This document shows, one piece after another, positions 1-64,000 of a DNA stretch of 64,000 nucleotides. Each line of letters starts with the position of its first letter. Positions within the stretch are counted from its first letter, which is position 1. The stretch is taken from positions 1,364,001 to 1,428,000 of the forward strand of contig JAKSGN010000041.1 of the NCBI GenBank assembly GCA_024180945.1. Reading direction: 5' to 3'. A model generated the notes under the pieces. It was given only the letters and a program-made list of their open reading frames with translations, was not told the origin of the DNA and searched no databases. A program made the translations under genes and the position numbers. This DNA is from Macrophomina tecta. Its lineage: Eukaryota > Ascomycota > Dothideomycetes > Botryosphaeriales > Botryosphaeriaceae.

Positions 1-754
1 TCTTAGCTATAGTTACGGCTTTTAAAGAATAGAGATACTACTTTAAAGGCGCTAAATACTAAATTATAGTTTATTATAACTATAAGAACCTCTTATATTT
101 TACTACTACTAAGAAATTAAACTGACGATAAATTTAGTAGGCTAAAGAGCTAGTATTTTATAATATAAAGATTATTTATAGAAAGAAATCTAAAAATACT
201 TACGTAAATATGCTAAGTAAATAAGTTAATTATATTAAAGAAAAGCTAGGTCTATAATTCGTAATACTTAATACGTAGAAAGATAGATTTTTTATATCTA
301 CTAGTTATAGCCGCTAGCTTATAGCTATTTATAGCCTAGAATAAATATAGCTTAAGAAAGAACTAAACGACTCGCTTATTTTAGTTAGACTATTTACCCT
401 AGCGATACGCCTTAAAGGTAATAAATAGAAGTAAAAAATCTAAGAAGCCTATATAAATAATATAATAGTATAAAAAATTAGAGAGCTTAAAGACGACTCT
501 TAAGTAACTAGAAATATAGATAATATAATTTTATTTCTAGAATTAGTCTACGTTTTAGTTAAACTATAGAAAGAGCTTATAAAGAATATTTATAAAGCCC
601 TAGTATATAGTTATTAAGAAATAGATAAGATAATAAAATAAATTATAAAAAGCTACTACTTTTTAGAACTAAAAAGAATTATCTAACGAGTAGTCTCGTA
701 ATATAATCTTTATATTAGAAGTAAGACCGCGAGGTATATATTCTATAAACTACT
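1..754. repeat. RIP-degraded AT-rich repeat DNA, family not identified
   Basis: This is AT-rich sequence with almost no CA or TG dinucleotides but with CG still present, the classic residue of repeat-induced point mutation (CpA to TpA on both strands). No frame is open for more than a few dozen codons and I could not match any translation to a known domain. It directly precedes the first Gypsy LTR, so it may be the interrupted host element or an older repeat. Confidence 0.7.
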
Positions 755-1536
755 TATTACGAATTCTAGAGAAATAAGAGCTTTATAACCCTATAGATAG
801 AAAGCCTATATAAAAAAAGATATCGTAAGGGCTAAAAACCTATAGAAATAATAGAGTTATAATACCGGCGTGCCCGTACGGGAGAACTAGCCCTAAGAAA
901 AGACGGCGCGTACGAGCCTAGGCTAGATAGTAGTAGAAGCCTATACGAGAGCGACGCCTATATGGCGTAGTAAGACTACGGAAATACTAACTAGGTTAAA
1001 CTTCTATAGAAAAAGAATATTTCTAAAAAAAGAATTATAAATTCTAAAAACTAGCTTTAGACTAAAAGAAATAAATAAGAGAAAGTCGAATAACTTATAT
1101 AATCTAAGAAATAATAGTTTAGTAGTATAATACTTTTTTAACTAATATAAAAGTTAGATTCTAGAAAATAGACCTTAGCACCTAAGTTATATAAGACCTA
1201 CCGGGCCTACTAAATAACGAAGAATCGCGATTATTCTCTACTATATATAGATAATAAAGGATTTTAACTATTCTCTACTATCTATAAATTAATATAACTC
1301 TTATATAGTATATAAAAATACTTTTTAGATAGTATCTTAACCTTTATAGTTAATTTAAAGTTCTAATATAACCCTATTAGAGATAATAAGCCTAACATAT
1401 ATCGCGTACTAATATATTATATAATTACTACTATTATTTTAATTCTTTACTCTTCTCTTATTCTTTAAGATAAATTCTTTAGCTATTTAACTCTACTAGG
1501 CGATTCTAAAGCCTAGTAAAAGAGGCTACTATTATA
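755..1536 (+). repeat. Gypsy relic, left LTR
   Basis: It aligns by eye over its whole length with 3491-4280. Shared landmarks are the TTTATAACCCTATAG block just inside the start, the CGTGCCCGTACGGG-type block near 870 and the CGCGTACTAATATATTATAT block near 1404. Most differences are C/T or G/A, as RIP produces. The right boundary is where similarity stops and integrase-like sequence begins. Confidence 0.8.
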
Positions 1537-1589
1537 CTACTCTAGCCGCTACTAGTACTAAAGTACTCTTAGTAATCTATCTCGCTAGA

Positions 1590-2640
1590 CTTTATTATAG
1601 ACTTACCTAAGTTAGAAGAATCGCTTACTAAGATTAAGTATAATTTAATTCTAGTTATCGTTAATAGAATAATAAAGTATATATACTACTTACTATATCT
1701 TAAGATAATAAATATGAAAGAATTTACCTATATATTTCTTAAAATAATTCTTAGTAACTATAGATTACTAGAAGAACTTATATTAAATAGAGATTAGCTA
1801 TTTATATTTTAATTTTAGTAGACTCTTACCTACTAGCTTAGAGCTAAGTATAAGCTCTTAACTATAGTATACCCTTAAATAGATGAATAGATAGAACGAA
1901 CGAATTAAATGCTAGAATAATATCTACGCTACTATCTTAACTATACGTAAGATAACTAGGTCGAGCTATTACCGCTCGTATAGTTTACGTATAATAGCTC
2001 GAAGGTATTAGCTATATAAGAATTTTTATTCTACGCTAATTACGGGTACGAGCCTATAGCTTATAAAGAGCTAATACTAAGCAAATTTCTAGCCTAAAAA
2101 GAAATTCTTAAAGCGGACTAGCTAAAGATACTCTATAAATAATTATATCTAAATCTTAAGTTCGTAATCCTATAAATAGGTAAATACTATAATAGATAGT
2201 ATTAGAAGATACTAAAGCTAAAAAAAAGAAATAAAGTTTACCTTCTTAGAAAAAATATTAAGATAAAATAGCTAAATAATAAATTAGACTTTAAGAAAAT
2301 TAGATTATTTAAAATTAAAGAATAAATTAGAAAGATTAATTTCCGTCTTAGATTATCTAATACTATATAGATATATTCTATATTTTATATCTTACTTCTT
2401 AAACCGGTACTAGAAAATGCTATACTATTACGCTAAATAAAAGAAATACTACCGGAAAATCTAGATACTAATAAAAATATAGACTAGAATATAGAATAAG
2501 TTCTAAATAGCGGCTATATTAATAGTTAATTCTAATACCTTCTTAAATAGAAAGGAGACTAGAATAATATCTAGAAATTACTAGAACTCTACGACTATTA
2601 AGAGCTTATTAATAAGTTTTATCGCTAAAACCTAGATTAA
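1590..2640 (+). pseudogene. Gypsy integrase plus chromodomain relic
   Basis: The + strand reading recalls the Gypsy/chromovirus integrase core (LDFI.DLPK-like start, DR.TKY.HYLP-like block, EELISDRD-like block near 1770-1795). It continues through the QTDGQTERTN block, then the linker ending in ISLLEPA-like sequence near 2400, and a chromodomain (YLLKWKG core near 2535-2565, then a YDYxELINKFYR-like end near 2610). In-frame TAG/TAA fall where the family has Q or W codons, matching RIP. No frame is continuously open. Confidence 0.8.
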
Positions 2641-2824
2641 CTAACACCGCCAACTCGTTATATACGAAGAACCTAAAATCGAAGTTAGAAAATAAAGATA
2701 ACTGCGCATAATTAACTAAACTAAAATCTTCGAGAGGCATAGAACCCAAACTAATACTAGAAGATCTAATAGACTAGAATAACCTTATAATATTATTAGC
2801 TAAGGTATTACTACGTAAACACTT

Positions 2825-3125
2825 TAGCGATTATTTTTTCTTAGTATTCTTAGGATTAACTAGATCTCTAGCCTTACGAGTAGCCTCTAGGCGATCTAAT
2901 TTCTTAAGATTTTTAATAGACTATATCTTCTTATTTAGTATTAAGCTACTATAACGCTATAATAGAATCTTCTACTTATAAAAACGCTCTAAGCGAGACG
3001 AGGTAATACGTAGCTTAAATATTAGCTTAGAGATAGTATCTAAAGTCTCTATCTTATTAGTAGTAACCTTCGTAATAGTATACTTAAGACGAATAACTAG
3101 AAAAAAAGAGTTAGAACTAGTTAAA
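2825..3125 (-). pseudogene. Antisense reading frame between chromodomain and right LTR of the Gypsy relic
   Basis: On the minus strand one frame stays largely open for about 90 codons, with stops only at positions explainable as RIP-mutated Q codons. The translation is lysine/arginine-rich and helical, including the segment KKLDRLEATRKARDL near 2850-2910. In DNA this AT-rich such openness is unusual. It may be the remnant of an extra antisense ORF carried by this retrotransposon family. I do not recognise the protein. Confidence 0.45.
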
Positions 3126-3490
3126 AAAAGATAAAGAAAACTTATAATTACTCTTCTTCGCGCTACTAGTATTATAGTAGATATTACTATAATAGGTATA
3201 CTCTCTATAGCGTAAATATCCTAAAGTAATATAATATATTACGGGCTTACCCTTCTCCTCTAATAAAAGATACCGAGCGTAAAAAATCGGTATATTAAAG
3301 TTTAGAAGTATATATAAAGAATTAATCTTTATACTAAGAAACTTATACTTAACCTACTACTTATTACGCTTACGTTTAGGAGGTATTATAGAAAAGACTT
3401 ATAAGAAAAAGAAATAAAATAATAAGAGAAGTCTAAGATATAAACGAATAAATAAATCTTTAGGCCGAAGATTCTTAAGAGAAAAGATAG

Positions 3491-4280
3491 TATTACGAAC
3501 CCTAGAATATAAGGGCTTTATAACCCTATAGGCGAAAAGCCCGTACGAAAAAAGATATCGTAGGGGCTAGAAACTTATAAGAATAATAGAGTTATACTAC
3601 TAGTACGCCCGTACGGGAAAACTAGCCTCGAGAAAAGATAGCGTATACGAGCCTAAATAAGATAGTAATAAAAGCCTATATAAAAGCGATATTTATATAG
3701 TATAGTAAGACTATGGGAATACTAACTAGATTAAACTCCCGTAGAGAAAGAATATCTATAAAAAAAAAGATTATAGATTCTAGAAGCTAACTTTAGACTA
3801 GAGAAATAAATAGAATAAAGTTAGATAAACTTATATAGTCTAAGAAATGATAGTTTAGTAGTAGAATATTTTTTTAACTGATATAAGAAGTCGGATTCTA
3901 GAAAATAGATATTAGCGTCTAAGTTACATATAGTCTATCCGACCTACTTATAGATTAGAAGACTTGGTAAAGATCTAACTCTTAGAATAATCTAATACTA
4001 TAACTAATCTAATAGTCGTTTTAATTTATAGATTATTATAACTTTTCTATAGTATATAGATATACTCTTTAGATAGTATTTTAATCTTTATAATTAATTT
4101 AAAGTTCTAATATAATCCTATTAGAGGTAATAAGCCTAATACGTATCGCGTACTAATATATTATATAATTACTACTATTGTTCTAATTCTTTACCCTTCT
4201 CTTATTTTTTAAGGTAAACCCTTTAGCTATCTAATCCTACTAGGTGATTCTAAAGTCTAGTAGAAGAGGCCGCCGTTATA
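3491..4280 (+). repeat. Gypsy relic, right LTR
   Basis: This is the second copy of the ~785 bp LTR described at 755-1536. It ends where Copia RNase H-like sequence begins at about 4281, so the Gypsy element directly abuts, and probably interrupts, a Copia element. Confidence 0.8.
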
Positions 4281-5634
4281 TTCTAGAATACTATAAAGCC
4301 CTTAGTTATCTATAGGGCTATATAAAAGAAATATAGAATTATAGCTTAAAACTAGATCTAGTTAATTAATCTAAATTCCTATCTATAAAAGGCTATAGTA
4401 ACTCGGATTAAAGAAGTAATTTAATTAGAAAATTAATCTTAGATTATATATTTACTATAGAATAAGGCTAAAATAAAATAGTACTAAGCTAGCTATCTAA
4501 ACTATAAAAAACTATAGCTATAAGTAGCTACGAGGCTAAATATATAGCTTATAAAAAGATAGTAAAAGAACTTTTTTATATAAAGAATATTTTTAAAGAA
4601 ATACCTTTCTATATTAAAAGCCTATTTAAACTAGTTAAATATATATATACGAATAGCTAATCGGCTATAGAACTAGCCGGTAATTTCTTATATTATACTA
4701 GAACTAAGTATATTAATATAAGGTACTATTTTATAAGGAACTATATAAATAAAGAAAAAATAGAACTTTACTACTTTTCTACTAAGTCTCTTATTACTAA
4801 CGGACTAACTAAGCTAATTAATAGTTCTAAATAGTAAAAACTTCTAAAGAATATTAGTCTTATAAAGTCCTAGTAATAGTCTTTATAAAAGACTAAAAAA
4901 AGACCCTATATATATCTAATAAATAAATAATAGATTACTTACTATAAGTCTAACTATAAGGGTACTAAATTACTTATATTTACCTATATATACCGGTTCT
5001 AAATTATATAATAAACTGAATATAAAATTAAAATTGCAAATTCCTTATAATGCTTATAAAAGCTTAGGGGGGTATATTAAATATTAATAAGTAAGCTTAT
5101 ATAAGCGTAGCTTATTAATATATTACCTTAGGTGTTAGAATACTATCTAAGGTATATAATAAATATATCTTAGAGTTATAGTAGTAGTAAAACCACGGTA
5201 GTAAACTAAGGTAGTAAAATTTACTACCCTATTTTACTAACTAATAAGTAAATAGGTATAGCCCCTACTAAAATTTCTTTTATATATTATAAAAGTTTAA
5301 CCATTTCCAAATATTATAATATAAAAATTATATAAAATAAATAAGAATTAGGGCTAGAATCTTATTTCTTATAAATTACCTTCATTAGATTTCTAATATG
5401 GTATATCTAGAAGAATCTAATTATATAAGAAATACCTATATATAAAGAACTCTAGATAGTACCGTAGCTTCATTCTTTAAGACGTGCAATACTAATAAAT
5501 AGGATATAAGCTAATAAAAGCTTTATTTTATATCTTTATCTCCCCTCTTATCTTTCTTTATTAAATCTCTTACCTACTTCTCTTTTAGAGAATTATCTCC
5601 TTCCGACTACTTACTAGGCTGTATTATCTATAAT
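4281..5634 (+). mobile_element. RIP-degraded Copia retrotransposon, 3' part (RNase H and 3' LTR)
   Basis: The + strand frame reads as the C-terminal part of Copia pol. A GYSDSDW-type block lies near 4391-4412 and an ISSYEAKYIA block (family consensus SSCEAEY) at about 4520-4549. A NQSAIELAG-type block lies near 4650-4680 and a RTKYINIRYYFIR block (consensus RTKHIDIRYHFIR) near 4700-4740. A polypurine run (TTAGGGGGG) at about 5064-5072 marks the 3' LTR start near 5075 (TATTAAATATT, as expected from TGTTGAATATT). The LTR end near 5634 is uncertain. The upstream Copia parts are absent or replaced by the Gypsy relic. Confidence 0.85.
5075..5634 (+). repeat. Copia 3' LTR (end uncertain)
   Basis: It starts immediately after the polypurine tract and runs through AT-rich, RIP-depleted sequence. 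No second copy lies in the window to fix its ends. The proposed right end is where base composition changes from AT-rich to mixed. Confidence 0.55.
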
Positions 5635-5640
5635 ATAGCT

Positions 5641-6323
5641 TAGTAATCCTCCACCCAAGCCTCAGCGCTTTACACTAAGAAGCAGCTTAAGGAGGCCCTA
5701 AGGGAGAAATAGAACCGACTTATAGTAGAAGACTATAATACCTGCATTCTTAACAAGCAGGAACGGCTTATGTCCGTGATCTAGGCAAGGGGTGGACTAA
5801 CTAGACACTAGCTAGTACCTTATTAATTCGAATCTCCTTCTTTTTGCCTTGAATCTGTGAGAATTCCAGGCCATTTGACGCACCTTTAGGTGAGGTAAGA
5901 GGACCCTGCAATTGCCGGAGACCCTTCTCGTACAAAAAACTACTTTGGAGGGCGCGCCGGTATCAGAAAAGAGTTGAGTTCGTTCGGATATCTACAACAT
6001 ACACGCCATGAGCTGTGTGGCAAACCCCCGCCCATCCAGCCTAGTCCAGTCCCGTCCAGAGACCGGCTGACCCACCAATCTATACATCGGGACACCGAAG
6101 CAAAAGAAAAACTCCACATGCACTTCGTGAAGGCTCCCCGGCCTTCCCCATCCCAAAGCTAGTCGTCATGAATAGTACAAGTAAATATGATTTGCGGCGA
6201 TGTTGCTGTGTGGGATATCAAAAAAATGGGGAATCACTCGTCTGACCATTTCGTTTTCAGACTTGCAACCCAGTTCAAATGTTCGTCAATCTTTATTTCG
6301 CAGAAATGCGTGAGCGCTTGCCC
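5641..6323. other. Boundary between RIP block and gene space, with a decayed reading frame
   Basis: From about 5656 to 5805 one + strand frame reads as a lysine/glutamine-rich peptide (KKQLKEALREK, a TAG, then NRLIVEDYNTCILNKQERL). It is interrupted by two TAG codons that could both be CAG before a C-to-T change. It looks like a transposase or repeat ORF fragment that was only lightly mutated, but I cannot name it. From 5810 to 6323 I see no gene. This stretch is probably the 3' flank of the carrier gene that follows on the minus strand. Confidence 0.4.
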
Positions 6324-8089
6324 TCAGAACTCGCCACCTCCGCTACCACCCATCATTGCGGCACCCCATACACCAACAAGGCCCCAGAATCCGACTCTCC
6401 AGCCCCGCACCAGGCCCGGGACACCCTGGCCCTTGTTGACCTTCTGTTGCTGGTACCTGACCACACCGGCTGGTGTAGTCCGCGCAACGGGCGGGGCACC
6501 AGGGCCTGGTCCAGTGCTTCCCTCCTCGCGCACGATGTACCACATGGTACCCAATAAGCCACGGTAAGGGCCAATGTCGACGACAGTGGGAAGGGGTTCC
6601 GGCTCCAAGGTAGTCCGCTTGGTTGGGCTACGAGAGCGAGAGGGTCGTGATGAAGATGAAGAGCGGAAGGTAGTGTGGGCAGAGAAGTTGGCCTGGCGGG
6701 CGGCATGCTCGGTGAGCATTGCGGCTTGACCACGGCGGAGGACGGTTTCCAGAGGAAGCTTGACAAAGAGCTCAGTTGCCGAGGAGAGAAAAGTGTAGAT
6801 AGAGTAGGTAGCGGGAGTGAGGACTGGGTCAATGTGGAGAGAGGAGCGGAGGAAAATCGGTGTTGATGCGGAGATAAAGGTGGGAATTGTGGAATGGAGG
6901 AGTGTAATAGGGAGAAGAGATCCCGGAACAGTCAGGGTAGGTAGAGATCGCAGGTTCGGAAGTATTGCGCGGGGCGATATGGTGTGAGGGGTGACGAGAA
7001 GTCTGGGGGGCGTTAGTAGATGAGCTTTCAAATGATAAAGCCGAGCTCTTGTGTTGGACAGCTCACCGTGTGCGGACCATGTCTAGCGGAGCCAACACAA
7101 GGCCTGTGATGCCGGCTGCAGCCACTGCGACAGCCAGACTCGTAATGGGATTTGGGCTGTCCACGATATCCAGTCCACCTCCGCCCACGCCGTAGCCGCC
7201 CAGCAAGCCTGGGTCAGGCACATTGAGCAGTGCTGAAAGCAGACTCCGCATCCATGTCTCAATGGTCTTAAGAAGGAAGTTGTAAACGAAGGTAGAATTT
7301 GTACCCTTCCATACTCCCCAAGCGCCTTCCTTGGTCCATAGCTGGGAGAGGACTTCCAGCAGGGAGTCAGAACGCTTCAAGTCCAACTTGTAGGGATGCT
7401 TTAGCGTTGGCTTCGGCGGGGCATTACGGGCTGTAGATCGACGGCGCGGAGAGCGGGAATCCGAAGGCGATGCCGGCGACAGATTTGAGCGAGGTGCGGT
7501 GGACGAGAAATATGAGGCAGAGTCGTCACCAGAGTCGGAGTCGGAAAACTGCACCCTATGGTAAGCCAGGACACCAAACAAGGAAAGAGGTCGCATGCAG
7601 AGAATAAAGTACCTCAGCATAGCGGGCGCGGGCTGCGGCAGCAGCGCGTTTCCTCGCGTCATCGGGATCCAGCCGCCCGCTCTGTTCTTCTAGCCGGGGC
7701 GAGTGCAGCTGTAGCACCGTCTTCGCGACCTCGAAGGGCTGGGCAAAGAGCACTGATGTGTAGTTCCAAACAGCCTGATCGAGCAGCTTCTTTGCCATCT
7801 CGGCGACGGTCGGGCTCCCGTCGCCCAAGCTAAGGTCAACGCCATAGTCGAGGTCGCTCAAGATATCTCGTGCCTGCGAGCCGAAGCTGGGCTTGGGGGA
7901 TGACGCGGAGGGTTTTGCTGACGGCGAGACGCGCGGGGCGGCAGTGGGAACAGGGTCATTGGGCAGGCCGATGGAAGGTGGTATGTAGTACGGGCGCAGC
8001 GGATTGGGCTGGTCGCGGGAGGTGGCCATGAGGGGTTGGAGCGCGTAGTCTGCGCGGGCGTGGTAGATGTTGTCGTCGGCGGAATGCAT
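6324..8089 (-). CDS. ugo1: Mitochondrial outer-membrane fusion protein Ugo1 (modified carrier family)
   Basis: Three exons (8089-7613, 7548-7067, 7002-6324) give 545 residues. Ugo1 is a divergent solute-carrier-family protein of the mitochondrial outer membrane. In yeast it links the fusion GTPases Fzo1 and Mgm1. The N-terminus has the RPYYIPPSIG stretch typical of Ugo1 orthologues. Three carrier signatures are visible, PFEVAK at the end of exon 1, PLDMVRTR at the end of exon 2 and PLETVLRR in exon 3, so the carrier repeats are kept although the protein is not a normal transporter. Both introns are short (about 64 bp) and preserve the frame. The start at 8089 is the longest plausible. A second in-frame ATG at 8029 would also keep the RPYY region. 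It is divergent from the ferredoxin gene. Confidence 0.85.
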
Positions 8090-8298
8090 GACGACGGCAG
8101 ACGGGATGTGCTTGGCCTGGTGGTGTGGCTTGCGTGCAGAAGCTTGACTTTCCAGCGAATCGCCGTGCTCCGAACCGCATGAAATAATCCAGCCAGCGCC
8201 GATCGCGTCTCGCGCTGAACGCCGCCCACCCGCTCCATTCACTTCCTTCCATTGCCCTCGACAATCTCGCTGGTCCGTCGCCATCACCGTCTGCAGCC
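8090..8298. promoter_or_regulatory. Shared divergent promoter of ugo1 and the mitochondrial ferredoxin gene
   Basis: Only about 209 bp separate the two start codons, which face away from each other. Both products act in mitochondria, so co-expression is plausible. I could not identify a specific factor site. Confidence 0.5.
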
Positions 8299-9115
8299 AT
8301 GCCGTCTTCTTCCTGCGCGATGCGCACTCTCCTTCGCGCCTCCGCCCCACGTACCCGCCCGGCCGCTGCCAGCGCGCAGACATCATGGCGAAGATTTGTG
8401 CAGACAGCGCCGACCTCCGCCACGCCTATGGCACCCGCACGCCAATTGTCGCGGATATTTAGAGCCCAGGTGTGCCCGAGAATGACGGTCTTTTCCCAAT
8501 TTGCACCCTCGAGGAGGAAGTTTTCCACTACGCCTGCGCAGCAACATGGTCATCTCCACACTCCGAAGCCGGGCGAAGAGTAAGCCTCTGAGAGTCGAGG
8601 GTCGACTTGCATAAACCGTATGGATTTACGAGGAAAAGATGCTGATTTGACAACCCCGACATAGGCGGCATGTGACGTTCATTGACAAGGATGGCGACGA
8701 GCAAACCTTCGAGGTTGCCGACGGCGATAACCTGCTTGATATTGCCCAGGCCAACGATATTGAGATGGAAGGTACATGGGACCCTTTTACTTGCAGGTCT
8801 TGGATACACGCCGAGCTTTGCAATTGAGGCATGGCCGTATATTTGGACACCGCTGACTCAATTTACTTTGCAGGTGCATGCGGCGGTTCCTGCGCGTGCA
8901 GCACTTGCCATGTCATAGTTGAGGACAGCGACATGTACGACCGTATGGAGGAGCCCGATGACGATGAGAACGACATGCTTGACCTTGCATTCGGACTTAC
9001 CGAGACCAGCCGGCTGGGGTGCCAGGTCAAGATGAGCAAAGAGTTAGACGGGCTTCGCGTTAGGTTGCCGAGCATGACGCGGAATCTCCAAGCCAGTGAT
9101 TTTGCCGACAAATAA
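8299..9115 (+). CDS. yah1: Mitochondrial [2Fe-2S] ferredoxin (adrenodoxin/Yah1 type)
   Basis: Three exons (8299-8579, 8665-8771, 8874-9115) give 209 residues. Yah1-type ferredoxins carry electrons from ferredoxin reductase to iron-sulfur cluster assembly and to heme A and ubiquinone synthesis in the mitochondrial matrix. The first ~110 residues are rich in Arg, Ser and Ala with no acidic residues, a matrix-targeting presequence ending near the FSTTPAQQ segment. The core begins with RHVTFIDKDG. The cluster ligands are Cys132, Cys138, Cys141 (C-x5-C-x2-C within CGGSCACSTC) and Cys179 in RLGCQV. An acidic helix (EEPDDDENDML) matches the reductase-docking face. The length fits, with a rather long presequence. 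The intron before the cluster motif splits a Gly codon. Confidence 0.93.
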
Positions 9116-9731
9116 ATAAGGGCCGTGTCGGGTATGAGGATATATGAGGCTACGGCCTGTGCCACGCGCGCGGAAGTGGGATGAAAGACATTTCGCTGGA
9201 TTACCCGAGGGCCATGTCGGAATTGAGGATCATCACTGTAATGTATCAATGACAGGGAGGAGGATGACTACATCGCGGTACCAAAGGCGCTACGGTCATG
9301 CCATGGACGAACAGCTTGGGTCTTAGACGGACTGTGTACTATATGTGCAGGTGTTCGGCACCTTTATGAATATACATACAAAAACAACTACACTCCATTT
9401 ATTCTAGCGAGAAGAAGAGTGCCGTTGCTGCATGCTTGCGCATCAATCTTCTCCTCTGTCTGGTCAGGGCAAAGACGGAGAGTTTGTTTTGGTGAACAAG
9501 TAATTTTTGGCGGGGGCGGGGCGGAGCGGAGCGGCTTGGCATGCAGCTCTCTCCGAAAGGCGGTGACGAGGGCGCGGAACCCGAAGCGGGCAGCGACGTC
9601 GATTTGGCATCTACGCGCAGCTGCTCCACCATCGCATCTGACTTTCGGTCGCGCAATGCCACACCCTTGAACACCCCTGCCTCCGAGACTCAGCTCCTTT
9701 CAGTCACCCATACCCGCGGCCCACATTCACC
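9116..9731. other. Intergenic: ferredoxin 3' end and AP-1 mu upstream region
   Basis: I see no conserved reading frame here. Short overlapping ORFs on both strands look like chance openings in GC-rich sequence. The last ~100 bases before 9732 are C/T-rich, as in many fungal promoters and leaders. Confidence 0.6.
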
Positions 9732-11380
9732 ATGGCCTCCGCCGTGTTTTTCCTTGATCTCAAGGGCAAGGTAAGGCCAGAATACCGACACTGCAGCTCT
9801 CAGGAGAACGTAACGCGCAATGCTAACGCCCTGGTAGACCCTTCTTGCCCGCAACTACCGAGGCGACATCCCCATGTCAGCCGTCGAGAAGTTTCCCATC
9901 CTGCTTAGCGAAGCTGAAGAGGAGAGCTCCGCCGTCCCGCCTTGCTTCTCATCAGAAGGCATCAACGTTGGTTCTCCCCGGCCTGCGCCTGCGCGCTCGA
10001 GTCCTGGTCGCTGACAGCTCCGTACCGCTCCAGTACCTCTATATCAGACACAACAACCTGTACCTACTTGCCCTGACAAAGCGCAACACCAATGCCGCCG
10101 AGATTCTTCTCTTCCTGCACAAGATCGTCGAGGTCTTCACCGAGTACTTCAAGGAGCTCGAGGAGGAGAGTATAAGGGATAACTTCGTCGTCATCTACGA
10201 GCTTCTCGACGAGATGATGGACTTCGGATACCCCCAAACCACTGAGAGCAAAATATTACAAGAGTGCGCTACTCGCCACCACTTTCGGCGTTACTCCGCT
10301 AATGCAATGGTACAACGCGCAGGTACATTACGCAAGAGTCGCACAAGCTCGAAGTTCAAGCACGCCCTCCCATCGCCGTCACCAACGCCGTTTCATGGCG
10401 CAGCGAAGGTATTCGCTACCGCAAGAACGAAGTCTTCCTGGATGTCGTCGAGTCACTCAACTTGCTCGTCTCCTCCAACGGCAATGTATTACGATCCGAG
10501 ATTCTGGGTGCTATCAAGATGAAATGCTATCTTTCCGGTATGCCTGAACTGCGACTGGGATTGAACGACAAGGTCATGTTTGAAACGACTGGCAGGGCGA
10601 CGCGGGGCAAGGCCGTGGAGATGGAGGACGTGAAGTTCCACCAGTGCGTGCGGTTGAGTAGATTTGAGAACGACCGGACCATCAGCTTCATTCCTCCGGA
10701 CGGAGAATTCGAGCTCATGAGCTACCGGCTGAACACACAAGTCAAGCCATTGATCTGGGTTGAGTGCATCGTCGAGAGTCATTCGGGTAGCAGGATAGAG
10801 TACATGCTTAAGGTACGTACGCCAGATCCTGTCAGCATATCATGTCCTCTTGCAAGACTAACAAGTTTTCAGGCGAAAGCACAATTCAAGCGCCGCAGCA
10901 CCGCCAACAACGTACAAATCATCATTCCCGTCCCGGATGACGCCGATAGCCCGCGGTTCCGCACCAACATCGGCACCGTCCATTACCAACCCGAGACGTC
11001 TTCCATTGTCTGGAAGATCAAGCAGTTCGGCGGTGGCAAGGAGTTCCTCATGCGCGCCGAGCTCGGCTTACCGTCTGTCCGGGGCGATGACGAGAAGGGC
11101 GGCGGTATGATGGGTGGTTTTGGCGGCAGTATGGGCGGTGTTGGTGGCGGCAAGGGCAAAAGGCCGATCAATGTTAAGTTTGAGATCCCCTACTTCACAA
11201 CGTCCGGTATCCAAGTGCGGTACCTTAAGATCATCGAGCCGAAGGTACGTTCCACTTTTTGTCACACCTTTTTGTTCACATGTCTGACATATCTTATAGC
11301 TGCAATACCCGTCGTTGCCCTGGGTCAGGTACATCACCCAGTCTGGCGACATTGCTGTCCGTTTGCCCGATGTACAGTAG
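9732..11380 (+). CDS. apm1: AP-1 adaptor complex medium (mu) subunit
   Basis: Six exons (9732-9770, 9838-9966, 10034-10263, 10323-10812, 10873-11244, 11300-11380) give 446 residues. This is the cargo-binding subunit of the clathrin AP-1 complex that sorts proteins between trans-Golgi and endosomes. It opens with MASAVFFLDLKGK, the longin-like start typical of mu1. It continues through the NTNAAEILLFLHKIVEVF region and the mu-homology domain (NVFLDVVE-type start, CYLSGMPELRLGLND). It ends in VRYITQSGDIAVRLPD, the usual mu1 C-terminus. A Gly/Met-rich insertion (GGGMMGGFGGSMGG) near residue 375 is an oddity not usual in mu1. Introns 2 and 3 use weak donors (GTTGGT, GTGCGC), which hides the gene from simple ORF scans. 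Confidence 0.93.
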
Positions 11381-12251
11381 ACTTGGCAACCCGTCATGGG
11401 TACGGTGGTGTTTTGAGCGGCGTTTTTGGAAGGGGTCAAAGCTTCCGGTTTCTTGATGTTTATTTCCGAATGAAAGGTTATGGACGAGCATTCGAATGCA
11501 ATGCGTACCTGCATGGCTTGCTTGGATGATTTTTTTTTTTTTCCCCGGGATTCATTCCTCATTCGAGTTAGAGGGCCCAGAACTGCGTGAGCCAGCGTGG
11601 ACGTTTCTAGGGTTTGACCCAAAGATAATGCCGATGTTGATACGAATATGGAATACTGTATTGATGCAATGGCATAACTCAGACTTTAGACAGATTAGCC
11701 TGGACTTATCTGGAAAGGGCATGCGGTCTATTAGGTGCTTAGGATGGAGGAGACAATCGTTCGTTGCGGTTTATATGAACTATTGCGAGCTGCAACAATC
11801 GCGATTAAGTCACCAAACTACAAAGTCAGAAAGCGAGGCCCTGATCCCCAGCAAGGAGATTAACACGCAGCAAGTACTGATACGTAGAAAGGTGGTAGAG
11901 GCGGGCCGCCCCGGCACGTCGAGAATGTGGATCATTCGAGGCCCACTATCTGGTAAATAGCTGAAACGGACATACCGACAAGTGTGCCATCACTCAACGT
12001 TCAGAAGCATGTTGCAAGTCATCTTCCGTACCCTTACAATGCGTCAAAGATCCAAATACCCCGTCTTCTAGGCCCGAGACTGATACGCCTTTAGCGCTCG
12101 ACAAAAGAAAATGCAATTATTTTGTGCTCTGTTGGCCCAGGTATCACCTCTCCCGGCCATGTCCGAGCACGACACATAGCCAGCACATATAGACGTACAG
12201 GATATACAGCCCACGCCCCTTCACACATGCTTTTCTTTTCCCATCACATCT
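11381..12251. other. Intergenic between two convergent genes
   Basis: This holds the 3' ends of AP-1 mu (+) and the Mmc1-like gene (-). A 14-base T run followed by CCCC lies near 11530. A 154-codon opening at 11496-11960 has no recognisable domain, and I consider it chance. Confidence 0.6.
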
Positions 12252-14528
12252 CTACTTCTCCAATCCCTCCAACGCCTTTCTCGCCCTCTCCACAGCCTCC
12301 CTAGCCGCTTTCCTCTCCTGTGTACCAACCGCATCCATCTCCGGCCTGCCTCTCACGTTCACCACCTCCCTCACCACCTCCTCCGTTTCCTTCAGTACCT
12401 TCCTTCCTTCCTCTCTGACCTCGCCCTCCCATCTACTCCGCACGTTCTCCCACGCGCCCTGCATCCGCTTCAAGCTCCACGCCGCGCCCAGCGCGGCCAC
12501 AGCGCCCGCCTCGAAGAGGCCGGTGCTCGCGCTGAAATAGAGCAGGCCCGAGAGCGCTGAAGTAGCGCCAACGGTCGACAGAGTCTGAACGACCAGTTTC
12601 TGCGCAAGCGCCTCCAGCGGCGGAACAGCGGTCGCACAAAGGTGCGCGCGCGCCATCGGGATCTGTTGTGGCCAAGGCTTGAGCGGGACAGGCATGAACG
12701 CGGCCGCATCCTCGCCATCAGATGTCGCGACCGCGCGGCGGTCATCGTCGTACTTCTTCAGGGCGCTTGGGCGCGGGGCGTCGGGGACGTCGCCGATCGT
12801 CTGCGACTTTGCTGAAGAGGGCGATTGGAGGAGGGAAGCGCGTTCGGGGAGGCTGGAGGCGTCCGGGTCGTTGGCGAAGAAGCCAGCCTGCTCGATGCGG
12901 CCGGCAACCCAGATGACGTCCTTCTCGGCGGAGACGAGCCAGCGGCGCTCGAGCAACTCCGAGAGGATCATGCCAACGTCGTCGACGCGCCAAAAGAGCT
13001 TCCACCAGGAGAGCTTGCGCCAGGCTTTGCTGGAGAAGGCGAGGTCGAGCTGGTCGCGCAGCTCGGTGTGCGCGAGCTCGGCCCAAACAGCGAGGGAAGA
13101 CAGGATTGCCGACCTGGTGGATTCGGATATGGAGGAGGCGAGGAGCTCCTGCAGGCGCTGTGTGTCCTCAATGGTAATGGACTCGTCCGCATCGGTTAGG
13201 AGGGAATCTACAAGGTCGCGGATGGCAGGCTTGAGCAAGGAGGGAGCTTCGGTACTGGTGCCATGCGCCAACCAGGCCGTCAGAGCGGGAAGCCCGCTTC
13301 TGTGCCAACCACGCTCGTAGAAAACGGAGTTTGATATCGACTCGCGGAACCTCTCAAGCGCTTCGGCTCCCAAGTCAATGTCTATGGCAACGTATTTATC
13401 CGAAGCCTTTTGGTCAAGCTCGATACTGGGAGCGGGCATGCCCATTGCGACCTTGACGGTCTCTGGCGGCAGGTCGCCCTCTGATTGCGCCGCGGTAAGT
13501 CTTCCATATGCAACAGTATTCTTTACTCCCTCCCCGTATACAATGGCTCGGTGCACAGGGTAGGTGACCATGGTTAGGCGACCGCTTGCCGACGTGGGAG
13601 TCTGCAGCGTGGGCACAAGTATGGCATCTCTCGGCTTTTCCGCATTCGAAGGCAATATAGGTCCGGTGATGTTTGCATTCAGTGATGAAACCAAGATCTC
13701 AACATTGTGCTTTTGCAATGTTCGCGACGGGGCGGAGATGGTGCGGAGGAGAGGATTTTGGGGATGTATATCCGCGTCGTCACCATATCTGGGGGAAGAA
13801 TCAGCAGATGTAGGAAGCGGTCGACGCTAATACGGGCATACCGTAAGAGAATTGCTTGTCCATCTGTCTCGCGCTGTTCGAGTGCTTCTTCCCAGCTGCC
13901 CTTGTCAGTGAGAGGATCTGCCAGTAGAAGGCTGGCAAGCTGCTTCGCTGGCGCCTGGTCGCCGAGGCCCAGGACTATTCCCATAAGCTTTCAAATCCCG
14001 CACACATGTCGCAGCAACAAGATCGCACCCACCAGCTATTCTCACGACTGGATCTTCGCTTTCCAACCCCCTCAGCGCCAGCTGCAGTCTGCTCAAATTT
14101 ACGTAACTAGAAGCATCGCTTTTCAACGCGTCCAATGCCTGGTACAGCTCTTGAAGGTGAGGCGGGACATCCACGGGGGCATTGATTGCCGTCCGCGAAG
14201 CGAGCGTGGCGGCGTAGCGGCGGCGGGCGGCGGAGAAGAATCGCGCGTTGGGAGCGGTTGTCGCGGCGGTTGGTTGTCGGTCAGCAAGGCGCCATATCGA
14301 ACAGGATGGGCAGAAGACGAGGCCGGCCTTCGATCGCGACCGCAGCGCGGTGGAGAGCCTCGCTACGGAGCCGATCCGTGGAGGCATTGGGGCCGCTGGG
14401 GCGCTGTTGCGGTGCTTGAACGCGGAAGAGATGCAGAAGTTCAAAGCTCCGCGCTCCACCAATGTCACGGCGCCTGCGCCTGTGCATTTCGTCATGACGC
14501 CAAGACTTTTACGGCCGCGTCGCCTCAT
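12252..14528 (-). CDS. Mmc1-like mitochondrial inner-membrane protein (conserved in fungi)
   Basis: Three exons (14528-14033, 13974-13842, 13788-12252) give 721 residues. The N-terminus is basic with a CPSC motif and an ARFFSAARRRYA segment, consistent with a mitochondrial presequence. The body contains the LVSSLNANITGP and VTYPVHRAIVYGEG segments that recall Mmc1-type fungal proteins, thought to be degenerate dynamin relatives at the inner membrane. Two hydrophobic stretches (TSALSGLLYFSASTGLFEAG and the following Ala-rich run) lie near residue 630. The C-terminus is a charged coiled coil. Intron positions were chosen so that VVRIA joins VLGLGDQ and ILLR joins YGDDADIHP. The start is uncertain, since ATGs at 14495 and 14387 (MPPRIG) are alternatives. 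The family name comes from memory of similar sequences, while the gene model is firmer. Confidence 0.65.
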
Positions 14529-14839
14529 CCTCGCAGAATGACATTACGGTAATAGAATTGGGATTTTCTCTCTCGTTTGAAGTACTCGGTCATCATCATC
14601 AATGACGGTGTTTCGCAGATATTTTAAGGACTATGAGCTGAGGGAACGCTCCCAAGTAAGAGCCGCCATGCTCCTGATCCCAGCTGTACCCGTCTTACCG
14701 ACCTCTTGTATACCCGCGCTATGGATTGAATCAACAAAGGATGGCCTCCTCTACTGCTGGGTATCTCAGCGCTTCCTGCTCGAGCCAGAGGACCTACAAC
14801 TCTGTCAGTTTGGCATCAAGGCGATGGGCACCGAGCCAC
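14529..14839. other. Intergenic between tandem minus-strand genes
   Basis: This is the 3' region of calcineurin A and upstream region of the Mmc1-like gene. I see no coding signal or clear regulatory element. Confidence 0.5.
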
Positions 14840-16753
<1,914 letters not shown>

Positions 16754-18316
16754 GATGGCGAGGGCAAGAGGCTGGCGCAGGATCGGTAGGCAGGTGAAGA
16801 GGCGTCGAGGGGTTAGAGGGGAGCTAGGCCCCGGTGGCAACGGGGTGCGGGTGCTTTACGGTAGCTGCGTGATGGCCCGTTCGGCAGCGCTGGAAACGGC
16901 AGGCACGAGGTGGATTGGGTGGCAGGCGCGGGTGGTGTTGGGTGGTGAGGGTAGTAGGGCTGAGAGGCGGCGAGAGTAGAGGCGGGTTGCAAGCGACGCC
17001 CTAGCTAGCAAAAGAAGCCGCGGGACGTCGTCGATCAAGCAAGCAAGCGGCCCAGGGTCCGGCTGTGGCGGTGAGATTTGTTCCGGACGGAGCGACGACG
17101 GAGGAGAGCAGGAAAAGGAGGCGGCAGTGCACTTCAGAACACGGCGTCGCTTGAACTCGCGGGGTCTGCGCGGCTGAGGGGGCGGAGGATTATCTTGGAC
17201 GGCGGCCTCTTGCTCGTCGCCCGCGCGACCTGCCTGCAGCCAGCCAGGCCACATTATTCGGCGGCGACGCCATTCGGCGGAGCGTCAGATGGCAAATCCC
17301 CGGCGCGGGGCACCAAGGGATAGGAGCCTCGAGCCTACCGCCTGCTGATCCTCCTCCATCAAGACGATGCAGAGCGCATTGCATCATGCTCTTGCCACGC
17401 GCCGAGTGGAGGCAGTCGTCCGGACGATTGTTCTGAGCACTCGCACCCGGATGACTGTTTCGCCCGCCCCTGCATATTGAGCTGTCTGTCGCGAATCGAT
17501 TTCAACATGCACCAGGTACAGCGCATCTTGTCCACTGTCAAGTCATCAGTGGTCGCCTGAATACAGACACAGGACCCCGCCTTTTCGCTGCTACGAGTCC
17601 GCGTTTACAAACACTATACACGGTCCCGAGCCGAGGAAACATCCACCTTGTTTGAGACATCACACGTGGCGAGCCAATGGTGTCACCTGGTATCAGATTG
17701 AAAGAGACATCGTGGGGAATTTGAGCGATTGTCTAATCGCAAGTGTCGACGTCCGCACAATTGCTTTGATTTCACATGCATGCCCGCCCAGCCATGGCCT
17801 CACGGACCCGGCCGCGTCGCTGCAGAAAACTTGTTCAAAGTTCGTCATTTTATGGTCGCGTGACTGCCCGTTCACTCATTCACAGTCGCACAACAGACTC
17901 GGGTAACCAATGGAGCTCGTTCCTGAACATTATCCACTACCGGATGACAGAGCCTCTAATCAAGCACGCGTATGGGTAATTAAGGCAAACATCTCATACG
18001 TAGGCGTTCAAGTGAATTCACCGCACTCGTGCCTGAATGACTGCCTCAGTTCGCGTCGAGTACGTGGAGGTAATTATGCGCTAAGGACTGTTATACTTGT
18101 CTAGAACTACAAGTAGGTTGTAACACCAAGGCAAGCATGCAAAATCAGCTATTATGAAATCCCAGACTCTCTCGTATCCGGATGGATGGATAGCTATATT
18201 TCAACGCCTTGAGATTGCATTCGCATTCTCAGTCAAACGAAAGAACGATTTAGCATCCGAAACCTTGTGCTATCTACAAAGGACTAACCTCTAGCTCTAT
18301 GTCTAAACTGTGCTAC
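16754..18316. other. Long intergenic region upstream of calcineurin A
   Basis: These 1.56 kb hold the promoter and probably a long leader of cnaA (-) and the 3' flank of the monooxygenase gene. The first ~500 bases are GC-rich with C/A-rich and G/A-rich runs, and the rest is mixed sequence. No open frame looks like a protein. Confidence 0.55.
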
Positions 18317-19980
18317 TCATAGGAGCTTCTTCGCCTCTGCTTCCTTCTCCTTTTTCCACTCCTCGAAGTTGAATCCGATCTCTGCCAGCTCCCTGACGCC
18401 CTTCCTCTCCTCCCCTCTCTCAGTGAACGCCTTTCTGATGTCCGGAAACCGCTCTCTGCACCAGTAGTGCCACTCGCTCCACCGCGGTGGCCTTTTCCCC
18501 ACGCCGTCGCCCTCGTTCTTCGCCGTCACCGCCCAGTCGTGCATCGCATTGATGTAATCAGCATCCTGCGGGAACCATAGCGTGTGGAAGTCGTTCCCCT
18601 CCCCGTTGACAGCCAACGTATGCAGCTCCCACGCGCGCATCTGTGGCTCGGCCGGTAATGTAAGGCGACCTGCAAGCGCGCGCGCAATGACGGCCGATTG
18701 CACTTCAGAAGTGGGAAATGGAATGATGCGCTGGTTCAGTACGAGGAAAGAAAGTGTCGGATGAGGGGTGTAGAAGACGTGTTGGTAGGTGTTCTGTACG
18801 CGGCTGCCATCCGAGACCAGCGCCGGTTCCAAATTCGACAGGAACGGCAGCGAGTAGAGGTAGCCAGTGCAGAAGACTATGGCGTCGACGTCGGATTCAG
18901 TGGTGCCGTCTTCGAAGGTTGCGGTGCGCGTGCTGGCGTCGAGACTTTTGATCGGCGGCACTTCCTTCTTGAACTTGGGGGGCGGGCCGCGCGACATGTA
19001 CGACTCACTCTTGATGGAGTTGATAAGTGGCAGCGAGCACACGGTGGAGATCTGGCCGCCTATGTCGAGGCCGGACGCGCTGTTGCCAACCACGATGACT
19101 TTCTGTGCCGTGTCAATCTATATGGATCATCTTCTTCAGCCTTGCGCTGCTCTACTGACCTTGTCCTTATATGGCTCAGGGACCCTGTAAAACTTCGAGT
19201 GGGATATGCTGCCTGGATGTTCCTTGTGCCATCCTTGAATCCCTGGGATCTCTGGGATAAAGGGAATGTAGAAGTGGCCATTTGCTACCACGACTGCATC
19301 GTAGACTTCTTCCGTCAACTCGCCGGTCACAACATTCTTGGTGATGACGGCCCACTCCTCTTCCAGTAGACCGTCGGTCTCTTTCGACTCGCGCAGCTTC
19401 ACATCGACCACCTGGGTTTGGAACTGAATAAGATGCTCGACCTCCCTAGCATAGTCCTTCAAGTACCGGTCAACCGTCCAGTGCGTGGGGAATAGCTGAG
19501 ATTCTTCTGGGAAGGCAAAGTCGTGAAACTGCATGAGCTGCTTCGGGATGTTCGTCTCCAGTCTCTCGTAGACAGGCGAGATGAATTGTGCCTCTTTTGC
19601 CCCGCCGTTAACTGCATGGCCGTTGGTAGCACCATTCGAGGCAGGCTTGGTCCGCCAGATCGGCTTATCCAAATCTTCTTTGGTCGGCCGAGTCTTCGGC
19701 ACGGCAAAGGAGCCGTCGTCATGATCCTCGGGCGTGTAATTCCACAGACCTCCTGGCGAGCTGCGCTGCTCGAAAGCAACCACCTTCTCGAACTTCTTCT
19801 CGGCACTCAAGTACCTATATCCAGGTAAGCGTTTCTCTTAGCCTTTGGAAGAATGCTGCAGGTTAACTCATATATGACTTACTTGAGCGCCGCCAGACCG
19901 CACGGCCCAGCTCCAACAACAGCAACCTTCTTCGCATTGAAGCGGATGGGATTGCTAGCCACGGCGTTTGCAGAAGACAT
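18317..19980 (-). CDS. FAD-dependent flavin-containing monooxygenase (FMO-like)
   Basis: Three exons (19980-19883, 19814-19160, 19117-18317) give 517 residues. The family uses FAD, NADPH and O2 to oxygenate nitrogen or sulfur of small molecules. Visible motifs are the FAD Rossmann loop GAGPCG (residues 23-28), the FMO-type block PGSISHSKFYR, where His replaces the usual first Phe of F-x-G-x3-H-x3-[FY], and the NADP loop GNSASG (262-267). The FCTGY segment follows, typical of the class. The intron after residue 32 splits the Lys codon of LKYLSAE. Length fits fungal FMOs. The substrate cannot be told from sequence. It could be a general thiol or amine oxygenase or a secondary-metabolism enzyme, but no cluster genes adjoin it. 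Confidence 0.88.
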
Positions 19981-20494
19981 GGCGCGTGAAAACAGCCGGG
20001 GTATCTGGTCTGCGAGCATACGACGCACCGAACCGGACGAAAGGCAAACAGCAAAATCTATACCGACGCTAAAGTCTAACCGCTCTCAAAAGCTGACGCC
20101 GCAGGTGTGGAAATGGAATAGAAGATGAAGAAAGGAACGTCGCGCATCAGAGAAAAAGGCATCGCGGGTAAGGCTCAGCCCACTTTCTCGCGCCTTTTCA
20201 CCTGACTCGGCGGCCACTTTTTCGGGGCGAGGCGCGCGGACGACGACATCGGATGGTTATCCGGCTGTCATATCGATAGCCGATCACGCTCGCTCGGTTT
20301 GCCGCGGGTGTGGGCGCCGGCGCTGTGATCGTCATCGAATTTTAGGCCCATGTTTACCCAAGCTCGTCATCGGCCTGTCCCGCCAGAAGCTCCAACTCGC
20401 TTCCCGCACCATGTAGCTTTTGCGCATCCGCACCCGCCCGCACGACCCTGCCCACTCGCTTTCTCTTTCCTCTCGCCCCTCAATTGCACCAAAC
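19981..20494. promoter_or_regulatory. Divergent promoter region, FMO (-) and PBP-like gene (+)
   Basis: These 514 bp lie between two start codons facing apart. The sequence is C/T-rich near 20400-20490, as in many fungal leaders. No specific regulator site was recognised. Confidence 0.45.
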
Positions 20495-21601
20495 ATGCTT
20501 CGCCCCTCACTCCGCGTATTCGCCCCGAGAACGCCAACTGTCCGCCGCACCTTCTCGTCTGCAGCAGCAATGGCGCAAAGGTTACGCATTGGCTACGTGC
20601 CTGGTAAGCTACATGATTCTCATACCAATTGGTCAATGCCTCACAGCTAATGCCAATCGCAGAGCACTTCTCCACGCCTCTCCACTTCGCGCACAAGCAC
20701 TACGGCTTGCAGGCTGACCTTGTGCCTTTCCCGTCCGGCACCGGCCACATGATCCAGTCGTTGCAGGGCAAGGAAATTGACGTCGGCATTGGATTGACCG
20801 AGGGATGGGTCGCGGGCATTGGCAAAGCTATCGTCGAGCAGGGCGATGCTGATGCCGCGGGTTACAAGCTGGTGGGCACTTATGTTGAGACGCCGCTGTG
20901 CTGGGCCATTAGCACAGGTACCAAGAGAGACATTAATGGCGTAGAGGGGCTGCGGTCCAAAAAAATTGGCGTCAGCCGCATTGGAAGGTCAGTACAGCCA
21001 CAATCAATCTATCGTCGAAATTTATGGAGCCAAGCTAACAAGATCTTGATTTGACAGTGGATCCTACGTGATGGGCTTTGTGCTCGCCGATCAGCACGGA
21101 TGGCTTTCCCAGGCCAAGCCTGGCCAGCCGCCTTTTGAGGTCGTTCCCCTAAACACATTTGCCAAACTCCGTGAGGCAGTCAACGATGGTACTGCCGATT
21201 TCTTCATGTGGGAGCACTTTACTTCCAAGCGCTACTATGACAATGGAGAGATCAAGCGTATTGGAGAAATCTATACGCCTTGGCCGAGCTGGCACATCGT
21301 TGCTAGAGATGCTAAAGATGAACGTCTGCAGCCGATGAGCGACGCCATCAACAAAGGTATCCAGCATTACAAGGAGAACCAGGAGGAAGCCATCACATAT
21401 ATTTCGACCGAACTGGATTACTCCGCGGAAGATGCCAAGGAATGGACCAAGACGGTCAGATTCGCTGAGGGGGTTCGAGGCGTCGATCCGAGAGTGGTAG
21501 AGAAGACGATCGATATCCTGAGTAAAGCTGGGGTCTTGGACGCGGGCAAATGCGGCGTGGAGGACATGGTCGCCATTAAGCGTACCGAGAGGGCGGAATA
21601 A
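20495..21601 (+). CDS. Periplasmic-binding-protein-like protein (Ca3427-like / NMT1-THI5-like fold), probably mitochondrial
   Basis: Three exons (20495-20603, 20663-20987, 21058-21601) give 325 residues. The core begins RLRIGYVPEHFSTPLHFA and continues with FPSGTGHMIQSLQGKEIDVGIGLTEGWVAG. This is the fold of bacterial ABC-type substrate-binding proteins (SsuA/NMT1 superfamily) seen in a fungal subgroup of unknown function. The first 25 residues (MLRPSLRVFAPRTPTVRRTF) are basic, Ser-rich and lack acids, which suggests mitochondrial import. The protein has no transporter partner here. Ligand and role are unknown. A thiamine-precursor role is possible only by distant analogy with THI5, and the catalytic residues of THI5 are not evident. 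Confidence 0.8.
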
Positions 21602-21659
21602 CCCCAATGCAAGCCTTTCTGAGAACCCCAAACACCCGCTATCAGACTGCATCATTGCA

Positions 21660-22508
21660 CTATGCCGCAGCTGTTTTCTTCCCACCGCCGGCAATAAGAT
21701 CCAGGAAACCCTTCTTGCTCATCTCTGTGACTTTTTCTTCCCTCTTGTCCACGCCAACTACCCCCTTCATCTTCGCCTCCCTTGCAGCCTGCTCACCCTT
21801 GACTTGGGCAGCACGCACTGCGTTAAATAGTTTCACAACACCTCTTTGTGCAGTCTTCTTCAAACGGCGCTCCTCTTCTTGAATCTGCTGAGTCGAAACA
21901 TCCGGACTATTCAACCCTAGCACATCCTTGACGCGACCCTTTTCCAGTAGTGCATGCTTCTCCTCGCGCAGCTTGTTACGTGCCTTGGCTTCCAATTTCG
22001 ACTCAGCCAGTTCCTTGCCGGCGTCGAGGGCGATTTTGCTGCGCGACAAAATCGGATCGGCGCGTTTTGAGGTGCTCAGCTTGGAGCCGAGAATTTTTTG
22101 CATGGAAATCGCGAAGGCGTCAGGATCATTGCGCTTCTTCTTATTCCGGGAGGGTGCTGTACTGGAAGCAGCGTCGGAGTCGTCGTCCTCATCTTCCTCG
22201 TCGCTATCGGCATGCGCGCCTTCGTCGTCGGAGCCGTCTGCGGGAGCATCCTCTAGCTCGGCATCGGAAGTGTCGTCATCTTTCGTGATAGGTTCCGGCG
22301 CGTCATCAACCTCTTCCTCGGAGGAAGAGGCAGACTCGTAGGCGTCGACAGCCTTGGGCTGTTGCTCATCGGCGCTTTCGTCCTCGCTAGAACTGTGGTA
22401 TTCCCGCTGGCGTCTGACTTTCTTGGTGGCGCGCTTGGCAGTCTTGCCGCGCAGCTGCTCGGTCCTTTTTCTCTTGAGAGCGACGGGTGTTCTCGACGGG
22501 GCGGGCAT
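21660..22508 (-). CDS. rrp15: Pre-60S ribosome assembly protein Rrp15
   Basis: A single exon encodes 282 residues. Rrp15 works in the nucleolus in 27S pre-rRNA processing and early 60S maturation. The N-terminus is a basic nuclear-localisation-like segment (KRKRTEQLRGKTAKRATKK) followed by a long acidic Ser/Asp/Glu stretch. The Rrp15 domain starts at DPDAFAISMQKILGSKLS. It continues through the RSKIALDAGKELAESKLEAKA helix, and it includes RRLKKTAQRGVVKLFNAVRAAQ and ends with KGFLDLIAGG. I chose the ATG at 22508 because the longer frame upstream has no family likeness. The gene is divergent from srp54, another ribosome/translation gene, with 237 bp between starts. Confidence 0.92.
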   Translation of the reverse strand: MPAPSRTPVALKRKRTEQLRGKTAKRATKKVRRQREYHSSSEDESADEQQPKAVDAYESASSSEEEVDDAPEPITKDDDTSDAELEDAPADGSDDEGAHADSDEEDEDDDSDAASSTAPSRNKKKRNDPDAFAISMQKILGSKLSTSKRADPILSRSKIALDAGKELAESKLEAKARNKLREEKHALLEKGRVKDVLGLNSPDVSTQQIQEEERRLKKTAQRGVVKLFNAVRAAQVKGEQAAREAKMKGVVGVDKREEKVTEMSKKGFLDLIAGGGKKTAAA

Positions 22509-22745
22509 GATTGCGTTGTGTGGGTGGTAGTAGTGCTGCACTCTCCTCCGCCGAACTTTTTTGACGCTCCAGCAGCGCCCGGGCCTAAACACTCAGCTCA
22601 CCGCCTTCGGCCCGGCACCATTCTCCACTCCCCGCCATCGCCGCCCTGCTCCATTCGCGGCTTGAATTTCAACCACGTCGACGACTCCGACAAGCCCACC
22701 CCGGCCACCTACTCCTTCCGCACCCTCACACGCAAGCCGCCCATT
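22509..22745. promoter_or_regulatory. Divergent promoter of rrp15 and srp54
   Basis: About 237 bp separate the start codons of a ribosome-assembly gene and a signal-recognition-particle gene facing apart. Coordinate growth control is plausible, but no motif was assigned. Confidence 0.5.
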
Positions 22746-24433
22746 ATGGTCCTCCAAGACCTTGGACGGCGCATAAACGCCGCTGTGTCGGATCTGACCA
22801 GGGCCCCCAATCTCGACGAGAAGGTCGCTCCGCACCCGTCCGTCTTGCGCGCTCGCCGCTGATTGTAATTGTAGGACTTCGATCGCATGGTCAAGGAGAT
22901 CTGCAACGCCCTCGTTGAAGCCGATGTCAATATTAAGCTTGTCGCCGGCCTGCGCGCCTCGATTCGGAAAGCGGTTAACTTCAAGGATATCGCTCCCGGT
23001 GTGAACAAGAAGCGTTTGATTCAGAAGGTGCGCTATTATTCGCGCAGGCCTCTCTTGAAATTCGCTCGCTGATTTGTATATGGCAGGCCGTCTTTGATGA
23101 ACTCGTCAAGCTCGTCGACCCCCACTCGGAGCCCTTCAAGCCGCGCAAGGGCAAGTCAAACGTCATCATGTTCGTCGGTCTCCAAGGTTCCGGTAAAACC
23201 ACCTCGTGTACGAAACTTGCGCGCTGGTATTCCGCTCGTGGATTTAAGTCCTGTCTAGTGTGCGCCGATACCTTCCGTGCTGGTGCTTTCGACCAGCTCA
23301 AGCAGAACGCAACCAAGGCCAAGATCCCCTACTATGGAAGCTTGACTCAGACAGATCCGGTTGCTGTGGCGAAGGAAGGTGTGGAGAAATTCAAGAAGGA
23401 GCGCTTCGAGATCATCATTGTGGATACCAGTGGCAGACATAGACAGGAGCAGGACTTGTTTGATGAGATGATCCAGATTCAGCAGGCTGTGGAGCCCCAC
23501 CAGACTATCATGGTTCTCGACTCATCCATCGGTCAGGCCGCAGAATCTCAGGCTCGCGCTTTCAAAGAGTCGGCGGACTTTGGTTCCATCATCCTGACCA
23601 AGACCGACGGTGCGGCCGCCGGTGGTGGTGCCATTTCCGCAACTGCGGCAACACACTGCCCGATCGCTTTCTTGGGTACCGGAGAACATATGCTGGATTT
23701 TGAGAAGTTCGATCCTCAGCGCTTCGTCGGAAAGCTGCTGGGAATGGGTGATGTCCAAGGCCTGGTTGAGCATGTCCAGTCCCTGAAGCTGGACCAGAAG
23801 GAGACGATGAAACACATCCAGGAAGGTATTTTCACTATTCGCGATCTGCGGGACCAGCTTCAAAACATCATGAAGATGGGTCCTCTCTCGAAAATGGCCG
23901 GCATGATTCCAGGTCTTTCGGGTATGATGGGCGGTATGGATGACGAGGAGGGCTCACTGAAGCTCAAGCGCATGATCTACATTTGCGATTCAATGACCAC
24001 CAAGGAGCTCGATTCGGACGGAAAGTGCTTCACCGATGAGCCTTCCCGCATGACGCGCGTTGCCATGGGCTCGGGAACTTCGGTGCGGGAGGTCGAGGAG
24101 CTGCTATCACAGCGCATGCTCATGGGCGGTATGGCAAAGAAGATGGGCAAGGGCATGAAGAACCTGCAGGGCAAGCAGGGGCAAGCCGCCCTCGGCAACA
24201 AGCAACAACAAGCCGCCGCGCTCAAGCGTCTGCAGGCGATGGGAGGTGCTGGTGGTTTACCCGGTATGGGAGGCATGGGTATGCCGGATATGAGCTCGCT
24301 GATGAAGATGATGGGAGGTGGCGGTGGTCCTGGTGGTGGCGGTATGCCGGATATGAGCAATTTAGATATGGGCAAGATGATGTCTATGCTGGGCGGTGGA
24401 GGTATGCCCGGTGCAGGAAGAGGACGGAGATGA
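22746..24433 (+). CDS. srp54: Signal recognition particle 54 kDa GTPase (SRP54)
   Basis: Three exons (22746-22823, 22875-23027, 23087-24433) give 525 residues. The protein binds signal sequences as they leave the ribosome and docks at the SRP receptor by GTP-dependent pairing. Visible parts are the N domain starting [18 protein letters not shown]-loop GLQGSGKT (about 108-115), the [13 protein letters not shown] insertion-box start, DTSGRH and the TKTDG G4 motif. These are followed by the methionine-rich M domain with [11 protein letters not shown] and a Gly/Met-rich tail. Length is normal for eukaryotic SRP54. The first intron has an unusual donor (GTCGCT), and both introns fall between codons. 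Confidence 0.96.
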
Positions 24434-25149
24434 TTGTCAGGTGCGAGATCTGGCCATGAAATGCACAGGACTGGGGAAGATGGACATCACCGGCGCTTGC
24501 GGAATAAGGGAGCTCTTTTTGTCTGCTCACTGTGGAGTTGGCAGCCTCCTCGCTCCGGCATGTGAGGCTTGTAGCATGATGCTTGACAAGCATGTATGGA
24601 GTCCGGCGCTGTTGAGAGCTGATGCGCATCCAGGCGTTCATGGGAGATGATAAAGCCACGAGGGTACACAAACATCTCGCATAGAGGCTATTTTCTTCAC
24701 GAGGCCTTCGCGTATTCAAACGCCTGCTTGAAGTAGGCATACTTTAACACAAGATTGTAAGCCACTGGCTAAACGCGAATCCTAATCGTGCAATGCGAGA
24801 ATCGAGAACCGTACCGAGTCTGCATGCATATCTCCGTACTCTTCCCCGTCCAGACTCGGTTGCAAGCTTTGCCGAGTAATGCCTGATTTTCCTTTCGTCC
24901 CCACTCTTCTGCACCATGTGCTATTTTGGAGTCGTTGTGGTAGTCTCAGCTTTCGTAGGACATGCTCCGTTTCTCAGCCCACTGAAGAACTCTGTAGTTG
25001 AATCGCTTCCCCACGGTACGCCTTGTGAAAGTTGTCGTTACCCCCAGATATTAATTACGTCCGGAGGAATGGTTGATTTCCTCGGTGATTGTATGGTATT
25101 TAAGGTCAGTTTTGGACACCATAATATCTTGATACATATCCTCTACGCT
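24434..25149. other. Intergenic between convergent srp54 and CoA-transferase genes
   Basis: This is 3' flanking sequence of both genes. Small ORFs here show no domain or signal. Nothing else was recognised. Confidence 0.55.
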
Positions 25150-26453
25150 TCACAGCTTATAGTCACTTTTAGACTTTCTAGTTCGATCAATCAGGACCAA
25201 CCCGCCGTTTTCTACATTATAGTGTACGCCCTTCTTCCAGCCCATCAATCTTCCTAGCAGCTCCTCTCCGCCCTCACCAGGCCCCAAACCCTTGTCCACC
25301 CACCCGCTTCCCTCGACGCCTATGCCTTGGCCCTCGGCCGCTTGTCTCCCATCGGCATGCCCGTCGGCGATAGCCCATCCAGGCGACGACTTCAACGTCA
25401 CTGCAGGCCTCTGATCGTAGCCGGCATCCCTCAACTCCTCCTGCGTCAGAACCGGGGTGACACAGGCATCCGTCCCGTCAAAAATCTCCTCCCACTCCGC
25501 CCTGGTTTTGCTCTTGAACTTGGCTGTAAAAAGCATCCTCAAGTGCGGCCAAATCTTCCTATCCTCCCTCGGCGCCGGCAACTTGGCCTGCTCCACGCCT
25601 AACCCCCTACACAAAGCGTCGAAGAAGTGCGGCTCCAGCGCGCCCACGGCCACGAACCTTCCGTCCTTGGTCTCATACGTGTCGTACCACGGACAGCCGC
25701 CATCCAGCACGTTCTCGCCGCGCGGGCGCGCCCACATGGGCGTGTTCAGCATGACGCGGGGGAAGGTTGCCAGGTACGCGCTCCCGTCGACCATGTTCGC
25801 CTCGACGACCTGGCCGGACCCGCCGTTGCGCTCGCGCTCGTACAGCGCGAGCAGGATGCCGGCAAAGGCCATGAGCCCGCCGCCGGCGAAGTCGGCGAGC
25901 AGGTTGCCCGGCGCGTAGGGCTTGGCAGTCTTGCGCCCCAGCATGCCGAGCACGCCCGACACGGCCAGGTAGTTGATGTCGTGGCCCGCCATCGCGCTGT
26001 ACTTGCCGTTGCGGCGGAAGCCGGTGAGGCGCGCGTAGACCAGGCGCGGGTTGAGGCGGCGCAGCCGGTCGGGGCCGAGCGAGAGCTTCTCGAGCACGCC
26101 CGGCCGGAAGGGGTCGATGACGACGTCGATGGTGGGGATCAGGGCGTGCAGGAGGGCGATGCCGGACGCGGACTTGAGGTCGACGGCGATGGAGGCTTTG
26201 CGGCGGGTGAGCAGGTCGGAGGTTGAGGGGGCGGGGCTGCTGGCGGTGCTGTGGTGCGAGGACGGGTGGGCGCGGTCGACGCGGATGACGGTGGCGCCGT
26301 AGTCGGCGAGGAGGAGGCCGGCGAAGGGGCCTGGGAGGGCGAGGCTTAGTGGGGAGTTGCTGGGCTGGGGATGGGAATAAAGCGTGTACCTGGAGCTAGG
26401 CCGGCGAATTCGAGCACGCGGATGCCTGTCAACGGTGGTGGTAAGTGTGCCAT
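25150..26453 (-). CDS. Family III CoA-transferase (CaiB/BaiF; alpha-methylacyl-CoA racemase-like)
   Basis: Two exons (26453-26390, 26330-25150) give 414 residues. Members move CoA between carboxylic acids or racemise 2-methylacyl-CoA esters, the latter in peroxisomes and mitochondria. The start reads PLTGIRVLEFAGLAPGPFAG, the standard family opening, followed by LADYGATVIRVDR and SDLLTRRKASIAVDLK. The RLTGF, AGHDINYLAVSG and GENVLDGGCPWYDTY segments match alpha-methylacyl-CoA racemases. The racemase acid/base residues appear to be the His and Asp in AGHDINY and the Asp in the ADFAGGG loop. The single intron splits a Gly codon inside the conserved PGPFAG. No clear peroxisomal C-terminal tripeptide is seen (ends DYKL). 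Confidence 0.88.
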
Positions 26454-27067
26454 GGCGTGTCAATTGTAGAGGAAGGCGGGAGAGGAAGAGGGAAAGTGGG
26501 TGATTAATTAACTATGTACAGAAAGTAGCGGTAGTGAGATTCATGTAGCTTCGCAGACAAAATCTGGGGAAGCTCGGCGGCGGGGAGTGGAGTTGCAGTT
26601 GCAGCCGAGGTTCGCGCATTGCTCGCTGGGTCGCCCGTCGGTGCTGGTGTCAACCGGTGATGACAGCCTCTCGCATCCTTTTTTTTTCCCCCCCCGCAGG
26701 AACGACTGCTCCCCCGAAGTGTTGCGCATTCTTCTCGCAAATATTTTCCGCAAGTAATAATGCTACATTGGATATTCAGCTAGAGCACCTCCCAACGCCC
26801 TTGTCTATTTATGCGCCCCTGAAAAAGACATCATCACCACCCTGCTCAATGTACCCTGTCCTACTAGAAGAGATCGCTAGCGGAACCCGCCGCTGTTGCG
26901 TTGAGTCTGCCCTTGACACTCGTCTTCCAACATCCGATCGGGGTCAAACCGCGAATTGATTGCATGTGCGTATGCCTGACCAGTTCTAGACCAGACCGTA
27001 CCCAGACACCTTCGCCTTAGACGCTCCATTGGCTCGCCGCAATTGAGAGTAGTCTGATGCCAGGCTG
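26454..27067. other. Intergenic, CoA-transferase upstream region
   Basis: This holds the promoter of the CoA-transferase gene and the 3' flank of the small secreted protein gene. A pyrimidine run (T9C8) lies near 26678-26697. No gene was recognised. Confidence 0.5.
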
Positions 27068-27652
27068 CTACTCCTGCTGCTTATCGCCTGTTCGATATTT
27101 CCCCTTCACGCTGTCGCTCGAGCTGGTTGTCGAGCTCTTGTCCGTTTCCTTCGCTTTCTTCGCGCGGTCGTAAGGATGCGTGTATGGGTCTTCCTCGTCG
27201 CCATTCACCGCAGGGTATGCGATTTCCGGCGGCCCGTCGGCAGATGGTTGAAGCCATGACAGGTCGTCCTTCTTATGGATGTTGGTTCCCACCGGCGCCA
27301 CTGGCACTCTGAACACTACCTCTCCATTAGCAGTCAAGCCGAAGTTTCCGGGCGCGAAGCAACCTACGTCGCTGGTAGAAAGACTTGTCGACACCCATTA
27401 TGAAGTGAGGATCGGGAGGAGCGGTCGGCGAGCAGGGCCTTCGGCGAGAGGCATGCTCCCTTGGGCCCGATTTATACCTGCCTTCTCACGCTTTATTAAT
27501 AGCAACTCACCTTCTGTCGCACAGACAAAGCGCGGATGCTGCCAGCCGGAAGGATTCGCTACGTCACTCAGGGCCGCGCTAGGGATGAACAGGACGAGGA
27601 TCAGCAGTAAGCACCTAGAATATCGCCAGTCCGGTGAAATGCCGCATGGCAA
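27068..27652 (-). CDS. Small secreted protein, unknown function (candidate)
   Basis: Two exons (27652-27511, 27363-27068) give 145 residues. The first 29 residues form a good signal peptide (basic start, hydrophobic LLLILVLFIPSAALS, cleavage after ALS). The mature protein is short and hydrophilic, with two cysteines near the junction (FVCATEG and CFAPGNFG). It has an FRVPVAP segment and a Lys/Ser/Asp-rich tail ending GDKQQE. The intron is 147 bp, and its acceptor was picked because it is the one that keeps the frame open. I know no family for it. It could be an effector-like or cell-surface protein. The start and intron need transcript support. Confidence 0.5.
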
Positions 27653-28428
27653 GGCAGAATTGTGTCTGCTATATGCAGATTGCAGCGCTGAGATGCGCTG
27701 TCGAAGCTATTGTCCCTGTGCACTTACTTCCGGTCACTTAAGGAAGTCCTATCCGAAAGAATGCTTCCCACGGCCATGAACATTTCCCGCTCCTATTACA
27801 ATGTACCTACGCCGTTCGGTTCAAAATAATATGCAGGCTGATTGGATGCAGGAGATCCTTTGAGATGCGGAGCATCCTGTACAACGAATTCGAATATTGG
27901 GGAGCGGCGACACAGTGTGCATCGCAAAGCATCCGTCTGAAGAAATCGGGCATTCACTAGATCGAATCTGTGGCTTCCTCCCAGTATAACCCGTTCAGGA
28001 GGCTGTGCAAATCAAATTCAAAATGGGTAGGCACGTCCTTCTCTACTTAAGCCTTGCACCGACCACGGCTCTCCAATGAGAATTGTAACATATAGTCGTC
28101 TCTGTGTAAAAACAGCACAGCCACGCACGGTGGAGAAAGCACCTGATATTTTGGAGAACAACGGTTCCTAAAATAGCCGAATCTCAGCCCCCACGGGGAC
28201 CGCCACACCACAAAAGGAAACTCGACCATACACAATAGAAAAAGTGCGGGAATAAAACAAAAACACAAAAGAGAAGGTCATGCCGTCGTAAAAAAAAAAA
28301 AAAAAAAAAAAAAAAGGCAGCACCTAGTGATCAACACCAGCAGCCATGCAAACTCAGCCAAGCGCCTGACAACCCCCGCCCTCTTCTCCACACAGCGCAT
28401 CCCAAGACATCTTCATCTCCACATCCGC
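27653..28428. other. Intergenic with a poly-A tract
   Basis: No conserved frame is present. A run of about 25 adenines lies at 28290-28315, just past the 3' end of the rhodopsin-domain gene. It is a simple repeat and a possible length-variable site. Confidence 0.6.
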
Positions 28429-29894
28429 TCACCCCTCCAACTCCTTCAACAAATTCGGCGTCGGGCTCCTCGTCCCCGGCCTCGCAAACTTGAAGTACTT
28501 CTTCGGATAATACGGCACGCCATCCCTCTGCGCGCCCTGCGCGCCCCGCAGCGCCTCCGTGATACTGATGCTCACCCTGCTCGTGATCGTGATGCCCTTG
28601 CCCTCGCTCACGCCCCACAGCTCGTCCTCCGACTCGTGGCCGCCGCCGCCGCCGCGCCGGTTGCGTCTGCGCCGGCGCCTAGAGCGGAGTTCGTGGCGCT
28701 CGTTGCCGCCGCCGTCGGTGGAGGTGGCGGAGGAGCGGCGGAGAGACGGCAGGTTACTGCAGATGATGTAGAGGCAGAGTTCGACGGTCGTGACGATGGC
28801 GACGAGGGCGAGGGCGTAGGGGTAGTCGGTCGAGGCGGCGGTGGACCAGTGGTGGAGGACGGCGATGCGGAGGAATGAGGCGGTGACGCCAAGGCCGCCC
28901 ATCGTGAAGAGGGCGATGGTTGCGGCAGTGCTGCGCGAGGAGAGCGTTTCGGGTTCGGGGGACTTCGGCGGTTCGGGCGAGGAGACAGCGTTCGAGGACG
29001 GTCGTGGTGGTTGTGGCGAGGCGGCCGTGGTGCGGATTATTTCTTGAGGTGCTTTGCTCACGAGCGTCGGGATAGGGAGGATGTAGATGAGGAGGTTGAT
29101 GGCGGCGTTCTGGCGAGAGCGTCAGTCTGGGTTTGTCAGCAGACGAGGAAAGGAGGTACCTACGACGGCGTTGGGGGCGGTGTAGGTGATTCTGGAGGAG
29201 ATGCAAGCCGCGTTTGGATTGCCGTGGGGATGGAAGAAGGCGGATAAAGGTCTGCATTGCAGAGCGTAGAAGATCCAAGTCCCGATGGTCTGGAGCAAGA
29301 CGACAAGAGCAACGATTCGGATGGATGTGGATAGTCGAGGCGTATAGAGTGTACGATGGAAGAACACAAGGAAGGACAGTCTGATGAAGAGTTGAACAGC
29401 GTAGTAGTAGAATTGGTCGATGAACTGGTACTGCGATCTTTTGTGAGTCGACGGCATCAACAATGGAGATTCTCTGAGGCTTACTAGTCTCATCTTCCTC
29501 AACTCCTCAAATGTAACCGCTTGGACATGTCTACTGCTGTCAATATTTCTTGGTCTCGTGATGCCCTGAATGGGAGACTTACTTTCCACCGCCCAGACTC
29601 AACCACTTCCAGCAGATGTATTGCTGTCCTATTAACAGCACCTGTTTCTGTTAGCAGTCATGCGTGAATGTGAGAAGAAGATCTTACAAATGCAATGGCC
29701 ACAAGCCGGTCATCCCAAGTAAAAGATCTCTTGAGAAAGCTGCGCGAATACACGCGCAAAGCAAATGAGATGGTGCATATTGCAAAGAATGCAATTGTCA
29801 CGCCCCAGCTCAGAGGGCCCAAGTCCTCGGTGGCGCCCATTTTTCCAAACACCGAAGCATGAGGAATGGCAACAGCAGTGGGCGGGCAGGTCAA
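28429..29894 (-). CDS. Seven-helix integral membrane protein, fungal rhodopsin-domain (PTH11/SAT4-like) family
   Basis: Five exons (29894-29688, 29641-29583, 29530-29485, 29430-29164, 29109-28429) give 419 residues. The family includes large numbers of plasma-membrane receptor-like proteins of filamentous fungi. Seven hydrophobic helices can be read. Among them are GVTIAFFAICTISFALRVYS, the helix after FTWDDR, FYYYAVQLFIRLSFLVFF, RIVALVVLLQTIGTWIFYAL and NAAINLLIYILPIPTL. Two more lie before the tail. The WDD motif after helix 1 and GGGKHV before helix 3 are family hallmarks. The C-terminal cytosolic tail is Arg/Gly-rich (RRRRRRNRRGGGGG). There is no CFEM domain at the N-terminus. A second in-frame ATG at 29840 is an alternative start. 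Small internal exons were placed by frame and family fit. Confidence 0.8.
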
Positions 29895-32410
29895 GCTCTG
29901 TGGTGGTCACTCCAAGAAGAAAAGACTGGGTATCGAGGAGCGGGGCTTGTAATGAGTGGCCTGGAAACAGCAATGCATAAGCTTGGCCGGGGGTTTTTTG
30001 ATGGGCAGCGCCAGGAAGTCCGGCACCTGTTTCTTTGGACGGGATATTCTCCGCAGATACAAAACCAGCAGGGGTTCCCGAATTTTAGAGGAGCGATGAT
30101 CTTGTCATGAAGAGGCATTGTTTGGCTGTCCTCCGGATCCACAGCCAATCCTGTGACGTGGATCAGACTGGGAAATGCCGACGATTGTGGTGATTGAGCT
30201 TCTGGAAGATGGGTTAACGTCATTTAGAGGGAATGAGCTTCTGAGAGTCCGTGTCACTGGTCTAAGCGAGGCGGGCCACACCTAAGTTAGAGTGTTCAAA
30301 TTCAGCCTGTTTTCCATATTGGATTATTTTCTGTGAATTTTGGCAAGCAGTGTATCTGGCATGCTGGGGTGGCATGCGTTACGCGATCGAGGTCGTGATT
30401 AAACGGCGCCCAGGACGTGAAAAGCGCTGTGTATCATGAAGCGGGAAACGGGCCTGAAGAGGCACTTTAACGAATCAAGTGCACAAGCTCCGAGCCACAG
30501 GCCTTGGAGGAGAGCATCCCGGCGAGAAAAAGTCACTGAAAGGCATGTGGAGTCAGCCGGGCCGTAATTGTGGACCGAATCGAACGAGGCTCTGGTAAAT
30601 CCGCAGGTGAATTGCGATAGCTGCTGATATCTAAAGTTTCACCAGCGGCTCGCCTATTGTTCCTCTGCGCTGGTCGCTTTTATTGGTAGGAGGGAGCGTT
30701 GAGCGAAGCTGTCAATCTATCTGAAGGTGTTGTCGGGAGAGGCCGCTGCTACAGGAGCGAGCAGTGGGGCCGCAGAGCCTCCACGTGGTTGGGGAAATTG
30801 CGCTGACGACTCAACATGAAACTCACCTCTCTCACCCTTCGCTTCGACAGTTCTCTGGCGTCCGTTGTTTCTCTCGCGATAACAGGGGTTTATGCCGGTT
30901 GTCGCGATAAGCGACTTATTCTCGCATCCACACGAAGAAGACTGCGGGTTGGAGTTCCCTTTGGCAATTTGGATATAAAGTCGACGAACGCCGCTTGCTG
31001 GATCAACCGTCCCAGGTTATCGGTACCTCTATTGATTTAAAGTATCCGAAGATGTTCTCGACTCAGATGCTGGTAATTATCGCATGGGTAGGTTTGCGCA
31101 GCCAATTGCAGTCAAAGAAACCGGCCGGCCTCGGAACACACAAGGCAGACAGTCGATCTGGTGTTAGACATCCGCCTTATGTTTCGAGGACTGTAGCACT
31201 TGCCCGACGTCCCGTGGTGTGCGAGTCTGCAGCCAGCAGTGGTGGTCGCGGCGTGTTTTGTTTGGTCGGATTCAGGGTTCCTTTCTACGCTGAGCACCGT
31301 CTGTTCGTTCGCTTGCTCGTTCACGTTACCCAATCTATTCCCGGCTGGTCACTTTGCCGCACGGGGAGTATTGGGCTCTGGCTACATCCTCTCAACTAAT
31401 TGTACCGGCAGAGGGTCGAAGAAGCCCTCGGAAGGAGAACACATCCGCTGTTCTGAAGATGCCCAGGGCATCCTCCACCGGCTGTGAGCATCTCCACTTA
31501 CCGGAGGACGTCGCACCTCCGAAACCCTTGTCCTTCACCCCAGCATAACTAATGAACATCAAAGTAAGCTTGACTCTTCCGCTCGAAGTCTGAAAAGTCA
31601 GTCCCTCTCGGCATTCGGGTAAATGCAGATACAATATGACTCGCGGCACCGGGAGTTCCCATCTGGTCGGCTAAAGCGTATGGTAGCATCCTCATCCACG
31701 GTCCGTCAGGCGCATACCATGAGAGCAAAACTGCTCATGGCCCAGCCACATCGCAGCGGAAGCAATTCTGTAGTAGGCGCGCATTTGTGATGCGGAACTC
31801 AGGAGTAAGCTTGCTGAACCGAAGTGAAGTTGTGTTTCAAGCCACAAAGTTTCTGTTAACCTTGAGCTACAAGCTTTGCGGTGCGCTGTTTTAATCAGAG
31901 CTTGCAGATCGTTCCTGGAAGATGGCTCGATAAACATAGATGTTGGCTCGGGATGCGCGGGAAGTCTGAAGTTGGGAAGCGTAGCGCGAAGCTGATCTGT
32001 TCTGCCAGTTTGCGTCTCACAGTCGGAAAACCTTCCACCGAGATCGGCCGGCTGACGTCAGTGAGTACGAGCGTGTGGCGGTGGCCGGGTCGCTTGGGGG
32101 TCTGGTACCTGGCGCGATACTGCATCGGACAGCCATGTTTTGCGGGGAAGGTAGCATCCACGTCCAAGTCTGTCAACGTCTGCGTTACCCCGGGCGGGGT
32201 AGCGTCACCATGCAGGGTTTCCCAACGCTAATCCTCTGCTTGGACATCCATGATCACCCGCAGCTACAAAATGCGCGCTTCTCCCCAATCGCCGACACAT
32301 ACGAGGTCCTTGCGATCGTCCTCGGCCCCGGACGTGCTGCAGCTGCAAGACATCTCCCGTTCACAGGCACCCTCTGTCGATCCTGCCTTCAGGATCTTCA
32401 TCTACCAAAC
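29895..32410. other. 2.5 kb divergent intergenic region
   Basis: This lies between the rhodopsin-domain gene (-) and the GH125 gene (+). Openings of 60-134 codons exist on both strands, but none carries a domain, a good signal peptide or a consistent splice pattern. A frame continuous with the GH125 gene extends upstream to 32075, but its translation is unlike protein. I regard it as leader sequence. Confidence 0.5.
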
Positions 32411-34052
32411 ATGCGCCAGGCTGCTCTTCTGCTCCCCGCCGCCTCGCTTTTGCTGGGCGGTGCAGCTGGCCAGGATTGTCCGGACTACTCCGACTACTCG
32501 ACTCAGAGACATGAGCCTTTCACCAATGGCACCTACCAGCTGCCCTTTCAGCGCCCTGTTCCGGCCTGCCGAACCTTCAACTCTTCCGGCGTCGAGGCGC
32601 TGATCGACCGCATGGAAGGCGTCATCGCTGACCCAGACCTCTACCGGCTCTTTGAAAACGCCTACCCCAACACGCTCGACACTGCAATCAAGTGGAAGGG
32701 GGTGGCAGCAAACAACTCGGAGGAAGAGCTCACCTTCATCATCACTGGCGACATCAACGCCATGTGGCTACGTGACTCGGCCAACCAGATGCAGTCCTAC
32801 CTGCCAGTGCTTAATGCCTCAGACTCACCGGACAGTATAGCCTCTCTCTACCGCGGTGTCATCAATCTCCAGGCCCGCTACCTGCTGACCTCGCCCTACT
32901 GTAATTCGTTCCAGCCACCAGTGGAGTCGAACATTGCTCCGGATACGAATCCTTCGGCCAGCGAGGACACCGTCAAGCCGGCGTATAGCAATTCCAGCGT
33001 GTTTGAGTGCAAGTATGAGCTGGACTCCCTGGCCGCCTTCTTGGAGGTGTCGGACAACTACTATAACGCCACCAATGATCTAGAATTCTTTGGCAAGTTC
33101 CAGTGGATCTCTGCTATCCAAGCTGTCCTGAAGGTTGCTAAGGACATGCAGACACCTACCTATGCAGCCGACGGCCAGGTCCTGGACTCTCCATACACTT
33201 TCTCCAGACAGACAAACCGTGCAACTGAGACGCTGGCTAATGATGGCCTTGGAAATCCCGTCCAGAATGGCACCGGGCTCATCCGGTCTGCATTCCGCCC
33301 CAGCGACGACTCGACCATCTATCAGCTATTCATTCCCGCCAACATGATGTTTGCGCGCTATCTCGAGACAGCTGCCGTAATTATGCAACAGCTGAGCAAC
33401 GCACCTACCGGCCTTGCTGAGGAGATGGGCAGCCTCGCGGCCTCCGTCCGTGCGGCCATCGAAAAGCACGGCGTTGTGCAGGGAGCAAATGGCCCCATCT
33501 ACGCCTTCGAGATCGATGGCTACGGCTCCACGACCATCATGGATGACGCCAACATTCCCTCTTTGCTCTCGGCGCCGTTCCTTGGCTACACGGACGTGAA
33601 CAACGAGGTCTACCAGAATACTCGCGACCTCGTCCTGAGCTCAGCCAACTCGTATTTCATGCGCGGCCCGGTCATCAACGCCGTTGGCGGGCCTCACGTG
33701 GGACCTGGCATGGCATGGCCGATGGCGAGCATTGTGCGCATCCTTACGTCTGATGATGAAGCGGAGATCACCAAGGCGCTGAAGGAGATCGTGAGCAGTA
33801 CGGACAGACTTGGGCTGATCCACGAGAGCATCAACAGCTGGAACCAGAGCGACTGGACACGACAATGGTGAGTTGGCAATTTTCCTCTTGGGTCACCGTA
33901 CTTTTCTCTTTGTCTCCGGCATAACCGCCGTTCTCGCACATGGCTGACGCAGAGACCACAGGTTCTCGTGGGCGAACGGACTTTTCGGTCAGATGATCCT
34001 GGATCTGGAAGCGCGGAAGCCGGAGATTCTGGGGCAGAGCTTCCAGGAATAG
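32411..34052 (+). CDS. Secreted GH125 exo-alpha-1,6-mannosidase (Mug157-type, DUF1237)
   Basis: Two exons (32411-33867, 33962-34052) give 515 residues. GH125 enzymes remove terminal alpha-1,6-linked mannose, in fungi from cell-wall or N-glycan mannan. A signal peptide occupies residues 1-20 ([15 protein letters not shown]). The hallmark [16 protein letters not shown] lies at about 111-126. Further family blocks are [73 protein letters not shown] and the C-terminal [13 protein letters not shown]. Several N-x-S/T sites agree with secretion. The intron splits the Trp codon of RQWFSWA. The start at 32411 is chosen because it begins the signal peptide. Confidence 0.93.
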
Positions 34053-34954
34053 TAATGTAGTCCTCTCTGGCAGGTAATTGATAATTCAACGCAGACGGTC
34101 CGTGATACCGTTTGTCGATCGTGGTGTTGTCCAGACCTCTCGAGCCGACCGGTGAACCATGCCGTGACTCAGAGTCCGCCATGTGGTAGGTTTCTTCCAT
34201 GCATGTGAAGAGCGTCGCGCCGGTGGAGGTGCGAGAGCGGACCCGGGGAGATGGAGAATTAGATCCAATTGGGGGGCCCACGAGGGCTAGAGCGGGAGAG
34301 CGGGCCCTCGCGATGGGCTGTTTATCAGGTACGACGCGGCCCAAAGAGCGGTTCCTGATATTATGGACGGTGGTGGCGGTGCGGGATCTCTTTCCCGACG
34401 GCGAGACGGTCGGGCACCACGAGCACGAATTATGGGACCACGCAGGGACTGAGAAAAGTCTGCATGGTGGCCCAGCAGCTGCGAAGACGAAGGCGAAGGG
34501 AGCAGTGTTGCGGTCGACGACGGAAATGGTTGCTCTTTTCGCGGCGGAGAGGGCAAGCGACCTGCTGGTGTTGGGTGGCGCGGGAAACAAAGCCCGAGAG
34601 GCAGCGGCTACCAGCCTTAGCGTGGCTGACTAAGGTCGAGAGGCTCTTATCGACGCGAAGCTCAACACCAATGCAGACCCTTGACATCACATCCCGGCGC
34701 CGTCGGTGGGGCCGCTGATACAATCTCTCATGAGAATTTTTTGACTTTCTCTGCGATGCCGGCTGGACATGGCCCGTCAGTCCACGGTGGCAACGGCCCA
34801 ACATGGCCCCTCCACCACTGCCACCGGCCCAGGACGGCCCATCAGTCGTCCTTTAAATACCTAATGCTCGCTCAAGCGGTTCCTCGCTGGGCCACCGATT
34901 CCTCGCCTGCTTCTCTGCCATCTGTCGCCGGCCTGAGAAGCAAAAGACTCCAAA
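34053..34954. other. Intergenic, upstream of MFS gene
   Basis: This 0.9 kb holds the GH125 3' flank and the MFS promoter. From about 34750 to 34850 there are repeated GGCCCATCAG/GGCCCGTCAG-like segments (near 34772 and 34837). Long openings on both strands show no domain. Confidence 0.5.
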
Positions 34955-36895
34955 ATGCACCACGACCACCCAACCCGCACGTCGCACGACGGCCACGGCG
35001 AGCCTCTCACTCGTCGCACCTCAGCTCTTGAAGAAGCTCCTACGCTGGTGCCGCCTGCCGGCCTTCCTGGTTTTCCCATCCGTCGGACGAGCACGGCCTC
35101 GCGTGTTACCTTCGAGGATGAGCGCCCCGAAGGTCTGGAAGCTCTGGCCAGGAGTGCTTCGGCCATCAGTGGGCACCACTCCCAATACAGGCGCGAATCT
35201 CTGGATAATGTGTTCGAGCTTCCTTCGATTCAGCGCCCAAAGCCTGCAAAGCCCGGACCATTCAGCACCATCCGTGAGGTGCCCTCTCAGCTAAACACCC
35301 CCTCCTCTACCCGACCGCCGTCTCCTGTTTCCAACAAGTATGAAATCTCGCGCCCTCCCTCGCCCGGGAGCTCCTCCGGAACCCGCACTCCTGCCGAGTA
35401 TGAAAACGGCGTTGGCCAGGCCTATCCAGAGATTGGCACCATTGCGTCATGGCGCGGGGCTATGATCCTGCTCTGCACATGCGGCGCCCAATTGATGGAC
35501 AATGTCTTCATGACTGGCGTCAACATCGCCCTGCCTGCCATCCAGAAGGATTTTGACGTTGACGGCGGAGATCTACAGTGGCTGATTTCTGCCTACACCT
35601 TGACCTTTGGTGGCTTCCTCCTCTTGTCTGGTGTGCTCGCCGACCGGTTCGGACGGAAGTTGATCTTTTGTATTGGCATGGCCACTCTCAGCATCTGGAC
35701 TCTAGCCGACGGCCTGGCCACCTCTTTCATCCAGCTGGCCATCTTCCGCGCTATCCAGGGGATCGGTGCTGCCATGACGGTCCCATCCGCTGTGGGCATT
35801 ATCAGCAACTACTTTGTCGCCAAAGACCGTACTCTTGCCTTGACCATCTTCGGAGCTGCCGGTGCTGTTGGATTTTGTCTCGGCCTCATCTTCGGAGGTT
35901 TCCTGACATCATCCCTCGGCTGGCGCTACATTTTCTATGTTGCTCTTTGCGTCACCAGCGTCCTGGGCATCGTTGCCTGGTTCGCCCTGCCGAAGGACAA
36001 GATTGATGGCAATTCGCGTCCCAAGTTGGATTTCGCGGGCGCTGGAATGTCTACGGCCGGCCTCATCCTGCTCAGCTTTGTGCTTTCCAGCGGCGGAGAG
36101 TATGGATGGGGCAAGGCTTTTATTATTGTGCTGCTCATTCTGAGTGTCGCACTGCTCGTTGCATTTACCTGGGTTGAGAAGAAAGTTTCCAACCCAATCA
36201 TGCCTCTGTCTCTGTGGAAGCTTGAAAACTTTGCAGCCCTGTGGATCGGAGGATTTGGTAAGTTCTACTCTCGATTCCGCCAATGAACAGTTACTAACGT
36301 CCATAAAGTTATGTACGGCGGTTACCAGACCATCATCTACTACACCACTCTCATTGCCCAAGAGATCAACCACCTGAGCGCGGGCCAAACTGCTCTCCGG
36401 TTCCTGCCCATGGGCTGTACCGGCTTCATCTTCTCCCTGTCCATGTCCCGCATGCTCGAATACTTCAATACCAAGTCCCTCCTCATCATCGGCATGGCCA
36501 TCTGTGCCATCGCTCCGGTTCCCTCAGCATTGATTAAGGACGGGGACATCAACTTCTGGAAGCACGTCTTCCCCAGCAGCATTCTGAGTGTAGCCGGAAC
36601 CACCATCGTCTACTGCACCATCACCGTCGTCCTGTTGGCCTCGGTGCCGGTCAACGTCAAGAGTTTGTGTGGTGGAATGATCAACACGGCCTTCCAGATC
36701 GGCAGTGGCGTGGGCCTGGCGCTAGCAAGCGCCATCGTGCAGGCTGTTGACACCAGCAAGGGCCACGGCCCGCTCCAGCAGTATGGCACAGGCCTTTGGT
36801 GCTGCTGTGGTCTGGCTGGAATAGGCATGATTGCTAGCATTTTTGGCGTAAAGAATGTTGGAAAGGCGGCGAGCGGCCCAGTTATGGCTCACTAA
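34955..36895 (+). CDS. MFS drug:H+ antiporter-type transporter, 14-helix (DHA2) family
   Basis: Two exons (34955-36257, 36309-36895) give 629 residues. The protein has an unusually long cytosolic N-terminus of about 165 residues, rich in Ser, Pro, Thr and Arg, with several candidate phosphosites. The membrane part starts at AMILLCTCGAQLMDNVFMTG, followed by the DxQWLISAYTL-type helix 2 start. The loop 2/3 signature GVLADRFGRKL and the RAIQGIGAAMTVPSAVGII block belong to drug-exporting MFS families, and PLSLWKLENFAALWIGGF precedes the intron. About 14 hydrophobic segments can be counted. The intron splits the Val codon after GGF. The substrate is unknown. It neighbours a secreted glycosidase but no biosynthetic genes, so general efflux is as likely as metabolite export. 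Confidence 0.9.
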
Positions 36896-37182
36896 ATGAT
36901 ACCCCTCAAAATTTTGTTCATTTCTTGTTAGACGTTCTTGGGTAAGCAAAGCTATGTATTGGAGATATTTTAGACTCCGAAGGGTTTGGGAAAAAGTTTC
37001 ATGATGTCAGGGATTTTGGTGCAAAACTAGAGCGGGCACTGTTGGGAGAGTTTTCATATTTTAAATTCACTATGAACGACACTTTTTGGGAGCTAGTAGC
37101 TTATATCGGCATCGCATATTCGCACGCTATCCATCCACAAACGATCCTAAAATCGCAAACTGATGTGAGCAGGGCCCCACCA

Positions 37183-38774
37183 TCAAGCGGCATCCCGCCT
37201 TCCCTTCCCCTCCACCACATGCGCTTTCTCGCCCGCATCAACCCCCAGCCACAGAATGTCGGGCCGCGAATAGTGGCCGCCCAGATCCAAGAACCCCTTC
37301 GCCTTCAACACCGCGCCCTCGACATCGCACTCGGCGTACACAATCCCCTCCTCATCCCCACCCAGCGCCCCCTCCTCGCTCACCTCGCGCCCATCCGGCC
37401 CAAACACGCAGCTGCAGCCCCCGCCCGCCGCGCCCATGATCGGCGCCCCCGCCGTCCCCATCGCCTCGATGCCCTTGGCCGTCAGCACCGTCGACGTGTG
37501 CAGCACGTAGCACTGCGCCTCGATCGCGAACGCGCGCGACAGCGTGCGGCAGCCCTCGCGCGACATGCTCCAGAGCGTGGGGTCGGCGGGCCCGCCGTGC
37601 GGCGTGATGGGCGGCCAGGCCGCGACGTGGAGGTGAGGGCGTTGCAGCGCGGTGTGGTATTTGAGCAGCGGCTGGGCGTGCTCCCAGCACGCGAGGGAGG
37701 AGACGGTGGTCGGCGAGGTGGTGGAGGAGAGGTTGAGGGTGGCGGTGTTGTGGAGCTGTCAAGTGTGTGGTTTGTTAGGTTCTAGTTTTTGTGGGGCAAC
37801 TCTTTATCGTTTTTTGTTTGTTTGGGGGATTTTTTTTCATTTTTTTTTTTTGCAGAGGGGTGGGCAATGAGGATGGGCATGAGGATGGTGGCTTACAGTG
37901 TTGGAGCCTCCTGCAGCGTCGCCGAACAGCGTGCGCTCCATATGCTAATTATTGGACATCAGTTTGTGTTCGTGTGGCGGCGATGGATAGGAAGCATACG
38001 GTGGGCTTGATCTTGCGGCGGTGCGTCAGCAGTTCACCTTGGGGCGAGATGATGGCCTGGGCGATGTAGATACTGTTCTCGTGGTTCTCGCTGAAGCCGA
38101 GGACAACGGCAATGGAGTTCGCCGCGGCGGAGGCTTGGATGGTGGAGAGCTCGGGAGAGGGGACGCGCAGCGAGTTTTTGATGTACCGGCTCGTGAGGTC
38201 GAAGTCGACGGGGCGAGACCTGGGGGACCGGCTGGGGGATTAGCGTTTAATCTTCTTGTCCATCTTCCGCTTGTAATTGAGGCAGATGGGAGATCGGGAG
38301 AGGCTCTGGAAAAGGCATTTGACGGTGATAAGAACTCGGCCGTACAAGGGAAAATTAGTCGACCTCCAACCTGCAAGAACAGCAGGGACACATCCCATGC
38401 GCAATTGAAGCGAACGCCTGGACAAAAAGGGCCAAAATACAGTGATATAGTTCGTATCCACTCAGTCGCTCCATGTCGTTAGGTGTATTTCAGCTTCCCG
38501 CAGCATATCAAAGCCAGACCAGTCTTCCCGGGGTTTCTCTCCCGGTTATGGAGACAAACTGGAAAGATTCGGAAGACAAAAGGAGCTCTGACCAGATCCA
38601 AGCGGGATACCCAGTAATCCAGACCTCCGGGAAGGAGATAAGCTTCGCGCCGTTTGCAGCAGCTTCGTCGATCAGGGCGCAGGTCTTCTGGACCGCTTTT
38701 TCGAGATCCAGCCATTCCGGCTCCGCCTGCGTCACGGCGACCTTGATCGTCGTAGATGCTTTTGCCTCGGCCAT
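37183..38774 (-). CDS. Nitrilase / cyanide hydratase family enzyme
   Basis: Four exons (38774-38593, 38219-38000, 37944-37897, 37755-37183) give 340 residues. The family hydrolyses nitriles to acids or amides using a Glu-Lys-Cys triad. Visible are Glu50 in [15 protein letters not shown], the lysine in [12 protein letters not shown] (Lys130 or 132), and Cys173 in [15 protein letters not shown]. Length fits aliphatic and aromatic nitrilases. Intron 1 is long for this genome (373 bp) and intron 3 contains long T/A runs, so exon borders rest on codon continuity (WIW joining [18 protein letters not shown] joining LHNTATL). The C-terminus is shorter than in cyanide hydratases, which supports a true nitrilase. 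The substrate is unknown. Confidence 0.87.
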
Positions 38775-41700
38775 TGTTGACGGAGATCAAAATGAAGAAC
38801 TGGAGAGGGCTGGCATGTAGCAACCAAGAAGGGTGAAAATAGAGAGCTTATGCGGAGTCCCGAAAACGGCACTCAAGTGAGGGGTCGCGCAGATCAACGT
38901 CCTGACAGGATGCTGGCTGCTTATATGCATCTCCAGCCATTGCTTTTATCTGCATCATCTGCCGAACGCCGAGCTAGAAAGAGTGGACGCTGATAGGGAG
39001 CAGCTAGATATCGAGCCTGAAATACGCGCGCGGTGCCGCGGGATGGGCCAGAGACGAAGCCATAAGCAGTTTCGCGGGGTGGCAGTGGTGTGGTATCGGT
39101 GCTGATCACTGCGGAACAGACGCGTGCATCGCGGAATTCCGTGCAGCCTCAACGCGCCTCGCCCACCTGGCCGAGAATAGACCCTTTCCCGCGGCCTGGC
39201 GCGCCTCCGCGACTTCCCGCCGCAACAACGGAACGAGATACGCGTGTCCGCCGCACGCAGTCGCCTGACCGTCAGCCGTGATGCCATGGGGACTTTTTTT
39301 TGTTTTACTGCCAAGCAGGCGGCTGTTCTCGAGCGGCCTCTCCATCTACTGGAAACGAGCGGCAGTCTTCCGACCGTTGTATCTGAGACCTGACTAGCGC
39401 GGACGTGAGAAGAGATTGCCTGGCGAGATCTCCCCTCTTGCCCCCTCCCCCCGGCGAGAGAAACGCGTGGGAGCCCAAAAATAGCGTCCTTTCTGGCCTC
39501 GCTGCCCGACTTCCCCGCCGTAAAACGGTCGCCGCACGTTCCCTTGTCTTGGCTCTCTGCGCGCGACTGCCACCGGCGTCGATCACACACGACACAGATC
39601 CGACGACCGAAGAGCGTCGGGTGCTGGGCGCCATTGTCCTCCTGCGGCGCCTTGGCGCGCACAACACACCCGGCGAGCACATACAATGCGTTCGAAGGAA
39701 CCCGTACATGGCCCCACGCCCAGTATAGATGCGTCGGACATCTGCAGGGAAGCGCGGGAGCAGGGAAGAGTGGCTGAAGAAGACGTCCACTAGAAGCCAC
39801 TTTGAAACGTCTCTAGTGCGGGTGCGATCCAACGCTTGTTCGGACGGATGTCTTCCGCATCCTACGGCACGCCACACCCAGTCGCGTGCGGAAGCCATGA
39901 AAAGGGTGTTATGTGGGAAGTGCCTGACTGTAAGACGGCCGGCCAATGGGATCATTTCGCGAGAGGGACCATCCTGGCCCGCCGGATGGAGAGCTCTGCT
40001 TCCCCGGACCAGGAGCGTGGCAGATGCAAATGCGTTCCATGACGAGCTGTGCTATTGCTCGTGTGAGCTTGTTGTGATGACCGGGTCTCGAGATGCCCGT
40101 CCTGCACTCTTACCTATTCGAGGGCCTATTTGAGTTCATGTAGGAAGGTCGGATGATGGCGTGTGCCACTCGGAGAAACCCTGCGTAGACAGAGCCCGGC
40201 AACGACAAGTTGGCTCAAGATCTTCTATTGGCTCTCACTGGTCTGTGCCCCCTTGCTGGTGCTCCTGCACAGGATTTATTTGCAGACGGGAGTGTTGGGG
40301 GTTAGGCGCCGATCTTATGGGCCTCGCAGCCGCCGTGGGTTTTTCTGGACTGCGCGTGCCTACCCCGATCTTGGAAAGGGACAACGCACCTGCACTGATG
40401 CAAGTAGTCCCGTGCTGATTATAAATAAATGTGTCAGCACGTCAATCCCTATTCTGCAGGCCCGCGGATGAGTCGACAACAGAGACACGGCGGTGGAAAA
40501 AGGTGGAAACCTGCTGCTGCCACGCAGTCGACGATCAGCTGGCCGGGGTGTTGCAAAGGGAACGAATATGTGGAGCAATTTCCTCACGTTTGCGTCAGAG
40601 AAAAACCTGGTCCTTGTACCGAGATGCAAGAGTCCCTCATCGACACCCCGAGGCAGGAACGGACGGTGGTCTCATCTTGTCCACCAGAAAGGGAAAACGG
40701 CTTGTCAGCAGTGGTCCCTGTCGGCATAAACAATATGCCCCCTTCAACTGACGGCGCCGGCCAGACAGGTGCCACCGCGCCTCTGCATGAGCACGACCAA
40801 CATCTCGGCGGCTCTATCCAGAACGCCCGTCCTCCATCTAGGCAGGTCGTCGGCCACTCCTGTCCACGGATGCGCGGCCATCTCATTACAGACGCGAGGC
40901 GTTCTCTCGCCTCCCTCTTAGCACGTCCCGCTCCGCTATCCAGGTCCCAGTGGGGTGGCCCCCTGCGCATTCTCGCTTTCGCGAAGCGAGAAAGTAGTTG
41001 GCTACGCAAAGAGCGAAAAGAGCGTGTGCACCGTGCAGCACAAGCGCCGCCGCTCTGCCCGCTGTCGATCAAGCCCTACTGTTGTAGTTCCACCTTGGCC
41101 TCCTCCCGCCTCTTCCTCCCGGCCGGTGCTATCTCCCAGATGGCCCAATGCAGCTTAGACCAGCTCAGCTATTGCACCTCGCTCCGTCACTCTACGCTGC
41201 GCCCTTTTTCGTTGCGGCGCGTGTCTTATTTTCCAGTCCCCACCGATGCGGACGTAGGAACCTCTGTGAGCTGATGTGCCAGCGCCCGCTGTCAACAACG
41301 TGGACTGATTTTTGGTGGGGAATCACCAGGGGGGAAATTTTTTTTTTTTTGTTCAGCCATTTCACGTGCCTAGCGGCGCGTCTGCTGCCTAGGGGGAGTC
41401 TCGTGGCTCCAGAGAGAGCGACTATCCTGAAAAGTCCCACGTGTGCATGTGACCTGGAAAAACACAGACGTTCTTGGAGCCCAACGTAACAACGATGTTT
41501 GATGGCGATCAGGTCGCGGTCTGGCTCCGCTGAGTAATGAAGCACCCTTCGTCCAAGCTCAGAAACAATTGCTGTGTTGCTGCGTGCTGATCATCCGCGA
41601 ACGTCCAATTGGCAATTTTGGCGCAGGGCAAAAGCTAAAAGGCCGGTATCCATGGCCATGATCGACGCGCTGCCGCGGGTTGGGGGGGAAGGATTGTGGC

Positions 41701-44700
41701 TCAACAGTTGAGCATCATTATGTTGCCTGAACGCTGAGCGGCGAGGCGAGACGGCAAAGTTCAACGGCAAAGTAAAGCGGCCAGAGGCGGTAAAAATGAA
41801 CAGAAAGATTTTCGCAATTGCGGAGAAAATCGCTTTCATTAACAAGGAAAACTTTTTCGGCGCTCTATCCTACAAATGCCCGCGGTTGGCAACGAATGGG
41901 TATAAGGAGAATCTCTAACAAATGACGCAAGTCTTCTTTTTCTGCTTCTCGTAGTCCTTTCCGACTCTTTCTATCGGCGTCACTGCTTCGTCGTGGGCGG
42001 AACCATGGTCTGGTGACGTGCATATATGTGGGAAGGAAACGGGGGGAAGGGCGGTAGGTGGGGAGAGGGAGGGGTGTTTTTGGCAGGGAAAAGCCTGCTT
42101 TTCCGGTGGGGTGTTATCAAGCTCGTGTTATAGCCTTGTTCCACAGACCTCTTCTGCTCGTCGCAGCCGCAGACGCGCACCAATGTTTCCGTTTGCCGCA
42201 CGAGCCAATGGGCACAGTTCGCTGTTGGGAAGGGCGGCCTCCCAAGGAGGGAGTGACGGCTCCGCCGCATATGCGTTGGCCATGACAGCGGCACCAGAGG
42301 GAGGGAGATCGATGAGCTGTTAACACGCGTCTCCACAGAACAGCGCGGGCTTTGGCTTCGCTCGTGACCTTGAGCCGGGTTCATGATGGTTTAGTGATGA
42401 TAGTCCCGACTGCGGGTGGCTGCCACGCGAGTCGTCAGGGCGGAGGGGTGCCGAGCCTGCCGATTGGCCTTCTTGCAGACAGCACAGCCCTCAGGCCGCC
42501 CAATCGAAGTAAGCGGTTCCGGGGTCCATCGATTGTTCGTGATGCTGCTGCTGTCTGCGCGTCCGGCGACTCGGATAATTCTGCGGCGCGACTGTGCGAG
42601 CACAGAAAAGGCAAGATCCACTTTGCGCGAGGGAAAAAACAAAGAGAAAAAAAAAAGGATGGACCCAGGGTTTGCGTGTGTATGTCTGCTGCGACTCTGG
42701 GGTCCGCGGGCGCTGATTTGGCGGCGGTCGCGCGATGCCGACGTTCCGAAAAAGCTTAGCTCCCGCGAAAAGGTGGCTAGTCCAACGGTCGGCTTGCTTT
42801 GGTGGGGGGGATGGTGCGGCGCGAAAGAGCGAGAGGCGGGTCGGCTTTGGGAGCGAGGGATCAGGAATTGCTTGGCCGGAGGGATGGATCAGGAAGAGAA
42901 GGGCTCCGGAGGCATTGAGAGGAGGACTCCAACGCCGCCGGGCGGACGGGAGTTTGCGGAGTGCTGACGACGGACAGGGCCATGACTCGGAGCTGGCATG
43001 CTGGTGGTCGCTCCAGATTTCAAGCGGTGTGACGGTTCAAGAGGGCGGTCCTGGACGGGCTGATTAGCAATTGGGGGAGGGCGACGGCGGGAACAGATGT
43101 ACGTGTTATTGATCGCACTTGTCGCAATTGCCGCCGTGGTTCACGTTCTTGGTGTTGAGGACGCCGCAGGCGGTGGAGCGCGAGGCGGCACAAGGGGCCT
43201 TTTCGACAATCTGATGGCCGCAGCCATAGCGGTGGACAACCTGGGTGCACATGGCGGGAGCTCAATGGGGGATGCGTGCTGTCGGAGGGGTCGCTAGGGC
43301 GGGGGAGTTTATATATGGATGGTGGTTCGAGAAGGGTCAGGGCTGTTTTGTGGCTAGCCGGTTCGGACGGTGGCCCCGGAGATTCTTCAGGCGGTGGTGG
43401 AGAGAGAGCAGCGCATTGGGATTCGCGCAGGCTGGGCGCGGGCACGTCACGGGCGCCCAACGCAAATAAGCTCTGCGAGATGCACCAGCGCGCGAGGGCA
43501 GGAGGCCGGTCCGCTGAGGGCGGGCGACGGGCGTGCTGCAACTGAGCGGCAGCGGGCCCCAAGGCCGCGAGCCGCGCACGCAGGCAGAGGCGGACGGCGG
43601 CGGGCGGCGGGCACGGCCGGGCAGGGCAGGACAGGACAGGACATGGCAGGACTGGACAGGGCGGGACAGGACAGGGCAGAACAGGGCAGGACAGGGCAGG
43701 GCAAGGCAGAAATTGATTGACAGCCGCGCCCTCTGGCGATCTGCAGGGGCTCCATCGAACCGCAACGGCGGCGCGGGAGCTGCTGCTGCGCCGAAGGAAA
43801 AGAAGGAGGCCTCAGAAGCAGCCATCGACGATCCAGCCATCGCACGGGCGCGACGCGGCGGCAGCGCGCGGAAGTGCCGGTTGCGAGTCGAGCGGCGGGA
43901 CAGTTGCTGCGCGGCCACAAGGTGGTGGGCGGGTGTCGCGTGGCAGCCTCGATATTGGCAGCTGTCGCTGCTCGTCACCCACAAACGTTGCAGGCTCGTT
44001 CGCCCGTCCGTCTGCTCGTTCGTTCGCCCGTCGGACCACTCCCCTCTTCGGTCGCTTTCGCCGCCAGAAACCCGCCGCCGATCCACCTCCTGTAAGCCGT
44101 TAGCCAGCTAAGCCCTTTCTCAGCCTTGTCCGCAGCTCTGACGCCCGCTCCTGCCAGCTGGCCGTCCTGCTGCACTCCTCCTCGACACTGCCGCCTGCCC
44201 GCCCACGGCGTCCACTCTTCCACTCGCCGCCTTACACGATTCACTCCCTCTGCCACCGCTCGCTAGCCTTGCCTTGTCCCGGAAACCTCCATCTCGATTG
44301 ATCATCGCACAAGCTGCATCCCACGGCAACGCATGTCGTTCCCGCCATCCGGCCGCCGCCCTGGCCGCGAGCGGCCTCCTTCCTTCCGGCCACCCGCGTT
44401 TGAGCTACATCCGGTCGGCCTGGACGGGAATCAATCGTCGTCCAGCGGCTCGGCCCTTCTCTCCTGCATCCAGCTGTCAGTCATTGCGGGGCCCGGCACG
44501 CCTTCCAATTGGGGGCTGGCCCTCCCCTCCTGGCCAATGATGCCGAGCAACGAACCTTGCTCCGTCGTGTATAACCTCACCAAATTCGCCCAATCGTGCC
44601 GCCTGCTTCCGTGTCTCAGCTCGTCGCCGTCTTCTCCGGTCCTCTGCCGCTTAGCAACGGCGCCACCGTGCCCGTGACCTGTCTCTTCCTTGCCGCTCTT

Positions 44701-45265
44701 GGTCTGACGTCTTTGCACCTTGCCACCGCTGTTGTGGCTCCACGTCCGAATTGCGCTGCAACTCTGGCGCCAGCCTGCCCGAATAGCTCATTGGGATACG
44801 TGATGAACAACTACTCTGCATGAGCACCTCGCTAGAGAGACCAATAACATCTCGCAGAATTGCCGAGCTTCTTGGTTGGCAGCAAACTCACCGGACCATT
44901 GCATTCCTGCCTGGTTGGCTGCCTACGGCTACACGTATTATCGTGTGTGATGAGAAGAGACTTGTAGAAAGGTAAAGATTTGTGGCCGCCGAAGAAAATC
45001 CGCAGATCACTCGAACTTTGCATTCCACGTCGCAATTTCAGCTACACTTGATTCTACAGTGTGTGCAAGCCAGGATTATTGGCTCATAGCCTCATAGTAC
45101 CGTCTTAAGTGCATTTGACATTGATCCTGGGATCTCGATTAGAGGCAACAGCCAAGGCATGGCCATTAAACATGCAACATTTTCGGAGCAAGCTTTCTCG
45201 AGCAAGGGCCGCTGCGCTCCGTCAAATTCGGCAGGACTTCCAGGGCTGACAAGATATGGGCGCTT
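38775..45265. other. 6.5 kb gene-poor region
   Basis: Long stop-free stretches occur in most frames because the sequence is GC-rich. None reads as a protein domain, has a consistent splice structure or carries a convincing signal peptide. Simple-sequence features are a T10 run near 41340, an A10 run near 42648 and the pentanucleotide minisatellite near 43616-43710. The stretch 43900-44300 is C/T- and G/C-rich. It may hold long leaders or non-coding transcripts, but nothing can be supported. Confidence 0.5.
43616..43710 (+). repeat. Pentanucleotide minisatellite (GGACA/GGGCA)n
   Basis: About 18 imperfect copies of a 5-base unit alternate between GGACA and GGGCA, with a few GAACA, TGGCA and CGGGA variants. 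The purine-rich strand is +. It interrupts otherwise mixed GC-rich sequence and may be length-polymorphic. Confidence 0.9.
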
Positions 45266-46534
45266 TTAGAAGAGCTCATCCTCTTTCGCTAGCGTGTCTC
45301 TCGTCAGCTCTTCCAGGCTCCGCACGCCAGCAAGATGCATGTTCATCAGTAAATCTCCACACATCGCCCGAAGAACATGCCTGACCCCGTCCTCACCGCC
45401 AATTGCCAGTCCATAAGCGTAAGGGCGCCCAATGAAGACGCACTTTGCCCCTAGGGCAAGAGCCTTCATGATGTCGGCTCCACATCGCACTCCACTATCA
45501 AACATAACCTCCAGCTTTTCCCCCACGGCATCTACTATCCTTGGCAGCATCCCAAGGCTACTGACCCCGCCATCCTGCTGCCGACCTCCGTGGTTGCTGA
45601 CCACAATGCCCTGGACGCCCGCCTGCGCCGCCTTCTTAGCATCGTCAACACTCTGGATTCCCTTAAGGACAATCGGCCCATCCCAATGCTCTTTCAGGAA
45701 CTCAATGTCCTCCCAGCTGTGAGAGTGGCCAGGGAAAATGATCTTTGTCCATTCTTGCGCGGCTTTTCCAATGCTGTCGCCAACGTCGGAGTGCTCGTGA
45801 TCCGGAGTCTCACCGATGTCGATGCCGTGCTTTTCCTTGAACCTCTTGCGGAATGCAGGGTCCGTGAAGCCGAGTTCCACTCCGATTCTGTCGGCGTGGA
45901 TAAAAGGGTTGTATCCGTTGTCCATGTCGGAAGGCCGCCATCCGAGAACGTATGTGTCCAGGGTCACGAAAAGCGCGGTATAGCCTGCGGCTTTGGCTCG
46001 GTTGAGCAGAGAGATGGTAACATCATCATGCTCCCGGCTGGGCCAGTAGAGCTGGTACCACCGCGTACCGTTTCCATTTGCCTTGGCCACGTCCTCGATG
46101 CTGGTGCTGCTCGCGGTGCTGAGCGTGTATGGAACATCAACCGATGCGGCAGCCCTGGCGGCAGCCGCCTCTCCGGCCGGGTTGAAGATTTTTTGGACAC
46201 CGATTGGAGCGATGGCGATCGGGAACCTCAAACTCTCGCCAAGCACGGTGGTTGCGGTGTCGCTGAATAATTCGTTGCCGTCTGCGTCCTTGCGACTTGG
46301 GACCAGCCGCTTCGGAATGATGGAGTAGCGGGAGAATGCGGCAAGGTTCTTCTGGTACGTCTGCCCAGCTCCAGCGTTGCCGTGAATATACCCCCACGAC
46401 TGGGCTGAGAGCGTCTTTTCGGCCATGACCTCCCATTGCGAGGACTGGAAGGTGAAAGGCGGGCGTGCTGAGTGCAGGCCGGCCTGGAAAACCGCCTGTT
46501 CGTACGCGATGGGATCTGACTGCGGCTGCGCCAT
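45266..46534 (-). CDS. FMN-dependent alpha-hydroxy acid oxidase (lactate 2-monooxygenase-like)
   Basis: A single exon encodes 422 residues. The family oxidises L-2-hydroxy acids with FMN, and the closest type appears to be lactate oxidase/lactate 2-monooxygenase. The FMN-site segments seen are PIAIAPIGVQ, the YTLSTASSTSIEDV block and WYQLYW. FVTLDTYVLGWRPSDMDNG and the phosphate-site region FDSGVRCGADIMKALALGAKCVFIGRPYAYGL also match. The catalytic His lies in IVVSNHGGRQQDGG. No mitochondrial cytochrome b2 domain is present, so electrons probably go to oxygen. The N-terminus lacks a clear presequence, and the C-terminus (EDELF) lacks a clear peroxisomal signal. Confidence 0.92.
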   Translation of the reverse strand: MAQPQSDPIAYEQAVFQAGLHSARPPFTFQSSQWEVMAEKTLSAQSWGYIHGNAGAGQTYQKNLAAFSRYSIIPKRLVPSRKDADGNELFSDTATTVLGESLRFPIAIAPIGVQKIFNPAGEAAAARAAASVDVPYTLSTASSTSIEDVAKANGNGTRWYQLYWPSREHDDVTISLLNRAKAAGYTALFVTLDTYVLGWRPSDMDNGYNPFIHADRIGVELGFTDPAFRKRFKEKHGIDIGETPDHEHSDVGDSIGKAAQEWTKIIFPGHSHSWEDIEFLKEHWDGPIVLKGIQSVDDAKKAAQAGVQGIVVSNHGGRQQDGGVSSLGMLPRIVDAVGEKLEVMFDSGVRCGADIMKALALGAKCVFIGRPYAYGLAIGGEDGVRHVLRAMCGDLLMNMHLAGVRSLEELTRDTLAKEDELF

Positions 46535-49500
46535 GCTTGTGAAAATCTCTTGGCTGCAATGCTTGTGTTGTCGTCGTGCTCTGCATTTATAAAATTACTT
46601 GCTGGGTCAGTTCACCGAGCTATTGTACGTCATCTCGGCCTCTCTCATGGCGTCATCGCTTGCGCTGACGCGTTATCTAGCAGGTTCGGCGAGCGCATCT
46701 TTCCTGGTTCCTCTCGGTCAACATGCTGACCAACTAGCCGACTATGAACGCCCTGGGTGCTGACAGATGTGAGCACCACTTCGAGCCTGCACGGGCAGTT
46801 GTTTGGTGTTGAGCGTGTTGCAGCCGATCAGCGTGACAAATTGCCGGAAGCAGAAACGCCGACCGCAACCCCCTCTCATCGGACGGACGGCCTTGCAGCC
46901 TCACGGACGATGCTTTCTGGAAAGCTTCATCTCCAACCAGCGCAATGGAATTGAACCGCTGACCTGGTTCGACTTTGGTGTGTGATACGGTCCTTGGTGG
47001 CTGGGTCGATTCTGCTTCCCGGTTTTCCTCAACGATTGCTGACCTCTTGCGGTCGCAACAGCCGGCGAAAGCAATGCAACATTCATATCAGCGGCCCTTC
47101 ATCTCCTTTTCTTCGCGGATACTTCGCAAGATGGCATTGAATTAGCCTCGTGATCGCGGCATCCGATCAAGCGTTGATGTCTATCGATTTTCGGCGAGTG
47201 ACATTCTGGGGAACCGAAGGCTGGTGAGTTGAAGTCACTTTGCTTTTCTGCCTTTAAGCGTTCCTTCACCGGCCGTGTAAGATGTTTCATCCTGGGATCT
47301 CTCACAGGTGCACATCGATCGGCCAGCTTCTGTCGCCTACACCGCTGCACGCTGTCTACGGTATCCATGTCGAACCTTTCTATCGCGTAGCGTAAGCGCG
47401 GAAACGGCTAAAGAGGAAGACAAGGCAGTGCGAGACGAGCTAGTGTAACCAGTGCTGTGAGCTAATGAGGCTGTTCTTCTATAATTGAAGCCCCCTAAAT
47501 GGGGTCGCTCGATCAGTTCTGCAGGGCGTCGGAAAGTGAGACGCGACGTGGAAGCCTATGCAATTCATCTAGATAATGAAGCTAACATCGAAACAGGAGA
47601 CGCGAGGTGGCGGCATACGCAAGTTTTTCTAGGGGGGGGGGTTGGGAACGAAGTGAGACTTGACTCCGGAGAAGCTTCTCGGAAGTCTGGAGAAGCAATA
47701 TGGCTTGCGCCAGTTCCTGAAGAACTTGGACAACATTTCCTTGTGCGGCGTTCACTTCGCGCCCAACCACCGATGAGCTTCCGTCGACGTGATTGATTTT
47801 TTTTTTTTTCTTTTTGAAAACCTTGTGGACGAGGTAAGAGAGATCGCCGGGTCTCCGTCAAATATGGTCCAGCCGCCGGATTAGCCTCCGCCGTCGATGC
47901 TGCAGACTCCGAGTCTGCAATTTGTCCCCTCCGTCATGCCTGCGGACGGTAGTCCGAGGGCTACCGAATCATGGAGAGAGCGGAAGAGGCCTTCAACGCC
48001 GGGGCCGTGGTGGTGGAGCCGAAGGGTAGGCGAACATTTATTAATCGAGTGAGTCAAAGGTAGGGTGAAAAGGCGGGAGGATAAAACACAGCTCGGCGTC
48101 CCTCCAGCCGTTGACAAGACTGAAGACCGACGGCGATTGCGCATGTACTGATACGACACAGGGGTTCACAGCCACAGAACACGAAGAAACATGCAGAGGT
48201 TTATCAGACAGCGGGGTTACAATGGCCGAGCAGGCCGCTTTTGGCCGTGGTTGGGCGTTCGGCCCGTGCCCTTCGGGGGTTGACCTGGTAGAGCCTGCCT
48301 CGGTGGGAAGGATAGTTCGCGCTTAGCCGGGAGGGGTCGGGGCGAAAGGCGGGATAGGCGGATCCGCCCGGAACTAGCTGCTGGTAGTATCCTAGTATCA
48401 CCATGTCTTGGCATGGTGTTGAAAAAGCTTACCTGGCTATGCAGGGTGCACAATTCCAAGGCCACCACTTACGAAACATCCCTTCCTGCCTTCTGCATCA
48501 ACTTGATTGCTGTTTTGAGAGCCCTGCATGAGCGTCACTTGCAGTCCGAGCGCTCGGCCGTCAGGCAGTTGCAGATGGTCTGCAGCGCGAGAGGGCGCCG
48601 AGCGTAGAGCCGCCATCGCAGCCCAACATCGTCGCAGGCTGTCCGGCTGATGGTCCCTCAGAGGGCCCCCGTGGATGGCAGGAGTGGGTGTGCCGCTGCG
48701 GATAATTTGGGTGCAGGACGAATCAGGCTGAGGTGAGATAGACGACACTGAATCAGATGCGCGCATAGGCGGTGGGCTGACTGCTCGTAGCCGCTGCACT
48801 CGGACTCTTGGCCCGCCATCACGATCCCACCGTCTGCCAAGGGGGCCTCCCGCCCGAAATACGAACAGCAAACTCCGGGGGATAAGCTGGAGTCCGAAAG
48901 GGTAGCGGTGGTGGGGGCATGAAATGAGCAGCCGCGCTGCCGGGACAAGGCGGCCGATAAGGACCCGTTCCAAGGCATGCAACAGCAACGAAATGGCGGG
49001 CTCAGAAGGGTTTTGTGGCTCGCTGCTTTCTGGAACTGGTCTCATTCCGGCGGCTGAGACAGCTGCTCGTCATACCGCGCGGGGGACGCTTGCGCCAACG
49101 CCATGATGACGCACGAGCCGGACTTACCCAAACAGGCAGTTTATCTGAGGGTGTGCTGAGGGGGCTATCGATAAGATTCTCTTGCGATGTTGGCGCCGGG
49201 ACGCGTGGATCCTACTCGTGGCTGAAGGGCCGAGTGGCCGGAAATGCAGTCAGGGCAGTGCGGATCGGGCGTTTTCTTTGTGTTTTCAGCCCCCCTCTGC
49301 GTCAAATTGCCTCCGCCGCACCCGGACGCCGTTGTGGAGAGAGCAGAGAAGATGCCGGCAACGCCTCCCTGCGCATGCTCCGCAGAATCTCTAACGAGCG
49401 CTGCAATGGAACCCAACTAATTGTGCCAAGGAACGTCGGTCGAGCGCGCGCTCGCAAAAGAAAGACCTTGCATCGCCGCCCTATCACATCCCTGGCCCCC

Positions 49501-50659
49501 GACAGGCCTCCCTGTCTGTCGCGGCAGTGCAGTCGAAGACCGCATCTCGCGAAGCATAACTTCCATCAACGCGCCCTCCCGCCGCCCTGAAACATGCACA
49601 TCTGCCGGAGATCGCAGGGCAATCATACGATTCTTCGCTCGGTGGAGCTGAGCGCGTCGTTTTGCTTTTTCCTGCCACACGTAGCAGGGTGACGCTGTGC
49701 AACCAGCTTACCGCTCGCGTACTACAGCCACAACGTTTTGACAGTCCTTACCGGATGGCTAGCGGCTGCTGGCGCTCCCCGCAGACAGACCCTAGGCTGT
49801 CATGAGGAATTGATGCTTGTCGATGTCGATGTGCCCGGAGAAGACTGACGATGGCGCAGTCCGTGCGGGTCCGCGCCTTCAGTTCTCTATCAAATGCCTC
49901 CAGTCGGGAACTCGGTGGCCTCCGAATGTATACAAGTACCTTGTTTTCTGTAGCCACCGGCCATGATCCGGCAGACGTATCGTATGGTACCGCCAGGCTG
50001 CAGCTGCTGTCGCAAGACCTCTGAGAGGAGCACATTGCACACCTTCCCGCCAGCACTGTCTCGCTAGAGTGACTGCTGGGAAGCTCCCTGCACTCCCAGC
50101 GTCCTCCTGTGCCCGCCAATCATCTTCTCCACCAGTTTAACGGACCGACTTTTCTTTTAGCAGCAGAGGGAATATCGAGGTGCTTTGTCGTAGGACAAGT
50201 CCGTGTCAAGCTCCCCAGGCTCCGGCCAACTGCGTGGCCGCAGCCATCCCCACTGTTGACCACCACTGCACAGGGATCTTCGATCACCCTGATACGCTCC
50301 GATGGTGCCCAATACACAGACTGCCGCTGGCATGCTGCTGTAAGACCCGCCTCAGAAGACTGCAGCCCCCTCTTCCTCCTCTTGCTCGAAGCTGCCCAAG
50401 GCCATGACGTGGGGAAAGAAACTATGACCGTCATCGCTCGAGCTTTCTTTCCCGGGATAAGCAATCGGGTGGCTAGGAGTGAAGCCTGGAGGCACATCCT
50501 CACAGACATGCTTAAAAGGAGACACGAGGGAGGCCACTTCGAAAAGTTTTCTAATCAAACCATCCTCCACCAGTCCGGTGTGTGCCTTCAGTTTACGCTT
50601 GTGGCCACCTTCATACCAAAGAGGGTGCTCGTCTTAGTTCCACCTACAACAACTTCGCC
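46535..50659. other. 4.1 kb gene-poor region upstream of the aquaporin gene
   Basis: No supported gene. Overlapping openings at 48437-49045, 49015-49590 and 50109-50900 have composition like their shadows and no domains. T/G homopolymers lie near 47632 (G9) and 47798 (T12). The last few hundred bases before 50660 are probably the aquaporin promoter and leader. Confidence 0.5.
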
Positions 50660-51915
50660 ATGTCATCTTCTGCCTACAACAACGGTCCGACAGCTGAGGC
50701 TGGCCACAACTGGGATGGAGATGACAACCCCAAGGCCATTCGTCACTCGGAGGGCACCACAGTCGCTGACAACAGAGCATCTCCGGATGTGGAAGAGGTT
50801 GGCCCCGGCGCTAAGCCATTGCCATTCCCATTCAACAAGATCATGGATAGCAGCTTTGGAAGGTCTCCATGGAAGAACCGTAAGCACCATCCTTTACTGA
50901 CCCCACCAAAGGACCTTACCAGGGCCACGCAGCTGACGCCAAGATTCATCAGATGCCATCGCTATGATTGGGGAAGCAATTGGCACCGGCTCGTTCCTGT
51001 TCTTCGCTTTCGCAGGAGCTGAAGTGGCCCTCTACGGCAAAGCGACTGGGCAGATCGAGACCTTCGACCCGGCCGTCATCATGTATATCGCGTTGTCCTT
51101 CGGGCTCTCGCTGTTGGTCAACGTCTTCGTCTTCTTCCGCGTCTCCGGCGGCCTCTTCAACCCAGCAGTACGCTCCCTCTCGTGACCACATCGAACCCCC
51201 CCACCAGCATCGCTCAAGCACCCACTCCTCTCCCTCACTGACACTTGACTCGCGTCCTACCACAGGTCACGTTCGCCATGCTCCTCACCGGCTCAATCCC
51301 GCCGATGCGCTGCCTATGCCTCTTCATCGCACAGATGCTGGCCTGCATGTTCTCGTCCTACATCGTCTCTGTGCTGATCCCGACCTCCTTCGACGTCGTG
51401 ACGGCGCCGTCGAACGGCGCGACGACCGCGCAGGCCGTCTGCCTCGAGTTCATCCTGACGGCCTACCTCGTCATGACGATCCTGATGATGGCCGGCGAGA
51501 ACCACCGCGGGCGGTACAACGCGCCCGTTGCCATCGGCCTGGCGCTTTTTTCCGCCCACCTTGTCGGCGTGCAGTGGACCGGCGCCAGCCTGAACCCGTG
51601 TCGTAGCTTTGGCCCCGCCGTAGTCTCGGGGACGTGGACGCAACATTGGATCTATTGTGAGTTTTTTTTTTTTTTTTTTTCTCGCCCTTTTTGAACGCTG
51701 CATTCCTCATCTCTTGTGGAGATGCAATACTGATGATGGCTTTGTTTTTTTTGTCAGGGGTTGGACCCGGTGTTGGCGCAATCCTGGCTGCCGGCCTTTA
51801 CAAGACGCTGAAGCACATGCGCTACGAGGAGGCCAACCCCGGCCAGGACGCTTGGGACGAGCCGTCGGCCCCCCGATGGTTCACGAGCCACAATCATCAC
51901 CATAACAGGAAGTGA
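50660..51915 (+). CDS. Aquaporin / MIP-family channel
   Basis: Four exons (50660-50879, 50953-51167, 51266-51656, 51758-51915) give 327 residues. MIP channels pass water or small solutes. The hydrophilic N-terminus of about 75 residues is followed by helix 1 (AIAMIGEAIGTGSFLFFAFAGAEVAL). The first pore motif is NPA in GLFNPAVTF. The second is NPC, not NPA, in GASLNPCRSFGPAVVSGTW, with the selectivity-filter Arg retained after it. A TAYLVMTILMMAGE helix start and a QWTGASLN loop follow the family plan. The C-terminus ends in a His/Asn-rich tail (SHNHHHNRK). Exon 1 joins exon 2 by PWKNHAIAM, and exon 3 joins exon 4 by HWIYWVGPGVGA. The third intron carries a 20-base T run. The narrow filter suggests orthodox water transport, but this is inference. 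Confidence 0.9.
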
Positions 51916-54895
51916 GCGAGTGTGAAACGTAGGAACGGCCGACTTTTGCATCATGATGCGATGGTAAGACAATGTGGCTTGGAAGATACCATGTTGCGAT
52001 GCGATGCGATGATTGATAGTCCGGTTTGCCAGACTGTACAAGAAGCATGAGGAAGGGCTGATGCCGTATTGAGGAGTGTGGGGTTTTCCGATGTTCATTT
52101 TCGGTGAAGCGGGCGGCCAGATCTCTTTCCTTCCCCCCTCCTTTTTTTCTATTCTCGTGATTCGGTTGATTCATTTCGCTCTTTGTACACTGCAGGCGGT
52201 CACGTTCTTGGTCTAGTCTTCAGCAGCTCCACGAGTTAGTAGTAGCCATAAAGGACCTATCAAATCGAGACGATCTCTAATGATGAAACTTCCTCACACC
52301 ACACTTTGTGGGCCTGATTTGGGAGCCCTAATTACGCGGGGACTCATTGCTGAGGTATTGTTCGTATATGGTAGCTCCGGAGTTAGCGCTTACTGCATCA
52401 CCAATCGTAGCTTCGGAGAGCTGGTCTGACGACTCAAGCCTAACTATGGGCTTGGCCGTTTCCCACGCGGCCGGCGGCGGCTGAGGAGGAGTAAGAGGAG
52501 GGCCTGATCGTCGGGTAGGATTGTTGAGGAAGGAGGGCGGGTACGCGCCGGCACGGATGACCATGCTACTCCCGAACCATGCTGCTCACAAGAGTTATCC
52601 CCATGGGGCTCACCGCCGGGAATAACTGCTACAGCTACTATGGCTGCAGGACCGAAGCACGCGCCAAAAGGGAAGTAAAAAAAACAAAAGGTGAAGTGAG
52701 CCGCACAAGTTGGGCAGCCATGCGGCTGACGCGTGACTTGGGGCTCATTCGGTCTCAATGCGACTATCCGTGGCCGGAATGCTCCCGAGGAAGCAGATTG
52801 ATTACAAGTTTTGCACGGGACTCGACAGGAAACAAAATGGTAGTGCGGCGGGCGGATGGCTGCTGTTGCCACGCTGTTGAGTTACCCCGCGCTCGCGCCG
52901 CTGCAGCCATGCGCTCCCGTCCCTTTTTCTGTCGCAAGGTACATTCTTGGGCAGTCTTGCCTTTCTTTCTTTTACTGGATTCGGTTGGCCCTGCGTTTGT
53001 AAGAGCGATCCTGAGGGGGCTGCCTACCATTCCTTGAAGGGGTGCCCGCGAGATTCGTTGTCTGGCAATCTTGGGAGGGGCTGAGGCCAGCCATCACCGC
53101 ATCCTCCACTGCCCCCAGCATGAGCACGAACAGGTAACGGGAGAAGCACGAGCGGCTAAAGTTGACAGGTAGAAAGAGGGTACCGATGCACAGATAAGAG
53201 AACCCCCTCTCTCACCAAAGACCCGACCGATCACTAAAACTCAGCTCGCTGCCGTCGCAGATGCTATGACGTGGCGCCCATCTCGATCCTATCCAGTTCC
53301 CGGGCTTTACTCAAAGAAGGATCGGGCCGGCACAGAGCGTGGTGCATTTCCCAAGCAAGTCAGCATTGCATGCGCGAGACATCTCCGTTCAACGGACGGA
53401 CAGCTGGCGATAGTGTGCTTAAGCGCACAGTCCGGTCCTGCATGCTGTGTCTTTGCCCTACTGTCGTGCCGCGGGCCGATGCAGCATCTATTGGCGACAC
53501 GCACGGCCAGCGCATGCCCGAGCCCTTTGAGCTACAAGTACCGGTGCACAGGAAAAATCAGGCCCGTCAGAGCTAGGAGCTGTGCTGCGCTCACAAAGCG
53601 CGAGTGAGCTGGCCAGGCGAAGCAGTATTTCCATGGTTCAGAGGCTGAGCTTGCTCCGACGACTTTCGAGCTGATCAAACAAGAGGGGCGAAACGGTTCA
53701 TCAGCCCTAAAAATTTATAAATACCGAGCTCCGCTCAAGTAAAGAATTACGACTAGCAGAGGTTATTTTAAGCAGCAGGACAAATACGCCATCGCCACGG
53801 CCTGAGGCGCCGCCACCACCACCCTCCATCAGCCCCGAGACCTACTTCCCCTCACAAGAACAACATTCGTGGGGTAAGCGATGGCGAAGAGTGGGAAAAG
53901 AAATGACCAGCCCCGAAATGAACAAGCCATGCCGGCAAGGCTCCACCTGCCGCTCGGAGCTGGTCCCCCTGTGTGACCGTGGCGTTTGCTAGGGCTGACA
54001 GTCAACCAAAAAACCCCTTTACCGCCATCTTTCTCTCACCCTCTTCTCATCCTGACTTCCCCTTATGACGGCAACGGCATCTAATCCGCCTCGCGCTTCG
54101 CACTAACTTGTGGTATCAACGACGAAAGCTGGGTCGGCGGGCAGCGGCTTCCATTACTACATGGGGTAAACGAGTTGGGCGCCAACGCAGAAGCAAAAGC
54201 AGGCAAAAATGCACGAATTCCGCACAGCAGCTCCAGCAGTATTAAGGTTCAGGGTACCAAATCTCAGTGATCATCGTGGCTGCAGAGCCCTGTTTTCACA
54301 CTTTTCCCATGCGAGAATCGCAGTTTCCACTGTTTTCGCTATGATTGGACCTGCCACCCGGGGAACGAGTGCGCGGAGAAACCCTGCATGGAGTGCCTTA
54401 GCGGCTCTGCCTGGCTTGGTTGGTGGCGGGAAGCTCAGGTAGCTTTGTCTCATGCTACGGTGTTCTCTCAATCACCCCCTCTTTTGTTGGTGCGGGCGAT
54501 GGGTTCGTGGTTGCACCTTCGCGGCTGTCCGCTAGAAGTGATCGAAATCAGCTCCGGATGCCATTGTGTAAATGATGAAGCTGTGTCGTGCTACCTCCGG
54601 GAACAAGACTTGGTATTGCGTCTGCTGAAAGGATGGCAACATCATGTCGCTGCAGGAGGGATCAAAGGAGAAGAAAACACTTCTTCATCGAGATTCTCAT
54701 TGCCATAACAAAACACATGTACGTACGTCACCAGACTCGAATTACGACAAAGGACACGTCAGCCGTCTAAAGTCATTACAGCATGCACCTTAGGAGCAAA
54801 CCTATCCCAGCACACGAGAACAGTAGTGCAGAAAACGCACAGGATGAACAATCCCAGCGAAACCTGCCTGCCTGCCTGCCTGACCCTCTCATCCG
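51916..54895. other. 3 kb gene-poor region
   Basis: This is the aquaporin 3' flank, then GC-mixed sequence without any supported gene. Openings near 52444-53037, 53266-53607 and 54388-54708 look random. The end (54862-54881) carries a (CCTG)n micro-repeat directly beside the severed 3' end of the NRPS-like gene. Confidence 0.5.
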
Positions 54896-55024
54896 CTACA
54901 TCTTCGCCTTCACCGGGGGAGCGGCCAGCGGCAATTCCGTCCAGGCCTCCTCCGTCCAGTATCGCAGGTACTTGGCCATCTCGTCCTGGCTGACCGGCTT
55001 CGGGTCCCTCAAGCTCGGCGCCAC
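54896..55024 (-). pseudogene. Severed 3' coding end of the NRPS-like reductase gene
   Basis: On the minus strand this reads 42 codons and a TAG stop, in the same frame as the host gene on the other side of the transposon. It starts VAPSLRDPKPVSQDEM and ends AAPPVKAKM. The translation continues the host sequence ALDLTESRK exactly where the family normally continues (LDLTES.KVAPSLR...). It is cut off from the rest of the gene by the 2.7 kb hAT element plus one copy of the 8-bp target duplication. Confidence 0.92.
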
Positions 55025-55032
55025 CTTTCTGC
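55025..55032. repeat. Left 8-bp target-site duplication of the hAT element (CTTTCTGC)
   Basis: It is identical to 57758-57765 on the other side of the transposon. Eight bases is the hallmark duplication length of the hAT superfamily. Confidence 0.95.
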
Positions 55033-55083
55033 CAGACATCCCAATAATAAATAAATACATAATATTGACATATTCTTATGTAT

Positions 55084-55130
55084 TCATTGGCAGATCCTAA
55101 TATTATTATCGATTGCTAAGCTTATCAATA
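55084..55130 (+). repeat. Subterminal direct repeat, left copy, in the hAT element
   Basis: An ATTGGCAG...CTATATTATTATC-like block ending AAGCTTA-CAAT recurs in the same orientation at about 57664-57710. It lies about 50 bases inside each end. In hAT elements transposase binds short subterminal motifs, and these may serve that role. Confidence 0.65.
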
Positions 55131-55134
55131 ATTA

Positions 55135-57221
55135 TTAATATAAAACTGAAGCGCCATGCATGTCGTCGTTGCCGCCAGCAATATCCATGACCTTACCATC
55201 TACTGCCACGTAGACTTTGCGGACCAAGTCATTCTTCACCCAGTTGCTCAGGCATTGAAGCTTCTCGATAGTATCAGGCGAGAGCCGTGCCCTGTCCCAA
55301 GAAATTGTCCGCCTTGCGCAAGAGAATACCCGTTCCGGATCGTCGGACATCGCCGGCACACTTAGTATGTCAATGGCCAATTGGTGTAAACGTGGATACT
55401 CAATCCTCTGTTCTTCTCGACACCACCATTCAAGCGGTGTTTTGGTCGTCATAGGTCTTGGCGGAGAATTGACGAATTTTTCGAATTCATCCTCATCTCC
55501 GGGTTCATCCAAGACACTCATTGACTGCTTGATACGCTCGTACGGTGTTACTTCCCGTCGTTCGTCGTTCAGCCGAGCCGCGGACTCCGACGGGAGTGGC
55601 CGGTCCTTGTACTTCGCCCAATGCTGCCGTGCACCAGCAATAGCGGTCTGCCTCCATTCCTCTGCCCAGTGGCGGTCAAGGTACCTCCGGCGCTTTTCTG
55701 GATGGAGCAATAATGCCGTGGCATATATTGGGTTTCTGTCACTCTCTTCATAATACTTCGAGAGAACCCACCAACCCATGTGAATGGAATGAACCATACG
55801 CGCGTTGCTGGCGTATTTGCCCTGCTTTAACATCAGTCCAGGTCTGGTAATCGATCGAGCCGTCCATGGCTTACCTTGGCATTCTCAAACTGCATGAAAA
55901 GAATATCCATATTCTCTAGCACCTGATCTATTGATGCCCACTCCATTTGCTGCTCCAAGGTCGCTTGGTAAAACGGCTGCAAGAACTCGTGAGTCATTTT
56001 GAGTACTTGCCAATCATCATGTGTGAGGATGTCGTCTTCCAGCTCGTTGTGGTATTGGTTGAGGAATATTGACAATGGACCCTCTTGGCTGATAGCCGCA
56101 TCAAGCAACTTGAACCATGAGTTCCAACGGGTGATATTGTCAATTCCAAGCGCCTTTTCTGCAATGTCATCCCATGCATCGTTGCGCACTGTGGAATTAC
56201 GGATGAACACCGCAATGTTGTGGAGTTTACCCATTGGGCCGATGCTCCGCCAGCCGGCAGTGTCATGGCGTTTCTTGCGCCTGTCGTGACTCTTGTGACA
56301 AGTGTTCGACTGAATTTGGTCGTGTAACGCGTCCGCAACTGTTACATCATTTACCTCGTGTTGCGCCTGCGCAATTGCGGCCTGCAGAGCGTCCTCACTA
56401 GTTGCAAAGAGAAAGGCTTGAAGGGACAAGTTAATGATGTGGCCGGCACACCGCGTTCGAGAGGACACTGGGTCAAGTGTAAGGCCGTACTCTTGCGACA
56501 GCTCAACAGCAAGTTGGCGGAGACAGGTGTCATTCTTTGCGTCATTGTCCCCAGTGAAGTAGCCGATTCGGGGCGCTAAGTGGTACTGTCGGATAATCGT
56601 CATCAAGTGAGGTGCCATAGCCGTGCCGGCGTGAGAGCGGCGGAGGTTTGGTAGCCCTAGCAATGCTTTCCGAGGTTTGTAGGCCTCGTCAACCCATTGG
56701 GCGTGAACAGCGATATAGGCCTTCCGCTGAGGAGAAGACCATACGTCCATAGCAATGTGTACGAGGCTCCGGGCACGTTCTAGCCATTCCTTTACGGATT
56801 GTTGATGCGCATCGTAGGCCCTATCCAAGTCCGCCGCAACTGTGCTACCGGAATCAGTTAGGAACTCTTCAACGGCAGGGTTTATCGCGGCCAGAAGTGC
56901 CTGGTATTCCGGCCAGGTTACGAAGTTGAGCGGTAAATGTTTATGTGCGGATAGCAACATCTGTGCCTCTCGAAAGGCATCGACATTGATTACACTCCGT
57001 AGAGTGTTCATCTCATTCTCCCTGACTTGCTGCAGCCGCTTGCCGGTTGTTCTTGCGAAGGCATTTTCGATGGCTAGTTGGCGCCTGTTTTGAGATTTTG
57101 AATCCTCTCGAACAAGTATGTGATGAGCCTTCTCGAGATGATAGCGGGCGTTGCCAGATATGTGGGTTGACCAGGATGGATTGCGACAACGCGTGCAGTA
57201 GTGAAGTAATTTCCCGCTCAT
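55135..57221 (-). CDS. hAT transposase (one upstream nonsense codon)
   Basis: Two exons (57221-55875, 55821-55135) give 677 residues from the first usable ATG. The N-terminus holds the zinc-binding end of a BED finger (YCTRC, then SGNARYHLEKAH). The catalytic-core landmarks DVWSSPQRKAYIAVHA and TRCAGHIINLSLQAF are present. The C-terminal hAT dimerisation region is complete (PLEWWCREEQRIEYPRLHQLAIDILSVPAMSDDPERVF). The frame continues 69 codons upstream of this ATG to an ATG at 57428. That extension includes the WDHF start of the BED finger but has a TAA at 57345-57347 (codon 28), probably from CAA. Either translation starts downstream of the stop with a shortened BED finger, or the copy is crippled. 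Confidence 0.87.
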
Positions 57222-57428
57222 AGTACGTGGCTCGTCGCCTTGAGCTTCTCGAAAGTGATCCCATGTTGATGTGGCTCTCAGTTTCCGTCTCTTGACCGTA
57301 TGCTGAGCTGACGATGCCTCGGGTTCTGACAGTGTGCTGGCAACTTATGAGGCACTGTCAGAGGGTACCACGGAGGAAGAACTTGACGGGGCATTGGATT
57401 GGGGCAGTGAGGATATGTTGACGTCCAT
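57222..57428 (-). pseudogene. N-terminal extension of the hAT transposase broken by a TAA
   Basis: This is in-frame continuation of the transposase: a Ser-rich start (MDVNISSLPQSNAPSSSSS), the stop at codon 28, then a basic stretch (VKRRKLRATSTWDHF) that supplies the first aromatic residues of the BED zinc finger. A single C-to-T change at a CAA codon would explain the stop. Confidence 0.75.
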
Positions 57429-57663
57429 TGTCGTGTGTAGAGATATGTCGCTGATGTATTACGAACTGCGTACTTGCAACGTGACGGGTATGGCGAGGCA
57501 GCAGTTTCGGTTGCTAGGAGTTACAAACATTGGAGTTCACCTCCTATCTAGAGGCCTGATAAGCAGTAATATGCGTACAAGACTGCAATTTAATCTGAAA
57601 CACTCTGGGGGAATTGGCGCTGGAAAATAGTGGGCCTATATTATTAATAGTTAACAATATATA

Positions 57664-57710
57664 TTTATTGGCAGCGTCTATATTATTATCCTTATGGAAA
57701 AGCTTAACAA
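57664..57710 (+). repeat. Subterminal direct repeat, right copy, in the hAT element
   Basis: This is the partner of the repeat at about 55084-55130, in the same orientation, with scattered mismatches and one or two small gaps. Confidence 0.65.
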
Positions 57711-57742
57711 TAAATATGCCCTTAATAATAAATATATATTTA

Positions 57743-60700
57743 TTACTGGGATGTCTGCTTTCTGCTCTCCGTCAGGTCGAGTGCAACGAGCGACAACGCC
57801 GACTCGCCTAACTCGTCCACATCTGCCCCATCAGTCTTGCCAGCAGCGGCAGGAGAAGCAGGTTGGGACTGCTTCTCCTCACCATATACAACCCTGAACC
57901 AGTCGATCAACTTAATGGGCGGATTCCTCACCGGATCCCTCTCGCTCGCCTCCAGCCTCCGCACCCACTCCGGCCCGCTCAGCGTCTCGAACCTCAACCC
58001 GGCCCGCCTCAGCGCCGGCAAAAACTCGCCATGCCACGACACCGTGCGCGGATGGCACACATGGTACACGTCCAGCCCCTCCCGGGGCGTTCTGGTGCCA
58101 TTGCGCCCCTCCTCCATCGACACGCCGGCCAGCTCCACCACCGCCCGCGCCGTGACGTCCACCGGCAGCCACGACTGCGCGTCGCGCCCCTCAGGCGCCA
58201 GCGGCAGCGCGCCCACCGTCCGCGCCGCCAGCACCGTCAGCGGCACCGCCTCCTTCGCGTTCCACAGCCCGTGCTGCGAGTCGCCCACGATCTGGCCGAT
58301 GCGCAAGACGCGCGCGGGCACGCCCGCCTTCGCGCTCGCCGCCTCGCAGATCCTCTCGGCGCACCACTTGGACCGCGAGTAGCCTATGGGGCCCGCGGCG
58401 GCGAGGGGGTAGAGGCGCTCGCGGATGGGGCTGTCCGGAGAACGCATGACGGCGCCGATGGTGGAGATGAAGGTGAAGGTGGGGAGGGGGGTGAAGGGGG
58501 AGCGCAGACAGAGGGCGAGGAGGTGTTGCGTGCCGGCGATGCAGTGGCGCTCGAAGCTCGCGAGGGCCATGTTGAAGTTGACGGTCCAGGCGTTGTGGAT
58601 GACGGTGGTGGCGGTGGAGGCGATCTCGTCGTAGGTCGAGCGCGGGAGCGCGAGGTCCTGCTGGCTGAGGTCGTAGGGCAGGGCGACGATCTTGGCCGTT
58701 TGGGCGGGCGTGAGGGCCGCGAGCAGGCGGGCGTTGCGCAGGGCGGCGTGCGTCCGGGTGAGGGCGGCATTGGGCGAGGCGGCGCGGACGAGGCAGTAGA
58801 CGCGCGAGACGTGGGGCGTTTGGAGTAGCGTGTTGAGAAGATGGCGGCCGAGGGATCCTGTGGCGCCGGTGAGGACCTGCGTGGTGTTGTTGTGAGCTTG
58901 CAGTTCGCGGAGCGTCGTACACATGGGCCGCGAGATGGGATGAGAGTACTTACCACGACCTCCTTGTCCGGTCTCTTCGTAGACTCCTTCCTCACGACAG
59001 GACGGAACTGCGAGTACTTCTTCACAAGCTCCATCTCGACTTCATCCTGCGACCGGTCCGGCGATGCTCCGCGCTTCATATCGATGATGAACTGTGCCAG
59101 GCGTGCCACACTCGGATTCTCAAAGGCAACGTTAACAGGCAACTGATCCTCACCGACGCCGAGCTCCCTGGCCAGTGAATTGCGCGCCTGGGTCGCCTGC
59201 AAGGAGTCCATGCCGAGGAGGAAGAAGTCAGTGTCGTCAGTGAGTTCGCTAGCGTTTTGCAGCTGCAGCGTTTCGCACACCGTCCGGCGCACCAGATCCC
59301 TGACCCCTGCGACGGTCGAGTACAGCTCCGGCGGCTTCTTAGCCTCCGCAGCGACCCCGCCCGCGGCCATGCGCTCGTAAAAAGCATCGATATCGGCGCG
59401 GAACTGTTGGACAAACTGGGCGCGCTTGAGCGTGAGCTTCTCCGTCACCGGGAAGGGCGTGCCGGCCTCCTTGACGATGACAGCGTCGCGGGAGATGCGC
59501 GCGTACGCCGGCACGACCCGGTTCGCGGCCTCGAGCCGCGGCCAGATGCGTGCGACCAGCTCGTGCTTGGGCACGTCTTTCGCCTCTGGCTCGGGGATGA
59601 CGATCATGCCCAGGTAAGCGCGCTGTGCGCCGAAGCCGACGGCGATCTGGACGTCCGGGTGCTGCTTGACTGCATCCTCGAGCGGGACCGGGTTGGCCTT
59701 CTCGCCGTTGACCAGCACGATGGTGTCGTCCTTGCGGCGCACGAACTTCCACTTACGCGGGTCCGTGGGGTGGCGTGCGAACAGGTCCTTGGTGTCGTAG
59801 CTGCCGTCCGACCGCGTCGAGAGTACCTTGCTCTCGAGACCCGGCTTGACGACCAAGTGGTAGAGGTTGTCGTCCTCCGCCTTGCGCTCGAACTCCAGGT
59901 AGGGCTCCGCGTGCGGCAGCGGGACCAGCCAGTTCCACTGGTCCTTCGACCGAGCCAACAACCCGCCTGTCTCGGTCGCGCCGTACGTGTTGCTGACATT
60001 GACGCCTGCGGCGACCAGCCTGTCTCCCAACTCGTCAGGACAGGCGGAGCCGCCGAACTGCACGACGGCGAGGCGCGCCATCTTCTCGATGCCCCCCGGT
60101 GTCTCAGCCAGCAACTTGAGGGTGTACGGCACCGTCGCGATAGACGTGCACTTGGATGCTTCTACGGCCGTGAGGACGTGCGGCCCGGTGATGGGAAGGT
60201 TTGCGTTCACGAGCGAAATACGATTTCCGAAAACGATCGCTTGCACTAGGTTCAGGGCGCCGAACCCATGGTAGAGAGGCACCGTTATGAGAAGGTCCCG
60301 GCCTTTTGGGTGCATCTCGGGGCTCCCTAAGAAGTCCACCCACGCGTCCCACAACTGCGGCACCGGCTTCGGCAGGCCAGTTGAGCCCGATGAATGTATT
60401 ATTGCGCCCGGGTGTTTCCGCTCCCTGTTCCAGTCGAACTGGATGTCCAGGGGTCGCACCGTATTCGCGAAGGCAGGGTTGAAAAGGTAAGTGCCTTCGA
60501 ACATGGGCACCACGGCGAGCAAGCCCCCCGTGGCGCTCTGTACCTTATCCATAACCGGCTGGTATCGGCTTTGCACCAACACTGCCTGGCCTGGAAACAG
60601 TAAGCAGTTTTATTCCTAATTGGTCGGTGTAGTGCAAGAAGGTGGCCCACATTGTGTCTTCTCAACGAGATGTTTGTAGCCGGCATCCGAAAGTCGCGTA

Positions 60701-61008
60701 GAGAAGAGAAGAGTTGTCAAACCCAGGCGCTGGGCAGCGAGAAAAGTGACGACATATTCGAGGCTGCTCACTCCGAGGAGACCGATAACTTTTGGTGGGT
60801 CGTTCGAGCTTTTGCGCAGCGCTCGCTCAGGGAGTACGCTGGCATACAAGGTTGCTGCGACTGTTATCATGCGGGCAAGCTCCGTTCCGCTGTAGTCTTT
60901 GAATCCCTCATTGCCCTTGGTTGGGTACGCAATGACAGGCAGCGGCTGAGCACCCGGTTGGCCCATCCTTTCGAGACGCTCGCCGAATGCAAGGGAGCGG
61001 GAACCCAT
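57743..61008 (-). CDS. NRPS-like adenylation-thiolation-reductase enzyme, 3' end truncated and capped by a hAT transposon
   Basis: Three exons (61008-60651, 60590-58954, 58876-57743) give 1,042 residues. Such A-T-R enzymes activate a carboxylic acid as AMP ester, load it on a carrier thiol and reduce it to an aldehyde. There is no condensation domain. Visible motifs are the AMP-binding loop HSSGSTGLPKPV, NTYGATETG, the carrier site LLGMDSLQ (Ser about 582), the Rossmann loop TGATGSLG (about 668-675) and the YSRSK catalytic pair (Tyr831, Lys835). After ALDLTESRK the reading enters the hAT terminal repeat, adding Q-T-S-Q and a stop. The native last 42 codons are stranded at 54896-55024. The reductase core is complete, so activity may persist. 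The substrate is unknown. Confidence 0.9.
57758..57765. repeat. Right 8-bp target-site duplication of the hAT element (CTTTCTGC)
   Basis: It is identical to 55025-55032. On the minus strand it encodes the last host residues (part of Ser, then Arg-Lys) before the transposon begins. Confidence 0.95.
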
Positions 61009-63020
61009 GATAATCCCGGTCTTAAGGAACCCGGTGGTATATTTTGCAGTGCCTCAAAGCGATAGCTGAAGAAGGAGCAGGAAAAGGAACAGATATGCAC
61101 CTGGGATACTGCGGAATGAAACTTCAAGAGGTGGTGCTTGCTGTACTTATGACATGCAATGGAACCCTCGGGTTCATCGCACCGACAGGGAAGTGAGAGT
61201 GAGTAGGATGCATGTCGTGAGCTTAAAGTCGAGTAGGGCGTCAGACACCTGGAAACTAAGCGCAAGAGGTGGTGGTATGGTGCTGAAAATTGCTCATAGA
61301 AAAGTCGCTATTTGCTCAAGTCTGACCTTCATATAGTTAGCGTAACTTAGATGAGGAGCCCGAAAGCAGCCGGACGTAAGTGCCAGAGTCATAGACTTCT
61401 GGGCACGTCGAATGAAAAGCTGTTGCGCGCACACAAAGATAATGCCGTGGAAACACAAGGCGCGAGAATTAGCCTTTTTGATTCCCAGTCAGGTTTACAG
61501 TGGGGCGGCTAGCTCGGGCATTTACCACCGACTTCCGTGTCCCATGTTGAGCAGATAATCTTTATCTACATAGTATTTCGGTGGAGCATCTTGGACGAGG
61601 GGGAAGAGTCTATATGCCAAGTTACCAACCGCACCGAGGTCTGACAGAACGCAGAGCATCATTGGCGATCAATTCAACTTTACTGTGCCGGGTATGCACG
61701 ATAGGCTCGAGTCATCTCTTGAGTGAATGAAACTCAAAGTCGCATTGCCTGGATTGGGATTTGGGTTACAAATACACCGGTTCTCGCGCAGGACCGCTGT
61801 TTGATGCACCACATCCACCGCTCAATAGGAACAAAGTGATGTTCCACACGCTTGCGTGACCCTCGCAGAAGGAGCGCGGAGGAGCTCAACTATAGGTCAG
61901 CCAGCAAAATATCATGCTCATGAGGACGAAGCTCCTACCTTACCTTATAGGTACACTGAGCGCGAAGCCCTGTCAGTCAACTGGGTGCGGAGGCTGAAAT
62001 ATAGAGGGCCGATAAGTTGGTTTAACAATCACCATTCCCTCCAGCATAGCATACGTGGGGTTGCCTTACAGCCTGACACTCGCTGGTTCCTGATTAGCGG
62101 TTTCTCGAGCAGGTAAAAGCGTGTCATGCCGGTGGTGAGGGAGTCGATAAGCCGGTCTGAGACCTTAGGGAGAAGCCCAGATAGCCAGTCATGTGGGGCA
62201 TAGAGTATCATCAAAAACATGTTCAAATCGATCCCTAAAATCCATCTCAAGTTCTGATCTTGAAGCAAAAGGCGTCTAGGTTAGCACTCAAGTCATAAGG
62301 ACCACCTTTTATTTTGACCTGAAGCGAAGCGAATATCTCATTGCATCATTTCGGTCGTAAGTCGTAATTCGTGTGCTGAAGTACGCCGCAGATGTCCTCA
62401 TGAACCTTCATCCCAAGTTATTGAGAAAAGAAAATGATGTCAGGAACGCCATCTATTTACAAGGATGATATCAGGCAGGTGTTTACAGACCGCACAAATG
62501 GTTTTCATGAAGGTCATAAGCAATACCGTTCCTGCGCCTCATCAATGCGAATGGCTCCAATTTAATGCCGATGGCCGTAAAAGGGGCTCAGTTAACGTTG
62601 CAGTCTCTTTTGTCGTAGCCCTTTCGTGAATTCTTGGTCGTAATTCATTCCGGATTTCGGTTTGAGGCCATGTGGGGCACTTACAAGTAAAACAAAAGAA
62701 ACGCTAAAACACCATAGATGAAGTAAGATTTAAGCCGCCTGTGGTAGAAGATTTACGAGGGATTAGCCGCAGCCAAGTCGGGTGGGTAGGCAGAGCGTTC
62801 AGCGCTGGGTAGGAAAGGTTGGCGAGAGCAAGCGAACAAACCACTGGCGTATTCCCGGATCATGGTTGTCGCAGGCATGTGCAACGGGCTGGCCAAATGA
62901 GGCTCAGGAATGATTGGCCTGCGTGGGTCGAATTCTTGCCCACGTGCCGGTGGGCGCGAGACATTTGTGATCACGTGATCAGCCCTACTTGTTGAACGTA
63001 GATGGGATGTGCAAACTGCG
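61009..63020. other. Intergenic, upstream of the NRPS-like gene, with one possible gene relic
   Basis: The first few hundred bases are the NRPS-like promoter. At 62029-62268 a minus-strand frame of 79 codons has a protein-like hydrophobic profile (LRWILGIDLNMFLMILYAPHDWLSGLLPKVSDRLI). It could be a decayed exon, but I cannot name it. The rest shows no coding signal. Confidence 0.45.
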
Positions 63021-64000
63021 TTATGCCGCAGGACCAACTGGTTTACGCCCTTCGCCCGGTGGTGCTGTTGTTCGGAGTAATTGCTTTAATCGTTGTTCGG
63101 CGGTAGTGCCCACAATCTGATCATTGCGAACTACACCATTCGCGTGTGCCGGACGCCGCGGCTCTTCACCAGGCCAAGGAAGCCATCTCGGAGGGGAGCT
63201 AGAACGTCGAGGGGCTGGCGGGCCTGTTGCTGCATTGGCGTCAAGTGTTGACGCAGACAGTTGACCAATGGGTTCCTCAGAGGTGGCTAGTGAGACACGT
63301 GGAGAGGCAGCTCGCGCGGCTGGGCCGGACGATAGGGTGATGGACGGGTGATTCGACTCTGAAACGAGCCAGTGGACGGTGTGGTCGAAGCCGGTGGGCG
63401 AAGGAGGCCCATGGAAATCATTGCCTTCCTCGCGGCCGTCACTGGATCCGAAAAGGGCGGCGAGTCCTGTACGAGCATTGCCATCTCCGGAGACGATGCT
63501 CTTCAAGCTCCCGTACGCCGAATTCTTTCTGCCGCGCGAGCTGTGGCCAGCGGCAGATGAGACAGAAGCGCGGGAGGCAGTCCTGCTGCCGGCCAAACGC
63601 TCGCTACTGCTGCTGCTAGCCTCGGGCACGGCCGACAGAGCAGTGTCCCTCACGACGCTCCACCAACGCTGCCGCTGTGAGGGTGGGATAGGAATTGCCG
63701 GGTCCAGGACTTCGTGAGGCGGGCGGTGGGCGGCGTACTCGTCAGCCAGGCTCAGCTTGCTGCGGGCGCAGATGGCGGCGATGGCATCAATTGCGCCGGC
63801 AATCTCGGGCTCGACGGCGTGCAGGATGCCATCGAAAGAGAAGTCAGCCGCGGGCGGCAAGGTCGAGGGCCGCTGGGGCATTTGCGACGAAGAGGAGGAT
63901 GACGCGCCGACGCGCCGATGGGAAGAGGCGCGCTGGGCGCGAGAAGAGTTGGTGCCGCCGGAATACGTCCTGACTATGACGGGCCGGGAGGAAACGGAGG
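63021..64000 (-). CDS. Conserved-looking fungal protein of unknown function, 5' end outside window
   Basis: The minus-strand frame is open from the right edge of the window to a stop at 63021-63023 (326 codons). An internal Met at 63881 starts MPQRPSTLPPAADF, but the frame stays open and Ser-rich upstream (RPVIVRTYSGGTN), so the true start probably lies beyond 64000. Recognisable structure is one probable helical segment (FSFDGILHAVEPEIAGAIDAIAAICARSKLSLADEY). It is followed by a long disordered Ser/Pro/Gly/Arg-rich tail with an RSSSPPRWLPWPGEEPRR stretch near the end. No known domain was recognised. It may be a cytoskeletal or signalling scaffold, but that is only a guess. Confidence 0.65.
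   Translation of the reverse strand, partial: SVSSRPVIVRTYSGGTNSSRAQRASSHRRVGASSSSSSQMPQRPSTLPPAADFSFDGILHAVEPEIAGAIDAIAAICARSKLSLADEYAAHRPPHEVLDPAIPIPPSQRQRWWSVVRDTALSAVPEASSSSSERLAGSRTASRASVSSAAGHSSRGRKNSAYGSLKSIVSGDGNARTGLAALFGSSDGREEGNDFHGPPSPTGFDHTVHWLVSESNHPSITLSSGPAARAASPRVSLATSEEPIGQLSASTLDANAATGPPAPRRSSSPPRWLPWPGEEPRRPAHANGVVRNDQIVGTTAEQRLKQLLRTTAPPGEGRKPVGPAA

What the first reader, a model, noticed from the sequence alone, without database searches (positions are those of the whole stretch)
54896..61008. Recent hAT insertion inside the last coding segment of an NRPS-like reductase gene
The element has 20-base terminal inverted repeats and a perfect 8-bp duplication (CTTTCTGC). Joining the two flanks across one copy of that duplication restores an unbroken frame: ALDLTESRK continues into VAPSLRDPKPVSQ and ends in a stop 42 codons later. 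This shows the pre-insertion allele directly. A transposon caught splitting a secondary-metabolism gene with both halves undamaged implies a young, possibly polymorphic insertion.
Basis: seen in the sequence. Interest (0 to 1): 0.9.

Follow-up and report, generated by a model that had tools for sequence, protein, structure and literature searches.

The report
Young hAT transposon burst in Macrophomina
A jumping gene has landed in a metabolic enzyme gene of a soil fungus; it belongs to a young burst of about a hundred near-identical copies that was probably acquired from another fungal class and seems to have reshuffled the fungus's chromosomes.

Summary
A 2725-bp hAT element (window 55033-57757) with near-perfect ends and a perfect 8-bp duplication (CTTTCTGC) sits 42 codons before the stop of an A-T-R NRPS-like gene. 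Its orthologue in another Macrophomina phaseolina isolate is uninterrupted exactly there and has the same C-terminus, so intact alleles exist.

The larger finding is genomic. The element has about 105 copies in this 54-Mb genome; 102 have both exact ends, and 40 compared copies differ by 0.11% on average. 64 of the 102 have matching target duplications. The other 38 do not, yet their halves match one another 27 times, forming six closed pairs, one closed triple and five open chains: the signature of recombination between copies, with the element at inversion and translocation breakpoints. Misassembly is not excluded.

The window copy has an early stop codon in its transposase; 35 of 40 sampled copies are open there. 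The transposase is about 91% identical to one of Fusarium oxysporum, and all other listed rows with an organism name, bar one Macrophomina fragment, are hypocrealean, suggesting horizontal transfer.

The element is a new member of a known kind; the breakpoint network makes it interesting.

The parts
55033..57757 (-). hAT element, 2725 bp, transposase on the minus strand
   Evidence: TIRs and TSD; about 105 near-identical copies in the same genome
55025..55032 (+). target-site duplication CTTTCTGC, left copy
57758..57765 (+). target-site duplication CTTTCTGC, right copy
55033..55066 (+). left terminal inverted repeat (first 21 bases 20/21 matched)
   Evidence: pair I1; exact 21-base left end found 107 times in the genome
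57724..57757 (-). right terminal inverted repeat
   Evidence: pair I1; exact 21-base right end found 103 times in the genome
55836..57344 (-). open frame of transposase exon 1 (BED-type finger judged by eye); the exon ends inside it at ...FENAK, where an intron starts
   Evidence: relatives spliced at the same place (P0004, P0006)
55138..55884 (-). open frame holding transposase exon 2 with hAT dimerisation domain PF05699; the exon starts inside it, near ...GKYASNARM
57345..57347 (-). premature TAA stop near transposase codon 28 in this copy
   Evidence: the site is open in 35 of 40 copies; relatives P0003, P0004 read through
57758..58876 (-). last exon of the A-T-R gene up to the insertion (thioester reductase domain)
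   Evidence: PF07993 E 5.7e-45; 330 of 373 aligned positions identical to P0123 652-999, one 25-residue gap included
58954..60609 (-). A-T-R gene, open frame of the middle exon: AMP-binding, AMP-binding_C_3, PP-binding
   Evidence: splice sites judged by eye
60605..61008 (-). A-T-R gene, first exon region (3' end approximate)
   Evidence: exon 3' end judged by eye
54899..55030 (-). detached C-terminal 44 codons of the A-T-R gene (2 within the duplication, 42 beyond)
   Evidence: 41 of 44 identical to P0123 998-1041
54896..54898 (-). original stop codon of the A-T-R gene

Best explanation
A hAT element inserted by cut-and-paste transposition into the last exon of an A-T-R (adenylation-thiolation-reductase) NRPS-like gene of a Macrophomina isolate, duplicating 8 bp and cutting off the last 42 codons. 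The shortened protein loses the final segment of the reductase domain and is probably inactive or impaired (inferred). The insertion is one of about 105 copies from a burst so recent that compared copies differ by about 0.1% and show no RIP bias. Shown: the insertion, the intact orthologue elsewhere, copy number, near-identity, and interruption of this copy's own transposase. Inferred: (a) the transposase was supplied in trans, or the stop arrived later by gene conversion; (b) the family came horizontally from a hypocrealean fungus or a shared donor (about 0.8); (c) copies recombined with one another, producing inversions, translocations and losses that left 38 copies with mismatched but largely mutually matching target duplications (about 0.7).
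For: TIR and TSD at both ends; hAT dimerisation domain; uninterrupted orthologue P0123 with matching C-terminus, similar C-termini in Botryosphaeria P0124 and Neofusicoccum P0125. The C-terminal part lies inside a solved homologous domain: 8aep aligned to P0123 residue 1023, past the insertion point at 999. Copies: 107 exact left and 103 exact right ends, 102 two-ended copies; 40 aligned copies, mean pairwise 3.1 differences in 2725 bp. Two other copies give each other's DNA-level empty site with one 8-bp target copy (L004, L054). Swap network: 27 matches among the 38 two-ended mismatched copies, 28 with one one-ended contig copy (C16), against a mean of 0.155 (max 3) in 200 letter shuffles of the halves. 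8 of 21 links join copies on the same contig against 1.8 expected, p about 5e-5. In 2 of 10 tested TSD-matched flank pairs, long open frames (201|192 and 108|98 codons) continue in strand and phase; in the 11 present-day pairs the shorter side never exceeds 54 codons. 9 of 66 pairs of shared variants fail the four-gamete test, so copies seem to exchange sequence. A published PacBio/Hi-C comparison of two other M. phaseolina isolates reports inversions and translocations (PMC6829926, abstract and passages).
Against: No reads were available, so the swapped junctions could be assembly errors, and polishing errors could also mimic mosaic copies. Contig C16 repeats the C20 sequence beside one swapped element, and contigs C16, C24 and C25 begin within a few bases of an element end: the assembler had trouble at this repeat. 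The assembly holds no TTAGGGx4. 8 of 10 tested TSD-matched pairs showed no long shared frame (best of these 39|51 and 35|38 codons), and two present-day pairs reach 54 codons on the shorter side. Eight of the nine sampled copies that carry two shared minority variants together have matching TSDs, so mosaics mostly arise without crossover. Six mismatched copies match no other. Horizontal transfer rests on protein identity; no donor DNA was available and the only host yardstick is one gene.
Confidence: 0.85

Rival explanations
1. The mismatched target duplications are assembly errors: the assembler crossed between near-identical 2.7-kb repeats, and the chromosomes are not really rearranged.
For: C16 is redundant with C20 at a swapped copy; three contigs start within a few bases of an element end; no telomere repeats in the assembly. 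Local inversions between nearby inverted repeats are also a common assembly error (recalled), so the within-contig enrichment is not exclusive to biology.
Against: 64 of 102 copies are correctly bounded, so most were resolved. Links are enriched within contigs (8 of 21 against 1.8). Six copies match nothing and five chains stay open, as expected if products were lost. Rearrangements between isolates are published from PacBio and Hi-C (PMC6829926).
Confidence: 0.28
2. Aberrant transposition (transposase acting on ends of two different copies) caused the rearrangements rather than homologous recombination.
For: Alternative transposition of this kind gives inversions in maize (PMC8225341, seen only as a search listing with abstract start).
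Against: Each breakpoint holds one element with both ends and exchanged duplications; exchanged duplications with chimeric copies are given as the mark of ectopic recombination (PMC2775673, passages). Copies show mosaic variants, though they are too similar to prove each swapped copy chimeric.
Confidence: 0.06
3. The insertion is old and fixed in the window's own lineage, and P0123 represents another lineage or species.
For: P0123 is 97% identical over the searched part, so it could come from a diverged lineage; no other Macrophomina protein is named in the 120 listed rows.
Against: Perfect duplication; the window copy differs from the majority of 40 copies at a single site.
Confidence: 0.1
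4. The hAT family was inherited vertically and lost elsewhere; no horizontal transfer.
For: Patchy distribution alone can come from loss.
Against: About 91% protein identity to Fusarium oxysporum (another class), while the host A-T-R protein, the one yardstick used, is only 69% and 63% identical to the Botryosphaeria and Neofusicoccum proteins. In a 32-row tree the window copy sits inside a hypocrealean group (97/96 support for the 4-row group, 100/99 for the 16-row group).
Confidence: 0.15

Closest known systems
hAT transposase of Fusarium oxysporum formae speciales (P0003, P0004, P0005, P0006; source names include 'putative AC transposase')
   Same: About 90-91% transposase identity, same start region, same intron position, same C-terminal domain
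   Different: Different fungal class; ends, copy number and any burst in Fusarium were not examined here
hAT elements of Macrophomina phaseolina MS6 (136 hAT reported, PMC3477038, passages; P0067 is a fragment of this transposase)
   Same: Same genus; P0067 matches window residues 243-499 with few substitutions once gene-model differences are set aside (by eye); RIP not observed there
   Different: Family counts only; no TSD network described in the passages seen
Galileo (P superfamily) inversions in Drosophila buzzatii (PMC2775673, passages)
   Same: Exchanged target duplications and chimeric copies at breakpoints, explained by ectopic recombination
   Different: Different superfamily (7-bp duplications); there three inversions, here at least eight exchanges are needed for the closed sets alone (inference)
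Styx in Zymoseptoria tritici (PMC10853768, passages)
   Same: Reactivated fungal element linked to a chromosomal translocation
   Different: 6-bp duplications; seen in pedigrees near breakpoints; no genome-wide duplication swapping in the passages seen

Membership tests
hAT superfamily | 8-bp target-site duplication | tested here: met
   64 of 102 two-ended copies match exactly; of the 38 that do not, 32 share a half with another
hAT superfamily | short terminal inverted repeats beginning CA(G) | tested here: met
   CAGACATCCCA... at both ends; the CAG rule is recalled
hAT superfamily | C-terminal dimerisation domain PF05699 | tested here: met
   E 1.5e-15
hAT superfamily | intact full-length transposase in this copy (needed for autonomy, not for membership) | tested here: not met
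   premature stop at 57345-57347; the site is open in 35 of 40 sampled copies
hAT superfamily | catalytic DDE triad | not tested
   residues not mapped
A-T-R NRPS-like reductase | adenylation, carrier and thioester reductase domains in order | tested here: met
   PF00501, PF23562, PF00550, PF07993; TIGR01746 matched below its cut-off (191.8 of 213.35)
A-T-R NRPS-like reductase | complete C-terminus | tested here: not met
   cut at residue 999 of P0123 by the element
Ectopic recombination between transposons | exchanged target duplications in reciprocal copies | tested here: met
   six closed pairs, one closed triple
Ectopic recombination between transposons | swapped copies individually chimeric | tested here: inconclusive
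   copies too similar; mosaics seen mostly in TSD-matched copies
Ectopic recombination between transposons | junctions confirmed in reads or other isolates | not testable with these tools
   no reads or eukaryotic relatives held
Horizontally transferred transposon | phylogeny incongruent with hosts | tested here: met
   protein tree of 32 chosen rows; host classes of the named genera are recalled
Horizontally transferred transposon | divergence below that of host genes (synonymous sites) | not testable with these tools
   no Fusarium DNA held; only one host protein compared

The most novel reading that the evidence does not exclude
A single, recently invading hAT family, probably received from a hypocrealean fungus, has acted as a genome-wide set of crossover points in Macrophomina. 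Its target-duplication barcodes record the chromosome reshuffling as a permutation that can be read directly: more than a third of two-ended copies (38 of 102) mark exchange or loss breakpoints, and this explains the inversions and translocations reported between isolates of a fungus with no common sexual cycle (the last point is recalled). Redundant contigs such as C16 would then reflect junctions still mixed within the culture.
Probability: 0.5. Interest if true: 0.78.

Novelty: new member of a known kind. Interest (0 to 1): 0.6.

Why it matters
M. phaseolina isolates are reported to differ by large inversions and translocations, with no mechanism stated in the passages I read (PMC6829926). 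Near-identical elements with exchanged 8-bp duplications at breakpoints would give that mechanism, date it to after the burst, and let ancestral junctions be read from single assemblies. A transposon this young also gives isolate-typing markers and a clear case of element movement between fungal classes that share soil and hosts (shared ecology recalled).

Tried and rejected
Considered and rejected: chance 8-mer duplication (one search shows the 8-mer is common, but 64 of 102 copies are bounded by matching 8-mers); MITE-like or deletion derivatives among copies with both exact ends (98 of 102 are 2721-2726 bp; the other four are 2709, 4038, 5468 and 5591 bp; derivatives with altered ends were not sought); RIP (12 of 42 base changes are C to T or G to A, 3 of them in CA context); a frameshift-dead transposase at the 55836-55884 overlap (relatives splice an intron there).

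Led nowhere: no telomere repeats; the gene piece beside the unpaired copy at C3:1514003 had no Pfam match and no homologue among the 7997 candidates scored; structure prediction was not run, and the solved-structure alignment served instead. Trans-mobilisation of the stop-carrying copies is not proven: the stop allele occurs in 5 of 40 copies, with other variants in conflicting combinations, so gene conversion could have spread it. Sampling limits: 41 of about 105 copies were read in full and 40 compared (L055, with a nested insert, was left out of the variant count); flanks next to both exact ends were read for all 102 two-ended copies by pattern. Of 120 listed transposase relatives I put 31 in the tree. 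Flank frames were tested for 10 of the 27 TSD-matched links.
Full report
WHAT IS THERE. The window lies in contig C35 of a 54.1-Mb genome in 37 contigs. The A-T-R gene's best match is P0123 from Macrophomina phaseolina (97% over 98% of the query), followed by Botryosphaeria dothidea (69%) and Neofusicoccum parvum (63%), so the organism is most likely a Macrophomina; its species and isolate are not established. Size and contig number match none of the three assemblies tabulated in PMC6829926 (51.3 Mb/60, 49.8 Mb/18, 48.9 Mb/1506; section 5 read). Window 55033-57757 is a 2725-bp element with inverted ends, bounded by CTTTCTGC on both sides.

THE INTERRUPTED GENE. The minus-strand gene carries AMP-binding, AMP-binding_C_3, PP-binding and NAD_binding_4 domains. 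I searched the pieces on either side of the element apart and did not join them, because the product is unknown and might be a toxin. The upstream piece aligns to P0123 up to residue 999, the downstream 44 codons to residues 998-1041 with 41 of 44 identical; the two-residue overlap is what an 8-bp duplication in frame would give. P0123 runs through without interruption, so an intact allele exists. The C-terminus is similar in P0124 and P0125 and shows conserved positions in the consensus of 25 chosen proteins; it lies within a solved homologous reductase domain (8aep, aligned to P0123 residue 1023). The present gene would end ...ESRKQTSQ, four foreign residues into the element. Loss of the last segment of the reductase domain probably impairs it; this is inference.

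THE ELEMENT. The transposase lies on the minus strand with a hAT dimerisation domain. The two open frames overlap because of a short intron after ...FENAK; relatives P0004 and P0006 are spliced at the same place, while P0003 and P0028 are annotated as reading through it. This copy has a premature stop near codon 28 (57345-57347). Of 40 copies compared, 35 are open there and 5, including the window's, carry the stop. Fusarium relatives P0003 and P0004 read through. So the window copy is probably not autonomous; either the transposase acted in trans or the stop came later by conversion.

A BURST. The DNA search scored 40 of 116 candidates, all 40 full length and rounding to 100% identity. Exact-end patterns found 107 left and 103 right ends, pairing to 102 two-ended copies; 81 are exactly 2725 bp and 98 are 2721-2726 bp. 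Forty compared copies differ by 3.1 bases on average (0.11%), and by 1.6 from the majority sequence. Changes are not RIP-like, in line with the report that RIP was not observed in M. phaseolina MS6 (PMC3477038, passages). Copies L004 and L054 lie in copies of the same repeat and give each other's empty site with a single 8-bp target.

THE SWAPPED DUPLICATIONS. Of 102 two-ended copies, 64 have matching 8-bp duplications (two of these, on C10 and C36, share flanks and are a segmental duplication) and 38 do not. Among those 38, the right half of one copy equals the left half of another 27 times, involving 32 copies; counting one-ended copies there are 28 matches, against a mean of 0.155 and a maximum of 3 in 200 shuffles. 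They form six closed pairs, one closed triple on C30, and open chains of 5, 5, 3, 2 and 2 two-ended copies; six copies match no other mismatched copy (one of the six shares its left half and left flank with a TSD-matched copy). Two closed pairs lie on one contig in opposite orientation, 27 and 42 kb apart, as inversions should; four join different contigs, as reciprocal translocations should. The closed sets alone need at least eight exchanges (inference). Links join the same contig in 8 of 21 cases against 1.8 expected (p about 5e-5). In 2 of 10 TSD-matched flank pairs, open frames of 201|192 and 108|98 codons continue in strand and phase across the pair; in the 11 present-day pairs the shorter side never exceeds 54 codons. 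Nine of 66 pairs of shared variants fail the four-gamete test; eight of the nine copies with two shared minority variants together have matching duplications, so sequence exchange also happens without crossover. Together this points to recombination and conversion between copies. The window copy itself has matching duplications and is not at a breakpoint.

THE WEAK POINT. I had no reads. Contig C16 repeats, without a difference over the 1998 bp compared at its far end, the sequence beside the swapped copy at C20:285643. Three contigs begin within a few bases of an element end. This may mean repeat-induced misassembly or a mixed culture. Independent support is indirect: two other M. phaseolina isolates, sequenced with PacBio and Hi-C, differ by inversions and translocations (PMC6829926; abstract, passages and section 5 seen). 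I hold real rearrangement at about 0.7.

ORIGIN. The transposase exon is 90-91% identical to several Fusarium oxysporum proteins; of the 120 listed of 206 matches, every row with an organism name is hypocrealean (classification of the genera recalled) except P0067 from M. phaseolina MS6; many rows have no name and 86 were not listed. In a 32-row tree of chosen rows the window copy falls inside hypocrealean sequences. The one host gene compared shows 69% and 63% to Botryosphaeria and Neofusicoccum. Horizontal transfer is the simplest reading; direction and donor are open.

PRIOR ART. Exchanged duplications as the mark of ectopic recombination are described for Galileo (PMC2775673, passages); a reactivated fungal element at a translocation is described for Styx (PMC10853768, passages). 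The searches listed no paper that, by title or abstract start, describes such a network for a fungal hAT element; the library is partial, so this is not proof of absence.

Noticed in passing
G000 C16 and C20:275427-285642 (loci L193, L194); C25 and C31 (L195, L196): C16 (12.9 kb) repeats sequence beside a swapped element on C20 (100% over 1998 bp compared); C25 is 99.7% like a C31 flank over 1832 bp.
   Followed up: partly
locus L055 (C36:317480-323204): An element copy carries about 1.3 kb of nested insert; its flanks match those of the C10 copy, a segmental duplication.
   Followed up: no
G000 C14:44042 and C31:1686570: Two places share both element ends but are 5591 and 5468 bp long and, where sampled, hold another hAT-like coding sequence (by eye).
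   Followed up: no
loci L186, L187 (C5:2734515-2735714 and 2779410-2780609): An open frame of 201|192 codons is split between the ends of a 42-kb inverted segment; by eye a secreted protein with KR repeats. Not joined.
   Followed up: partly
G000 contigs C29 and C37: Lengths are exactly 3,215,000 and 3,345,000 bases, suggesting scaffold editing in 5-kb bins (inference).
   Followed up: no
G000 whole assembly: No TTAGGGx4 anywhere, so no contigs capped by the usual telomere repeat.
   Followed up: no
window 31985-33871, 34937-36286, 45266-46594: Neighbouring open frames match GH125 mannosidase, an MFS transporter and an FMN-dependent dehydrogenase.
   Followed up: no
window 57809-57883 against P0123 residues 982-983: The M. 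phaseolina gene model lacks 25 linker residues present in the window frame; perhaps a gene-model intron.
   Followed up: no
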